Below are positions 1 to 50,952 of a DNA stretch of 50,952 bases, one piece after another; the stretch's first letter is position 1; every line of letters begins with the position of its first letter. The stretch covers positions 1 to 50,952 of the IMG/VR virus record IMGVR_UViG_3300024273_001720; one strand, 5' to 3'. Under the pieces are notes generated by a model, which did not search any database, had not been told where the DNA came from, and saw nothing but the letters and a program-made list of their open reading frames with translations. The stretch comes from a virus. A program made the position numbers and the translations under genes.

Positions 1-1682
1 GTTCCATCAGATCCATCATCAGATATCAACGAATCACTAAGAGCAAATAACAGATATGAATGAGTAACTGTATTTAAAGTAATATTACTTGTGAAATCAT
101 ACGTTATAGTAATAGTAACACCATCTACTGGTTGTGTAGTTATATTAAGAGTTAACAATATAGATCCATTTGAAAGCTGACTTGAAGCTATAAAAAATCC
201 AGCCGGCGCAGTAAATGTAGGCACCGAAGTATATACATATCCAGATGGAGGATTTATAGTTGTACTAAAAGACGTAGAGCTTCCTTGTGTTGCTGTATGG
301 CTAACAATATGTATATCAGTTGCAGGATTATTTGATGTTTCATCAAAATTATAAGAAACTGTAGCTTGTGGCGTTTGATCAGTTCCGGCGTCAGACCAAT
401 ATAAATCTGCAATTCCTAAGTAAATTATTTGAGGTAATCTCTTAATGACAATGGTTGTATTTCCACCAACAATAGTATCTATATTTAAGTCTGATGTACT
501 TATGGAAGGAGTTGATATATTGTATACTCCTGTTTGAAATTCAGCAATCATATCTATATCAGATCCTCCGATTATTGCAGTCTTATTATTCGCTATAGTA
601 ACAGAACCTTGACTACTTGGATCTGTTGTAGTAGTATCGTCTTCTATTGAATATGAGAATGAATTTAAATCAGGAACTTCATGTGAAACCTCGTCAATTC
701 CGGTCAACCCGTTTGTCCATGTTTTTCCATTGCATAAATACCATCCTTCATATAAACCTATTCCAGAGCCAACTCTGATTTCAATCGGGGATGATGCCGA
801 AGAAGTGACTGTCTCTGTTCTTAAAAATAAAGCATTATCTTGAAAAATAGAAGGTAACATAGAAATTATTGTACCAATCGGTGCAGTTCCTCCAAGTTCT
901 TCAATATTCTTAAATATTATTTTTCCGGTAGCGTCCGCAGAAACTGCTATTTTATTAGTATCTGGAGATCCTGGCTGGCCTGTCGCAAATTCCGTTTCTA
1001 TTGTAAGATTTCCATGGATCGTTAAATCATTATTAAATTCTGCCGGAATATCAGAAGTTATATTTGTGGCGTTAACTGTAACCAGTGCTGTACCTGAAAC
1101 ATCGACATATCTGAATTCAGATGCCCATAGTTCTATTCTAGTATTGGGGTCAACTAGATCCCTAAACCCCATTGTCATTTTTGCTAGAGAGTCACTATAA
1201 GAAATCGTATGTAAAAAAAGATTTGTTGTTCCGCTAGTTTTAAATGCTAAATTAGAACTCCTACTGCTACTTCTATTTATTATAAATTGATATGGAGCAA
1301 TAGCAAAAGTAGAGTATGTACTAACATCAAAATATTCAGCGTCATCCTCTTTAAAACCAACACTAACAATTGGTGGATTAGGAAAACTAATAAGATTATG
1401 TTTTGGAAAAATAACACTCGAATCTGTACCTGTACCTTGGAGTGCAATCCATACGTCTCCACCTGAAGTTCCCTGAGCACCTTGAAAACCTTGAAAACCA
1501 GTCGTTCCAAAAGGACCTTGATAACCATTTACACCCTGAAATCCGGTCTGACCAACGTTACCAGTAGGTCCTTGTGGACCACCGCCATTAGATACCAACT
1601 GATCAAAATTATAATTAACTTTGTCCAATTTGATATTATCAGTATCGGTGAATTCTATATTTTTAAGGTTGATAATTGCCAT
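1..1682 (-). CDS. Collagen-like tail fibre protein, 3' end cut by window edge
   Basis: The frame is open from the ATG at 1682 to the left edge, giving 560 residues with no stop. Residues about 32-70 form a short Gly-X-Y collagen-like stretch (GPQGPTGNVGQTGFQG and onward). Near residue 270-300 comes the sequence PIGTIISM followed by GWYLCNGKTW, which resembles the phage tail-collar motif (Gly-Trp-x-Leu-Cys-Asn/Asp-Gly). The rest is Ser/Thr-rich beta-type sequence. The neighbouring gene upstream is a paralogue with the same order: N-terminal leader, collagen stretch, collar motif. It is probably a trimeric fibre or adhesin at the end of the tail gene block. Receptor binding is inferred. Confidence 0.8.
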   Translation of the reverse strand, partial: MAIINLKNIEFTDTDNIKLDKVNYNFDQLVSNGGGPQGPTGNVGQTGFQGVNGYQGPFGTTGFQGFQGAQGTSGGDVWIALQGTGTDSSVIFPKHNLISFPNPPIVSVGFKEDDAEYFDVSTYSTFAIAPYQFIINRSSSRSSNLAFKTSGTTNLFLHTISYSDSLAKMTMGFRDLVDPNTRIELWASEFRYVDVSGTALVTVNATNITSDIPAEFNNDLTIHGNLTIETEFATGQPGSPDTNKIAVSADATGKIIFKNIEELGGTAPIGTIISMLPSIFQDNALFLRTETVTSSASSPIEIRVGSGIGLYEGWYLCNGKTWTNGLTGIDEVSHEVPDLNSFSYSIEDDTTTTDPSSQGSVTIANNKTAIIGGSDIDMIAEFQTGVYNISTPSISTSDLNIDTIVGGNTTIVIKRLPQIIYLGIADLYWSDAGTDQTPQATVSYNFDETSNNPATDIHIVSHTATQGSSTSFSTTINPPSGYVYTSVPTFTAPAGFFIASSQLSNGSILLTLNITTQPVDGVTITITYDFTSNITLNTVTHSYLLFALSDSLISDDGSDG

Positions 1683-1728
1683 TCTTTTATAATATTGTTT
1701 ATATTCTATATATTCTTTTTAATATCGA
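1683..1728. other. Short AT-rich intergenic gap
   Basis: Forty-six bases between two tandem fibre genes. On the minus strand it reads GAATATATAGAATATA before an A-rich leader. This is a weak relative of the TATATAA boxes seen elsewhere. No hairpin or Shine-Dalgarno sequence is visible. Confidence 0.4.
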
Positions 1729-4074
1729 CTATGGAATAGGACAGAAATTACTGTTAGGTGTGATTGTGATAGTAGATCCGCTAACGTAAATTGGCGCATC
1801 TCCATCTGTGCATACCTGTCTTTCTGATTCCCTAGGAACACCCAATTGAGTATATGTAGATTCACCGCATTTTATGTATTTAACATAGGCAGTGGCTTGA
1901 TTAAAACCATTAGTAAGAGTATATCCTTTACATGTGTTTATCGGTTCCGGTACAGGACATGTAAATTGCCCAGAAGATATAATACCTGATGTTGCATCAA
2001 TTATACCATATTCTATTGGCGCGGAAACACTCTTTGCTCTACTATATGGAGAATACACTCCAAATCCGTTCTGCGTGTTCACTTTTGATAATGGAAAATG
2101 ACCAGTAGTTCCTTGTGAATATCCAACATGAACTAATGGAGTTGAATTAACAACCACGCCACTTGGTGCAAATGTAGATATATCACTTGAATAATATGTC
2201 TTTTGTAAAACACCGGAATCACAAACACCAGTTGTAGAAGTTCCATAATATAATCCAAAAGATCCATTATCAGCAGCTCTAACGTAATCCTGATCAATAG
2301 ATAGTCCAATAAAAGAGTTACCATTCCAATATCTTCTGGTTCCACCAACACTTCCATTTGCAAAACCAAAACCAGCAACTTCTCGATACCATCCAGGTAC
2401 ACAATTTTCGCCAGTTGATTGTTTTATTATAGTAGCGTCTGTAAATGAAACTGCATTTATATAAAAAGTATTATACGTAGTTGTCACCGCGCTATAAAAT
2501 TCAAATGGTATTGCAGGTCCATTAAATAGAAGTACGTTTTCTCCATGCGCAAAAGATCTTTGTATATCACATGTAACTTTTTGTGTAAAACCTGTTCCAT
2601 TCCAATATCTAGATACACCTTCTCTTTGATACCAACCAGGAGTAGCGGATGAATTCCCACTAGCATTATATAATTCATAACCACTTCCAGTTTCTAAGAA
2701 ATCAGACCATGTCAGGTTAGAATTCGTTATTTTAAACTGAGTGTTTATTGTACTACTACATGCATTTGTTGATGTCGTGTTGGCTTGTGTTAGTGTTATG
2801 TCATACAGAGTAGTAGGAACTATTATTGAATTATTGTTTTCCCACAACAACCTAGTGTCTTCTAGATATATTATTTGTATGTTTCTTTTAATTTCACAAG
2901 TACTTCCAACATTATCAAAAACAACTAAAACGTCAGACGTATCATCTTCCGATAGAGAAGATGTATAAGAACCTACAAGATCTGTTGATGTTGATCTTGA
3001 ATTCCATCCACCAACAACTACTATTGAATTATCTCCTCCATTCGCAGCATCTTGTGCATCTCCGTTAGAATCTATTGCATAATTAAATGAATTTAAATTA
3101 GGTACAATATATGATATAAGCGATAAATAATCCCAAGTTTCACCGTTACACAGATACCATCCTTCATAAGGAGTACCTGGTTTTCCTTTACCCCATCTAA
3201 AAGATAGAACCTCTCCTGTGTTAGACACGATTTCATCTAAATAAAAATTAGAATCATTAAAAAATTCAGCATGTTGTATAGATATTATAGAACCTATAGG
3301 AAAATTACCGAAAACAGATGATCTACTAACCCATCTGGTAGACCCGAGCGAATCAGTAGAAACCAAGACTTTATTTATACCAGCGTCTTTTGTATATCTT
3401 GTAGTTGACTTAGACAAAATGTTACGACCAATATTAAAAATTGAATTCTTATCAAAACTTATTTTTCCAGGAGAATATTGAATCGCATCTAGTATTGATA
3501 CAGTACTATTAGACTTAAAATCAAGTATAAACGCTTCACTATTTACTAAATTACCTATTCTAATAACACTGGTTCCGCCAACATATGTATACTTAAAATC
3601 TGCTCTTTTTTTAACACCAGATTCATTACATGAAATTGTAAGTTGGCTAAATTCAGAATCTCTATTATCTATTGTTAATGCAGGTCCTTTGACAGATTCA
3701 GGAAGCAGTTCACCGTACGGACTAACCCCATCTTTTTCACCAATCCTCATCGATACGGCATGCGTGGTACTAATTGCTTTTGGAAACACGTATAATTCTC
3801 TATGAACTGTGTCTTCTAAATAATTCCAAATTCTCTCTCCTGAAATTCCTTGAACTCCTTGAAAACCTCGAATACCTTGAGGACCTTGAGGACCTTGATT
3901 TCCAGCGTATCCAACGACTCCATACGCACCCTGAAATCCACGAGGACCAACCTGTCCACCATCAGAAAATTGTTTGAAATTCAAATTGATCTTATCTATC
4001 TTATCAGTAGACCACCATTTAGATGAATTCGGATCTAGATCCGTTTTAAATAATTCCTTCATTTTTGTAGACAT
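1729..4074 (-). CDS. Collagen-like tail fibre protein with collar motif
   Basis: A 781-residue paralogue of the partial gene to its left. After about 40 residues a collagen-like Gly-X-Y stretch runs to about residue 78, with prolines mainly in the X position. A collar-type segment follows (PIGSIISIQ, then GWYLCNGETW). The C-terminal half contains two copies of a Pro-Gly-Trp-Tyr ... Arg-Tyr-Trp-Asn-Gly unit (around residues 480-500 and 560-590) and a Cys-containing tail module. This suggests repeated small beta domains as in bacteroidal adhesins. The gene starts three bases after the 1839-residue gene ends. A role as host-recognition fibre is inferred from architecture and position. Confidence 0.8.
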   Translation of the reverse strand: MSTKMKELFKTDLDPNSSKWWSTDKIDKINLNFKQFSDGGQVGPRGFQGAYGVVGYAGNQGPQGPQGIRGFQGVQGISGERIWNYLEDTVHRELYVFPKAISTTHAVSMRIGEKDGVSPYGELLPESVKGPALTIDNRDSEFSQLTISCNESGVKKRADFKYTYVGGTSVIRIGNLVNSEAFILDFKSNSTVSILDAIQYSPGKISFDKNSIFNIGRNILSKSTTRYTKDAGINKVLVSTDSLGSTRWVSRSSVFGNFPIGSIISIQHAEFFNDSNFYLDEIVSNTGEVLSFRWGKGKPGTPYEGWYLCNGETWDYLSLISYIVPNLNSFNYAIDSNGDAQDAANGGDNSIVVVGGWNSRSTSTDLVGSYTSSLSEDDTSDVLVVFDNVGSTCEIKRNIQIIYLEDTRLLWENNNSIIVPTTLYDITLTQANTTSTNACSSTINTQFKITNSNLTWSDFLETGSGYELYNASGNSSATPGWYQREGVSRYWNGTGFTQKVTCDIQRSFAHGENVLLFNGPAIPFEFYSAVTTTYNTFYINAVSFTDATIIKQSTGENCVPGWYREVAGFGFANGSVGGTRRYWNGNSFIGLSIDQDYVRAADNGSFGLYYGTSTTGVCDSGVLQKTYYSSDISTFAPSGVVVNSTPLVHVGYSQGTTGHFPLSKVNTQNGFGVYSPYSRAKSVSAPIEYGIIDATSGIISSGQFTCPVPEPINTCKGYTLTNGFNQATAYVKYIKCGESTYTQLGVPRESERQVCTDGDAPIYVSGSTITITPNSNFCPIP

Positions 4075-4076
4075 CT

Positions 4077-7000
4077 TTATGCTTGTATTTTGATGTGTAT
4101 CTTAAATTTATAAGAATACCCAGATCTTTTATTATATATCAATCTAAAACTAAGTGAATCGTTTTGATACGACTTAATTGTGTAATTTGAAAGTTGCTTG
4201 TATAAATCAGATCTTAATTCAGAGATTGTTGCTACCGGAATAAATTCAGTAGATATGTTCTTAGACTCAATACCATATATTTGAATTTCATCAATTATAA
4301 ATCTACTTACTATATTTGAATTAATGTATAATTCTAAATCATCGTCAATTGACTCTTTATTACCAAATGAATTAGCAGCAGTAACATAATTACTAAATGA
4401 ATTTTTTATACCATCTCTTATAAGCTCTTGTGCAATAGATCTTGGTAAATAAAAATCAATAAACACCTCTTCTGTATTTTCATACCAATGAATAGAACTT
4501 GTATTTAGAGAATTGTTTCGTATATCATCAAGACTGTTCACAGAAGACTCTTCTTTACTATCAAAAGAAAGCAAATCATACTCATTTTTAACTTTCATTA
4601 TCGTAGAAGTCATAAAATTTATTTTCTCAACAGGGCTTAGTGTACCATACGCTGGTTCGCTCTTACCTCCGATTATAGCTTTTGAAAAATAATCCGAAGA
4701 ATACTTAGATTTGAATAAGTTAATATCCTTCCTATCAATTGCTATCTCTCCGATTGCAGGATACAGTGGAAGTTTATCAGATGTTTGAGAAAGTTTTATT
4801 ATATTTTTAGCATTTTCATCATTTACCTTATGATAGAAATAATTACTAATGTAACCATAATTATCCATTGTATTTTTATAAGAACTAAAAGCTACCCCAA
4901 GATCATTGAATTTATTATAAATTAACAATTCCCTAGCATTATTTAAAACAACTTCACTAATATTCTCTAGTCTTATTAATTTGTTTTCACTATAAATATC
5001 CGTAAATGTTATAACATCCTTAACTATCGGATTGTAATCACCGTTCATTCTTCTTAAAACTGTTAAATATCCACCATCGGTTCTATCTACTATAACTCTA
5101 CCGACTTCACCCGAAGACAGTTGATATGCTTTTGGTTTTTCAGGATCTGATACTGATGTAATTATCGAAGGTTTATAAAATTCTACACCGTCCTCTATAG
5201 ACAAAACAAAATCATTAAGTACTTCATTACCACTAGAATCAATAGTAACATAATTCACACCATTAAATTTATTAAACCTTTCAGAAAACTCGTAAGCACT
5301 AATACTTTCTAATAAATCATTAAATACATTAGAACCACCCTCGATATATTTAAATCGCGACACAGCAGGATCCTGCGATATTAACGCAAATTCATTCGGA
5401 TCAAATCTCAGACCAGGTTGTATTACACCATCGTATGTAAGATACGGATATCCTTTGATTGAAACACTCTCAGAATCAATAACATTATCAACATCGCAGT
5501 AGTACACTGATCCAAGATAATCAAACGAGATTGAAGAATATCTTCCATCAGAGTCTGGCGTTACATACTTTAAGAAATCAGGATCAGCCGCAAATTCAGA
5601 AGCCCTAAGCACCCAATTGTCGTTTTCCTCTCCAACAATAGACGCACTAAAATCTATAAAAAATGGAATATCTATATCTTTTACATTAGTAGTCCCAGTC
5701 TCTATTAAATCATCTAAAAGATAGGACGAAATTCTATCTATTTTACTGATAGAGTTAGAATAAGTCACTAGATCAATATAAACGCATATGAATTTAAACA
5801 CATCATTTTTGATGACCGTTATTGGAGCGGTATTTTCAATACCGTTATTTGTATAGTTTAACACAACTCCGAATTTATAATCAACGACTTCAGAAGTCAT
5901 TATAAAATCAGTCGGTGAATTTAGTGTTGTCTCTTTTCTCTTTTTATAAGAATATCTTAAACCTCTAAAAACAGTGCTATTATCAGATTCAATGCTTCCT
6001 CCACTATTAAAAATAGTATATAATTTTTTACGTTTATCGTTAATCCATATTAGTTCACTCGTCCCTACTGCACCACTCCATTTAAAAAAACTTTTAAAAT
6101 AATCAAAAGAAGTAGTCTTAAGTCCCTCTTTGGTAATTCCCCCGCTACTGTTAAAATCTAGAAAACCTGTTATACTTTTTATCTTTTCAACATCTGATCG
6201 GTACCCATCAGGTATACTGTTAATACAGAAATGTTCCATATTCAAGTAGTCAGGATTTCTTACTGAAGCTATTTTAATATTTGGCGATAAATTATCTGAA
6301 CCAAAGGCTTCATTTGCATTTAAAACATAATCAAGAGATCTTGCGTTCGTAGCATCAACAAGAGAAAATTTATTAATAACTGGAACTACTCTACTTTTTA
6401 ACGAAGTTTCTTTTAATTCATTTTCTCGAAGACGATCGTACTCTGAAGATACATCAATTATCTTAGCATCTTCAATATCATCAGCTTCTAAAACCGGTGT
6501 TAATCCTGTAAAGAATTCAGATGGCGTATTGTAACCTTCAAAAACTTCATATTTTAATTCTCCTAATTCGGAATTCTTGGTAGAATAAAAATCGAAATCG
6601 AAATCTTTAAAATCATACGCGCTAAATTTACCATGAATTACATCATATTCTCTGTACACTTCAAATACATTGTCTCTTGTAAAAATCGTTGGCTTGTCTA
6701 GAATTACTCGATACTGATCGCTATTAAAAGGATCTAATTCTATTTCAATAATTTTAGTAAAATTCTTAGAATTTAATTGGCTAACAAATTCTCCAACTTG
6801 AAGTAATCCGATGTCTTGTTTTTTAACAACAATAGCTTGATCGACCTCCGATCCTCCAATCATAGTAGATATGTCCCATTCATTAAATTTTGCATTTATC
6901 ATAGGTTGGATTGCGATCCCATCTCGATTGTATATTAATTTTATACATTCGCCAGAGTTAGAGGCAAATAAATTGTCTCCGACTATAATCGGTCCCATAT

Positions 7001-9596
7001 TATCTTCATCAAACGCATAATATACAGTACCATCTGAATTTAATATTATAGAATAATATGATGTCACCCCATTATATTCCGTGAAATCTCCCTCTATTAA
7101 AAGCTTATCATCCCAAACTACGTTCAATGTATACAATCTCACTCCGTTGAATCCTGAACCCGTACCGAAACTAGTATCGATAGATCCATCAGATTGGATT
7201 TTTACAATATTGTCAACAGGCGTTCCGTTGTAAGAACTAATATATCCTCCTAAATAAAACGACGTTTCACCTTCGATTCGCGCAAGGTAGTTGGCGTTAT
7301 TAGGAAAATATGGACTTACACCAGAACCTGAATTAAATGTAAAATCTCTTGTTCCATTAGGTAGCAACTTAATTATTCCATTAAGTCCATTTGTCCCGTT
7401 ATATGTATTAAAATATCCTACAACGTACATAGAATTGTCAGGATTAATTAACACGCTCGTCGTAGTATTATTAAATCCTGAACCTGTAATAAATGAAGAA
7501 TCTATCGATCCGTTAGAAAGTATTCTTGCTATTCTATACGTTGGTGTACCGTTGTAATTACTAAAAATACCTGTCACAACTATAGAACCATTCGAGTCGA
7601 TTGCAGCACCTTGTGTAAAGTTATTAAAACCAGACCCCATTACAAAAGATGTATCTATACTTCCGTCAATATTTAGCCTTACTATTCTATTCTTTGATAC
7701 TCCTTGATACGACGTGAATGTTCCTGTTGCAATTATTTTACCATCAGTTTGTTGTACAATCGAAGAACCCGAATACAGTATTTGATTAACACCTGTTCCT
7801 ACATTAAATGAAGTATCTACTGTAAGGTCTTCATTTAGTTTAATTAAACCCTTATAGGCTACAGTTGCACCGTTTTCATCATATGCCGTAAATGAACCAT
7901 AAAAATAACTATTAGTAGGATTAAAAACATAATCTAATAAATAATAACCGCTGCTAGGTAGAAATGAATAACAAAATCCTGTTGGAATAATTTGTACCGG
8001 TGTTGTAAGTCCAAGATTGTTACTTTCAGCAGAATCTATTCTTACAAAATCAGAAATATTACCAGAATAAACACCAAACCCTGTTTGTCTCTTTCCATTA
8101 CCATATGCATAATCCTCAATAACAATTGAATTACCTTGTAGATATGACTTATATTGACCTGCACCTATCTGAGAGATTGCACCATTTAAAGAACCTGCAA
8201 TTTGTGCAAGACTACCGTTCGTAGAAAATCTATTGTTGATAAATGTTCCTTTAGGTAATGAATCATCCGCAATCATAATAAAACCTCCTAGATTGTAATC
8301 TTTTATCTCTAATTCAAATTTATCAAATAAAAACAATTTATCATTATTACTAGGCGGTTGTGTTATTGTTAATTTTATAAAACCTTTAAATTCATTTGAT
8401 TTTGAAACAGCTTCAATAGTGCTACCTGTCTTTGAATATCCTTCAAAGAAGCTTGTAATTTTTCTATCAAGAGCTACTGTAATTTTATTACTTTCAATAT
8501 GAGAAGTATTAACAAGATTATTTACATGATAAAAATAACCCTCTTTATCCTTCACATAATTAAGCGATGGCAAAGATAAATCAGTAGCATTTGGTAACAT
8601 GTCAAGATCATTTAGATCCGTACCTGATAAATCATAAAAAGATTTATAACTAGCAGGATCTATTGTTATTTCTCCTACACCATTGATATAATTTGGTTTA
8701 AAAGATCCTTCATCATATGCATCTGTATATAATCCAAAGTATCTAAATATTTTATAGTTTTCAGCGTTATCATCATCAAATAAGAATTCAAGATTAATTA
8801 TATTTGAAGGAACTACTCCATTTCTTTCAAAACCAGCAGTAATAATTTCGTTATTAAATATTTCAGGATAATCGGTAGAAGTATAATATTCTTCTAAAAT
8901 TTCATTCTTTTTTACAAATCCACCCTTAACTATATCAATTCCATTAAACGAGGACTTTGCTCCTAATTCAAAATTAATAGTTAATGCAGACTTAGAAAAT
9001 TGCTTGTCATTTACGTGATTTGTAAGGTACTTACCGATGTTTGACTTTATAGATAAATCAAAGGTTTTTACAATTGTAGCATTCTTTAATAATTCTAGTA
9101 TTCTTCCGTTCTGACCTTCTGTAGTTTCAGCATGTTTTTTATCGTAGTCAACAGAAGACACTCGATAGATAACAAAATTACTTGGAATCTTTTTATCTAG
9201 CCATATTGGGGCAAATATCTTATATTGTTCATCATATAATTTCGTAGAATTGAAAGAGGCGCCGCATTGATACTGATCTTCATACTGGAATTCATAATCA
9301 GAATAAATTGCAACATCTGAATATTTCCTTAAAACCTGATATCTAGAAGATATTGGTAGTTTTTTGTAATATCTTGAAATGTCTATTGAAAATTCACCCT
9401 TCGGATCTATTGGATATTTTTGATATTCAACTTTAGATAGTTCTTTATTTGCTTTAAATGAACTCAAGAATAGATTAGAACTAGAATCAACCACAAGTTT
9501 TACGTTACTTGTTAATTTAGGATTAGTTCTTAAAAGTGCGAAAGATTTATTGTCTATTGAGTTGCTTTCAATACCAGTATTAATGATGATAGCCAT
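4077..9596 (-). CDS. Giant tail protein with delta-60 beta-propeller repeats
   Basis: The largest gene here, 1839 residues. Residues about 575-860 hold at least five repeats of the type 'NxDGSIDTSFxxGSGFN ... xNGT', the signature of delta-60 (DUF5122) beta-propeller repeats common in Bacteroidota surface proteins. The flanking parts are Asn/Ser/Asp-rich and show no family I recognise. It lies in the tail block between the 1216-residue protein and the collagen-like fibres, so it is most likely a distal tail or adhesion protein. A minus-strand box GTGATATATAATA lies about 25-35 bases before its ATG, so it may have its own promoter. Propeller assignment is confident; function is inferred. Confidence 0.75.
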   Translation of the reverse strand: MAIIINTGIESNSIDNKSFALLRTNPKLTSNVKLVVDSSSNLFLSSFKANKELSKVEYQKYPIDPKGEFSIDISRYYKKLPISSRYQVLRKYSDVAIYSDYEFQYEDQYQCGASFNSTKLYDEQYKIFAPIWLDKKIPSNFVIYRVSSVDYDKKHAETTEGQNGRILELLKNATIVKTFDLSIKSNIGKYLTNHVNDKQFSKSALTINFELGAKSSFNGIDIVKGGFVKKNEILEEYYTSTDYPEIFNNEIITAGFERNGVVPSNIINLEFLFDDDNAENYKIFRYFGLYTDAYDEGSFKPNYINGVGEITIDPASYKSFYDLSGTDLNDLDMLPNATDLSLPSLNYVKDKEGYFYHVNNLVNTSHIESNKITVALDRKITSFFEGYSKTGSTIEAVSKSNEFKGFIKLTITQPPSNNDKLFLFDKFELEIKDYNLGGFIMIADDSLPKGTFINNRFSTNGSLAQIAGSLNGAISQIGAGQYKSYLQGNSIVIEDYAYGNGKRQTGFGVYSGNISDFVRIDSAESNNLGLTTPVQIIPTGFCYSFLPSSGYYLLDYVFNPTNSYFYGSFTAYDENGATVAYKGLIKLNEDLTVDTSFNVGTGVNQILYSGSSIVQQTDGKIIATGTFTSYQGVSKNRIVRLNIDGSIDTSFVMGSGFNNFTQGAAIDSNGSIVVTGIFSNYNGTPTYRIARILSNGSIDSSFITGSGFNNTTTSVLINPDNSMYVVGYFNTYNGTNGLNGIIKLLPNGTRDFTFNSGSGVSPYFPNNANYLARIEGETSFYLGGYISSYNGTPVDNIVKIQSDGSIDTSFGTGSGFNGVRLYTLNVVWDDKLLIEGDFTEYNGVTSYYSIILNSDGTVYYAFDEDNMGPIIVGDNLFASNSGECIKLIYNRDGIAIQPMINAKFNEWDISTMIGGSEVDQAIVVKKQDIGLLQVGEFVSQLNSKNFTKIIEIELDPFNSDQYRVILDKPTIFTRDNVFEVYREYDVIHGKFSAYDFKDFDFDFYSTKNSELGELKYEVFEGYNTPSEFFTGLTPVLEADDIEDAKIIDVSSEYDRLRENELKETSLKSRVVPVINKFSLVDATNARSLDYVLNANEAFGSDNLSPNIKIASVRNPDYLNMEHFCINSIPDGYRSDVEKIKSITGFLDFNSSGGITKEGLKTTSFDYFKSFFKWSGAVGTSELIWINDKRKKLYTIFNSGGSIESDNSTVFRGLRYSYKKRKETTLNSPTDFIMTSEVVDYKFGVVLNYTNNGIENTAPITVIKNDVFKFICVYIDLVTYSNSISKIDRISSYLLDDLIETGTTNVKDIDIPFFIDFSASIVGEENDNWVLRASEFAADPDFLKYVTPDSDGRYSSISFDYLGSVYYCDVDNVIDSESVSIKGYPYLTYDGVIQPGLRFDPNEFALISQDPAVSRFKYIEGGSNVFNDLLESISAYEFSERFNKFNGVNYVTIDSSGNEVLNDFVLSIEDGVEFYKPSIITSVSDPEKPKAYQLSSGEVGRVIVDRTDGGYLTVLRRMNGDYNPIVKDVITFTDIYSENKLIRLENISEVVLNNARELLIYNKFNDLGVAFSSYKNTMDNYGYISNYFYHKVNDENAKNIIKLSQTSDKLPLYPAIGEIAIDRKDINLFKSKYSSDYFSKAIIGGKSEPAYGTLSPVEKINFMTSTIMKVKNEYDLLSFDSKEESSVNSLDDIRNNSLNTSSIHWYENTEEVFIDFYLPRSIAQELIRDGIKNSFSNYVTAANSFGNKESIDDDLELYINSNIVSRFIIDEIQIYGIESKNISTEFIPVATISELRSDLYKQLSNYTIKSYQNDSLSFRLIYNKRSGYSYKFKIHIKIQA

Positions 9597-9618
9597 GTAA
9601 TATAACTCTTTTTATTTG

Positions 9619-9632
9619 TATTATATATCACG
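9619..9632 (-). promoter_or_regulatory. Candidate TATATAAT promoter box before the 1839-residue gene
   Basis: On the minus strand this reads CGTGATATATAATA, ending about 23 bases before the ATG at 9596. Thirteen of these bases (GTGATATATAATA) recur exactly at 50705-50718, upstream of another minus-strand gene. It sits in the 82-base gap after the 1216-residue gene. Promoter activity is inferred from recurrence and position only. Confidence 0.45.
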
Positions 9633-9678
9633 ATTTTGTGAGACTAAATAAGAAGAGTTACATGGTTAATTTGATATA

Positions 9679-12600
9679 CTACCTAAAATCATAAATCTCT
9701 GGAGCAGCAAAGTCAATCGTATCAGATAAGTATCTTCTTTTACCGATTCCGGTTGCCGCAGAGCCGCTATTATAATTAGACAGCATAGTACTTGTTATAT
9801 TATTGATGTTCTTACCAAGTGGTTTGTATTTTGCGTAAACTTCAATATCAAATTTAAAATCAAAACCGTTTCTATCAATAATATCCAATCCTATTTTCTT
9901 AGAATATGTAATATTATTTAGTATATTGCTAATAATTCCTCCAACTCTTCCGATACCGACACTTCCTGCTCCGTTGTAATCTGTCATTCTGTATTGAAAT
10001 ATAAGATCTAAAGAAATTGAATTAGCCTTTCCTCCTGGAATTATCTTTTTACCTGACTTGTTGCTAGCGTCTACCGATAAATATTCTTTAGTTAGGGGAG
10101 AGATATACAAGAATGATCCACAAGAATGTCCACCTAATAAATATTGATCATTTGGTTCAAACGAATTCTTAATAGTTTTTCTAAGTGCAGTAACATTTGA
10201 TGCATTTATAGTCTTTACTAATTTTAAAGGAGTTTGTTGATTGCCATTAAAATCATTAGCCTTTCTTGCTGCTGTTTTAGGCATACCAACTAATCCATTA
10301 CTTATAATATCTATAGCGGTAAGAGGACTTGATGTATTAATTAATGGATGATCTATGTGCATGAACATACCATTGTCATAGTCTTCAAGAGTTATTCCAC
10401 CAGGTTCTCCTATTTTAGTAAGCAATGGGGTTACACCACTATAAGCTCCATTCCATGTGAAATCATTTACAGCGCTTGAGCCTATTGTTGTAAATTCAGA
10501 TCCAGTAGGAATTGATGCAGTATTAAAGTTTTTAACACCATCTGTTGTAACTACTCCCGTAACAGGATGAGAAATTCCATATTCATTTATGTCAAATCCC
10601 GAAGTATCAAGCACATCAATATCATCCCCAATGTACAATGCATCGTCATTGGCAATATTTTTAAATCTTGAGTATATGAACTGTCCTTTTAATTGAGATG
10701 ACTGTTCAGGCCCATCATTTAAATAATTATAAGCGTTTAAATCAGCATTGGACACGTTTTGATATATTACCGGAACAACATCATACCGAGCTTCACTTGT
10801 ATAATAATCATTGGCAGAAACTGCAGGATCAATAGTTCCTGTCCCTAAACCAAACACATCATCTGATGAAGAAACATAAACAGGCTGAGTAGTGTCTCCT
10901 ATCATTCTAGAAATTAATTCTAAATCAGTTGCTTTTGTATTCGATAGTTCAATTTTAAAGTTCTTAGTAACAATATATCCTTTATAGTTATCAGATGGCA
11001 ATTCTGTCGTATAGTACCCTGCAAATAATTTTACAGTAGTATTATTAGAAACATTTGTAACATTTCCATCCTCATCAACTAAGTTAACTAGCAATTCACC
11101 AACATTTCCTTCAATTATATCACGTAGTCTTAATATTTCATTTTGAAGACTTAATAATTTCTCATAAACATTAACAGTTCCTTGAGTTGCTGTTGTGAAT
11201 CCTGATGCAATGCTTTCAGCACTGTGATTATATACCACGTTTCCAGACTCGAATGAATCAGCAACATGAGAGTATACTCCAGCTGCTTCTAAATCCTGCT
11301 TAATACCTACTTTAATATAATCTAATTCATTTGTCTTTGTGATATCACTAATTGAAGTCGTAGACAGCTCTCCTTCAGGAAATTCAACTCTAATAATTTC
11401 AGACCAGTCGGATTCGACAGGATTCGCAGGGAAACCTGCTTCTGAAACAGACTTAATCATAATCTCTACAATTTCTCCAGGATTGATTGATATGTCTAGT
11501 GAATTAAAGTTTATTGCTTGCGCATCTTCTTCATTCTCTAATGTCCACTCATATTTACCAGAAGATGCTATTTCTCTTTTTCTAACAATTCCATCTAATT
11601 CATTCCAGTTTGAAAAAGCCGCTGTTTTTGTAGTTCCATTTACTGAATCATTAAACTCTAATTGATCTACATTTGAAGTTTTTCCAGTAGTTGATACATA
11701 TCGGTATCTTGTTTTAAATCTAACGATTTGTTGAGATACTTCTTGACCTATTCGTTGCGGTTCTGGAATAGCCCAGAATCCTCTTACTTTAAATTTAGGA
11801 GAAACACTAGAAATATCAGTAGAATCTGCAGAAGCTTTAATATCGCTTACAATAGATGCATACAACTTAGACTCATTATCTCTTTCTGAGATTAAAGAAA
11901 AAAGTTCGTTTTTTCTATTATCTTTTTCAGCAGAAGATTCAAATTTCTTAGTGTTTAATACAGCTTTCTTTTGTTTGATCGCCTCATCTATTTTCTTAAT
12001 ATTCTGTTCAGTCGAGATCTTGTCAGATTTCAATTGTTTGATTTTATCTGAAGTTGTATTATCAGTTAAATGTTTATTTATTTGTACAACTTTAAAGTTA
12101 GTAACATCAAGTGTTGGAGGTGTAGGTATAATACCAATAGCAGCTGGCGGAATATAATCAACTTTAAGCGCTTTGATAAATTGTCCAAAATCCGCTACTT
12201 CATCTCTATAATACTTAGCAAGCGTAGAAGTATCTCCGGTTGCTAGGGTAATTGATAGTTCATTAGAGTAAAAACCAATACCTGGTGAATATTCTTCAGC
12301 TGGTATTTTAGAATTAGGATCTATTGGTTTAACAAAGATAACTTGTCTTTCGTCAAATCCAATTTTAATCTCAATACTCAAAGCCGTATCGACTGCTTTG
12401 TATATTCCTAATTGATTTGCGCCTAGTCTAATAGATTCAAAACCTTCAATTATTTCTAATTCTATTTGAGAAGTTGCAGTGTCTATTGATTTAATTAAGT
12501 ATCTTGTAGAATAATTACCAGAATTAACTATTAAAGAATCAGAAACCTTCAGAGTTTCAGTGTCCTTTGCATTCTTAGATGTGTCTGTGTAACTTAATTT

Positions 12601-13329
12601 GTTTAGGGTAAATAACTTAATAGATCTAGTTTCAGTTGTGCCGTTAACGATTACTGACTTCTGAGCAGTATCTATTTTAGTAACATCAAATTTACCATTA
12701 TATTGCATGCTTCTAATTGGCATGTCAATAACTTCAGAATCTAAATAATAATCTAGACCATCTTTTATTAAATCATCAGCAAACGAGCTATAAACTATTT
12801 CACTAGATCCTTTGTATCTTTCGTCAAATAATATTGCAGTGTTTGCACTGTTTCCGTTAAATATAAATCTTTCAATATAAACTCTTTCAGTCTCTACTGG
12901 AATCTGTCCAGTAACATCAACATTTATTGTTAATAGAGGATTTAAGAAATCTTCAAAAAATTCATTTAACTTTGTACCAAATTCGGTAGGAGCAGCCATT
13001 GAATTTATTGGGTTCGAAGGACTCTTCAATTTAGAAGTGTATATACTTCTATAAGATCCGTCCTTTAATCTAATATTAGCATCTGAACCACTAACACCAC
13101 TAATAGCATTTAAATTATTATTAAGTCTTTCGATTTCTCTTTTCAAATATCCAAACGCAGGTATTTGAATAGACTCGTTTTGATTAGTCTTGCTATTGTA
13201 TAAATCAATCACAACAGTTTCTTTATCTGTCGTAATTGCCTCATTAATTCTATTAAAAGTCTCTAGAGAATTTGTGTTTAATTCTAAAAACTGTTCAAGT
13301 AATTGTGATATTGAATTGCTAGCGCTCAT
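9679..13329 (-). CDS. Large tail/baseplate protein with coiled coil and Fn3-like domain
   Basis: A 1216-residue protein with no family I can name. A Lys/Glu-rich coiled coil lies at about residues 425-505 (for example KKIDEAIKQKKAVLNTKK). It is followed by a segment starting FKTRYRYVSTTGKTSN and ending IIRVEFP, which has the strand pattern of a fibronectin type III domain. A second short coiled segment (LLSLQNEILRLRDIIEG) lies near residue 730. The gene begins one base before the stop of the 644-residue gene and is part of the same run of tail genes. A structural role at the baseplate periphery or fibre attachment is inferred from position. Confidence 0.65.
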   Translation of the reverse strand: MSASNSISQLLEQFLELNTNSLETFNRINEAITTDKETVVIDLYNSKTNQNESIQIPAFGYLKREIERLNNNLNAISGVSGSDANIRLKDGSYRSIYTSKLKSPSNPINSMAAPTEFGTKLNEFFEDFLNPLLTINVDVTGQIPVETERVYIERFIFNGNSANTAILFDERYKGSSEIVYSSFADDLIKDGLDYYLDSEVIDMPIRSMQYNGKFDVTKIDTAQKSVIVNGTTETRSIKLFTLNKLSYTDTSKNAKDTETLKVSDSLIVNSGNYSTRYLIKSIDTATSQIELEIIEGFESIRLGANQLGIYKAVDTALSIEIKIGFDERQVIFVKPIDPNSKIPAEEYSPGIGFYSNELSITLATGDTSTLAKYYRDEVADFGQFIKALKVDYIPPAAIGIIPTPPTLDVTNFKVVQINKHLTDNTTSDKIKQLKSDKISTEQNIKKIDEAIKQKKAVLNTKKFESSAEKDNRKNELFSLISERDNESKLYASIVSDIKASADSTDISSVSPKFKVRGFWAIPEPQRIGQEVSQQIVRFKTRYRYVSTTGKTSNVDQLEFNDSVNGTTKTAAFSNWNELDGIVRKREIASSGKYEWTLENEEDAQAINFNSLDISINPGEIVEIMIKSVSEAGFPANPVESDWSEIIRVEFPEGELSTTSISDITKTNELDYIKVGIKQDLEAAGVYSHVADSFESGNVVYNHSAESIASGFTTATQGTVNVYEKLLSLQNEILRLRDIIEGNVGELLVNLVDEDGNVTNVSNNTTVKLFAGYYTTELPSDNYKGYIVTKNFKIELSNTKATDLELISRMIGDTTQPVYVSSSDDVFGLGTGTIDPAVSANDYYTSEARYDVVPVIYQNVSNADLNAYNYLNDGPEQSSQLKGQFIYSRFKNIANDDALYIGDDIDVLDTSGFDINEYGISHPVTGVVTTDGVKNFNTASIPTGSEFTTIGSSAVNDFTWNGAYSGVTPLLTKIGEPGGITLEDYDNGMFMHIDHPLINTSSPLTAIDIISNGLVGMPKTAARKANDFNGNQQTPLKLVKTINASNVTALRKTIKNSFEPNDQYLLGGHSCGSFLYISPLTKEYLSVDASNKSGKKIIPGGKANSISLDLIFQYRMTDYNGAGSVGIGRVGGIISNILNNITYSKKIGLDIIDRNGFDFKFDIEVYAKYKPLGKNINNITSTMLSNYNSGSAATGIGKRRYLSDTIDFAAPEIYDFR

Positions 13330-13330
13330 A

Positions 13331-15265
13331 TTATCTTATAATTTCAAGTTCGAATGTCTTGTTTATTTCATCAATGCAAATTAATTCAAAATATGGTTTA
13401 AGACTTAGTATTGTATTGTTGTCAATACTTACTTTTAAAACCCATAAATTGGCTTCCTTTGTATGTATATTAATTTTATTAGTTCCTATGTTTAGTAAAC
13501 TATCTTTAAATGAGAATTTAACTGTTTGGCCTTTTTTCCAAGAATTAATACTATCATCTAAGTATATATTCAAATCATCTTGTAGCTCTTCGTATTGTAG
13601 ATTAATTCTAATTAAGTTCTCGTATGTTTTGATTCTTGAATATAAACCATAAGTTGGCGAACTATTTATAGGATTAAATTTATTATCCGCAGTATTTAAA
13701 GAAACTATAGTTTCAGAATAATTATCATATTCAAAAACTTCATTTAACGTGTATCCTACATTATTATTAACAATCTTAATGTACTTCGGATCTGATTTGT
13801 CAATAATAACACCTTCACCTGCTTTAATAACATCAGTGTTGTATTGAACTTCACTTGGAATAACACCACTTATTATTTGATTAATCCTGGAATTAGCAGA
13901 CGATATCATATCTAAAATTGATGAAGAACTATTGTAATTCAAAGACGCGTTTATAACATCATCTTCTAAAGAACTAATTCTATCTAATAAATTACCATCA
14001 TTTCTGGTAGTAAGCATTAAATTTTCTAGTGATTCTAATCTTTTAGCAATATCAGTATATCTAGTATTAGCCTCGACTAATAAAGCTACTGCGCCGTCTA
14101 GGGCACTTGTAGTATCTAAAAATATGTCCATTGAGAATGTAGAATAATCATTGATATTATTCTCAACTCCTACATTATCTAATGAAGAATTAAATTTAAC
14201 ATTTAATTTTAGGGCAAATGCATTACCATTCAACCCTGTAATTTCGTTTGGTTTGTATTTAGTTAATTCTGGAATATAAAATCCAGTTGATGTTGGATCA
14301 TTTTTAAAATTATCTAATAATATGATACCGTATAAATTAGTTGATCTATTCGCCGTGTTTGATTTTGAATGTAAATCATAATAAACAAGAATAGCATTAA
14401 ATCTAAAGTCTCCACCTCTTTGTGAATATTCTAAAAGACTATTTAATTTTGGATCATTTATTATTTTTGAATAAATTTCAGGATTCCATTCAATACCGTA
14501 ATTATATAGATCATTGCTACTTAAGTCAATTGTTCCGGCTGCATTATCGCCTAAAGCATCTAAACCTAGATTAGAATCAGGGTGGTTTTGTCCAGATCTT
14601 CCATTAATTTCATCTATTGGCAAATATGCCGTTGCAGTTGTATTAAAATTAGTAGATTTAAAAAGAATTTCTGGAGTAAATCCGACAGAAGAGGGTACGT
14701 TTATAAATATTTCATTATATACTTCTCCTTCAAAATTCTTATCGTTAGAAACGTCAATAGTTCCAACATATTTAACAACCTTGCTGTATTCACTACCAAC
14801 TGATGATGAATCATCTAATTCAATAGCTCTAGAATAAGAACTGGATGCCTGTTGAGTTGTTGCTCCTTTGACTCTAAACGCTCCTATGTGGTTTAACCAC
14901 TTAAAGAATATTTTTTCAGAATCAGAAGAGTATATTGTAGAATCAAAATCATCATCAGTAAGAATAAAATTCTCAAAGTTTAATGCATAATTTTGAAATG
15001 TTTGTGCAAAATGAACATTAGCATCATCGACTTCATTATCGACATATGGCTGGGTTCCATTAAATAAATTACCAAATTGAATATAGTTATTTGTAGATCC
15101 TTCACCAGGCGAAGCAACTACTGGAATATCTAAAAGTGCAAACTTTGAATATTCAAATATTAAATCAGGGTTATAATATGCTCTAGTCAAATCTCTAGCT
15201 GCACTAGAAAACGCGTACATAGTACCTCCTTGTTCTTGTGGAATTCTAATTAATGGTGTAGCCAT
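13331..15265 (-). CDS. Tail-associated structural protein
   Basis: A 644-residue protein, mostly beta-type and Asn/Ser/Asp-rich. It has a heptad-like stretch near residues 410-465 (RLESLENLMLTTRNDGNLLD and following) that could drive trimerisation. No named domain is recognised. The ATG follows the A-rich leader AAAATAAAAAGCATAAA with no Shine-Dalgarno sequence. It lies between a 182-residue protein and the 1216-residue protein, in the region where T4 encodes gp8-gp11. Assignment as a peripheral baseplate or fibre protein rests on synteny only. Confidence 0.6.
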   Translation of the reverse strand: MATPLIRIPQEQGGTMYAFSSAARDLTRAYYNPDLIFEYSKFALLDIPVVASPGEGSTNNYIQFGNLFNGTQPYVDNEVDDANVHFAQTFQNYALNFENFILTDDDFDSTIYSSDSEKIFFKWLNHIGAFRVKGATTQQASSSYSRAIELDDSSSVGSEYSKVVKYVGTIDVSNDKNFEGEVYNEIFINVPSSVGFTPEILFKSTNFNTTATAYLPIDEINGRSGQNHPDSNLGLDALGDNAAGTIDLSSNDLYNYGIEWNPEIYSKIINDPKLNSLLEYSQRGGDFRFNAILVYYDLHSKSNTANRSTNLYGIILLDNFKNDPTSTGFYIPELTKYKPNEITGLNGNAFALKLNVKFNSSLDNVGVENNINDYSTFSMDIFLDTTSALDGAVALLVEANTRYTDIAKRLESLENLMLTTRNDGNLLDRISSLEDDVINASLNYNSSSSILDMISSANSRINQIISGVIPSEVQYNTDVIKAGEGVIIDKSDPKYIKIVNNNVGYTLNEVFEYDNYSETIVSLNTADNKFNPINSSPTYGLYSRIKTYENLIRINLQYEELQDDLNIYLDDSINSWKKGQTVKFSFKDSLLNIGTNKINIHTKEANLWVLKVSIDNNTILSLKPYFELICIDEINKTFELEIIR

Positions 15266-15296
15266 TTTATGCTTTTTATTTTATATAATGTATATA

Positions 15297-15845
15297 TTAG
15301 TTTTTAGAAATAACATACCAGCTAGTTCCTAAATATTGTAAAGATATAGTTTTGTCCTGTGTAATCACAAGGTCTACTGATTCTCCTGCTATTTCTGCAT
15401 TATTTAGTGAAAAACCAGCAATATCCGCAGCGATAAGAGTTACTTTTTGACCTTCAGCAGCTCCAGATAGTACAAATACGCCAGGTCCAACAAAGTAAGT
15501 TTCGTTTGTCCAGTTGTTTACTGTTGGTAATGTCGGATTAGGTGAAACAGAAGTTCCATTTACTGATGCAATAACTCCAGCTTCGAAAATAGCATTTTGT
15601 TTAAATACATGTGTTACGTAAGAAATAACATTTGTCGAATTAGCTAAAAATAAATTAGTTGCTCCGCTTAAAACTGATAATGTGGAAGATGTTATTCCTC
15701 CAGTTAATTGTAAAGTTTGTCCCGTTACATTTAATAACGATGAAATACCTACTAACTCAGTTCTGATTGATTCAAAATTATTATTAAGAACAATTCTAGA
15801 AGATGAAAGACTGTCGGTACCTAAGATTGGTGTAATACTTGCCAT
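15297..15845 (-). CDS. Small tail/fibre-like structural protein
   Basis: A 182-residue protein rich in Ser, Thr, Val and Asn. The N-terminus (LSSSRIVLNNNFESIRTELVGISSLL) looks like the short helix that opens many phage fibre proteins. The C-terminal half is beta-rich and ends in a strand pattern around LQYLGTSWYVIS. No catalytic motif is visible. It lies directly after the gp7-like gene, with two bases between stop and ATG. It could be a small fibre, plug or baseplate decoration protein. Confidence 0.55.
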   Translation of the reverse strand: MASITPILGTDSLSSSRIVLNNNFESIRTELVGISSLLNVTGQTLQLTGGITSSTLSVLSGATNLFLANSTNVISYVTHVFKQNAIFEAGVIASVNGTSVSPNPTLPTVNNWTNETYFVGPGVFVLSGAAEGQKVTLIAADIAGFSLNNAEIAGESVDLVITQDKTISLQYLGTSWYVISKN

Positions 15846-15847
15846 TT

Positions 15848-18800
15848 TTATATGATTTTTATTATGTTTTTGTTTATTATGTTTTTGTTTCCATTTAAAT
15901 CAATTAATTCAAGTTGAATTTCATATTCTCCTCGGTATTTGAACAAATAAGTCAACCATTGATTATTATAATATATATCATCAACATTTAAAGTATTATT
16001 TTTTAATCTCCAATTTTGAGAAACAATACCTGGCATCTTTGTAGTATCATATGAAAACGTAACATGATTCAATAAATTAACTCTTTCATGAGATCTAATC
16101 ATTTTTAAATTATTAAAATTTGGATTATAACTCTTAAAATGTATTTCTGAATTAGCAACAACTTCACCACATAATGGATTATTAAATCCAACTGACGTAT
16201 ACTCATAAGATCTAGAAGGTTCAATTGCCACAATTAACATATAATCACATCTATCGTATCCCATTGTAGTTTCTCCAGTAGATACGTTATTGTCAGAATC
16301 TACTCCAATTACATTATAGTTAAATTTAGCAAATAACGGATGTTCTGTCGGATCTAGATTTTGTAACTCTTCTGCTATTAAGAACCATGCATCAACATCT
16401 GTATTATCAACCGGCATTGGCGATACTATTTGATATATATCGTCGATACTTTCGTTAGTTATTGGATTGTCGTGTTGAATAAACATAAAGTGACCGTTTT
16501 CTCCTCCATTTAAATTAATTTTAAACGAAGAGTTAATGTCTGCTCCAATTCTAGTCATATCCCATGATATTTTAGAACCATCATTCCATAAATGTTCTTT
16601 TAATTCGTCAAAAACATAAGGTCCTGTAGTTTCACTAAACCCTGTGATTGAATTAGCATCAATGAATCTTCTAACTGTAGAAAATTCACGACCAAATTGA
16701 TCGTCTTGGATATAATTTGCCCTATCTAATGTTAAATAGTAAGTGGCTAGGACATCGTCAACTTCGATCTCATTTTCAGAACTAGTATTCCAATCTGAAC
16801 CTGCAGAATCCCATTTATTTTTATATAAATTCCATGATTTTTTCTCTGCTAGTTCTTGATAAATCCCATACACTTCGACGTTTTTATTCTTAACATTAAT
16901 ATAGTCCTTTTTTCTATAAGTACTTTTAAAATTATATAAGTCATATAAGTTCAGTTCAATCGAGTAATCTCCAGCGAACGGCAAAGTAATCGGAAATGTA
17001 GAATAGGACTCTATAGATCCTCTAAATTCTTTTAAATAATTATTAGGTCCACTAATAACCCATTCAACTTCATATATATTAGCATGCCACCAGTTTTCCC
17101 ATGTCAAAAACTCATAATCCTCATTAGATTTTAAATAGTCATAGTAGTTTAAAGAAGGATTTGTCGGATGTGCTGGAAAATCTTCGTAAAAATTATACAT
17201 ATCAAAACCAGAATACTTCTTACCAGAATCCATCCATGTGAATTCCGCGTCATCCCACTTATCTTTATAAGATTCTATATTTAACACAACCGGACATCCT
17301 ATTGGAATCCCGGCAACAGTATTAAAAGTAGATAGATCGCCATCATAATAATCTCCATAAAAATTAGCAATAGACTCAGTTAAGATCTCCGCAACATTAT
17401 TAAAAATTGTAAAAGTAGAAGGTGACATCGAAGCCTCAGTCGATAATATCTCCTCATCAGTGTCGATTATAGTATTTTCTCCGTCGTATGTTACCGAAAT
17501 AACCTTTGCTCTATTAAATACGTTACCATCATACATGTATGAGTATGTTGTTGAAATCTGCCCGCTAAGATCAGCACCATATATAGTAAGTCTATTGTTA
17601 GCGTACCCATCTATTATTGAGTAGTTTGGTGAAACTAATATATGTTCTTCTACTCTATTATTTGTTTGTAAAAAATCTTGATTAATTCCAGTTAATCTAT
17701 AATCAACTTTACGCAAATCTTCTATAAAAAGTTGTCTCTGTTCTGGATACTTTTTAAAATCAACATCAACGCCAGATGTCTGTTTCTTAATAATATGCTG
17801 ATTATTCCATACGTTTTGATTAAATTGAGAAAAGTAATCACCTTCACCTGTAATATCTACTATTTTAGCTTGTAGTGGTAGGAAATTCTTTTGTAGTTTA
17901 TTCTTTAGACCGTACAATTTTATTAGCACTTCATCTGGAGAATAGTCAAATGCCTCTTCGACTGTAGGAATATCCCATTCATCGACATTTCCCGTCGCGT
18001 TATTTAATCGGTATACTAGAGAAAACCTTGAAGTTTTCTTTTGATTTGAACTAGGCAATTGATTATTTTGGTTCTTATTAGCTAAAAACCCAGTAACATC
18101 TTGATTAGGTACTGCAACCGCTTTTAATTTACCAAAGTATTCAGACTGCTCATTGATATTTAACCAATATTCTTTTAAAGTTAGTTTATTGTATCCGTAA
18201 AAATCGATTGCATTCAAAAGAGCCTTATAAGTTCCGACGAACGGTTTTATCTGAGATGCTTGTAAAAGTAGTTCTTTTCTTTTCGCATTAAGTATTATAT
18301 TGTCTGGCGATAATTCATTTATGTTAGTGTCTTTAAAAATAAAGAAATCTGAATTATCAAATTCCATTCCTATATTAGAAAGAAGAACATTTAATCTTTC
18401 ATCTTCAGCTTCAGTTTCACCATATATTCTAATGTTTGCAATTAGTGTTCTGTTATTCTGATCAGTGTATGAAAAAATACTTAACACATTCGTGTGATAT
18501 CCTTCAATCTCGCTCATCATTGCAATATTACAAGACAATGGAACAGATGTTGCACTAGAATTAACTATAGTTAAACCAGACGTCTGATTAAATCCAATTT
18601 TCTGTGCGCTATCTGCTAGTTGTGTTGTTTTTTTAGAATCTTTTTGAACAAATACATTGCCGTCTTTAGAATAAGTACTATATAAGAATATGTCTTCACT
18701 TATATCGTATCCTACGTTAAATTCGTAGTCGAAGAATACTTGAGTTACATCAGAAATAGGAGTAACAAATTTTTCATTTCCTAATTCACCTTGTACTTTT

Positions 18801-18949
18801 TCTAAAATATAGAGCGAAAGAGTTTCATACAATCCTGTCGATACTCTAGGTAAATAGCATACACCTTCCCATAGATCAGTTGTTAAATCATAAGTTAGAT
18901 TTAATTCATTAGATTCGCTATCGAAAAATATTAAATTATTGTATGTCAT
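15848..18949 (-). CDS. Baseplate wedge protein, gp7-like by position, with PKD-like domains
   Basis: A 1033-residue protein two genes downstream of the gp6-like gene, matching the T4 order 25-6-7 and close to T4 gp7 length. Around residues 210-280 the segment from RKELLLQASQIKP through KPFVGTYKALLNAIDFYG resembles the 'KGT' core of P2 gpI tail proteins, a fold also present in gp7. Two PKD or Ig-like segments lie toward the C-terminus (around residues 620-690 and 950-1030), each ending with a GEYEIQLEL- or GDYSIELNL-type strand. It would link the inner wedge to peripheral proteins. The family call rests on position plus this weak similarity. Confidence 0.55.
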   Translation of the reverse strand: MTYNNLIFFDSESNELNLTYDLTTDLWEGVCYLPRVSTGLYETLSLYILEKVQGELGNEKFVTPISDVTQVFFDYEFNVGYDISEDIFLYSTYSKDGNVFVQKDSKKTTQLADSAQKIGFNQTSGLTIVNSSATSVPLSCNIAMMSEIEGYHTNVLSIFSYTDQNNRTLIANIRIYGETEAEDERLNVLLSNIGMEFDNSDFFIFKDTNINELSPDNIILNAKRKELLLQASQIKPFVGTYKALLNAIDFYGYNKLTLKEYWLNINEQSEYFGKLKAVAVPNQDVTGFLANKNQNNQLPSSNQKKTSRFSLVYRLNNATGNVDEWDIPTVEEAFDYSPDEVLIKLYGLKNKLQKNFLPLQAKIVDITGEGDYFSQFNQNVWNNQHIIKKQTSGVDVDFKKYPEQRQLFIEDLRKVDYRLTGINQDFLQTNNRVEEHILVSPNYSIIDGYANNRLTIYGADLSGQISTTYSYMYDGNVFNRAKVISVTYDGENTIIDTDEEILSTEASMSPSTFTIFNNVAEILTESIANFYGDYYDGDLSTFNTVAGIPIGCPVVLNIESYKDKWDDAEFTWMDSGKKYSGFDMYNFYEDFPAHPTNPSLNYYDYLKSNEDYEFLTWENWWHANIYEVEWVISGPNNYLKEFRGSIESYSTFPITLPFAGDYSIELNLYDLYNFKSTYRKKDYINVKNKNVEVYGIYQELAEKKSWNLYKNKWDSAGSDWNTSSENEIEVDDVLATYYLTLDRANYIQDDQFGREFSTVRRFIDANSITGFSETTGPYVFDELKEHLWNDGSKISWDMTRIGADINSSFKINLNGGENGHFMFIQHDNPITNESIDDIYQIVSPMPVDNTDVDAWFLIAEELQNLDPTEHPLFAKFNYNVIGVDSDNNVSTGETTMGYDRCDYMLIVAIEPSRSYEYTSVGFNNPLCGEVVANSEIHFKSYNPNFNNLKMIRSHERVNLLNHVTFSYDTTKMPGIVSQNWRLKNNTLNVDDIYYNNQWLTYLFKYRGEYEIQLELIDLNGNKNIINKNIIKII

Positions 18950-18951
18950 TA

Positions 18952-19221
18952 TTATCTAACTTTTTTATCGTTTTTCTTAATAGTGTATGATTTATAAACT
19001 TTTAAAGATGAAACAGCATCAATTAGATCAGCAATCGAATGCTGAACCAATATCACAAAATCATGCATCATATCATTTCTTTGTATGTACTTAGAAATAG
19101 AATTCACAAGAACATTTTCTCTGTAATTATTTCCTAAATTCTTTCGGTCATCCATGACATTTAACCTAACATCATAGTTGCTTTTTCTTCTTACTTTAAA
19201 TAAATCTTTAAATGGATCCAT
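18952..19221 (-). CDS. Small basic protein between gp6-like and gp7-like genes
   Basis: An 89-residue Lys/Arg-rich protein starting MDPFKDLFKVRRKSNYD. It is probably all helical, and no family is recognised. Its ATG overlaps the stop of the gp6-like gene by one base (TAATG), and its stop is two bases from the next ATG, so it is translated with the wedge genes. A small baseplate or assembly factor is plausible, but this is inference from position. Confidence 0.6.
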   Translation of the reverse strand: MDPFKDLFKVRRKSNYDVRLNVMDDRKNLGNNYRENVLVNSISKYIQRNDMMHDFVILVQHSIADLIDAVSSLKVYKSYTIKKNDKKVR

Positions 19222-21041
19222 TATAATGCCCTTCTGTTTTTAGCTTGTATTTGTGAAAACACTGTATTTGGTACTGCCGGTTCATCAAAGTAAATTGATA
19301 AAGCAGCCTGTTCTCCTAGTCTTGCATCGTCAATTACAGTGATACCATCTCTATCTTCCCAACCACCTCTGAATAGAGCAACTTCTTCCTTTTCAAGAAT
19401 AATATCTCCAAATGAATCTAAATTAATTACCCCTTCTGGCAATGCTGCTCCTGGTTCGAAGTTAACTTGATTTTTTGTTACAGTTCTTTTAAAGAAAACA
19501 AATTTTGATTTTCCATTACCAATCTCTTCTAAGACTGGAGTACTTGGAGTTACTGTAACCGTTTCTGATACATAGTAACCTAGCCTTCTTGCAGTTTCTT
19601 CCGTTTCTGAAACAAATCTAATATTTACAGAATCAATTCCTTCAACACCTTCTAATAGAGCTATAATGTCTGATTTTGGTAATCTGTCTCTTCTTGTTAT
19701 ATTTATTAAATAACTTGAAATTTTTGAACGAATTTCAGTATACAAACTTTGTTTGTTATAACCTTCAAAATATCTAATTTTAACATCCATTCTAAAATAT
19801 TGAACCTTTGGTTTAACTATCTTAACTTCAGTAGTAACCATTTGTTGACCACTTTTTTCTAATGTTTCTAAGATTCCGTTATTTTCATCCTCAGAGAAAA
19901 AGAATTCCTCTTGGTTTAAATTAAAATAATCATTGTTCTTATTTAGTTTTCTTGCAGTATCAGGTAACATAAATAAGTATATGATGTTATCATCATCTAG
20001 ATAACCGTCATCTGTTGTATTATATGCATCAAGGTATGAAAACATTCCATATCTAGATAGAAAATGTTCATAGTTATTTGGTGTTGCTAGGACAAACGAG
20101 TGTGATTGTAGCGGCGCAATTAACTTTGTTAATTCTATACTTTCAGGATCTGCACCCATCTTTGGTGCAGCGGTAAACGTTGACTCTAGCATATTATTTA
20201 AATTAATTGAATTTCCAAGAGAGTCAAATCCTTCTGTTTCAAATGTGAAATTTAAATCTTTATACCCAGATAAATTACCTCTAGCACCTTCATTAACTAA
20301 ATATTCTACCGAAATCGAAGCACCTGCTATTGGAATTGCACCAAATGATCCATTTCCAAAATAAATATCTAAACCTCCAGTTATACCAGTTTTTACTAAG
20401 TATCCTTTAGTACCGACTTTCATATCATATAATGAATCGTATTTAGTCCATAGTTCGCTATTAACGCTAACTCTAACCGCGTGATGATCTGTATTTCCTT
20501 TAATAACTACATTGAATGATTGTAGCTTTTCACCAGTACCTGTTAATATCTGGGATTCTAGTTTTCCTTGAACAATTGGAATATATAGGTAATTTGCATT
20601 ACTTTTTTCTATTCTAAATTGATCATTGTTTGTTTTCAGAATATATTTAAGACCGTTCTTACTTGAAATAATCGTAGTATTAGCTAATATATTTAATGAA
20701 TCTCCTTTAATATCGTTAAATGCCGTAGTATTTAATCTTATTTTAATTTCACCAGAAGCCGCAGATCCTCTAAAAGAATCATGACCAGCAAGTCTAGATA
20801 GTCCATATATCGACTCAGGATTTTGCGCTGTTAGAATGCTTTGCTCAACTGTAGAGTCCTCTATATAATAAAAGATCAGACTAGTTATTTGCGTTAAAAC
20901 ATCAAGTATTTGCGAAAACGGAGAGGCTGATGTAAACAATTCATTAGCTCTACCATACATTCTTGAGATATATGATCTAGTGTCAGCGATCATTTCAGTG
21001 GTCTTGATCCTAGACGTTGATAAAAAATTAAAATTTGGCAT
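19221..21041 (-). CDS. gp6: Baseplate wedge protein, T4 gp6 / baseplate J-like
   Basis: A 606-residue protein (T4 gp6 is 660). The central part, with GITGGLDIYFGNGSFGAIP then GASISVEYLVNEGARGNL, is the typical baseplate J-like strand pattern. A later segment (VQYFRMDVKIRYFEGYN through GVEGIDSVNIRFVSE) matches the C-terminal J-like domain in which helices follow a conserved V-D-V strand. It sits directly after a gp25 gene, the invariant neighbour of gp6/J proteins in contractile tails. In such machines it forms the inner wedge ring that opens on sheath contraction. Confidence 0.85.
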   Translation of the reverse strand: MPNFNFLSTSRIKTTEMIADTRSYISRMYGRANELFTSASPFSQILDVLTQITSLIFYYIEDSTVEQSILTAQNPESIYGLSRLAGHDSFRGSAASGEIKIRLNTTAFNDIKGDSLNILANTTIISSKNGLKYILKTNNDQFRIEKSNANYLYIPIVQGKLESQILTGTGEKLQSFNVVIKGNTDHHAVRVSVNSELWTKYDSLYDMKVGTKGYLVKTGITGGLDIYFGNGSFGAIPIAGASISVEYLVNEGARGNLSGYKDLNFTFETEGFDSLGNSINLNNMLESTFTAAPKMGADPESIELTKLIAPLQSHSFVLATPNNYEHFLSRYGMFSYLDAYNTTDDGYLDDDNIIYLFMLPDTARKLNKNNDYFNLNQEEFFFSEDENNGILETLEKSGQQMVTTEVKIVKPKVQYFRMDVKIRYFEGYNKQSLYTEIRSKISSYLINITRRDRLPKSDIIALLEGVEGIDSVNIRFVSETEETARRLGYYVSETVTVTPSTPVLEEIGNGKSKFVFFKRTVTKNQVNFEPGAALPEGVINLDSFGDIILEKEEVALFRGGWEDRDGITVIDDARLGEQAALSIYFDEPAVPNTVFSQIQAKNRRAL

Positions 21042-21057
21042 TACTTTTATATTTTAT

Positions 21058-21411
21058 TTATATTGAAACACTGATTTGATATTTGTTGTCAACAATTATA
21101 TCTACAAACACTAGGTTTCTTTCGGTTTCTTGTGCAAATTCAACAGAAACTTGAGTATTGAATTTTTTTGACAATGGAATATATCTTTCAAGCTGTTCTA
21201 TTATTACAGATTTGATCATTTGATCATTGTACATAAATGAATATACATAATCTTCTAAATTAGCTCCAAAATCTGAATCACCGAGCACTTCACCTTTTCT
21301 TGTGAATAACATTACTTCTATCTGAGTTAACAACATGGAAATTTCCTCATCAGATTGAATCTGTTGAGGATCATAATTCGGGTCATTAATATCTTTTATG
21401 TATAATTCCAT
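21058..21411 (-). CDS. gp25: Baseplate wedge protein gp25-like
   Basis: A 117-residue protein of normal gp25 length. It carries the family pattern: an N-terminal strand, the segment ISMLLTQIEVMLFTRKGEVL, then DSDFGANLEDYVYSF, a helix (IKSVIIEQLERYIP) and a final strand pair. gp25 initiates sheath polymerisation and is among the most conserved proteins of contractile tails. It is followed after 16 bases by the gp6-like gene, as in T4-like and P2-like systems. Confidence 0.9.
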   Translation of the reverse strand: MELYIKDINDPNYDPQQIQSDEEISMLLTQIEVMLFTRKGEVLGDSDFGANLEDYVYSFMYNDQMIKSVIIEQLERYIPLSKKFNTQVSVEFAQETERNLVFVDIIVDNKYQISVSI

Positions 21412-21426
21412 ATTTTATATATTCTT

Positions 21427-22257
21427 TTAAGAATGCATCATCCAGTCGGTACCTTCGTCACTTTTTATTTCTTCAATTACAGCTTCTAATTCAGCTTCTC
21501 CTAATCCTTGTATTAAATCAGGACTAACAGTGATATTACCAGGAAGGGCAAATCCAAAGATTCCTAATTTCTGACCTAATGATATTTTTATTTTTGCAGC
21601 GCAATATCTAAAGAATGCTTCATCAGAAAATAATGCACATTCAGGAATAGTTTCATAAACCTCTAAAATAACATCCCTTGTTGGGGTTTCTCCCGTGAAT
21701 CTAAGCTCATGAGTTAGTTGATTATATTGATAACTCAATGGATTGTGAATAATTTGTCTAGCCAAATCAAAGAAACTTTCATTGATTACGTAGTACTGTA
21801 AATTCTCAGCAGCATCCGCTGTTTTAGAACCACCATACATTCCACCCATTAACATTCTTTCAACGGCAAAATCACCCTGTGTAAAGTTAATGTCCATTGA
21901 ACCTCCCCAATTTGCTCCGGTTTGAAATAAACCATACACTGAATAAACTTCGTTTCCTCCTGTGATTGCATCCATAGCCGGAAGTGTAAAACTTCTAGTG
22001 TTTTTAAAATGATCCGTTGAAAATAGTGCAATTGGCAAAACCATGAAGTTCTCCCTAACAGAGTACTCGTAATTTTTATAGAACCATTTCTTTGCACGTT
22101 TGACAATGTTTTGTACCTCCTTTTTTGGAAGGTTCATCGGAATCATACAAGATCCTGTAATTTCATCTGCTAATTCGTTGACAAAGGTATTAAAGCACTC
22201 AGTATCCCATGATGGATCTATTAAGCTATCATCGTTTCCTACTAGTATGTTACTCAT
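21427..22257 (-). CDS. Virion structural protein, neck or baseplate, family not recognised
   Basis: A 276-residue protein that opens the wedge cluster directly before gp25. It has an N-terminal helical part (residues about 15-75, including KKEVQNIVKRAKKWFYKNYE), a Gly/Met-rich middle (MLMGGMYGGSKTA) and a beta strand pair (LTHELRFTGETPTRDVILEVYE) near residue 190. The C-terminus is acidic. No catalytic motif is visible. Position favours a baseplate or tail-completion role; I cannot assign a T4 equivalent. Confidence 0.55.
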   Translation of the reverse strand: MSNILVGNDDSLIDPSWDTECFNTFVNELADEITGSCMIPMNLPKKEVQNIVKRAKKWFYKNYEYSVRENFMVLPIALFSTDHFKNTRSFTLPAMDAITGGNEVYSVYGLFQTGANWGGSMDINFTQGDFAVERMLMGGMYGGSKTADAAENLQYYVINESFFDLARQIIHNPLSYQYNQLTHELRFTGETPTRDVILEVYETIPECALFSDEAFFRYCAAKIKISLGQKLGIFGFALPGNITVSPDLIQGLGEAELEAVIEEIKSDEGTDWMMHS

Positions 22258-22273
22258 TATCTTATTTTTATTT

Positions 22274-23566
22274 TTATATTAATTTGTACTTAATGATTTC
22301 AACATCATTAAATTTTGCAAGTTTTTTATCGTATGTACCTTCTCTAAAAATACCACCATGCATTGTTCCTTTAAATACTCCTTTACCATATACATAACAA
22401 TCGCTTGCAACACAAGATCCATGTACATATGATGTGTCTAATTTACTTGAATTCAGCTGAGTACTTGAATAAAAGTTACAATAGTGAATATCTGAACCAT
22501 GAATATCACATCCATACATATCACATTCTGAGAATTCTCCTCTTAAGAAACATCCAACGAATTCATACCCATGTAAATCTACACAATACTCTAGTTTTCC
22601 ACCAGATACCTGTATTCTCCCACTATCTGAATCATAATTAATGTGTCCTTTTGATAGGGTACCATGTGTAAACAATTTCATCACATGTTCTTTAACACTT
22701 GGCCAATAAAGATCTACTACCTTTGGGTTGTCATTTAAATCTACTGTAAATTTAACATGCTTCCAATTGTCTTTGATTGTTTTCCAATCCTTACGTGCGT
22801 CAATTATTCTTTGATTTTTAGAAATTATCTTCTTAAGTTCAATTGCATTCAATCCTGAAAATTCATGGTTATCTGTTGATTTCCATAATTGTAATATGAA
22901 GCTATCGACAAGATGTAAAATTTTAGTTGTTTTCTTTTCCCAATCAGCGCCACCAACATATCTAAACTCTAAATAGTTTTTATGTCTCTTTTCGAAATTG
23001 ATACCATAGTATTTAGTATCTGGGTAGATGAAGTTTTGTTGGTTGATATATTTACCATCAAAGAAATATGTGTCCTCTTTAGGTAAAACGAATTTGATTG
23101 ATTTTGCGTATGCTGAATTCTCTCTCTTTGGAAAGAATTTAAAAACCTGCTCCTCGTTAAAATCTAGAATGAATTTAAGAGTATTCATCTTAGAGATTCT
23201 ATATTTATTCTCTATTTTAGATTTGTCAAAGGAAATATTCAGGTGAATCGAGGAACGGTCATTAGTATATCCATTCTCTTCAATCCATTTACACACATCG
23301 ATTATCATTAATCTTGCTGCAAAATATGGAAGAGCACCTGTAACAAGTTCAAGAAGCTTTGCACCTCCCGACATATCAGGTTCTATTTTAAATTCATCTT
23401 GAGTTACTTCAAAATCACTATGTGCCTTTATCTCAACATGTATCTTTTTGCCAAGAAGCTTTGCAATTTGATCTGCAGTTTCTTGAGCTGACAAATTTGA
23501 ATAAAATTCAAATTCAACACCGACTAAGGCATTTTGCAAAATGTTTGCATCGTTTAGGTTATTCAT
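22274..23566 (-). CDS. Amidoligase-like protein with C-terminal pentapeptide-like repeats
   Basis: A 430-residue protein. The N-terminal 210 residues carry the motif series of the amidoligase branch of the glutamine-synthetase/GCS fold: GVEFEF at residues 16-21, DMSGGAKLLELVTGAL at 64-79, SSIHLNIS at 105-112 and YLEFRYVGG at 198-206. Such enzymes form amide or peptide bonds with ATP. From about residue 325 to 410 the chain switches to short Cys/Gly/Asp repeats (EFSECDMYGCDIHGSDIHYC), which suggests a pentapeptide-like right-handed helix. It lies inside the tail operon behind a hairpin leader. Target and activity are unknown; modification of a virion protein or cell wall is inferred. Confidence 0.65.
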   Translation of the reverse strand: MNNLNDANILQNALVGVEFEFYSNLSAQETADQIAKLLGKKIHVEIKAHSDFEVTQDEFKIEPDMSGGAKLLELVTGALPYFAARLMIIDVCKWIEENGYTNDRSSIHLNISFDKSKIENKYRISKMNTLKFILDFNEEQVFKFFPKRENSAYAKSIKFVLPKEDTYFFDGKYINQQNFIYPDTKYYGINFEKRHKNYLEFRYVGGADWEKKTTKILHLVDSFILQLWKSTDNHEFSGLNAIELKKIISKNQRIIDARKDWKTIKDNWKHVKFTVDLNDNPKVVDLYWPSVKEHVMKLFTHGTLSKGHINYDSDSGRIQVSGGKLEYCVDLHGYEFVGCFLRGEFSECDMYGCDIHGSDIHYCNFYSSTQLNSSKLDTSYVHGSCVASDCYVYGKGVFKGTMHGGIFREGTYDKKLAKFNDVEIIKYKLI

Positions 23567-23612
23567 TTACTATTAGATATATTAACTTACGTTAGGTTAT
23601 ATATCCAAGTAA
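23567..23612 (-). promoter_or_regulatory. Hairpin leader with embedded TATATAAC box before the amidoligase-like gene
   Basis: On the minus strand TTACTTGGATATATAAC (23612-23596) pairs with the segment abutting the ATG (23586-23567): 5 outer base pairs, a small internal loop, 7 core base pairs, a one-base bulge and 3 closing base pairs. The box GATATATAAC lies in the 5' arm. The same core (TGGATATATAAC) with different but still complementary outer arms occurs before the gene starting at 33821. Start-site occlusion in read-through RNA is inferred. Confidence 0.45.
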
Positions 23613-23616
23613 ATAA

Positions 23617-24420
23617 CTACATCATAGAATCCAGTTTAGTTTGTAGTTTTTTAATTTGTTTAGTCCAATCGACGATTGATTGTTCTTTCCCGGTAATGTT
23701 GATTCTTTTCCAACTTTCTATTTTTTTAGCAATACCATCTTCCATCTCTTGATTGTAATATGCCTCGTCATTGTTGTAATTTTTGGCAGCATCTCTCTTT
23801 ATAATCTCTGACCATGTTGGCCATTCATACCAATCGTTTTTATCTTTTAATATTTGAATGATTTCACTATCTGTTGGTTTTGAATTCATCTTAACATCTT
23901 CTAATGCCTTTGTAATTCTGGCCTCATATTGTTTAATGTCATTGTTTAACTTTTCAGCCTTAGACATTTTTTTAATCTTGTCAGAATATTCTTTCGAAAT
24001 CGTAGAAGCTCCAGTTTTAGGAATGCTTGTTTTTGTAATATATCTATAATGAAGTCTTTGGATATTGTGACCACCTGCATAAATAGCTTCAGTCGCAAAA
24101 TTATATGCAACTCCATCTCTCTGGATTTGTGCATTTATTTCAATATTTCCTTTAGCACTTTTACTAACGTTTAAAGAAAGTAAAGAATCAGTTGGTTGTG
24201 TATAAGTTTCAACAGCTTTAACCATATCAAAGATTAGATTAAGTCTTGCAGATTCTCTGTCATACTTAGTAAATTCTTGGTTGAATGTTTTAACAAACCA
24301 TGTTTCAGTAGCAGCAACCATTTCTAAAACAGTAGGTTCTAATGCATCCAAAATAACATTAACAATATTATTTTCCTTTGATTCGTTTAAGAACTGTGAA
24401 TATGTTTTAATTTTGCTCAT
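23617..24420 (-). CDS. Putative internal capsid protein with T4-like capsid-targeting N-terminus
   Basis: A 267-residue Lys/Glu-rich, helical protein with no recognised domain. Its N-terminus, MSKIKTYSQFLNES, closely resembles the capsid-targeting peptide of T4 internal proteins (MKTYQEFIAE in IPIII). In T4 the prohead protease cuts after a hydrophobic-x-Glu triplet; here that would be FLNE followed by Ser-14. The body contains two long helical stretches near residues 145-180 and 235-267. It is monocistronic-looking: a terminator module precedes it and a hairpin leader follows. Capsid packaging is inferred from the peptide. Confidence 0.55.
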   Translation of the reverse strand: MSKIKTYSQFLNESKENNIVNVILDALEPTVLEMVAATETWFVKTFNQEFTKYDRESARLNLIFDMVKAVETYTQPTDSLLSLNVSKSAKGNIEINAQIQRDGVAYNFATEAIYAGGHNIQRLHYRYITKTSIPKTGASTISKEYSDKIKKMSKAEKLNNDIKQYEARITKALEDVKMNSKPTDSEIIQILKDKNDWYEWPTWSEIIKRDAAKNYNNDEAYYNQEMEDGIAKKIESWKRINITGKEQSIVDWTKQIKKLQTKLDSMM

Positions 24421-24431
24421 ACGTTATATAT

Positions 24432-24521
24432 TTGTTTTTTTAATTATAATGTAAATATAAACAAAAAAGCCCAAACAAAAAAATGTTTGGGCTATTATTT
24501 TTCAAAAAGTTATTAACAATT
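24432..24521 (-). repeat. Terminator/leader module, copy A
   Basis: One of four intergenic modules built alike. In minus orientation each has AATTGTTAATAACTTT at the stop codon of the upstream gene, then (in three of four) a GC-richer hairpin with a T-rich tail, then TATATTTACATTATAATTAA before the next gene. This copy separates the S1 gene from the capsid-targeting-peptide gene. The plus-strand 16-mer AAAGTTATTAACAATT is at 24506-24521. Confidence 0.7.
24468..24493 (-). terminator. Intrinsic terminator after the S1-domain gene
   Basis: A perfect 10-bp inverted repeat, AGCCCAAACA / TGTTTGGGCT, with a 6-base loop. On the minus strand it is followed by TTTTTTG, as expected for a Rho-independent terminator of the S1 gene ending at 24520. 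Confidence 0.8.
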
Positions 24522-25710
24522 ATAGTTTTAAGAAAACTTTTCTTGTGTCAACTTCTATTCTTGTGATTTGTACAGTAATTGGACTGTTCTTTGTGAGTGA
24601 ATCAATTTCTATACCCTCTGGCAATTCAGATATATGTAACAATCCTACAATACCATCTCCAATGTCTACGAATACACCATAATCTTTCACGGACTTAATG
24701 GTACCAATAACTTCAGTTGGGAATGATTTGTACTTTCCTGCAATTTCTTTCCATGGATCTACAGTTTCAACAACATCCAATTGAGTCAAAGTAATTTTAG
24801 TATCACTGATAATTTCTTTTACTTTGAATTCAATCTCATCACCGGGATTAATTTCTCTGGCTTTATGTTTTCTAGCCATTTCACTGGTTAAGTCATTAGC
24901 ATAAATCATACCAGTTAAACATCCATCAAATTCAACGAATACTCCATATTTTGCAGAACCTGTAACATTTCCTTTTTTAGTTTCTCCAATAGAATTTCTA
25001 AGTTCTTCTACTTTACCAGGAATCATTGCCTGTAGGTATTTTCTATGTGAAACAATAACTGTTCCTCTTTCTGTCGAATAGCTCATAGGAACTACATACA
25101 TTTGAGTGTTTAAGATAGATTCAAATTCTGCAAGTTTGTTAATTCCCGCAAGAGAACCTGGCATAAAACAATCCACTCCTTGTACATTTACGAAATACCC
25201 TCCGTTTGGAATCATTCCAGTCACAGTTCCGACGTATGCTGTTTTACCTTCTTCGATCGATTCTAAAATATCTCTAAGAACTGCAGCTTTAATTCCAGCA
25301 TCAACAGATCCTAAGATAAATCCTTTGTTTGTTCTGTCACCTGATACTTCAACAGATACCTCAGTACCTGGTACTAATTTTGCCTTTGAAATTGCTGTCT
25401 CCTTTGCCATATTAACATAAACCATTTCTTTGTGGCCAATATCAATTGAAGCCCATTCAACATCTACTGCATATACTATACCGCTATGTGTTTCTCCAGG
25501 GTTAACCGAAAATACGTTTTGGGTTGTTGCGAACGCATTTTCCATTAGGTTGTAAAGTTCTTGAGCGTAGGGCTCTCTTGAATAAACTTTGTGACCATTC
25601 TTTGTTTTTACATGAGGGTTTGGTTTTTTGTAAGCTGATGGACAATCCGCTAAGTGAGCATCCCAATCAAATCCTAATAAACCTTCATTTGCAATTTGTT
25701 TTTTTGACAT
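24520..25710 (-). CDS. Phage-encoded multi-S1-domain protein (ribosomal protein S1-like)
   Basis: A 396-residue protein with four S1 OB-fold units at about residues 75-135, 145-210, 235-300 and 325-396. The last two carry the typical patterns KYGVFVEFDGCLTGMIYANDL and DYGVFVDIGDGIVGLLHISEL. Host bS1 is usually about 550-600 residues with six units, so this is a shortened form. The N-terminal GFDWDAH recalls the FDWDA-type start that I remember from Bacteroidota bS1; that needs checking. It sits alone within the tail block with its own terminator and an upstream TATATAAT box. Binding mRNA on the host ribosome is inferred. Confidence 0.8.
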   Translation of the reverse strand: MSKKQIANEGLLGFDWDAHLADCPSAYKKPNPHVKTKNGHKVYSREPYAQELYNLMENAFATTQNVFSVNPGETHSGIVYAVDVEWASIDIGHKEMVYVNMAKETAISKAKLVPGTEVSVEVSGDRTNKGFILGSVDAGIKAAVLRDILESIEEGKTAYVGTVTGMIPNGGYFVNVQGVDCFMPGSLAGINKLAEFESILNTQMYVVPMSYSTERGTVIVSHRKYLQAMIPGKVEELRNSIGETKKGNVTGSAKYGVFVEFDGCLTGMIYANDLTSEMARKHKAREINPGDEIEFKVKEIISDTKITLTQLDVVETVDPWKEIAGKYKSFPTEVIGTIKSVKDYGVFVDIGDGIVGLLHISELPEGIEIDSLTKNSPITVQITRIEVDTRKVFLKL

Positions 25711-25746
25711 TTTTTTTGTTTGTTAAAGTGTTAATAAATTATATGA

Positions 25747-25756
25747 TTATATATAT
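25747..25756 (-). promoter_or_regulatory. Candidate TATATAAT box before the S1-domain gene
   Basis: On the minus strand ATATATATAA is followed by TCATATAATTTATTAAC, about 35-45 bases before the ATG at 25710. The 52-base gap holds no hairpin. The leader is A-rich (AACAAACAAAAAAAATG) and has no Shine-Dalgarno sequence. Confidence 0.35.
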
Positions 25757-25762
25757 GTTTTT

Positions 25763-27385
25763 CTAGAATGTAAATGGACTAAATCCTATCATAGGAGTAA
25801 CGGAAGTTCCTGCTGACAATTGGCCATTGTATATGAATTTTAAATCCTTTAAATGTTTTGAGCATGATACTGCAACTGCAGTTGCAACTGCTTTAACTGC
25901 AGTCTCAAGTGATGGATCTGTTTTAAACTGCTTGCCTGTATTCCATGCTCTTCTCAGGTCATCCGCTAGTCTTTGTTTATTACCATATGATATTGGAATA
26001 AATGTACCAGGGGAGGGGATGTTACATGGTAATATTGGCGGTGCAGGGTTAAATGGCTGAGTGGATGTCGATATCCAATATTTAATAATAGTATCTGCCA
26101 TTATACAATATGCATCATTACCATTACAACCATCCGCTTGAGTCCTATTTGCGTCTGCAGTTTCATTGACCCATTGCCTCTTTAACGAATCGAACCTATC
26201 CCTCTCAACGATATATTGTATTTTTTTAGTATTAGATGCCTCACTGTCCTTTCTACGCAGATATTGGCCATATAATAGACCAGTTGGATCTAACAAATTA
26301 TCCCTTTTATATTCGTTAAGACTTAAGTATTTGTTTTGTTGAGTATATACTAATGTTGTAATAAATGGTATTGTTAGCCATGCAGGAATTCTATCAGGGT
26401 ATGTTTTGCTTTCTTCTTGAAATATTCTACTGTTTAGATTTTCTCGGAACGTTGTACCATTGTCCATCCATAATATCACTTGATCCTTGACCTTCGATAT
26501 AAACGTATCAGGTTTATTAATATCTATATTTTCTACCCATCTTCTAAATTCTATAGTCCCGTCATTTTGGCCCAACACTCTCTTAGCAACTGCTATTACT
26601 CTAGTGCCTTCATTCATTTCCGGTACAATTTGTCGTTTGGCATTTGATTTAATTACAATATCCCCAGGTACTCCGTCTGGCATTATTACAATAGTGAGAC
26701 TTTGATTAACATCCTTTAACTCTATTGTTCCAGTAGAATCTATTGCGCTATCAAAAATATATCTGTATTTTCCAGGTATCACTGGGATCCTAACTTTAGA
26801 GACACCCTGTAAATCCGTGGTGGTCTTTAGTCGCACTCCATTTAATCTATAAGTAATTTCATACGGTGCAACCCCATCGCCTCCAGTTACCTTCAGGGTA
26901 ACTTCTGATGGTACCTTCATGTTATCTGTATCATTATTGGAAGTAACTCCAATTTCTCCAAATAGATTGGTCTCCTCTACTATATTTGGATTTGGACAAG
27001 TTGATGGAAAGAGCTGATAAAATAAAAAAGGTTCTATTTTGTTTTTATTTTCAAGAGTCCATTTCTCCATATCACATAGAGGGTCTAGATTTAAATCAAT
27101 CTTTGGAAATGGTTCAAACATATCCGCATATATGGAATTTTCGAATTTATCCTCAAGCCTTGGTTCTGTTGATTTGTATAGTGTATCGAATGCAAGAGTA
27201 AAACCTACTTCAAGTATTTTTTTATCTCCAGGCGAATGTATGTTTCCATTTGGTATTTGGGCAGTTTTAATGGCTCTAAAATATTCATTAGCAACGAACA
27301 TACCGAAATCATTAGGCCCTGTAGAAGTTCTACTGAGCATTTTATTTGAAACGTTACTTATGAATATTGGCCACTGTGCAGGCAT
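25763..27385 (-). CDS. Tail/baseplate structural protein with Ig-like domain
   Basis: A 540-residue protein. The N-terminal 140 residues are helical and include FEPFPKIDLN. Residues about 155-250 form an Ig-like or carboxypeptidase-regulatory-like beta domain (SEVTLKVTGGDGVAPYEITY, then GKYRYIFD). The C-terminal half is mixed, with a Cys pair region (CNGNDAYCIMADTI). No enzymatic motif is evident. It follows the gp5-like spike gene and precedes S1, so it is probably virion-associated. I cannot name a family. Confidence 0.55.
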   Translation of the reverse strand: MPAQWPIFISNVSNKMLSRTSTGPNDFGMFVANEYFRAIKTAQIPNGNIHSPGDKKILEVGFTLAFDTLYKSTEPRLEDKFENSIYADMFEPFPKIDLNLDPLCDMEKWTLENKNKIEPFLFYQLFPSTCPNPNIVEETNLFGEIGVTSNNDTDNMKVPSEVTLKVTGGDGVAPYEITYRLNGVRLKTTTDLQGVSKVRIPVIPGKYRYIFDSAIDSTGTIELKDVNQSLTIVIMPDGVPGDIVIKSNAKRQIVPEMNEGTRVIAVAKRVLGQNDGTIEFRRWVENIDINKPDTFISKVKDQVILWMDNGTTFRENLNSRIFQEESKTYPDRIPAWLTIPFITTLVYTQQNKYLSLNEYKRDNLLDPTGLLYGQYLRRKDSEASNTKKIQYIVERDRFDSLKRQWVNETADANRTQADGCNGNDAYCIMADTIIKYWISTSTQPFNPAPPILPCNIPSPGTFIPISYGNKQRLADDLRRAWNTGKQFKTDPSLETAVKAVATAVAVSCSKHLKDLKFIYNGQLSAGTSVTPMIGFSPFTF

Positions 27386-27402
27386 TTACTATATGTTTTA
27401 TA

Positions 27403-27415
27403 GAATTATATATCT
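27403..27415 (-). promoter_or_regulatory. Candidate TATATAAT box before the 540-residue gene
   Basis: On the minus strand AGATATATAATTC lies 18-30 bases before the ATG at 27385. The downstream leader CTATAAAACATATAG resembles those at 36841 and 42875, which have TATATAAT followed by a CTA-AAACATATA-type leader. Confidence 0.4.
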
Positions 27416-27468
27416 TTATCTCAAAACGTTAACATGTCCTTTGAATATATATATATATTCTCTTTTAT

Positions 27469-28167
27469 TTATTTTCCAGTTTGCTGATATGGTAAATGTA
27501 CTGGTGCCCATGGTGCAACTGGAACTCCACTAGGGCCAGCAGGTGTTGGATGGATATGTGTATTATATAATTCTTTGAAAGATTCTAGAAACGTTTCTAA
27601 AGATTTACCTCTAACCGCAGGTTCCTTTTCATCTTCAGATCCTTCTCCTGTATTTGAAAGAAATATATTTCCAGCATCTAAAAATATCTTGTTATCAGAT
27701 GATATTTTTATAATTCCATTTTCATCCAATTGTATGATTGGTCTTTCCTTTGCCCCAGATCCTCGTGTTATGACCAGTCCATCCTCAGGGGAATGATATA
27801 TTCGAATGTTACGTACTTCATCATATATTAATGAAACCACGTCATGGGCCGCAGCTGATGATTTTAGGACATCAGTTATTAGCGCTTTACTTTGATTAAT
27901 TTGAAACCAATATTCAGGGTGATATATGTTACCATTGTCAAATCGAACAGCAACAACAGTCCCAATATTCGGAGGATTATGAGAACCAACAAAGTCACAA
28001 TTCATAGGAGTTGCCCATGGAATTGCATCGTTTGGTAACTTATCAAATTTACCAAACACCTTAACACGACAACGACCCAAGAATTTTGGGTCAGCGTTAT
28101 CAACAACCTCACCAATCCAGTGGGTTTCTCTAATATTATCTTTGTCTAATTCTTTATCTGTTGCCAT
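27469..28167 (-). CDS. Baseplate central spike / hub OB-fold protein, gp5-like
   Basis: A 232-residue protein. Residues about 15-95 carry the gp5/VgrG OB-fold pattern WIGEVVDNADPKFLGRCRVK ... AIPWATPM ... IGTVVAVRFDNGNIYHPEY. Residues 130-185 form short strands, and the C-terminus has IHPTPAGPSG, common in spike and baseplate proteins. Unlike T4 gp5 it has no lysozyme domain; a GH19 domain is instead fused to the gp27-like hub two genes upstream. The ATG overlaps the previous stop (TAATG). It would plug the hub at the tip of the tail tube. Confidence 0.8.
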   Translation of the reverse strand: MATDKELDKDNIRETHWIGEVVDNADPKFLGRCRVKVFGKFDKLPNDAIPWATPMNCDFVGSHNPPNIGTVVAVRFDNGNIYHPEYWFQINQSKALITDVLKSSAAAHDVVSLIYDEVRNIRIYHSPEDGLVITRGSGAKERPIIQLDENGIIKISSDNKIFLDAGNIFLSNTGEGSEDEKEPAVRGKSLETFLESFKELYNTHIHPTPAGPSGVPVAPWAPVHLPYQQTGK

Positions 28168-29363
28168 TAATCAAATACATTTCCTAGCGCTCTTGTTGCC
28201 GCTCTTTGTAATCCTTCTCCAATCGTACTTCCACTCATATCACCAAACACATTTAAATTAATATTGTTACCAATATTCTTTGTGACTTGATTAATATCAG
28301 TAGCAGCATCTACATTTCTCACAAAGTTAGAGAAAACATTTTCCATTGATGGAATTCTATTAACTGTTCTGTTTCGAAGTTCCTGTTCAAGTTCTCTCTT
28401 CTTTTCTTCTGCTAATTTTTTTGCAGCTGCCTTTGCTTTATCTTTAAATTCATTTGCCTTTCCTGTTGCCTTTTCCTTTGCAAACTCAAGGGGTGATTTT
28501 GAAGAATCTTCAAAATACTCACTGTCAGGGGCAGGTGAAAGATAACCCGTAGAATATGTTGGTTGTTTTTTTATAATACCATTAAGAACTCTTGCCTCTA
28601 CTCTTGAAAGCGTTTCATATGTAAATGTGATTGTGTTTGCTGCAACCTCAGGATTTTTAGAAAGATCTGCAAATATGTTAGTACCAGTGGTCATATCCCA
28701 CTCACAGTATCCAAGACCAATCATAAAATATGGTCTTCCGCTTGGTCCCATTATGTCTGCATTTTCATTCTGTGAATCAATAGTAGGTTTAAAATTATCA
28801 GGAAATCCTGTAATAGCAGCTTTATTTGCTTTATTTGGTATTCCTCCTACCTTTGTACTTACGTTAGTTTGGATTGATCTAACCTCTGTTACGTAAACAT
28901 AAACTTTAAACTTTCTGAGGTTTTTAGGAATAATCCATGTCCATTTTCTCTCATCAAATGCAGCTCTCCTATATAAATGCATAAGACCTGCAATCGGTAG
29001 GTTAAGCGATTCTAACGTTTCAATTTCTATTTTAGCATCATCACCTCCCAAATATGCGTTTTCGGGGTTATATTGCTGAAGCTTCTCAAGACCCTTTAAG
29101 CTTTGCCAATACCATGGCATCTCAACATTAATTTTTTTAAGAGCATCTTTAAAATTTTTAAGATCTTCTAATCGTTCTTGATAAAATTCATCAGATTCTG
29201 CGAGTTTTTCTAAAAAAGATTGAGCTGGACCTGCTAACAATGGCGAATCCTCTGGATTATACCAGTCGAATAGCAATGCAAATGAAAGATAGGTAGGATC
29301 CTGATACGGAAACGTCCTATATGAACCTTTTCTAAAGTCGTTTATGTTTTTAAAATCTGACAT
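28167..29363 (-). CDS. Baseplate/tail protein of unknown family between hub and spike
   Basis: A 398-residue protein. The N-terminal half includes YLSFALLFDWYNPEDSPLL and a Trp-rich segment (ERKWTWIIPKNLRKFKVYVY). A C-terminal Lys/Ala/Glu-rich helix at about residues 290-335 could be a coiled coil. No enzymatic motif is seen. Location between gp27-like and gp5-like genes, with TAATG coupling to the latter, argues for a hub or tube-initiation role, perhaps the position of T4 gp48 or gp54. That correspondence is a guess. Confidence 0.55.
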   Translation of the reverse strand: MSDFKNINDFRKGSYRTFPYQDPTYLSFALLFDWYNPEDSPLLAGPAQSFLEKLAESDEFYQERLEDLKNFKDALKKINVEMPWYWQSLKGLEKLQQYNPENAYLGGDDAKIEIETLESLNLPIAGLMHLYRRAAFDERKWTWIIPKNLRKFKVYVYVTEVRSIQTNVSTKVGGIPNKANKAAITGFPDNFKPTIDSQNENADIMGPSGRPYFMIGLGYCEWDMTTGTNIFADLSKNPEVAANTITFTYETLSRVEARVLNGIIKKQPTYSTGYLSPAPDSEYFEDSSKSPLEFAKEKATGKANEFKDKAKAAAKKLAEEKKRELEQELRNRTVNRIPSMENVFSNFVRNVDAATDINQVTKNIGNNINLNVFGDMSGSTIGEGLQRAATRALGNVFD

Positions 29364-29403
29364 GTATTATTTATCTTTATTTCTGTTACACTTCATTTTT
29401 TGT

Positions 29404-31515
29404 TTATGCGTATGCAGTATTATCTAATTCGATGTCGTTCCAGTATGTTATGAATTTTTCCTGTCTATCCTTTAGTCCGTTTGTTCCGCCGTTTACTGCC
29501 TTTGAAACAGATAGAACATTAGCACTGGTAGATCCTAGATTGGCTAATCCGGAAACTCTACTGTTTATTTTTTTCCACCAAAAACAAGCAGAGTCTGCTG
29601 CGTAATATGGTGTTTTCAATATATCCGGATCTATGAGCACATTTATGTTTTTACCATCGGGTTTCGAATTCAGATATGTATTATATTTAGTATAGTTACT
29701 TCGCCCTGTAATTTGTATATAACCTCTACCTTTGAATTTTACACCGTCACCTGGTCTAACGTTTCCAAGATCCTTTCTACCCTCATACGCTATGCCTGAT
29801 GCAAATTCCTCTACCCACTTAAAGTTACCTGATTCATGTGCACACTGTGATAGGAAGTGAGCTCTTTCCAATGGAGATACTATTCCATATCTCTTCATTG
29901 CTTCCACAAGCTCCTTAGGTGGTTTTGATACCTTCTTACCTCTATATTTTTTATTTGCAACGTCAGATGTTGTATCAGGTACTACCGGTGGAGCAACAGG
30001 TTCCTCTGGAACCTTTTTCATAGGAGTTACTGTCTCCTTATTAATATTATTAACCCTGCTTGGCCATTCTCTTCTTAGTAAATTTATGCGTTGTTTAACT
30101 GAAACATCTCCCGCACTATATGTATATACTATTCCACCCACCACATAATATCCACTTAAAAAATTATCAAGGACATACGTTCCTGAATTTGTTAAATCTG
30201 AATCCTCTACCTTTTGAGTACCATTAAATCCTCTCTCTTCCTTTAAATCTTTCACTGTTTTATCAGCAATCATTCTGTCCTGTTCGTTTGTATATATTGC
30301 AACCGGAATTTTATGGTATCTGTGTATTGCGGGATTAAAAGTTTCTAATTCAATATTTAAAGACATTTTTTTAACTTCATCCATGTTTTGTACATTTGCA
30401 ATTGCAGCGTATTCATAGTTAAGATGTACGTTTGATGTTTCAGGATCTCCTGATTTTCTACCAACGTATTTATATTTAATTTCATTCTTATACCTGTCCT
30501 CATCTCTTCGGCCTTTCATAGGCTCTTCGATATCCTTCATATTTTTACTTGCTAAAGGTTCGATATTGTGAGATACTAAACCTTCATCAGAATCATTTTC
30601 ATAATACTGTAACACTCGCTTGTATCCGTTCTTTTTAGCAGAAGCTCCGGCCATATTTATAAGAGATTGGGATGTTATTTGACGATTGGTTCCCGAATCT
30701 CTAATATGATTTGATAACAATAATGGCAATTTACCCTGATTTATTGCATCATCAATTGTAGCAGATGGCATGTCAGTCATTTCTTTGTCATATGCAATTA
30801 TAGCGTCCTCGAGGGTTTCCTCTGAATTAAGTAATTCATTTAAATTAACATAGTTGATATAGTAGTATGGATCAATGCTAAAAGTCTGAAAACTATCTTC
30901 GTCAATATAAGAGTGTCTTACCAAATCTGCTAATGTATCATACATAGAATTAAAGGGTACAACCAGGTTCATCTCATCGTCAGTATTACTAATATTGGTT
31001 GCAACTCCTAGTTTTAAATCGTTTGCAATAGATTCAACATGGTCTAGACTTGTTCCATTTCCATATGATTTACAATCCTCAGCATAAAGTCCTGGAATTT
31101 TAATCCTTCCAATGAATGAGTACCTACCTCCACTAAGATCTGCCCTTTGTTTAGGCGAATCCACATACACAATATCAAAGTCCATTCTAATATCCTTGTA
31201 TGATGTTTTATCAAGAGTACCAAGTCTAATGTTTATAACATCTCCATCTCTAGGAAATGTATCAACTGTAAATTGTCCCTTAATATCCACAATGGAAAGA
31301 TCTAATATTGGCAAAACGCCAGTGCAATCCAATGTCATTCTGGTAATAGAGTCCAAGTTGAATAGATACTTATTAATCATAACTATTAGGTTTAACCCCT
31401 TACTTGTATTAGCCCTATCATTACCTTCATTCTCGCCAAAAGACGCAAATTCAATTTTATCCAACTTAATGCTAGGTTCTGTTACTGTTAAAATGTGATT
31501 GTTAATTGATGCCAT
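29404..31515 (-). CDS. Baseplate hub (gp27-like) fused to GH19 muralytic domain
   Basis: A 703-residue protein. The N-terminal 450 residues look like a gp27/gpD-type hub (FTVDTFPRDGDVINIRLGT, then SMYDTLADLVRHSYIDEDSF). A Pro-rich linker (about residues 490-530) leads to a GH19 chitinase-like domain from about residue 552. That domain has the HESGNFKW catalytic-Glu motif (Glu about 561), KFKGRGYIQITGRSNY and KAVNGGTNGLKDR. It would cut cell-wall glycan during tail penetration. T4 carries its tail lysozyme on gp5 instead. A free endolysin with a related GH19 domain lies at 40943-41554. Confidence 0.8.
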   Translation of the reverse strand: MASINNHILTVTEPSIKLDKIEFASFGENEGNDRANTSKGLNLIVMINKYLFNLDSITRMTLDCTGVLPILDLSIVDIKGQFTVDTFPRDGDVINIRLGTLDKTSYKDIRMDFDIVYVDSPKQRADLSGGRYSFIGRIKIPGLYAEDCKSYGNGTSLDHVESIANDLKLGVATNISNTDDEMNLVVPFNSMYDTLADLVRHSYIDEDSFQTFSIDPYYYINYVNLNELLNSEETLEDAIIAYDKEMTDMPSATIDDAINQGKLPLLLSNHIRDSGTNRQITSQSLINMAGASAKKNGYKRVLQYYENDSDEGLVSHNIEPLASKNMKDIEEPMKGRRDEDRYKNEIKYKYVGRKSGDPETSNVHLNYEYAAIANVQNMDEVKKMSLNIELETFNPAIHRYHKIPVAIYTNEQDRMIADKTVKDLKEERGFNGTQKVEDSDLTNSGTYVLDNFLSGYYVVGGIVYTYSAGDVSVKQRINLLRREWPSRVNNINKETVTPMKKVPEEPVAPPVVPDTTSDVANKKYRGKKVSKPPKELVEAMKRYGIVSPLERAHFLSQCAHESGNFKWVEEFASGIAYEGRKDLGNVRPGDGVKFKGRGYIQITGRSNYTKYNTYLNSKPDGKNINVLIDPDILKTPYYAADSACFWWKKINSRVSGLANLGSTSANVLSVSKAVNGGTNGLKDRQEKFITYWNDIELDNTAYA

Positions 31516-31518
31516 TTA

Positions 31519-32019
31519 TTAAATAGTTATTGTACCGTTTCCGATTGTTAGGTTTACTTCTCCATCTTTTAAAATGTTTGGAGGTAATATTTGTGAAGAC
31601 CCATTTGCCTTCTGTGCAGCCTTTCTCTGTAAGTACTCAATTCGGCTAGCGTCCTTCACTGGAAGTCTTTTCGTATCAATGAATTGGTCTCTAATAGAGA
31701 TTTCATCTGTTGATTTTTGTACCATTTTAACTGGTCTAATAACAGCAAGAACTCCATTGTTTTGAGGTATCTCTAAAACATCTCCAATATTAATAATGAA
31801 TGGATTTGATATATTATTCCATTTCAATATATAGTCAACGAAATTAGCATCTCTATAATATTTTAAAGATATTAAATCCATTCTTACAATATCATCTGCA
31901 GTTACAATATGCTCAGCGATAACTTCAGTTCCCTCTACAAAAACAACAGTAGGTCTAGCGAATATAACTTTAGTTCCGTCACTTGAGAGTGTCTTTTTTT
32001 CTAATGTATTAAATTTCAT
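31519..32019 (-). CDS. gp53: LysM-containing baseplate protein, gp53-like
   Basis: A 166-residue protein. The segment DLISLKYYRDANFVDYILKW through INIGDVLEIP (about residues 50-85) is a LysM-like unit typical of T4 gp53 and related baseplate or tail-tip proteins. The C-terminal part is short and ends in a strand. It is three bases upstream of the hub gene and shares a TAATG overlap with the 600-residue gene. gp53 connects inner wedges to the hub in T4; the same job is inferred. Confidence 0.65.
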   Translation of the reverse strand: MKFNTLEKKTLSSDGTKVIFARPTVVFVEGTEVIAEHIVTADDIVRMDLISLKYYRDANFVDYILKWNNISNPFIINIGDVLEIPQNNGVLAVIRPVKMVQKSTDEISIRDQFIDTKRLPVKDASRIEYLQRKAAQKANGSSQILPPNILKDGEVNLTIGNGTITI

Positions 32020-33821
32020 TATCCGTTACTTATTTTTCTAAAGACATTTATAAAGTCATCTTTCTTAGGTGTTCCACCATCTTTATTTCCATATGCACTT
32101 ACATCAGATGTGTTATTAATATCGGCGCCATCATCAGGTTGTAGGTAAAATCTACCTCGACCTGCGTTAAACATGGATTCAATCTCTGCCTTATCTCTCG
32201 GTCTTCCTGGCTTTAATGTAATTACAACTACCATTTTTTCAGGAAAATCCTGTAGCGCAGTAGCGCCTTCAAAGGTAATTTCACAATTTTCCATTGCTAA
32301 GTTACCACATACAATTATAGGATTCAATGGATTTCCTACAGTAACATGCCATTGACCAGTAGGATCTCCTGTTAAAAGAGCCGCGGCAGCTTGGCCTCCC
32401 TGTGGTGTGTTAAACATTTCCATTAAACTACCACCTATTAGGTTGTTTAGTAATTTATTATCTGCTAAATTTTTCCAATTCGCAGGATCCGCAACTCCTT
32501 TAAACATATTACCCATATCTGAGACAATAGATCCTAAAAATCCACCATAATCACCCGATTTAAGCTTAGCCAAATTTCCAAGTGGCCTTGCAACAGATCC
32601 ATCTCCAATGTATCTAACGCTTCCTCCCCAAAATGGAGCATTATTATAAGTTAATGCAAGTATGTTTGCGAGTTGGTCTAACATCATTACCTTCGGGTTA
32701 ACTCCCTCAAAACTCTTAAGTTCGTATTCAAATTTAAGCGTGAACGCTTGTTCAAATTTAAGACCGCTTTCCCTTACTAAGGTATCTTTAATAACATTTA
32801 GTGGTCCAAATACATGATTAGGGTATGTGTCACTGAATGCGTCATAACCTGCATTTTGTGCAGAGGCATTTGATTCAACAGCACCCTTTCCCTTTGCAGC
32901 ATTAGCAGCTGCTGATAAAAATTTACTATTGTTTACCATATTACCAAACTTACCAGAAGCACCTTTTGTTTGAGATTGCAATGTCTGTACCTCTGCTGTG
33001 GCTGTTTTCCAATTATATCCATGTGAGAACTTTAATATCTCTGTAATTGAATTTCCTGGAGCTTCGCCAAGCCATGTAACAGCTCTTGCAATATCAGGTT
33101 GTTGTACCTCTTCTACTGTACCATCAGCCCCTAATTGTTTGGGTGTAATAATGTCGTCCGATACAGGATATGCAAATCTACGAAGTGTTATTAATAAATT
33201 GTTTGGAATTTTACCATAATATTTCGTAAGAGCAAAGTCTGAATAATTATATCTATATCCATAATTACCTGCAACATTACCTGTTATTTCTATAATTTGA
33301 GTAACGGTTGGATTGACCAAACTCATTGGATCTATTTTTCGATATCTTCCAGTAGCAACTGTAAGACCATCTTTCGTAAGGTCCAATGGATTACCCCTGT
33401 AATTTATTAATGAATATTTGTTAAATGCAGAGTATGGTCTTGGGCCGATTGTAATTTTATTTGGATTTGTTTTGCCTGCTTGGGTAGATATATACGTCTC
33501 AGAGTCATGCTCTTTAGTGTAGTATTTAGACTCGTTTGTATTAATTATAGTAAATGGTTCGTCAGTTGCAACTGCTCTTGCAGCGGTCTGATCAGGTTTT
33601 TTTGGAGCCTTTATAACGTTACCTCCTTTTTTTCCTCCAGTATTAACGCCATCTGGATTTGCTCCATCTATTGTATTTGGGTCATATCCTGTAATGCTCT
33701 TTGTGGCACTGATAAATCCTTTACCTAATCCTGTAGTTTTAGCATAGTCAAAGCCTTCCTTCGCTTTTGCCTTTGTAGCATCTGCTAATTTATCAAAATA
33801 ACTTTTTTCAATTTCTGCCAT
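32019..33821 (-). CDS. Baseplate/tail structural protein opening the tail operon
   Basis: A 600-residue protein. It starts with a charged helical region (KSYFDKLADATKAKAKEGF). Middle sequence PVSDDIITPKQLGAD and following is consistent with a tube-proximal structural protein, and the C-terminal HVTVGNPLNPIIVCGNLAME resembles conserved phrases in tail sheath- or tube-associated proteins of large phages. No catalytic residues are obvious. It is the first gene of the hub group and has a hairpin leader with a TATATAAC box at 33845-33854. Confidence 0.55.
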   Translation of the reverse strand: MAEIEKSYFDKLADATKAKAKEGFDYAKTTGLGKGFISATKSITGYDPNTIDGANPDGVNTGGKKGGNVIKAPKKPDQTAARAVATDEPFTIINTNESKYYTKEHDSETYISTQAGKTNPNKITIGPRPYSAFNKYSLINYRGNPLDLTKDGLTVATGRYRKIDPMSLVNPTVTQIIEITGNVAGNYGYRYNYSDFALTKYYGKIPNNLLITLRRFAYPVSDDIITPKQLGADGTVEEVQQPDIARAVTWLGEAPGNSITEILKFSHGYNWKTATAEVQTLQSQTKGASGKFGNMVNNSKFLSAAANAAKGKGAVESNASAQNAGYDAFSDTYPNHVFGPLNVIKDTLVRESGLKFEQAFTLKFEYELKSFEGVNPKVMMLDQLANILALTYNNAPFWGGSVRYIGDGSVARPLGNLAKLKSGDYGGFLGSIVSDMGNMFKGVADPANWKNLADNKLLNNLIGGSLMEMFNTPQGGQAAAALLTGDPTGQWHVTVGNPLNPIIVCGNLAMENCEITFEGATALQDFPEKMVVVITLKPGRPRDKAEIESMFNAGRGRFYLQPDDGADINNTSDVSAYGNKDGGTPKKDDFINVFRKISNG

Positions 33822-33860
33822 TACGTATTAGATATATTTGTTTTGTTATATATCCACGTA
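33822..33860 (-). promoter_or_regulatory. Hairpin leader with embedded TATATAAC box before the 600-residue gene
   Basis: On the minus strand the core TGGATATATAAC (33856-33845) pairs through GATATAT/ATATATC with the segment just before the ATG. An outer stem TACG/CGTA differs from the TTACT/AGTAA stem of the related leader at 23567-23612 but stays complementary. The box lies in the 5' arm and the 3' arm abuts the start codon. Confidence 0.45.
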
Positions 33861-33868
33861 TCTATTTG

Positions 33869-34456
33869 CTACTCAAGATTGTCTAGTTCAATTGATCTAG
33901 GTCTAAATAGTAATTTGTCAAAGTAGTCTTTCGATTCACCTGCCCTATCTCCTAGGAATTTCTTGATATGCGCTTCAAATATCCCTTTACTACCATAGTA
34001 ATATGTACCCTTTGAGTAGGTGTTTCGTGTGGAAAGTTCATATAAATCCTTTATCGTTTTCTCAATAAAGAAATCCTGTATGTTATTATATAACTCATTA
34101 ACTTCTGTAAACGTTCTCACGCACATTACAGAATCAACCACAACAAGATATGTCTCCCATTTGGAGTCAATATAATTTTGAAACTCCTTTACTGTGGCGA
34201 ATTTTTGTCTGGATATTCTGAATGAAGTAAGTGCACCGTCAAAATTCCTGTCAAATTTCATGTCAAACATATATCGTTTTAAGAAATCTAACTCATCATA
34301 GAATTTAGTGATGCGGATTTGATACCTTGGCATTTTATCATTAAACTCAACGTCATGGATAATTGCCCTTACCGGAAATACTATATTGTTATATCTGTTA
34401 TTTGAAATGAGAACATGGATATGGTCTCCTTTTGAAAAAAGTTTGTGTCTAATCAT
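33869..34456 (-). CDS. Hypothetical protein
   Basis: A 195-residue, basic, aromatic-rich protein (MIRHKLFSKGDHIHVLISNN) with an N-terminal beta part up to about residue 60 and a helical C-terminal half. No family is recognised. Its ATG overlaps the preceding 134-residue gene by four bases, and it is the last gene before the tail operon leader. It could be an assembly factor such as a tail-completion protein, but nothing in the sequence proves this. Confidence 0.6.
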   Translation of the reverse strand: MIRHKLFSKGDHIHVLISNNRYNNIVFPVRAIIHDVEFNDKMPRYQIRITKFYDELDFLKRYMFDMKFDRNFDGALTSFRISRQKFATVKEFQNYIDSKWETYLVVVDSVMCVRTFTEVNELYNNIQDFFIEKTIKDLYELSTRNTYSKGTYYYGSKGIFEAHIKKFLGDRAGESKDYFDKLLFRPRSIELDNLE

Positions 34457-34857
34457 CGTCTAATAATATTAACAGTATGAAATAGGTCTGCAATATCTTT
34501 GCTTACCTTTACATTATTATGTATCACCGTTAATATGATTGCAACTTCTCTCTCCCTTTTTGAATTGACCAATGCTATGAAGTTTTCTGTAATGTCAATT
34601 TCAAGGTTTTTAAACAAATAAATTACGCGACCCACGATTTCGTTTGAAACCATTAACTGTCGCGTAATTTCATTGATTATTGATAATCCAACTACTGAGT
34701 CGCTTGGCTCTTCTCCATACGGATCTGATTTAATAAGTTTACTTTTAATTGATGCATAGTCAACAATCTTGACCGTAGCTTTATCAATGTTTTTAGTATA
34801 CTTATTAAACTCTCGTTTAGATGGACACCATACGCATTCAATAGTTAAATTATTCAT
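34453..34857 (-). CDS. Hypothetical protein
   Basis: A 134-residue protein. The N-terminus has one Cys pair (CVWCPSKREF) and the C-terminus is mainly helical (EITRQLMVSNEIVGRVIYLF). It abuts the 104-residue gene without a gap and overlaps the next gene by four bases. A single CxxC is not enough to claim a zinc site. Function unknown. Confidence 0.6.
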   Translation of the reverse strand: MNNLTIECVWCPSKREFNKYTKNIDKATVKIVDYASIKSKLIKSDPYGEEPSDSVVGLSIINEITRQLMVSNEIVGRVIYLFKNLEIDITENFIALVNSKREREVAIILTVIHNNVKVSKDIADLFHTVNIIRR

Positions 34858-35172
34858 TTATTTTTTAAATGAGGCATTCAATTCTTTTAATTGTTTTTCA
34901 AGCCTCTCTATTTTTTCAAGTTTCTCAGCATCGGTTGGTTGATAATCAACTCCCCAATCTTCGATAATTTTTATTTGGTGTTTGTTCTTAGAATTTCCAA
35001 AGGATAATCCAATATCAACACATAATTCTTTAATGAATTTAACTTTGCTTGATTTATTATCGAAATCATATATTGTAGTTGATTCGAAACTTTCACCAGC
35101 CGAGTTAATATTATCATCTTGAACTGCTTTGATAACACCGTTGTCTGCTAATGTTATTTTAACTGTTTGCAT
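34858..35172 (-). CDS. Hypothetical protein with C-terminal coiled coil
   Basis: A 104-residue protein. The N-terminal half is beta-type; residues 78-104 form a Glu/Lys/Leu heptad helix (AEKLEKIERLEKQLKELNAS). It overlaps the upstream gene by 14 bases. The coiled coil suggests an oligomeric structural or adaptor protein; no family is recognised. Confidence 0.6.
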   Translation of the reverse strand: MQTVKITLADNGVIKAVQDDNINSAGESFESTTIYDFDNKSSKVKFIKELCVDIGLSFGNSKNKHQIKIIEDWGVDYQPTDAEKLEKIERLEKQLKELNASFKK

Positions 35173-35551
35173 TTAACCTAGAATTTAAAGATTCTCTAGC
35201 TTCCTTCATCAGTTTTCTAGCTAATTTTTTATCTTCTCTATAGGTTTCTTTATTTTTAACAGCGGTTTGGATCCAAGCCTCGCATAGCATTGCGATTTCA
35301 GTCTCGTTGTATCCGATTGCTGCCCATGTTTCTTTAGTAGAATTCAATTTAGTTTGCAGTTGGTTTTCAGTATTATCCAAACTTCTTTTAACGTTTGCCT
35401 CATGTGCAGCCATTCCATCTTCTCTCATTTTATCATACCATGCCATTCCTTGTGGAGAGAATCTTCCAAACATGTTCTTGATTTTCAAATAACCCATTGC
35501 TCTAAATTGAGCTCTTCTGTGTCTTCTCGACTGTGTTGTTGTTTTACTCAT
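35159..35551 (-). CDS. Hypothetical basic protein
   Basis: A 130-residue Lys/Arg-rich protein starting MSKTTTQSRRHRRAQFRAMG, so the N-terminal 25 residues are strongly basic and could bind nucleic acid. The rest is predicted helical. Overlaps of 8 and 14 bases with both neighbours support translation as part of the run 36.8-33.9 kb. No family recognised. Confidence 0.6.
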   Translation of the reverse strand: MSKTTTQSRRHRRAQFRAMGYLKIKNMFGRFSPQGMAWYDKMREDGMAAHEANVKRSLDNTENQLQTKLNSTKETWAAIGYNETEIAMLCEAWIQTAVKNKETYREDKKLARKLMKEARESLNSRLNANS

Positions 35552-36155
35552 TGTAATAATTGTTAATAAACGTTGTTACTTCTTCTGTTAAATATTCTTG
35601 TAGTTTATTTATCTCAATTTGTGAGACTGCCACCTTGGCGATTGTATTAATTAGGTTATCTTTATCCTCATCTGCACTGTTAATTAACATGTCAAATATT
35701 TGTTTATTTGGTATGTTTAAATTGATTACAGTAGATAGGGGTTCAATATTCTTTTTAGAAAGTTTTGCCACTAATTCCTCTAATGGAGAAACCTCAGGTT
35801 TAACATCAGCACCTGTTGGGGTTCGGTTAGTTTGTATTGGTGTGTTTTTAATAATTGGCATTGGAGATTCTCCCATTGCAACTTGAGTAAGCGTATCAGC
35901 CCCAGGAAATGGTAAATTACCATCAACTACTTCTGATAGGAATTCATCCAATACATTGTTAAATATTTGAGATCCATCTGTGAACTTTGTAAATTTGTCA
36001 TCTACGCTAAGTACTTCAACGACTTTGCCAAAGTTCTCTCCTTTTTTCCATTGATATTGTTTGGTTTTTTCTTTCACTGCTTCCATTATTTGTATATTTT
36101 GATAATTATATTCTTTTTTTGAGAATTGTTTCTTAATCCATCTGATTGAACTCAT
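35544..36155 (-). CDS. Hypothetical protein, start uncertain
   Basis: The frame opens further upstream (ATG at 36233), but that would overlap the preceding gene by 101 bases. I prefer the ATG at 36155 (203 residues, MSSIRWIKKQFS) or the ATG at 36087 (181 residues, MEAVKEKTKQY), which has the A-rich leader typical here. The middle is Pro/Thr-rich (about residues 105-145) and looks like a linker between a small N-terminal and a helical C-terminal domain. No family recognised. Confidence 0.55.
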   Translation of the reverse strand: MSSIRWIKKQFSKKEYNYQNIQIMEAVKEKTKQYQWKKGENFGKVVEVLSVDDKFTKFTDGSQIFNNVLDEFLSEVVDGNLPFPGADTLTQVAMGESPMPIIKNTPIQTNRTPTGADVKPEVSPLEELVAKLSKKNIEPLSTVINLNIPNKQIFDMLINSADEDKDNLINTIAKVAVSQIEINKLQEYLTEEVTTFINNYYNE

Positions 36156-36345
36156 GTTTGGTTTCATTATTATAGTATTTATGTTGAAATGAATCAATAA
36201 AATCAACTGACCTACTGGGACCCATAAATGCATCTATGGATTTAACCCATCTCCAATAAAAATCCCTGCTTCCATTCTCTTTAAGATATTCTACCAATAC
36301 CTTTTTTTCTGGCAATATTCTTTTATTAAAACTCATTCCATGCAT
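36133..36345 (-). CDS. Small hypothetical protein
   Basis: A 70-residue aromatic-rich protein (VEYLKENGSRDFYWRWVKSI, then FIDSFQHKYYNN). It overlaps the deaminase stop by 20 bases; an alternative ATG at 36336 (MSFNKRIL) reduces this to 11. The pattern of short overlaps supports it being real. No family recognised. Confidence 0.5.
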   Translation of the reverse strand: MHGMSFNKRILPEKKVLVEYLKENGSRDFYWRWVKSIDAFMGPSRSVDFIDSFQHKYYNNETKHEFNQMD

Positions 36346-36841
36346 TTACCTGGTTAACAATAATTCCTGCAGTTTCCAACAATTCAACACCACTCATATC
36401 TCTATAATCTTCAGTGTAATACACTGTAGAAATTCCTGCCTGTGTGATTAATTTTGCACAATCAAAACATGGGCAGGTTGTTGTATATAATGTGGCACCT
36501 TCACAACTCATTGTTGATTTGGCGACTTTCATAATAGCATTTGATTCAGCATGCAAAACTTCACGTTTCGTAATTGCATCTCTTTTAGTACAACATCCAT
36601 TTTCACACGTGTACCCATGCTCCTCGGTTAACTCTAGGGCAAAGTCTGGATTTTCATAATATTTAATATCATCTTCCTCGCATTTGTTGTCAAACCCATG
36701 TGGCATGCCATTATATCCAAATGATATTACTTGATTGTCTTTCACAATTACACATCCAACCTTTCTTCGGTTAGCGTAACTGAGTTTTGCGAACTGATAT
36801 GCGGTTTGCATATAAATTATTTCTATCGGAATTCTAGGCAT
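36326..36841 (-). CDS. Deoxycytidylate (dCMP) deaminase
   Basis: A 171-residue protein with the zinc-deaminase signature: HAESNAI supplies the His ligand and proton-shuttling Glu, and CPCFDC supplies two Cys ligands. An inserted loop with extra Cys (YTCENGCCTKRDAI) matches phage dCMP deaminases, which bind a second zinc. The enzyme turns dCMP into dUMP to feed thymidylate synthesis. The ATG is two bases from a 15-bp inverted repeat that carries a TATATAAT box. Confidence 0.9.
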   Translation of the reverse strand: MPRIPIEIIYMQTAYQFAKLSYANRRKVGCVIVKDNQVISFGYNGMPHGFDNKCEEDDIKYYENPDFALELTEEHGYTCENGCCTKRDAITKREVLHAESNAIMKVAKSTMSCEGATLYTTTCPCFDCAKLITQAGISTVYYTEDYRDMSGVELLETAGIIVNQVNAWNEF

Positions 36842-36843
36842 AA

Positions 36844-36883
36844 AAAAAGTCTATATATGTTTAGTATTATATATAGACTTTTT
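36844..36883 (-). terminator. Long inverted repeat: terminator and/or start-gating hairpin before the deaminase
   Basis: Arms AAAAAGTCTATATAT (36844-36858) and ATATATAGACTTTTT (36869-36883) form a perfect 15-bp stem with a 10-base loop. On the minus strand it ends in a T-run just before the ATG, so it could terminate the upstream acidic-protein gene. It also contains TATATAAT (36866-36873), partly in the 5' arm, so a transcript started there would lack that arm. Confidence 0.6.
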
Positions 36884-36902
36884 ATTTAGTTTATTCTCTG
36901 GA

Positions 36903-37382
36903 TTATTCTACATCCTCAGCATCGATAGCGTCCTTAGATTCTTTACACTCATTAATTTTCTTAGCGTAAGCCTCTGACATTCTATTCAAACATGCTTCAA
37001 ATGCTTCAGTTTCCATGTCACTTTTCATTTCGGTAAGAGCGTTAACTGCTAATTTAGCAACTAATGCAGCGTTTTCAACCATGTATGTTTCTATTGTATG
37101 ATCGTCATGCGCATCTTCTGCCCACTCCTTTGCCTCGTCAATGATTGCCTCGTAACATTTTTCTAACATTCCATATACTGGAACATTAGACGCCATTTTT
37201 GAGTTTGGTTCTTGAATTCCGATTGCAGTTACATCTTCAGCTTCTTGAACTTCTTCAGCCTCTTCTTCGGTTTCCTCTACGTCCTTTTCGTCAGGTTCAC
37301 TCATTTTTGATAGTGTGTCTTCGATCTCCTCCGATCTATCCATCTCGCCAACGAATGTTTCAAATGATTTAATACTTCCCAT
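36903..37382 (-). CDS. Acidic putative prohead core / internal capsid protein
   Basis: A 159-residue protein with a very acidic stretch at residues 16-52 (for example EEIEDTLSK and ETEEEAEEVQEAED) and a helical C-terminal domain. The N-terminus MGSIKSFETFVGEM fits the capsid-targeting peptide pattern (aromatic-x-x-Phe-hydrophobic-x-Glu) seen in three neighbours, with a potential prohead protease site after FVGE. Acidic, helical proteins of this size form scaffold or core in T4-like proheads. That role is inferred. Confidence 0.55.
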   Translation of the reverse strand: MGSIKSFETFVGEMDRSEEIEDTLSKMSEPDEKDVEETEEEAEEVQEAEDVTAIGIQEPNSKMASNVPVYGMLEKCYEAIIDEAKEWAEDAHDDHTIETYMVENAALVAKLAVNALTEMKSDMETEAFEACLNRMSEAYAKKINECKESKDAIDAEDVE

Positions 37383-37410
37383 AATTTTATTTTTTTTTAT
37401 ATGATTACTT

Positions 37411-37426
37411 GAATTTTATATATCTC
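37411..37426 (-). promoter_or_regulatory. Candidate TATATAA box before the acidic protein gene
   Basis: On the minus strand GAGATATATAAAATTC lies 29-44 bases before the ATG at 37382, inside a 48-base gap with no hairpin. It matches the recurring GATATATAA core. Confidence 0.35.
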
Positions 37427-37430
37427 TATC

Positions 37431-37742
37431 TTAGTTCATATATTCAAAACTAGAGGGTAGTATGTGTTTCTGTAATTTTAGTACCTTTATTATTAGTGCA
37501 ACTACAACACCACCTGGCATGATTGCGATAGTAGTAAGTCCTACTGTTTTTAGAACATCTCGCATTTGATTTGCAACCCATTCCTTTTCAATATCACTCA
37601 TTTTTCTCTCGTTAAACATGTGTTTACATATCATATTGAATGCAGTTTTTGTCTCATCACTCTCATTCTTTAATGCACCAATAAATTTTCTAAAGTGTGC
37701 CATAAAGTCATCTAAATATGACTGGCTAATGTTTATTTTCAT
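37431..37742 (-). CDS. Small membrane-type protein resembling a LETM1 segment
   Basis: A 103-residue protein. Residues about 63-90 form one hydrophobic segment (VLKTVGLTTIAIMPGGVVVA and onward), followed by LQKHILPSSFEY. A Pro-Gly hydrophobic helix followed by 'LPS[ST]F' is a hallmark of LETM1-family proteins. The resemblance is short and from memory. It overlaps the GNAT gene by four bases. A single-span membrane role (for example a holin-like or envelope protein) is an alternative. Confidence 0.5.
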   Translation of the reverse strand: MKINISQSYLDDFMAHFRKFIGALKNESDETKTAFNMICKHMFNERKMSDIEKEWVANQMRDVLKTVGLTTIAIMPGGVVVALIIKVLKLQKHILPSSFEYMN

Positions 37743-38197
37743 GGTTTAGGAAAACGTACCATTGTGTTTCGAGTTTCGCTCTTGTCAACATTCTTTATAA
37801 ATCCATGTTGCTTATAAAACTTTTCAAGTCGAGCAGTTGAAGTTGCTCCAAAATCCTTAGATGGAGTCAAATATATTTTAAGACCCAATTGATCTGCATA
37901 ATCATTAATTTTATCCATCAATTCCGAGCCTACGCCATTTCCTCTATCCTCTTTAGGAATAACGATTCTAGTCAATTCTAGGAATTTACCATTATTATAT
38001 AGATCTAATATAACATTGAATTTTGGTTCAAGTTCCTTTAGGACATATGATTCACCAAGGATTGGCGTGTTATCATGTCCACATTTGTGGCAAATATACA
38101 TATCATGTCCACCATCTTCAAGTCTCCATTTCCATCCACAGTTATCACAGACTATTTGGTTGGCTGAAAATTCTTCAAACAACAGTACATGTTTCAT
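37739..38197 (-). CDS. Zinc-ribbon GNAT acetyltransferase with capsid-targeting-like N-terminus
   Basis: A 152-residue protein with three parts. Residues 1-13, MKHVLLFEEFSAN, resemble the capsid-targeting peptides of neighbours, although no clean cleavage Glu follows Phe. Residues 17-42 are a zinc ribbon (CDNCGWKW ... CHKCGHDN). Residues 50-150 are a GNAT fold with the acetyl-CoA loop RGNGVGSELMDKI and a C-terminal LEKFYKQHGF. It could acetylate a host or virion protein, possibly after injection. The GNAT call is firm; the rest is inference. Confidence 0.7.
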   Translation of the reverse strand: MKHVLLFEEFSANQIVCDNCGWKWRLEDGGHDMYICHKCGHDNTPILGESYVLKELEPKFNVILDLYNNGKFLELTRIVIPKEDRGNGVGSELMDKINDYADQLGLKIYLTPSKDFGATSTARLEKFYKQHGFIKNVDKSETRNTMVRFPKP

Positions 38198-38721
38198 TAC
38201 TTAGATTTCTTTTTACCCTGTGCGTTATCCCATGCATCCTCATCTGGATAATCCTCATCACCTGGTTTTGCAGGAGCTTCACCTCTTTTTCTTTTAGCCC
38301 ATACGTTGTCCCATAGGCCTTTTTTCTCTTTTAAAAATTCTTCGAATAGTTTAATTCTTTTCATAGTAGATTTACCTTCATTTTTTATTTGCTTCATCTT
38401 AGCCATCGCCCAATCAACTCCTTCATCTCCACCCCAAATTAACCATGCAATATATCCATTGTCTTTCCATGGTTCATCTTTAAATTCAGGAGCAATCTTT
38501 GAGTTTTTACGATGTCTATTGAATGACGACATTCTACCCACAGTATCAGCACTTAAGTTTTCACCACTTGCTAATTGATGTGCCCTAGCCCAACCTACTG
38601 CAGTTCCGCCCTTTACTTCATCTCTGCCATATTTTTCTTTCCATTCAATTGCTTTTTTAGCATTTGACTTGGCAGCCGCAGGATAATCGCTATATGTGTC
38701 TTCTGATTCTAATATACTCAT
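38197..38721 (-). CDS. Two-part phage protein with internal capsid-targeting-like peptide
   Basis: A 174-residue protein. Residues 14-115 carry a module seen in many phage head-region proteins (KGGTAVGWARAHQLASGE, SFNRHRKN, WKDNGYIAWLIWGGDEG). At residue 120 a Met begins MKRIKLFEEFLKEKKGLWDN, a capsid-targeting-type peptide followed by a GLWDN-AKRKRGE-PAKPGD unit that I recall as DUF5872. The tail is basic (KKKSK). A peptide that normally sits at a protein N-terminus being internal suggests a fusion or an internal start at 38364 (55 residues). Confidence 0.6.
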   Translation of the reverse strand: MSILESEDTYSDYPAAAKSNAKKAIEWKEKYGRDEVKGGTAVGWARAHQLASGENLSADTVGRMSSFNRHRKNSKIAPEFKDEPWKDNGYIAWLIWGGDEGVDWAMAKMKQIKNEGKSTMKRIKLFEEFLKEKKGLWDNVWAKRKRGEAPAKPGDEDYPDEDAWDNAQGKKKSK

Positions 38722-39641
38722 TAACTATATATCATTGAAAATTCTTTATGGTACTTGATTAGGGCTAGTTCCTTCTTTTTTGCCTCTATCTCAATATCTA
38801 GATCCATTCCATATGTTTCAATAAATTCATATAGATAATCTGCATGTGCTCTTAGGATTACTGTATTATCCTCGTGTAGTTTCTTGGAGGATGAGTAGTG
38901 GCATAGTTGACGAATACCCTTTGGCCATGTAGTTGCACACAATTCCAGTGCATCTTTTTCTGGCATAGAATCCTCATAACACCAATGGTGAAAGAAGTCA
39001 AAGGTAATTGGAGTGCCACATAGCTTGTAAATTTCGTATAGGTCGCTTACACTATATTGACTTGCTTTATCGTCATTCTCTAAAACTAATCGTGAGCTTG
39101 CACATTCTGGAAGCAATTTAAAGTTTTCTGCAAATCTTGCAATCGCAGATTCCTTGTCGCCATAGGTTCCACCTACATGGATATTCATTGCAGCATAATG
39201 AGTTCTTGGTAAGCCCATTAAATCCATTACCTTTCCATGCTGAGTTAATTCCCACACAGCATCGTTGACAACTTTAGGATTTGGACTTGCAAGAATATTA
39301 AAAGGACCTGGATGGAATGTAAGTCTTTGACCTACTTTGGTTGCATAATCACCTGCCGTTTTTAACAATGATTTGATTGTATTGTAGTTAGGCAATTCCT
39401 CAATATCATATTCTGAATTCCATGGAAACATACTAGAGGACATACGGTACATTGTAACTCCATTTGCATTATTCCATTTAAGAATTTCGATCATGTCTCT
39501 GAGGTTAGCTTCCGCCAACTCACCTGCATATTTAATGCCCTTTGCTTGAAAGGTTTTTTTAATCATGCTTCTACCTATCTTAATACCTTTTTGTTTGTCC
39601 AATGTTAAATTGATACAACAGTAACCGTAATTTGCTCCCAT
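38721..39641 (-). CDS. uvsE: UV-damage endonuclease (UvdE/UvsE family)
   Basis: A 306-residue TIM-barrel protein, about normal length for the family. Recognisable motifs are GYCCINL near the start, MYRMSSSMFPW, RLTFHPGPFNILASP, NIHVGGTYGDKESA, RLVLENDD and TFDFFHHW. His, Glu and Asp in these motifs hold the metal ions. The enzyme nicks 5' to UV photoproducts and some other lesions. It lies among head and internal-protein genes with one-base coupling to the next gene. Confidence 0.9.
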   Translation of the reverse strand: MGANYGYCCINLTLDKQKGIKIGRSMIKKTFQAKGIKYAGELAEANLRDMIEILKWNNANGVTMYRMSSSMFPWNSEYDIEELPNYNTIKSLLKTAGDYATKVGQRLTFHPGPFNILASPNPKVVNDAVWELTQHGKVMDLMGLPRTHYAAMNIHVGGTYGDKESAIARFAENFKLLPECASSRLVLENDDKASQYSVSDLYEIYKLCGTPITFDFFHHWCYEDSMPEKDALELCATTWPKGIRQLCHYSSSKKLHEDNTVILRAHADYLYEFIETYGMDLDIEIEAKKKELALIKYHKEFSMIYS

Positions 39642-39642
39642 A

Positions 39643-39879
39643 TTATTTTATATCTAATTCTTTCTTAATGTTTAAAAATATTCTCTCAGCATTACATGCT
39701 TCTTCCAGCGTAAATACATCTAAATCCTGAAATAGTAAACCACCATCTGTATTGACAAATACAATATTGTCAATTTGTTCAACAGAGTCAACGCGATACA
39801 CTGTATAGTCACCTACTAATATAACATGTGATGCGTTTAGTATTCTTAACTTTCTTTCTTGAAACGAGATCAATCCCAT
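39643..39879 (-). CDS. Small hypothetical protein
   Basis: A 78-residue protein, mostly beta strands (HVILVGDYTVYRVDSVEQID) with a short C-terminal helix. It begins within the last ten bases of the 131-residue gene and ends one base before the UvsE start. No family recognised. Confidence 0.6.
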   Translation of the reverse strand: MGLISFQERKLRILNASHVILVGDYTVYRVDSVEQIDNIVFVNTDGGLLFQDLDVFTLEEACNAERIFLNIKKELDIK

Positions 39880-40265
39880 TCTTTCTCAAATTTATACCAA
39901 TGATCTGCACTTGCACAATCACGAAGTGCTTCCAATATAAGTATGTCCATTTCAAAACCGCTTAATGAATTTGTAAATGCTTCGATAATTCCTTCTAACA
40001 CATAAGAATCAAACGCCTTGCCATCTCCATGATATTCATTAATAGTAGCCTCTGTAATTGCGCTACACAGACGATCCGCAACTCTTTCATTATCACTAAA
40101 TCTATTTCCTGGATAATAGTCATCATTTCCTGGTAGCATTTCCATGATTTTATCAGTTGAATTTCTCATTCTAAATAGAGAGATTGCAGTTGTGATAAAT
40201 GGTCTTACATTATTAGCTGGACTCATCATTCCTATTCCGTTACATTTAATATCTGATACTTTCAT
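39870..40265 (-). CDS. Hypothetical protein
   Basis: I take the ATG at 40265 (131 residues, MKVSDIKCNGIGMMSPANNV) because the longer start at 40319 would overlap the preceding gene by 44 bases, and this ATG follows the typical A-rich leader AATCAATATAAA. The protein is largely helical. No family recognised. Confidence 0.6.
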   Translation of the reverse strand: MKVSDIKCNGIGMMSPANNVRPFITTAISLFRMRNSTDKIMEMLPGNDDYYPGNRFSDNERVADRLCSAITEATINEYHGDGKAFDSYVLEGIIEAFTNSLSGFEMDILILEALRDCASADHWYKFEKEWD

Positions 40266-40275
40266 TTTATATTGA

Positions 40276-40545
40276 TTAAAGGGTTGTTTGAATTTTTGGG
40301 TAGTGATTACATGTATCATAAACTTTCATTACACGTTCTTCTAATTTAGTTGGTAAATCTAAAGCATATAATTGAACGTTCTGGTATAAATATCCATCGA
40401 ACATTCCATATAACATATTTTCCAAGTGGAAAACATTTTCGTTTCCATCTGATCTATCATCATATCGAATATCCTTAATAAGGCTTGAGATTTCAAATCT
40501 TGTTTCTTCTGTCATGTTTGAGTGTCTGTCGAAATTTGTGTACAT
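40276..40545 (-). CDS. Small hypothetical protein
   Basis: An 89-residue acidic/aromatic protein (MYTNFDRHSNMTEETRFEIS). It follows a terminator/leader module copy that has lost its hairpin, and precedes the 131-residue gene by ten bases. No family recognised. Confidence 0.6.
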   Translation of the reverse strand: MYTNFDRHSNMTEETRFEISSLIKDIRYDDRSDGNENVFHLENMLYGMFDGYLYQNVQLYALDLPTKLEERVMKVYDTCNHYPKIQTTL

Positions 40546-40552
40546 TTTGTTT

Positions 40553-40636
40553 GTTTTAATTATAGTATAAATATAACTATAAACTTTGATATAAAAAAAA
40601 AATTAGTATATTATTTTCGGAAAGTTATTAACAATT
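40553..40636 (-). repeat. Terminator/leader module, copy B (hairpin degenerate)
   Basis: Carries the exact 16-mer AAAGTTATTAACAATT (40621-40636) and, in minus orientation, TATATTTATACTATAATTAA before the next ATG. The GCC-AAACA hairpin of the other copies is replaced by an A/T run, so it probably no longer terminates. That would let the 66- and 89-residue genes be co-transcribed. Confidence 0.6.
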
Positions 40637-40836
40637 TAGAATATGCGTTTATGAACTTCATCGTATACGAAATCATAATTCTCATTTAATACATCTAATT
40701 CTTCGTCTGTCATTTCACGCCCATCATAAAATGCAGAGCTAATAAATGCATCACAAAAATCAGGATAATCTCTAGTGTCTATTCCATCCACGTCAATGTC
40801 ACTAATTTTACTGTAGTCTAATTCTAAATTTACCAT
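40636..40836 (-). CDS. Small acidic phage protein of a conserved 'DYPDFCDAF' type
   Basis: A 66-residue acidic protein containing DGIDTRDYPDFCDAF and a C-terminal Glu/Asp-rich helix. I recall the 'DxRDxPDFCDAF' phrase from many small phage proteins of unknown function, including T4-like cyanophages. It is flanked on both sides by terminator/leader modules, so it may form its own small unit. Confidence 0.65.
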   Translation of the reverse strand: MVNLELDYSKISDIDVDGIDTRDYPDFCDAFISSAFYDGREMTDEELDVLNENYDFVYDEVHKRIF

Positions 40837-40861
40837 ATTATTATATTTTAATGTTGTTATT

Positions 40862-40941
40862 TAATTACTATACAAATATAAACAAAAAAAGCCAAACAAA
40901 AAATGTTTGGCTAATTATTTTTTAAAAAGTTATTAACAATT
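40862..40941 (-). repeat. Terminator/leader module, copy C
   Basis: Contains the 16-mer (40926-40941), the hairpin, and on the minus strand TATATTTGTATAGTAATTAA ahead of the 66-residue gene. TATATTTG fits the Bacteroidota -7 consensus TAnnTTTG exactly, so the module may combine a terminator with a host-type promoter. Confidence 0.65.
40890..40912 (-). terminator. Intrinsic terminator after the endolysin gene
   Basis: A 9-bp perfect stem AGCCAAACA / TGTTTGGCT, loop 5, followed on the minus strand by TTTTTTTG. It lies 31 bases beyond the endolysin stop. Confidence 0.75.
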
Positions 40942-40942
40942 C

Positions 40943-41554
40943 TTATTTTACATAAGTAGCATACTTATATGTTTTAACCTTTCTATCTTCCAATCCATTA
41001 GTACCACCATTAATTCTTTTAGTAAGTACTAATATTGCAGCATCATTGATTCCTTTGTCACAAATATCCCATAATTTATTCTTGTCAAAGAAAAACATAG
41101 CTGACTCAAATGAATAAGTGGTTGCTACCAAATCTGGATTTTCCATAATTTCTGGTTTATTTAGATATTTAGCGAATGCTTGATAGTTTGCCTTTCCAGT
41201 TAATTGAAGAGCTCCTCTACCTCTGAATTTCCAACCATCCCCAGAAGCTTCATCGCCATTACCCATTCTTGATGCATAAACTCTATTTGCAATCCTTTCA
41301 GGTTGACGCGCATAAGACTCTTCTAAATTACCTGGAAAATATTTTCCAAAAGTATCCTGTAATCCTCGTGTTGAATAGTTTAGGTTTTCAGTGAATAGTT
41401 TATAATCACAGGTTTCGTGTGCGGTTTGTGCAAAAAAATGTGCAGCTCTGATTGGTGTTAATTTAAAATAGGCAATTGCAGCCTTCATGGTACCTGGGCC
41501 AAATGATCCATCAACGGTAACTCCTACCCTTTCTTGTAATGATTTTAAACTCAT
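40943..41554 (-). CDS. Endolysin: peptidoglycan-binding motif plus GH19 domain
   Basis: A 203-residue protein. Residues 1-30 (SLQERVGVTVDGSFGPGTMK) are a peptidoglycan-binding_1-like motif. The rest is a GH19 chitinase-like lysin with AHETCDY (catalytic Glu 47), WKFRGRGALQLTGKANYQ and KRINGGTNGLEDR. It would hydrolyse cell-wall glycan for lysis. No signal peptide is visible, so export needs a holin; a multi-pass membrane protein is encoded two genes upstream. Its catalytic domain is related to the one fused to the hub at 29404-31515. Confidence 0.85.
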   Translation of the reverse strand: MSLKSLQERVGVTVDGSFGPGTMKAAIAYFKLTPIRAAHFFAQTAHETCDYKLFTENLNYSTRGLQDTFGKYFPGNLEESYARQPERIANRVYASRMGNGDEASGDGWKFRGRGALQLTGKANYQAFAKYLNKPEIMENPDLVATTYSFESAMFFFDKNKLWDICDKGINDAAILVLTKRINGGTNGLEDRKVKTYKYATYVK

Positions 41555-41901
41555 AATTTATATATTACTTTAAATACCTTTACATTCTTGGAAGCTGCCA
41601 TGTCGATAGTCATTCTAGTTCCTTTGGAAACACCATCCCAAAACGCAATAATAATATCGGAATTTTCAACGATTTTTATATTTCTAATTGCAGCAGCACC
41701 CTTGCCAATAGACCAGTCTGGTTTAAAAATAATAGTATCTATGTTGTTTAGATTTGCATATTGTTCTGCTAGAGAATCTGCTCCTTTTGCTCCACCACTA
41801 ATTATTGAAGATATTTGAGTTCTGTTAGATATTCTATTTAAAGTTTTTTCTAGTAATTCATAGTCCATAAAGGTTCTACTGCCGATGACACCTATTCTCA
41901 T
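41551..41901 (-). CDS. SLOG-family (YspA/DprA-like) nucleotide-binding protein
   Basis: A 116-residue Rossmann-type protein with the small SLOG signature: IGVIGSRTF, then IISGGAKGADSLAEQYA, KPDWSIGKGAAAIRN and AFWDGVSKGTRMTID. Family members sense or cut nucleotide-derived ligands. It overlaps the endolysin gene by four bases and directly follows the membrane protein gene, an unusual place for this family. It may link lysis timing to a nucleotide signal, but that is inference. Confidence 0.8.
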   Translation of the reverse strand: MRIGVIGSRTFMDYELLEKTLNRISNRTQISSIISGGAKGADSLAEQYANLNNIDTIIFKPDWSIGKGAAAIRNIKIVENSDIIIAFWDGVSKGTRMTIDMAASKNVKVFKVIYKL

Positions 41902-42246
41902 TTATTTCCAGAATAACTGAACGCATATCAGGACTAAAGCTAATGAGAGTGAAACAATTGTCTTTGTATTTAACGATTCTCCCATCATGAAATATGTTAG
42001 TAAACCGAATGACAACATTCCCATTGCAAATCCTATGAATCTTCCTGGCCATATCTGGCCATCATAATATTCGGCAATGAGTCGAGTAGCAACTATAAAC
42101 ATATATGATATTGTAGAACCTCCGATCGCTGCAATCAAGATTGGATTCCTTTTAAACCATGGCCAGATAAATTGTCCGTTTGTTTGAAACCATATCATTG
42201 ATTGTCCAAGCAAGAACAATAATATTCCATAGATTAAACCTCTCAA
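41902..42246 (-). CDS. Small multi-pass membrane protein, holin candidate
   Basis: A 114-residue protein with about four hydrophobic segments: residues 1-20 (GLIYGILLFLLGQSMIWF), 35-55 (ILIAAIGGSTISYMFIVAT), 68-88 (GRFIGFAMGMLSFGLLTYFM) and 95-113. It sits between RNase HII and the SLOG/endolysin pair with overlaps or no gap. That position fits a holin, although four-span holins are less usual. No transporter motif is recognised. Confidence 0.6.
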   Translation of the reverse strand: MRGLIYGILLFLLGQSMIWFQTNGQFIWPWFKRNPILIAAIGGSTISYMFIVATRLIAEYYDGQIWPGRFIGFAMGMLSFGLLTYFMMGESLNTKTIVSLSLALVLICVQLFWK

Positions 42247-42875
42247 AACAATGTTCCCGTTTCAGTTAATAAATGTGATATAAAACTTGGTCGATGCACT
42301 TCAGTTGCTCCGATTTCTTTGATCGCTTTGATATGAGCTGCGGTTCCATATCCTTTGTTAGAGTTCCATCCATATCCTGGAATTTGAATATCTAACTCCT
42401 TCATCATTGCATCTCTTTCGGTTTTGGCAAGAATACTTGCAGCAGCAATTGATGTATATTTGTTATCTCCACCAATTACTGTCTCAAACGGAATTCCTTC
42501 AAATCCATGAAATTGGTCTCCATCAATTAGGATAAAATCAAATGAATGTGTCTTATTAACTTCAACTAGACATTGATTCATTCCCTGTAGGGTTGCTCGC
42601 AAAATATTGGTTGATTCGATTTGGTCGGGATAGATGTGAACAATGCTATATGCAATTACATTGTCTAATACAATTTGTCTTGCATCTTTTCGTTGCTGCT
42701 CATTAAGTAGTTTAGAATCCTTTACCAATTCATGTTGAAATCCGTATGGCATGATACATGATGCAACAGTCACTGGCCCAGCTAAAGCACCGCGACCTGC
42801 CTCATCAACTCCAATTTCTATAGTGTCCTCTACTCCTGTAAAACTTGATTTAAGTAGTATGTGTCTTGTTTCCAT
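42243..42875 (-). CDS. rnhB: Ribonuclease HII
   Basis: A 210-residue protein of normal length. The motif IGVDEAGRGALAGPV holds the first catalytic Asp-Glu pair, ILIDGD the next Asp, and SIAAASILAKTERD the last Asp. It removes RNA from RNA-DNA hybrids and single ribonucleotides from DNA. The start codon lies inside the 3' arm of a 13-bp perfect hairpin, so expression is probably controlled at translation. It overlaps the membrane-protein gene by four bases. Confidence 0.92.
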   Translation of the reverse strand: METRHILLKSSFTGVEDTIEIGVDEAGRGALAGPVTVASCIMPYGFQHELVKDSKLLNEQQRKDARQIVLDNVIAYSIVHIYPDQIESTNILRATLQGMNQCLVEVNKTHSFDFILIDGDQFHGFEGIPFETVIGGDNKYTSIAAASILAKTERDAMMKELDIQIPGYGWNSNKGYGTAAHIKAIKEIGATEVHRPSFISHLLTETGTLF

Positions 42876-42910
42876 CTATTATATGTTTATAGATATTATA
42901 TAATAGATGG
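42872..42910 (-). promoter_or_regulatory. 13-bp hairpin covering the RNase HII start codon, with TATATAAT in the 5' arm
   Basis: Arms CCATCTATTATAT (42872-42884) and ATATAATAGATGG (42898-42910) are perfectly complementary, loop 13. On the minus strand the ATG (42875-42873) is inside the 3' arm. The box TATATAAT (42902-42895) spans the end of the 5' arm and the loop. A transcript started just below the box would lack the 5' arm and leave the start free; a read-through transcript would hide it. Confidence 0.55.
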
Positions 42911-42935
42911 ACTTAAAGTTTCAGTTATTTATATA

Positions 42936-43643
42936 TTAAAGATTATTTTCATCCTTCCATTTATCATAAATGTCTACAACTTCTTGTAGAATTTTAGCTC
43001 TTACAATGTCCTTTGATGTGAATTCATGAACCCCAACCCCACGTACTTTACTAAAAATTTTAATAAACTTATGAAATGATACTTTGTCCTTAGCTATATC
43101 ATATTGACTAATATCTCCGGTGACTAATACCTTTGAATTTTTACCCATCCTTGTTATGAATAAAATTAATGCATGCCATTGTGCATTTTGTGCCTCATCT
43201 AAAATCATAAACGCATCGTCGAATGTGTCACCTCGCATAAACGCAAGTGGTTTGAATTCTATTAATCCATGGTGAATTAAACTTTCAGTTAATTCATGTC
43301 CAACAATCTTTTTAAAGTTGGAAATATATGATTGCATATATGGATCTATTTTATCTGCAATATCACCAGGTAGAAATCCAAGTTTTTCACCAGATTCCTG
43401 TATTGGCTTACATAAAATTATCTTTTTAACTTTTTTATCAGCAAGTAAACTTAGTGAAGTGTAACATGCTGTAAATGTTTTTGAGGTTCCGGCAGGGCCA
43501 GAGCAAAATGTTATATCGTTTTTAAATATTTGGTTGACGTATTCCCTTTGATTATTTCTTAAATTAACATGTTTAATGTTTTCATCTTTGACTGACATTT
43601 TTTTAATGTGCTGTGTTGGTTCTGAACTCGTCTTCTTTTGCAT
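42936..43643 (-). CDS. phoH: PhoH-like P-loop ATPase
   Basis: A 235-residue protein. Walker A is GPAGTSKT and Walker B is MILDEAQN, with SGEKLGFLPGD between them and VLVTGDISQYD after, all typical of PhoH. Such genes are frequent in large and marine phages; an RNA-helicase or RNase-linked role has been proposed, but the function is not settled. It follows the EEYEKC protein gene by 14 bases and precedes the RNase HII hairpin. Confidence 0.9.
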   Translation of the reverse strand: MQKKTSSEPTQHIKKMSVKDENIKHVNLRNNQREYVNQIFKNDITFCSGPAGTSKTFTACYTSLSLLADKKVKKIILCKPIQESGEKLGFLPGDIADKIDPYMQSYISNFKKIVGHELTESLIHHGLIEFKPLAFMRGDTFDDAFMILDEAQNAQWHALILFITRMGKNSKVLVTGDISQYDIAKDKVSFHKFIKIFSKVRGVGVHEFTSKDIVRAKILQEVVDIYDKWKDENNL

Positions 43644-43657
43644 ATAATTAAATATAT

Positions 43658-43951
43658 TTAGTCGCCTGCCATTATGACAAGCTCCTTTAACTTTTTAAGT
43701 GTATCACACTTCTCGTACTCCTCTAGCTCTACAAAATAATTTATAAGAAGATCTATAAACATGCTTCTCTGTCCTACACCATGTGGAATGTCTATTGTAT
43801 TTTTGCTGTCTTGATATACAATAAATCGATTAACAGTTTTTGTAAAATTTCTTGTTATTATGTAATAGCTGGATCTCATTAGGGAGTCTCTTTCCTCTCT
43901 CGTAACTTCTTCCATCCTTGTTAAATCTTTTTGTAATAGGGTAATACCCAT
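43658..43951 (-). CDS. Small protein with C-terminal EEYEKC (UVR-like) motif, copy 1
   Basis: A 97-residue protein. Its end, NYFVELEEYEKCDTLKKLKE, matches the ends of the proteins at 44198-44449 and 45439-45723. The pattern resembles the UVR motif of UvrB/UvrC and McsA (acidic-aromatic-Glu-Lys-x-x-x-[LI]-[RK]). The N-terminal part is helical and differs between copies. A TATATAAT box lies about ten bases before the ATG. It could be a protein-protein adaptor; this is inferred from the UVR family. Confidence 0.6.
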   Translation of the reverse strand: MGITLLQKDLTRMEEVTREERDSLMRSSYYIITRNFTKTVNRFIVYQDSKNTIDIPHGVGQRSMFIDLLINYFVELEEYEKCDTLKKLKELVIMAGD

Positions 43952-43957
43952 TCTTAT

Positions 43958-43967
43958 ATTATATATT
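43958..43967 (-). promoter_or_regulatory. TATATAAT box close to the start of EEYEKC protein 1
   Basis: On the minus strand AATATATAAT ends about seven bases before the ATG at 43951. If it is a promoter, the mRNA would be nearly leaderless. The 73-base gap also has a weak ACCTTTT/AAAAGGT hairpin that could end the bS21 transcript. Confidence 0.3.
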
Positions 43968-44024
43968 AAGATGGACGCTAGAATAAGGGCGAATAAGACC
44001 TTTTATTTGAAAAAGGTTAGTATA

Positions 44025-44204
44025 TTATAAATCCCTATTTTGCTTGTATTTTGCCTTGCTAATCATTTGTCTTTTTTCAACTGAGGGCTTTGTAAATTCC
44101 TTTCTATCTCTAAGCTCTTGGGTTTGCTTTGTTGAAAAGACCTTGCGCTTTAAAGTCTTAAGCGCTTTCTCTATATTACCGTTTTCTACTTTGGTTATTA
44201 GCAT
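44025..44204 (-). CDS. rpsU: Ribosomal protein bS21, phage-encoded
   Basis: A 59-residue protein, easily overlooked for its size. MLITKVENGNIEKALKTLKR aligns with the bS21 consensus (MLI-x-V-x-x-x-E-x-I-E-x-A-L-K-x-x-K-R-K), followed by LRDRKEFTKPSVEKR, which matches the family's 'LR-RR-x-F-x-KPS-x-x-R' core and fits the Bacteroidota form 'FTKPSV'. bS21 binds the 30S platform near the anti-Shine-Dalgarno end of 16S rRNA and affects initiation. The ATG overlaps the preceding gene by seven bases. It probably exchanges with host bS21. Confidence 0.9.
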   Translation of the reverse strand: MLITKVENGNIEKALKTLKRKVFSTKQTQELRDRKEFTKPSVEKRQMISKAKYKQNRDL

Positions 44205-44449
44205 GATAGTTTGTCTATTATTTTTTTAAGTTCAAGGCATTTTTCATATTCCTCTCTTTCTTTAAAGAAATTTAATATCTTTTGAACTCCTTCTATCTTG
44301 TCCTCCACTGGTGCGTTATGTTTCAATGCACCCATGCGATCATTCACTATAGAATTATATATCAAATCCATCATATCCTCTCTTGAGGATTCTTGTAGTT
44401 TTTTAATGAACTTTGTTTCTTCGTACTCGTACTCTTCTAATTCATCCAT
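44198..44449 (-). CDS. Small protein with C-terminal EEYEKC (UVR-like) motif, copy 2
   Basis: An 83-residue acidic/helical protein. The end ILNFFKEREEYEKCLELKKI matches the other two EEYEKC proteins. The N-terminus has a second, unrelated acidic stretch (DELEEYEYEETKF). Its ATG overlaps the dnaJ stop by one base and its stop overlaps bS21, so all three are translationally coupled. An adaptor role next to a chaperone is possible. Confidence 0.6.
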   Translation of the reverse strand: MDELEEYEYEETKFIKKLQESSREDMMDLIYNSIVNDRMGALKHNAPVEDKIEGVQKILNFFKEREEYEKCLELKKIIDKLSC

Positions 44450-45246
44450 TATGAATTTTTTATCTTTTTTAGTAATGCGATTTGGTCTTCTGTTAAATTA
44501 ACTGGAAGAGTTCTAAGTTTTACCATTAGATTACCAAATCCATATATCAGATTATATATTGGCATTCCCTTGCCAACTACTCTGAGTATTTTAGAATCAT
44601 GTGAACCTTGAGGAACTTTAATCTTTACAGTATGGACCTTGGTTTTTACTTCAAATTCGCCACCCAATAACATATCAATCCAATCTAGATAGAGGTCCAC
44701 GAATATGTCACTTCCGTTTACAATTAAATCAATGTCATGTAATACGTTTACTGTTAGGATTATATCTCCTTTCGGGGCGCTTGAATTGATTGGGTGACTT
44801 TGGCCCTTTTCCCTGACTTTAAGTTTTGTGCCATTCGGAATTCCCTTAGGTATGTTAATATTAAATCCACCAGTGCCGACATCGATGTATCTTCTTGTTC
44901 CTTCATAACTTTCTTCTATTGTTATATTTATTGATACTCTAACATCATCTCCCTTTGCGTTTCCATCGAATGCATTATTGAATGCGCCTGAAAAATCATA
45001 TCTATTAAAAATATCCTGCCATGCATTATTAAAATCATACGATGTGTAACCTGATCTTTGGCCATCATGTTGCCTTCTCCTTTCAGGGTCACCAAGAATT
45101 TCATAGGCTTCTGAGATCTTTTTAAATTGACTATCATCTCCTCCGTTTTTGTCAGGATGATGTTGCTTTACCAACTTCCTGTAAGACTGCTTGATCTCAT
45201 CTTGGGATGCATCTCGTGAAACATTAAGAGTTTCGTAATAATTCAT
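44449..45246 (-). CDS. dnaJ: DnaJ-family co-chaperone without zinc finger
   Basis: A 265-residue protein. Residues 1-65 are a J domain with the HPD motif (KQHHPDKNGG). A short Gly/Phe-type linker around residues 66-95 leads straight to the C-terminal substrate-binding domains (GGFNINIPKGIPNGTKLKV, then LGGEFEVKT and VPQGSHDSKILRVVGKGMP). The zinc-finger region of true DnaJ is missing, so it resembles CbpA. It would direct host DnaK to phage substrates. Confidence 0.9.
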   Translation of the reverse strand: MNYYETLNVSRDASQDEIKQSYRKLVKQHHPDKNGGDDSQFKKISEAYEILGDPERRRQHDGQRSGYTSYDFNNAWQDIFNRYDFSGAFNNAFDGNAKGDDVRVSINITIEESYEGTRRYIDVGTGGFNINIPKGIPNGTKLKVREKGQSHPINSSAPKGDIILTVNVLHDIDLIVNGSDIFVDLYLDWIDMLLGGEFEVKTKVHTVKIKVPQGSHDSKILRVVGKGMPIYNLIYGFGNLMVKLRTLPVNLTEDQIALLKKIKNS

Positions 45247-45248
45247 GT

Positions 45249-45410
45249 CTATTTTTTAGATGGTTTCCTAGGGCCGCCCATTATAAGGGGTTTCCTTGAC
45301 TCCTGAATTTTCTTTTTATTTTCAGCTACTTCTCTGGCCTGCTTGTTTTCCATGCACTGTGCAATTCTTGCAAGACTGTCTGCGATACTCTTTAATAGTT
45401 CTTCGTTCAT
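45249..45410 (-). CDS. Small basic protein directly before dnaJ
   Basis: A 53-residue ORF starting MNEELLKSIADSLARIAQCM and ending in a basic tail with GGPRKPSKK. Its stop is two bases from the dnaJ ATG, and a TATATAAT box lies 17-30 bases before its own ATG. Both support a real gene although it is short. The N-terminal half is an amphipathic helix. No family recognised. Confidence 0.6.
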   Translation of the reverse strand: MNEELLKSIADSLARIAQCMENKQAREVAENKKKIQESRKPLIMGGPRKPSKK

Positions 45411-45426
45411 GTTATTATCTCATTAG

Positions 45427-45440
45427 TATATTATATATTT
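45427..45440 (-). promoter_or_regulatory. Candidate TATATAAT box before the 53-residue gene / dnaJ run
   Basis: On the minus strand AAATATATAATATA lies 17-30 bases before the ATG at 45410, overlapping the stop of the preceding gene by two bases. It could start the transcript for the 53-residue protein, DnaJ, EEYEKC protein 2 and bS21. Confidence 0.4.
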
Positions 45441-45723
45441 AGATTTGTTCTAGAATATCCTTGATCTTTGCACATTTCTCATACTCTTCTAATTCAACGA
45501 ATAGGTCTAACATTAAGGATAGGGTGTTTTCCAATGTAGTAGTATCATGACCACTTCGTTTCATTGCAATAACATCAACTCCTTTGTCAACTATCATTTC
45601 ATAGTTTTCGTTGGCTAATTTAATTTTTAGGTCGTACATTGCTTGTTCCATTTCTGCTTCTTTTTGGATTGTTTCAATTTCACTTGTTTCTTCGAATAAA
45701 TCGTTATCGTCAAAGTCTTCCAT
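45439..45723 (-). CDS. Small protein with C-terminal EEYEKC (UVR-like) motif, copy 3
   Basis: A 94-residue protein with an acidic N-terminus (MEDFDDNDLFEETSEIETI) and a helical middle. The end LDLFVELEEYEKCAKIKDIL matches the two other copies in this 2-kb block, and the AKIKDIL part is closest to the UVR consensus. It is the first gene after terminator/leader module D. Confidence 0.6.
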   Translation of the reverse strand: MEDFDDNDLFEETSEIETIQKEAEMEQAMYDLKIKLANENYEMIVDKGVDVIAMKRSGHDTTTLENTLSLMLDLFVELEEYEKCAKIKDILEQI

Positions 45724-45734
45724 ATTGTATCTAT

Positions 45735-45817
45735 TTTAATTATAATGTAAATATAAACAAAAAAAGCCAAACAAAAAAATGTTTGGCCAATTATTTTTGT
45801 AAAAGTTATTAACAATT
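45735..45817 (-). repeat. Terminator/leader module, copy D
   Basis: Contains the 16-mer AAAGTTATTAACAATT at 45802-45817, overlapping the stop codon of the glycosyltransferase gene, then the hairpin, then minus-strand TATATTTACATTATAATTAA, identical over 20 bases to copy A. Confidence 0.7.
45766..45787 (-). terminator. Intrinsic terminator after the 275-residue glycosyltransferase gene
   Basis: An 8-bp perfect stem GCCAAACA / TGTTTGGC with a 6-base loop, followed on the minus strand by TTTTTTTG. It separates the glycosyltransferase block from the chaperone/bS21 block. Confidence 0.75.
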
Positions 45818-46636
45818 TACATTTATTGATTTATGATAAATCAAATCTATTTCCGTTTCAATATTATTTCCTATTATCAATTTATCATAGTGGTTTGCTA
45901 GGCCTGCATCCTTGTTTTGTGTGCTGTTTCTTTTTGCATACTGGATATACTTAGACCTAACATAATCTGCCCCCATAAATTTGAAATGCAAGAGCTTTAT
46001 TGGAAAATCATTATAAGTATCTAATACTTCAAATTGCATTTTCCATCTTCCCCAAGGATGTCCATTCCACGCACCAATTGGTCTGATTTCTTTAGGTACA
46101 GGGTGTAGTATTTCTCCATCTATTTTAGAATTCAGTTCTATTTCATGACAACCCTCTATCCATTCTAATGATTCAATCTTATTTGGATTAATAAGAATCG
46201 GTTTTGAATACCATGGATCTGGAGTACCTGTCCTTACCTCATCATATATTTGTCCATCTCCTTCTGGAAATGTCCATGAAACCATTTGAAAACCAGCTGG
46301 AAATATTACTGGGTGTTTATTTTCTTTTAGGAATTCAACAAGATTTGGATGGACTATAAACTCATCACAATCGCTTACTATAATATAATCTGCATTTCCC
46401 CTTGCCTCCTCAATACATTTATGTTTTAAATCAAGATGGATATAATCATTGAAAGTTTCTTCAGTTGAATAGGTTCTTACTTCAACCATTGGCCATTCCT
46501 CACAGATACTCACAGTGCTGTCTGTTGACTCATTGTCCAAGACTATTATTCTTTCACAAAACTGAGAATAATGTCTTAGATAGTAAGGGAGCATCCTCTC
46601 CTCATTCCAAACAGTAACGTATGCCCAAATCTTCAT
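45809..46636 (-). CDS. Glycosyltransferase, GT2-like
   Basis: A 275-residue protein. The N-terminal pattern IWAYVTVWNEERMLPYYLRH then IIVLDNESTDSTVSI is the GT-A nucleotide-binding start, and IIVSDCDEFIV provides the DxD-type metal site. A Trp/His-rich segment near residues 200-215 (AWNGHPWGRWKM) may form the acceptor side. It ends one gene block before a terminator. Probable targets are virion glycoproteins or host surface glycans. Confidence 0.8.
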   Translation of the reverse strand: MKIWAYVTVWNEERMLPYYLRHYSQFCERIIVLDNESTDSTVSICEEWPMVEVRTYSTEETFNDYIHLDLKHKCIEEARGNADYIIVSDCDEFIVHPNLVEFLKENKHPVIFPAGFQMVSWTFPEGDGQIYDEVRTGTPDPWYSKPILINPNKIESLEWIEGCHEIELNSKIDGEILHPVPKEIRPIGAWNGHPWGRWKMQFEVLDTYNDFPIKLLHFKFMGADYVRSKYIQYAKRNSTQNKDAGLANHYDKLIIGNNIETEIDLIYHKSINVNC

Positions 46637-46640
46637 CTCT

Positions 46641-47363
46641 TTAGATTATTGGTAAATATGAAAGCCTAAGCATCGCATTCATTGTTGATTTTACATCTGC
46701 CTCACAGTATGTTTTTATTTTCTCAAGATTTCCATTCCAATATTCCTCAGTAGTTTCACTTCCCTTCATTAATGCCTTTGGTGATGGAATATTTAATGAG
46801 TCACAAATCAAATCAAGTGAAGCGCTGTTCCAACCTGCAAATTTCCAAATATCATAGGTATCTAATAAACAGTTTTCCCATGGTTTTTTATTTTGTAAGT
46901 GTAATTGATGAGGTACTTGAACTCCATTGATTATTGAACGCTTGATTAGGAATGGAAAGTCAAAGTTCTTAATATTATGTCCAGTGAATTGAACGTTTGG
47001 ATTTTTATTAAAAATAGCCTGTGCAGTTCCCATGAATTCAGCTAAAAATTCAGCCTCATCATCTCCATAAAAAGATCTAATTTTATCTGTAACTGGATTT
47101 CCATCTTCATCGAATTGAACCTGTCCAATTGAGACTACAATTATCTTTGCAAACTCAGGGTGCAATGCTGCGTTCTTTAAATAAAGATCTGCATCACTAA
47201 GATCCATACAATCCGATTCTGTTCGTCTGTAATTATCTGCCTTCTTTGCCCAGTGAATAACTGCACCTGGCCTTGCCTCACAGAATTCACTATAATGTTT
47301 ATATTCTGAAACAGTTTCAATGTCTATAAATAACATTGACTTTAAATTTGATACACTATACAT
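46641..47363 (-). CDS. DnaQ-like DEDDy 3'-5' exonuclease
   Basis: The chosen ATG at 47363 (240 residues, MYSVSNLKSM) overlaps the previous gene by eight bases; the longer start at 47423 would overlap by 68. Exo I is MLFIDIET, Exo II is FTGHNIKNFDFPFL and Exo III is YCEADVKST with the Tyr of the DEDDy class. Residues between resemble the predicted polymerase-like 3'-5' exonucleases of phages and Bacteroidota. A role in DNA repair or turnover is likely; it stands alone without polymerase domain. Confidence 0.85.
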   Translation of the reverse strand: MYSVSNLKSMLFIDIETVSEYKHYSEFCEARPGAVIHWAKKADNYRRTESDCMDLSDADLYLKNAALHPEFAKIIVVSIGQVQFDEDGNPVTDKIRSFYGDDEAEFLAEFMGTAQAIFNKNPNVQFTGHNIKNFDFPFLIKRSIINGVQVPHQLHLQNKKPWENCLLDTYDIWKFAGWNSASLDLICDSLNIPSPKALMKGSETTEEYWNGNLEKIKTYCEADVKSTMNAMLRLSYLPII

Positions 47364-47592
47364 CTCCTTCGTTTTTAGAAATATTATAAATTGAAACAGG
47401 GTATCTGCGAGATTTTGCACCATCTGCTTCGCATGTTAGCCAGTACCATGCATGTCCATATATTTTTGTCAAACTTTCATTTAACTTAAGCATAGGACCA
47501 TACATTGGGCTTCCTGCAAATCTAAAGTAGTATTTCTCACCAATCTTTGGTTTAACTACATAAATCCTTTGTTCCTTTTTATTCTTTGCCAT
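47356..47592 (-). CDS. Small beta-rich hypothetical protein
   Basis: A 78-residue, basic, aromatic protein (IGEKYYFRFAGSPMYGPMLK). Its strand pattern suggests an SH3-like barrel. The ATG lies inside a near-palindrome, CCATATAA-CA-TTATATGG on the minus strand (47606-47589), so translation may be controlled. No family recognised. Confidence 0.6.
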   Translation of the reverse strand: MAKNKKEQRIYVVKPKIGEKYYFRFAGSPMYGPMLKLNESLTKIYGHAWYWLTCEADGAKSRRYPVSIYNISKNEGDV

Positions 47593-47622
47593 ATAATGTT
47601 ATATGGTATGAATTCAAAAAGT

Positions 47623-47844
47623 TTAAATTTTATCAATAGAATAAAAATTACCTTGAGATTGTCTAAGCCTTAAATATCTCTCGAACGTTATGGATAATTC
47701 AATCCAGCCGCCAGTTATAGATTCTGGAACGCTATCATCACTTGTAAAATGGTGAGGTGCTTTATCAATGTGTTCCAATAGGAAGTCAACCATACAATCA
47801 ACCTCCATATTATGAACCCATATTTTTACGAATGTATTATTCAT
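47623..47844 (-). CDS. Small hypothetical protein
   Basis: A 73-residue protein (MNNTFVKIWVHNMEVDCMVD ... GGWIELSITFERYLRLRQSQ). It is mixed alpha/beta and overlaps the stop of the 616-residue glycosyltransferase by eight bases. No family recognised. Confidence 0.55.
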   Translation of the reverse strand: MNNTFVKIWVHNMEVDCMVDFLLEHIDKAPHHFTSDDSVPESITGGWIELSITFERYLRLRQSQGNFYSIDKI

Positions 47845-49687
47845 TTTCGTTGTAAACTATATTTGCTGCCATTTCTTCTGTACCGTATCTAGGTGGAGTA
47901 ATCAATGGTGCATGTGGATTTTCTTCGTATGCCCAATCTCTAAGACCAAGCTCTTCAAATCTATCCTTGATTTGTTCATTATAATAATAACCAATTGTTC
48001 TTACTCTTCTTTGAATATCTGCTCTGGCCATATCATGTGTATTTTGACCATTTGCGTTATTATATAAGAACTGAACATATCCTAATTTAGGAATTTTACA
48101 GGTGATTGTTTTTAAGAAAGTTCTTACTACTAATTCATAATCATCTGCAATCGCAAGAGTTCTATTATGTCCTCCAATTTCAAAATATGTTGAACGTCTC
48201 CAAGCTCTTACATGATTTGGAACTCCAACAATGTGTCTAATGGTTTTAGGATTAATATTATGCTGTGTTGCAACCTTCATCATTTGTCCATTATACTCTT
48301 CATCGCGATATGTCCCATATGCAAATGCAAATCCTTCAGGATATGTTTGGCATTCCCATTCCTCATTAACCTCTAATGTGTCATTAAAAAAGAATCCTGC
48401 CTCTGGATGTTTCTTTGCTGCTTTGTATAAATCCTCAGTACACCATGGAACTAATAAATCATCATGGTCTAATTCAGCTAGGATAAATCCTTTAGCCATA
48501 GTACATGCTCTCCATTTTACTTCTCCAATATTACCACCACTCTTCTCTCTGAAATCATACACCTTAACTCTTGGGTCATGTTTTGCAATATCCTCTGCGA
48601 TCTTAAGAGTTCTACCACCATCTGTTGAATCGTTAACAAGTACCCACTCCCAGTTTTGATATGTCTGTTGCCTCAGGGATTCATATGTGTTATATAACTT
48701 TTTACCTGTATTATAAATAGGAGTTGTATAAGAAATCATCTCAGAATCCTCGAGTGAATCAGTATCTAGCATGGTTGTCATTGCACATTGATATGCTGCT
48801 TGTCCTACTTCTTCGATTGAAGTCTCTTCAGGAATGTTTAACCATTTTCTACGAAACTGTAATGGCATACTTGCCATCACTGGGAATTTTTCCCAAGATT
48901 CTCCTCTACTTACAATCACATCAGGGTTAAATGACGCAAGTATTATTGATATGTTATTGTCACTTGTTAAATACTTGACATCAAGATTATCTGCCTCGTA
49001 GTCAAGTATTTTAAGTGACTTTAATTCAGGCTGATCTTTTCCAATATATAATACCTTTGGAACCTTTGCTGTAGATTTTTTCTGTAAATAATTATAGTGT
49101 GATAATTCAAATGGTGTAAATGTAAACCATTCAGGATGCTCTCTATAAACATTGTTTATAAGAATTCCATCTGCGCAATAGTCAGGCAAAAAATTATATC
49201 CATATTCATTATAGACATCGATGCTAACAATATATTGGGCAAGATCAACTCCACCTACTTTCATAAAGTGAGATGCTGCCAATCTATATGTTAATCGTGA
49301 GAAATCCTTTCCTGCCACATTTTGAGAAACAACATGTACTTTTTTATCTGGGTTCTCTGTTGATGTTACTAATACATATTCATAAAATCCTTCATGGATA
49401 ATATTGTCATCATCTGCAAAATAAATCCAGCCATCTCCTAGTTTTGAAATTATGTTTGAACACTGTGGATATAACATTCCAACTGCATCTCCTTTTTCAA
49501 AATAATAATTTGTTGAATTGTCTTTTAAATCACTTAACAATTCCGCATCAATATCTTTAAGAGTTGCAGTATCGAATACAACATGCCATTCGATGTCCAT
49601 ACCCTTTGGTATGTTTTTAAAAACCGATTCTTTAACAGTTCTTAAGTTTTGAAGTCTGGTACTTCGTGTAATTACGTGAATTTTCAT
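47837..49687 (-). CDS. Two-domain glycosyltransferase
   Basis: A 616-residue protein. The N-terminal domain (residues 1-200) has a GT-A core with WIYFADDDNIIHEGFYEY as metal site. A linker of about 140 residues follows. The second GT2 domain starts at about residue 345 with SYTTPIYNTGKKLYNTYESL and WVLVNDSTDGG, and has AELDHDDLLVPWC as DxD. Two catalytic domains suggest alternating addition of two sugars. It follows the dioxygenase gene by 18 bases, so both may act on one substrate. Confidence 0.85.
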   Translation of the reverse strand: MKIHVITRSTRLQNLRTVKESVFKNIPKGMDIEWHVVFDTATLKDIDAELLSDLKDNSTNYYFEKGDAVGMLYPQCSNIISKLGDGWIYFADDDNIIHEGFYEYVLVTSTENPDKKVHVVSQNVAGKDFSRLTYRLAASHFMKVGGVDLAQYIVSIDVYNEYGYNFLPDYCADGILINNVYREHPEWFTFTPFELSHYNYLQKKSTAKVPKVLYIGKDQPELKSLKILDYEADNLDVKYLTSDNNISIILASFNPDVIVSRGESWEKFPVMASMPLQFRRKWLNIPEETSIEEVGQAAYQCAMTTMLDTDSLEDSEMISYTTPIYNTGKKLYNTYESLRQQTYQNWEWVLVNDSTDGGRTLKIAEDIAKHDPRVKVYDFREKSGGNIGEVKWRACTMAKGFILAELDHDDLLVPWCTEDLYKAAKKHPEAGFFFNDTLEVNEEWECQTYPEGFAFAYGTYRDEEYNGQMMKVATQHNINPKTIRHIVGVPNHVRAWRRSTYFEIGGHNRTLAIADDYELVVRTFLKTITCKIPKLGYVQFLYNNANGQNTHDMARADIQRRVRTIGYYYNEQIKDRFEELGLRDWAYEENPHAPLITPPRYGTEEMAANIVYNENE

Positions 49688-49705
49688 TATTATTATATTA
49701 ATATA

Positions 49706-50659
49706 TTATACATCAAAAAAGAACATGTGGAAAAATCTAGAGTTATCTATTGCATCTCCAAAATATTGAGTTGCAGCATGAATATTTTTAGCATCAAACA
49801 AAACAAGTCTGTTATATACATTTCCAACTTCATCAATTTTTTCAAAGTTGGTACCATCATAGAAATTCATTTCTGCACTTTTACCCTGGAAGGCTCTTAC
49901 ATAATTAAGTGTATTTCTTTTCTCATCATCAAACTTATAATCTCCTGTAACTTTACTTCTATAGAATGCGGTTCCTGTTGATGCAGGTGCTTCCGGGGTA
50001 AGGAATACAATTCCAGCATAGGTTTGGTTATCAACATGATAAACAATAGGTTGGTCTGCTGTACAGAATTGAAATATCCCATTAGCATACGCATCATGAT
50101 TCCAATTATATATTGGCTTACCTATAATCTCTTCAAGTTTTTCTTTCATACCAAATATTGAGAATCTTTCGGTAGCTCTTTCTCCTTTATGATAATTTGA
50201 TGGAGAGAAGTTAATTTCATTGATTGCCCATTCTCTAATAAGATCAGGGTTTGCATAAAAATTGTCTACTACAATTAATCCTTTGTCCTCATTTGCAAAG
50301 CCTGAATAATATGAAACCCATTTTGCAAATGATTCTATTTCATAGTTAATGAGTTCATTTGTATCATTATCAATTACTGATACAATGATGTTTTCAAACA
50401 AATCGAATTTACTAATAGTGATTCCAAATCCAATATTAGTGTCTTTTAGCGTTGGATAAAATGAACTAACATCAGGTCTATCTAGAAATTCAGGTGAAAG
50501 ATCAGATGGTTTAGAGTTCTTTAATTTAATATTTGTTATTTTGCCATTAGTTGCAAAAATCCAGCCAGTCAAATCATATTTAGATCCTACTTTATTAACA
50601 GTATCAATATACATTAATATGTTACTTGCTGATGTTTGATGTTTGATAATATCTGCCAT
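49706..50659 (-). CDS. 2-oxoglutarate/Fe(II) dioxygenase-like protein (DUF6445 type)
   Basis: A 317-residue protein. Residues about 1-110 form a beta domain (TGWIFATNGKITNIKLKN ... DRPDVSSFYP). From about residue 125 the chain is a double-stranded beta-helix: His-208 and Asp-210 in YHVDNQTYAG, His-294 in NIHAATQYFG and Arg-308 in NSRFFHMFFF make a full iron and co-substrate set. Prolyl-hydroxylase-like enzymes of this type modify protein or small-molecule substrates. It lies between a collagen-like gene and a glycosyltransferase. Confidence 0.75.
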   Translation of the reverse strand: MADIIKHQTSASNILMYIDTVNKVGSKYDLTGWIFATNGKITNIKLKNSKPSDLSPEFLDRPDVSSFYPTLKDTNIGFGITISKFDLFENIIVSVIDNDTNELINYEIESFAKWVSYYSGFANEDKGLIVVDNFYANPDLIREWAINEINFSPSNYHKGERATERFSIFGMKEKLEEIIGKPIYNWNHDAYANGIFQFCTADQPIVYHVDNQTYAGIVFLTPEAPASTGTAFYRSKVTGDYKFDDEKRNTLNYVRAFQGKSAEMNFYDGTNFEKIDEVGNVYNRLVLFDAKNIHAATQYFGDAIDNSRFFHMFFFDV

Positions 50660-50704
50660 GGTTATTATACGCGTGTTTTTAGATTAGTTTATTATTATAT
50701 TATG

Positions 50705-50718
50705 TTATTATATATCAC
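50705..50718 (-). promoter_or_regulatory. Candidate TATATAAT promoter box before the dioxygenase gene
   Basis: On the minus strand GTGATATATAATAA lies directly after the terminator at 50723-50749 and 46-59 bases before the ATG at 50659. Thirteen bases are identical to the box at 9619-9632. Terminator followed at once by this box is what a new transcription unit would look like. Confidence 0.5.
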
Positions 50719-50722
50719 TAAA

Positions 50723-50749
50723 AAAGGGACCCTCTGTGAGGATCCCTTT
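50723..50749 (-). terminator. Intrinsic terminator after the right-edge collagen-like gene
   Basis: Arms AAAGGGACCCTC and GAGGATCCCTTT form a 12-bp stem with one mismatch and a 3-base loop. On the minus strand it is followed by TTTTTTAG. It ends transcription of the gene that enters from the right. Confidence 0.8.
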
Positions 50750-50782
50750 AATTAATATTAAATCTATTTATAGATTATTGTG

Positions 50783-50952
50783 CTATGCCGGCTGCAAAGC
50801 AAATACTCCTCCATCGCTAAACTCAATGATAACTGCCCTTTGTTCAGAGTCGTAATACATTGATCTTACATTGATTAGATCTGAATTTCCATCAGCACCT
50901 ACAGCACCTTGTGCTCCAGTTGCTCCATTAGTTCCATTAGTTCCTGCAACTC
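50783..50952 (-). CDS. Collagen-like protein, C-terminal end only
   Basis: The last 55 codons of a gene that begins beyond the right edge; stop TAG at 50785-50783. It opens inside Gly-X-Y repeats (GTNGTNGATGAQGAVGADGN) and ends in a short beta module (MYYDSEQRAVIIEFSDGGVF) with C-terminal QPA. It is a third collagen-like protein in this window and lies directly upstream of the dioxygenase and glycosyltransferase genes. Confidence 0.8.
   Translation of the reverse strand, partial: VAGTNGTNGATGAQGAVGADGNSDLINVRSMYYDSEQRAVIIEFSDGGVFALQPA

Follow-up and report, generated by a model that had tools for sequence, protein, structure and literature searches.

A four-domain bS1-like protein holds a fixed place in the tail region of a clade of uncultured phages, with bS21 as an optional companion

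The window analyzed here, a 50,952-base linear virus record, carries on its minus strand an open reading frame of 396 codons (24520-25710) at exactly the coordinates of the original prediction, which had described a four-unit S1 protein. The Pfam S1 profile matches the product at E 1.9e-23, and in a search of PDB sequences residues 66-363 are collinear with domains D1-D4 of ribosomal protein bS1 (E 5.3e-37). An AlphaFold model built from 34 family members (pLDDT 79.6) contains four OB barrels with a helix (residues 49-62) ahead of them, and its top PDB fold matches are bS1 chains on 30S complexes (9gut_B, E 9.4e-27, probability 1.00). The tandem S1/OB domains follow the bS1 order, with D1-D2 of the ribosome type and D3-D4 of the RNA type; the protein ends with D4 and lacks D5-D6, so that its domain count is four, not the six of bS1 in Bacteroidota (FCB group). 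PHROGs has no family matching it. The observation itself is confirmed: the phage does encode a bS1-like protein, and a strongly conserved one.

Which parts of bS1 have been kept? The N-terminal segment (residues 14-62; 25525..25671, minus strand) combines an F-x-W motif with helix 49-62 (SREPYAQELY), predicted in the AlphaFold model, and is a candidate uS2/30S anchor. F14, W16, Y48 and A49 are present in all 77 gap-free sequences, and mean pairwise identity is higher in this segment (0.55) than in D1 (0.47). The bS1 chain 9zcd_A, taken as Flavobacterium johnsoniae because 9zcd and 7jil have their bS21 in common, starts ...FLANFNWHNF..., in which FNW is the same F-x-W. In E. coli, the corresponding N-terminal segment is the main ribosome anchor of bS1 (PMC4288201); its aromatic pair F5/F9, which stacks on uS2, has no residue-by-residue counterpart in the phage protein, whose helix, conserved with the invariant Y48, differs in register and lies further from D1. 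D1 (residues 66-136; 25303..25515, minus strand) has D90 and K94 at the positions of E. coli D39 and K43, which contact uS2 (PMC4288201); position 90 is Asp in 75 of 77 sequences and position 94 is Arg or Lys in all of them. D2 (residues 157-222; 25045..25242, minus strand) is the most conserved domain (identity 0.756): Y172 and F182, each found in 78 of 78 sequences, are equivalent to F120 and F130 of the E. coli D2 pocket (PMC10123108), whereas Lys117 of that pocket is not conserved. D3 (residues 243-310; 24781..24984, minus strand) and D4 (residues 331-396; 24523..24720, minus strand) are of the RNA-binding type, with Y255, F258 and H/Y270 in the former and the invariant Y344, F347 and H359 in the latter; such D3/D4 aromatics of S1 domains serve RNA binding. 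Residue 270 (24901-24903) is Tyr in the window and the D3 RNA-binding His in 74 of 78 relatives. In this respect the original proposal is supported: the protein is of the bS1 type and retains features of both the ribosome side and the RNA side.

S1 domains are common among RNA proteins, which counts against a ribosomal role. The protein could instead act off the ribosome, never binding it, as an RNA chaperone, an mRNA stabilizer or a transcription/antitermination factor for late mRNA. The invariance of the RNA-binding residues in D3/D4 and the survival of S1 where bS21 is lost (below) would fit, and bS1 itself is known to act in such ways and to bind nucleases as well as proteins of phages (PMC13157829). 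This explanation is possible though unlikely: D2 and the N-terminal segment, which face the ribosome in bS1, are conserved at least as well as the RNA-binding part or D1, and an RNA chaperone working off the ribosome would not need them.

The gene had been placed inside the tail operon, and baseplate and tail genes do lie on both sides of it; yet it has putative transcription signals of its own. A late-promoter-like motif, ATATATAA (25747..25754, minus strand), stands upstream of S1, at a distance of 44 nt from its start. The window has 18 sense copies of the motif and one antisense copy; 12 lie in noncoding sense sequence, where 1.3 are expected. Genes preceded by the motif include S1 and several structural genes, and a block of the same type also lies upstream of S1 in relatives. 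Strand-biased and ahead of late genes, it is a probable phage late promoter element. Directly 3′ of S1 is a predicted intrinsic terminator (24468..24493, minus strand) with a 10-bp stem and a T run; a hairpin and T run occupy the same site in most relatives, namely those closer to the window, and are absent from three (G032, G035, G041). To judge from these signals, S1 looks like a separate unit inside the tail region, one that would be expressed late.

At least 106 viral contigs encode this S1. It occupies the identical tail/baseplate slot in all 18 relatives read at length, and when loci were collected independently, by searching for the baseplate wedge gene, it was present in every one of the 58 loci with enough sequence upstream of that gene to cover the slot. 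The dN/dS ratios of 0.05-0.14, comparable with those of neighboring genes, indicate purifying selection. The gene order also holds in the 462-kb phage LR756500, whose S1 orthologue is 37% identical. Human-gut “Bacteriophage sp.” matches turned out to be ordinary bacterial rpsA loci and were left out of the count of phage S1 genes; in one contig (L276, about 5697-7150) the S1 gene falls into two reading frames, through a sequencing error or because this copy is frameshifted.

If S1 never leaves the baseplate genes, is it part of the tail? OB folds are also found in baseplate hubs, and a protein that travels in the virion or takes part in tail assembly, perhaps to be injected and act on early translation, would be expected in just this invariable position. 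Packaging has likewise been suggested for phage bS21 (PMC9723584). A virion role is nevertheless highly improbable: the protein's close matches in sequence and in fold are all ribosomal S1, the gene lies between a promoter-like motif and a terminator of its own, and in the 634-735 kb phages and the Lak phages it has no recognizable tail neighbors.

For the baseplate wedge gene, the most similar GenBank sequences come from LR756500 (40%), other huge phages, Lak phages of Prevotella, and the cultured Tenacibaculum phages pT24/PTm1 and Flavobacterium phage MaF61 (28-30%); F. johnsoniae (7jil) is among the top relatives of the bS21. Taken together with the Tyr54 equivalent of bS21 and the A-rich leaders lacking a Shine-Dalgarno (SD) sequence, these matches make a Bacteroidota host likely. 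No S1 domain exists anywhere in the genomes of pT24 and MaF61, which share the tail module; hosts of that kind therefore do not require a phage S1, and S1 marks the clade of the window rather than all such phages. The origin of the gene is a separate matter. Derivation from the host was considered and set aside: among PDB entries, E. coli bS1 gives the window S1 a better score (131 bits) than F. johnsoniae bS1 does (101 bits), so that a Bacteroidota source is not established, and a single genome scan returned only a Lak-like phage S1. It lies on a contig of a Clostridium metagenome-assembled genome (CAMYZH010000086.1, L105), which is probably a piece of phage DNA sorted into a bacterial bin. 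A gene pair at 40943-41554 and 41551-41901, lysozyme/chitinase-like and SLOG-like by inspection of the sequence, is found only in the window and the near-identical G001, not in 17 other records, and appears to be a recent insert.

As the original prediction held, leaders in the window are A-rich (57-62% A at -15 to -13) and devoid of SD sequences (five-base matches in 0 of 42). Across the nine records that encode bS21 (642 genes), A peaks at 56-61% between -14 and -11, and five-base SD matches show no excess (2 of 642; shuffle mean 2.9, mock region 11); the records without bS21 have six matches among 527 genes (shuffle mean 1.8, mock region 5), and the A profile is identical in the two sets. 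Leaders of F. johnsoniae carry the same enrichment (-11 to -14), and bS1 D4 has been proposed to contact nucleotides -12 to -15 (PMC6847099). The notion that initiation is shifted toward leaders that are the phage's own was accordingly abandoned: the pattern is that reported for the host, it is indifferent to bS21, and it gives no sign of altered start-site choice. The leaders suit any bS1-dependent, SD-blind ribosome, with the host or the phage protein alike; that the host alone explains them counts against a ribosomal role for the phage S1.

The shared leader pattern also bears on a more hostile scenario, in which the truncated protein takes the uS2 site and keeps host bS1 out, so that host translation falls while A-rich late phage mRNAs still initiate. 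The absence of D5-D6 could be read in this way, since six domains are reported for bS1 throughout the Bacteroidota/FCB group (PMC6705787), and a pelagiphage bS21 strongly impaired translation when present in E. coli ribosomes (PMC6375957). Host shut-off is distinctly unlikely, however, because a phage with host-like leaders would poison itself too, and because D5-D6 are dispensable in E. coli, where D1-D4 alone support growth with mild defects (PMC3858243). The phage thus retains just the part of bS1 that suffices in E. coli.

The second ribosomal protein of the original prediction, bS21, is encoded at 44025..44204 (minus strand; 59 aa; PF01165, E 3e-13 to 4e-14), behind a leader without SD. 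It is of the Bacteroidota type, with an aromatic residue, Tyr53, at the position of F. johnsoniae Tyr54, which sequesters the anti-SD (ASD); the equivalent is Tyr in 31 of 31 phage proteins, and its retention points to preservation, not change, of the SD-blind mode of the host. In many Flavobacteriales the host rpsU gene has an extended SD, through which F. johnsoniae autoregulates rpsU (PMC9976891). Such host-like control was considered for the phage genes and rejected, because 29 of 31 phage bS21 leaders lack a strong SD; the two exceptions, G041 (L095; AAGGAG) and the 735-kb phage LR756501 (L285; AAAGGAGG), resemble the autoregulated host gene. Phage bS21 thus seems to escape the rpsU loop while preserving anti-SD sequestration.

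Do S1 and bS21 travel together? In the window and nine relatives read at length, bS21 sits between two short genes, but in seven of 17 informative records (G007, G008, G010, G013, G016, G017, G020) the slot is empty between intact flanks, and all seven keep S1. Contig fragmentation does not account for this absence, since the flanking genes are direct neighbors, their aligned ends 64-102 nt apart; the seven include records of 234, 200 and 170 kb that rank among the largest, though none is known to be complete. On the S1 tree the absence maps as a single change, and bS21 is also present in deep branches, making loss likelier than repeated gain. Farther afield, of six huge phages with an S1 relative that were tested, four also have bS21, and S1 occurs in five of eight GenBank phage records with a bS21 of the window's type; the bS21 of MT837542 looks bacterial. 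Co-occurrence, which the original prediction expected among relatives, is genuine but loose, with size and host as confounders. S1 is clearly independent of phage bS21, and its universal presence in the clade beside the empty bS21 slots does not support a fixed two-part system inherited together; the pattern makes the two look like separate helpers. Three short proteins around bS21 (43658-43951, 44198-44449, 45439-45723) share a C-terminal EEYEKCxxLKxI resembling a UVR motif; none reaches the gathering score of any Pfam family.

How might the phage use its S1? The preferred reading, to which we assign a probability of about 0.6, is that a truncated bS1, D1-D4 plus the conserved N-terminal anchor segment, is made late from the tail/baseplate region and docks on the host 30S subunit. 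The N-terminal segment and D1/D2 would bind at the uS2 side of the platform, as in bS1, and D3/D4 would hold the single-stranded A-rich leader; the phage protein would supplement or replace host bS1 while late mRNA without SD needs bulk translation. This proposal is suggested by the ribosome-contact-like residues of D1/D2 and the RNA-binding aromatics of D3/D4, which mirror the division of labor in bS1 (PMC10123108, PMC4288201); ribosome binding, late timing and preference for phage mRNA are the parts that we infer. Against this reading stand the missing counterpart of F5/F9, the unconserved Lys117, the higher score with E. coli bS1 and the absence of S1 from pT24 and MaF61. Because Bacteroidota ribosomes ignore SD sequences, bS1 is the obvious candidate reader of an A-rich leader; in F. 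johnsoniae it is the most loosely bound ribosomal protein and promotes initiation on SD-less mRNA (PMC9976891). Where present, bS21 would be a second exchangeable 30S protein, optional for the phage, which keeps the anti-SD tail sequestered and could help to hold bS1. In E. coli, bS21 bridges bS1 D1 to 16S rRNA (PMC10123108), so a phage with both genes could replace two touching, exchangeable proteins. That ribosomes carrying both phage proteins, in contact on the 30S platform, prefer phage late leaders over host mRNAs, and that the branch without bS21 achieves the same with S1 alone, is unlikely. The original interpretation is partly supported; its two-part change of initiation is unproven and not obligatory.

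The general idea was published in 2020 for huge phages, whose rpS1 and rpS21 were proposed to hijack initiation and in which rpS1-encoding phages rarely have SD sequences (Al-Shayeb 2020; PMC7162821). The window fits this description, with a multi-S1-domain protein, genes lacking SD and, as in some huge phages, bS21; it shares an S1 orthologue and gene order with LR756500. Here, by contrast, S1 is found at one fixed position throughout a large clade of uncultured phages, the losses of bS21 are mapped and an N-terminal anchor candidate is described; the residue conservation, the promoter-like motif and terminator and the indifference of leaders to bS21 are also new. From bacterial bS1 (rpsA), with which it shares D1-D4 order and fold, the pattern of ribosome-side and RNA-side residues and, in F. 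johnsoniae (9zcd), F-x-W near the N-terminus, the phage protein differs in lacking D5-D6, in a longer conserved segment before D1, in identity of about 25-30% at best and in its location in a tail module. Entry into ribosomes has been demonstrated for phage bS21 (PMC6375957), and no equivalent test for a phage bS1 was found in the literature; a clade that always carries a minimal four-domain bS1 and has natural bS21-plus and bS21-minus branches offers a ready comparison of the share of each protein in SD-independent initiation. The Microcystis jumbo phage PhiMa05 also encodes bS1, but of a Cyanobacterial/Vampirovibrionia lineage, with five other ribosomal proteins and no bS21 (PMC13157829). 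Bacteroidetes phages described by Chen et al. (2022; PMC9723584) have a Bacteroidota-type bS21 with the Tyr54 equivalent, for which late expression was likewise considered; it lies antisense among TerL/capsid genes, with no other ribosomal protein genes reported, whereas in the window bS21 is co-directional near PhoH/DnaJ and S1 is present.

Follow-up and report, generated by a model that had tools for sequence, protein, structure and literature searches.

The RNase HII gene (rnhB) of this virus appears to be guarded by a cis-acting RNA lock which erases itself when the gene's own promoter is used, and the dCMP deaminase gene (dcd) carries what looks like a terminator analogue of this lock. 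We consider this reading likely, given the predicted fold, the promoter class, the covariation among relatives and the parallel at dcd, all of them read from sequence. RNA derived from upstream would contain both arms of a 14-bp hairpin, which would hide the start codon and leave RNase HII untranslated. RNA started near position 42890 at the AAAC-N17-TATAA promoter nested in the hairpin would lack the 5′ arm, and its unstructured ATG could be translated. The output of RNase HII would then be tied to a replication-class promoter and shielded from upstream transcription. At dcd the insulation would act one step earlier, with a hairpin ending in a T-run as a putative intrinsic terminator that has the promoter inside. 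The rnhB hairpin, with the ATG in its stem and no T-run, would block translation, and the dcd hairpin, with its T-run, transcription; both would form only in RNA started upstream and be absent from the RNA of the promoter contained in each. The window is the whole stretch of 50,952 nucleotides that was analyzed (IMG/VR record IMGVR_UViG_3300024273_001720), and the features of the two leaders are collected in Table 1.

Table 1. Positions of the rnhB and dcd genes, their leader elements and the genes upstream of them in the window
Feature	Position	Strand	Remarks
rnhB, RNase HII (210 aa)	42243..42875	minus	ATG 42875-42873; Pfam RNase_HII 1.4e-34
rnhB hairpin, 5′ arm	42898..42911	minus	TCCATCTATTATAT
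rnhB hairpin, 3′ arm	42871..42884	minus	ATATAATAGATGGA; holds the rnhB ATG
rnhB promoter, AAAC upstream box	42918..42921	minus	GAAAC 42922-42918; AAAC-N17-TATAA class; kept in relatives
rnhB promoter, TATAA box	42896..42900	minus	within hairpin; T1 = 42900
rnhB transcription start, predicted (T1+10)	42890	minus	leaderless peak of T1-to-ATG distance at 10, and 72% A at T1+10
PhoH-like gene (phoH) directly upstream of rnhB	42936..43643	minus	co-directional; Pfam PhoH 2.2e-64; synteny
dcd, dCMP deaminase	36326..36841	minus	same leader layout as rnhB
dcd hairpin, 5′ arm	36869..36883	minus	AAAAAGTCTATATAT
dcd hairpin, 3′ arm	36844..36858	minus	merges into T7 run 36848-36842; intrinsic-terminator form
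dcd promoter, AAAC box	36889..36892	minus	
dcd promoter, TATAA box	36867..36871	minus	within terminator hairpin; T1 = 36871
Gene upstream of dcd	36903..37382	minus	late-type promoter GATATATAA; stop codon 19 nt before dcd hairpin

The start-codon hairpin of rnhB

Between positions 42911 and 42871 on the minus strand lies a perfect stem of 14 bp, all Watson–Crick, with a 13-nt loop (AATATCTATAAAC). The first-pass annotation had described a perfect 13-bp stem hiding the ATG; the stem and the ATG in its 3′ arm stand, and only the length had to be corrected. The TATATAAT box (42902-42895) lies across the junction between 5′ arm and loop. Read-through RNA is predicted to fold with −15.8 kcal/mol (z about −5), a stability reached by 0 of 200 shuffles, whereas a short leader with its 5′ end below the box is unstructured (0 kcal/mol), which is the difference between long and short leaders that had been expected beforehand. 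Perfect stems of at least 12 bp with a loop of 3-25 nt occur twice in the whole window, here and at dcd (36844-36883); in 25 dinucleotide-preserving shuffles the mean was 0.04, and none had 14 bp. No T-run follows the 3′ arm, where the sequence reads AACAAGACA, and the rnhB hairpin does not have the form of an intrinsic terminator. Rfam covariance models gave no match up to E = 1 across positions 36000-44000 of the window.

Among the relatives, all 55 rnhB leaders studied have AAAC ahead of TATAA, at a spacing of 17 in 54 of them (51 listed at 17, and three for which 13 was listed but which have an AAAC at 17 as well) and of 18 in one. The hairpin is retained in most lineages although the sequence of the arms is wholly replaced, as the pairs ATTTGTGCCAT/ATGGCACAAAT (L066), ATCTGCTTCATAT/ATATGAAGCAGAT (L071), CGTGAT/ATCACG (L055) and GTGTTTCATATAAC/GTTATATGAAACAC (L225) illustrate. 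In arm swaps with one representative per cluster (24 arm clusters), the mean was −11.7 kcal/mol for own arms and −5.9 for non-own arms, and not one of 20,000 permutations was as good. The covariation score from pair counts in a 23-sequence alignment is 0.182; shuffled alignments give 0.108 (0 of 500 as high) and slid ones at most 0.069. The outer stem extends to codon 3, where the synonymous codons ACT and ACC pair with A and G in the 5′ arm, respectively, and G-U intermediates are found. The compensatory changes in homologous leaders, without which the first-pass annotation would have given up its proposal, are therefore present. A good hairpin is absent in about five of the 24 arm clusters (L038, L050, L056, L058, L069), so the hairpin is not indispensable. 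Among the GTDB genomes there is one close match, L225 (CALPIE020000141.1), which is binned as Bifidobacterium breve and has a phage-type rnhB with the promoter and an 18-bp start-codon hairpin. This is probably a mis-binned phage contig, and we draw no host from it.

Hairpins spanning the start site are found at 29 of 54 rnhB promoters, at 45 of 65 dcd promoters and at 6 of 204 other promoters with AAAC and TATAA boxes. These counts cover 323 distinct promoters of the class in all fetched loci. Because the loci share ancestry and were chosen for containing rnhB or dcd, a Fisher value cannot be taken as a real probability, yet the difference is plain. A generic search for such hairpins at 92 promoters of four sequences also returned rnhB, dcd and few others only. 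Since the hairpin is so rarely found beyond these two genes, it does not come with the promoter class as such. It is scarcely credible, in our view, that the hairpin arose by chance as a by-product of a promoter and a start codon in AT-rich sequence. The region is indeed A+T-rich and some relatives are without a good hairpin, but the 0.04 stems expected in the window, the outcome of the arm swaps and the 6 of 204 at promoters of the same class all speak against it, and a chance origin is contradicted by the comparative tests.

Arms that remain complementary could also form a DNA operator, that is, a dyad over the TATAA box and start site to which a repressor binds, and the inverted repeat does straddle the promoter core. 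The complete turnover of the sequence among relatives, the variable spacing of the arms and the mismatches and G-U pairs, however, fit such an operator poorly. Moreover, the 3′ arm enters codons 1-4 with synonymous tracking, the dcd repeat ends in a T-run, and the dyad is missing at other promoters of the AAAC class. We therefore hold an operator to be very improbable.

The position of the phoH stop codon, 19-24 nt before TATAA and near the outer stem in most loci, would suit translational coupling, in which ribosomes finishing at this stop open the hairpin and the expression of rnhB from the phoH mRNA follows the level of phoH translation. In the window, however, the TATAA box lies 35 nt and the stem 24 nt beyond the stop. 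Some loci have about 430 nt extra between phoH and rnhB, and there the hairpin is often still present: L040 and L054 have a strong one, and L045, L059, L065 and L078 a modest one. Coupling also leaves the promoter within the hairpin unexplained, and we find it quite unlikely. An RNA lock that would be missing from the nested promoter's own RNA remains our preferred reading of the rnhB leader.

A promoter inside a putative terminator at dcd

The hairpin before dcd has a 15-bp stem which runs into seven T just before the ATG and so combines the stable stem and the T-run of an intrinsic terminator. In 57 of 67 dcd leaders the promoter lies inside such a T-run hairpin, and in nine a normal terminator is directly followed by the promoter. 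L155 has no promoter beside dcd, and a GIY-YIG-like reading frame intervenes. In L097 and L155 (genome G012) this frame (MKYHYVYIITNLKNSMKYIGC...) is located between the promoter-terminator and a dcd that lacks an adjacent promoter, which suggests capture of the regulated dcd leader by a homing endonuclease.

The dcd helix comprises 14 pairs with 91% of cells paired, and 10 of the 14 pairs have double-sided changes. The covariation score is 0.491 against 0.228 after shuffling (0 of 500). The arm-swap test was weak here, with 834 of 20,000 permutations as good, since the clustering had lumped 48 leaders, and the pairing was settled by the column-wise count. Of 51 dcd loci, 38 have a co-directional late-type promoter GATATATAA no more than 1.5 kb upstream, where 1.7 would be expected.

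Similar arrangements were seen in other leaders. At 37420-37695 of genome G028 (L194) a TATAA box is placed inside a terminator hairpin as at dcd, and the leaders at G028 52734 and G022 45799 have AAAC or GAAAC in a terminator loop just upstream of TATAA. The leader of a small-protein gene at G028 147083-147475 (L200, around 7476-7520, minus strand) has a 17-bp perfect stem over the start codon, whose loop includes a TTGATATATATTATA stretch and whose 5′ arm is fed by a distinct terminator-like repeat; this is possibly a late-promoter version of the rnhB/dcd device.

Promoter classes, start site and timing

Within 110 nt upstream of genes in four sequences, namely the window plus three relatives with lengths of 167-236 kb, AAAC and TATAA are separated by 17 nt 73 times, against 3.3 in shuffles, and by 18 nt 23 times. 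On these counts we regard AAAC-N17-TATAA as a genuine phage promoter class, and the promoter-like box which the first-pass annotation saw in the 5′ arm belongs to it. In the window alone, exact GAAAC-N15..20-TATAA occurs three times with 2.2 expected, as by chance; the class is visible only with the spacing fixed at 17 and with large related genomes. Apart from rnhB and dcd, the distance from TATAA to ATG peaks sharply at 10 (33 of 204 promoters), and promoters of the class have A at T1+10 in 72%. We infer from the peak leaderless RNAs which begin on the A of the ATG, and this reading sets the start site at T1+10, with T1 the first T of TATAA. The rnhB RNA would consequently start near 42890 with a 15-nt leader that lacks the 5′ arm. 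Many promoters of the AAAC class, and some of the GATATATAA class, sit 8-12 nt before the ATG in all four sequences, which suggests that many of the phage mRNAs are leaderless.

As to the proteins that might read these promoters, the PF09158 profile (MotA C-domain) found no match, and the control profile likewise matched nowhere; five of nine large relatives encode a sigma-70 region 2 protein. A third shared leader type, TTTATATTTACATTATAATTAAAA-like, precedes the window genes 23617-24420, 40276-40545, 40636-40836 and 45439-45723 (all minus strand), in three of the four cases directly after a terminator that is almost the same each time (GCC(C)AAACA and TGTTTGG(G)C around a T-rich loop, then a T-run). 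These leaders are possibly another promoter class, of neither the AAAC nor the GATATATAA type. In genome G028 one and the same clamp-loader gene, with its leader, occurs at either end of the contig (1096-2046 and 235070-236020); the ends overlap, and the genome is therefore probably complete.

The genes behind AAAC-N17/18-TATAA promoters include a gp44-like clamp loader, a gp46/47-like ATPase and metallophosphatase, a gp32-like protein, a DnaB-type helicase, a B-family DNA polymerase, a RecA-like protein and a DNA ligase, as well as thymidylate synthase and ClpP. The GATATATAA motif precedes the genes for tail sheath, portal and prohead protease. By gene content alone, then, the promoter within the rnhB hairpin would be of the replication-gene class and not late-type. 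With a promoter of this class, the silenced RNA is more likely late or general read-through from upstream than early RNA. The geometry is that of the T4 genes e and soc and of I-TevI (PMC3014915, PMC2988022), and it could be argued that exactly the logic of gene e applies, with rnhB late, the nested promoter late and the hairpin silencing early and middle read-through. We think this unlikely, because the promoter does not belong to the GATATATAA class of the tail sheath, portal and protease genes, and because RNase HII and dCMP deaminase serve nucleic-acid metabolism.

We suggest instead that the likely role of both hairpins is to insulate replication-class genes from upstream transcription. 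Insulation would account for the two hairpins and also for the dcd genes with a terminator before the promoter. Probably it is late read-through against which these genes are shielded, and such timing is best grounded at dcd. At rnhB, phoH and its neighbors are co-directional with the gene, and only 15 of 48 loci have GATATATAA in the 3 kb before it, some of these perhaps by coding coincidence. We give about even chances to a more general module, a promoter nested in its own silencer, which would insulate replication-phase genes placed among other transcription units; the order of silencing would then be reversed relative to T4 gene e, with middle-type genes silent in late RNA. A promoter nested in a hairpin also offers a compact way to shield a gene from its neighbors, and the two sequence-defined promoter classes together with the predicted start site make the transcription program of these phages testable.

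Comparison with known systems

The leaders of these phages are A-rich and show no enrichment of Shine–Dalgarno sequences, and Prevotella Lak phages are among the nearest named phages. A Bacteroidota host, which the first-pass annotation had taken for granted, is plausible on these grounds. In Flavobacterium, where Shine–Dalgarno signals are absent, structure in the start region tunes initiation (PMC6847099); these phages show none of the signals either, as would suit such a host.

In the T4 genes e, soc, 49 and I-TevI, a long RNA started upstream sequesters the translation start, and RNA from the near promoter is without the 5′ part of the stem (PMC3014915, PMC2988022). The rnhB leader resembles this class in two respects: the translation start is paired in the read-through RNA, with the ATG in the 3′ arm of the 14-bp stem (z = −5), and the promoter lies in or just after the 5′ arm (42921-42896, with the predicted start at 42890). 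It differs in the nested promoter, which judged by gene content is not a late one. The T4 systems have a late promoter (TATAAATA), it is the early RNA that is silenced, and Shine–Dalgarno sequences are involved. In these phages, by contrast, we find a replication-class promoter, see no Shine–Dalgarno sequence, have the pairing backed by turnover in multiple lineages and meet a terminator version at a sister gene. The claim that exactly the T4 late-promoter logic is used had thus to be dropped. Nevertheless, the textbook device would not be peculiar to T4, for a large and distant group of uncultivated phages without Shine–Dalgarno sequences has it with strong covariation.

A hairpin of more than 20 bp has been proposed to block translation of spoIIG read-through at Bacillus subtilis sigG; RNA started at the sigG promoter is unable to form it (PMC5942855). 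In contrast to rnhB, sigG is a cellular sporulation gene with a different promoter, and no nested terminator version is described there. The insertion sequences IS10 and IS50 likewise hide the transposase start in a hairpin which forms only in externally started RNA and blocks translation. Their arms, however, involve the ends of the mobile element, and there is no mobile element at rnhB or dcd.

For a promoter inside a terminator we found no published case in the open literature searched, and such cases may still exist. Ordinary junctions of terminator and promoter insulate as well, and they are found before dcd in the nine relatives mentioned above and before other promoters of these phages. 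Unlike in these junctions, the dcd promoter of 57 relatives is placed inside the terminator, and its own RNA cannot form the terminator. This adds a second form to the device, which would serve the same purpose by acting on transcription, and the relatives swap the nested and the side-by-side forms.
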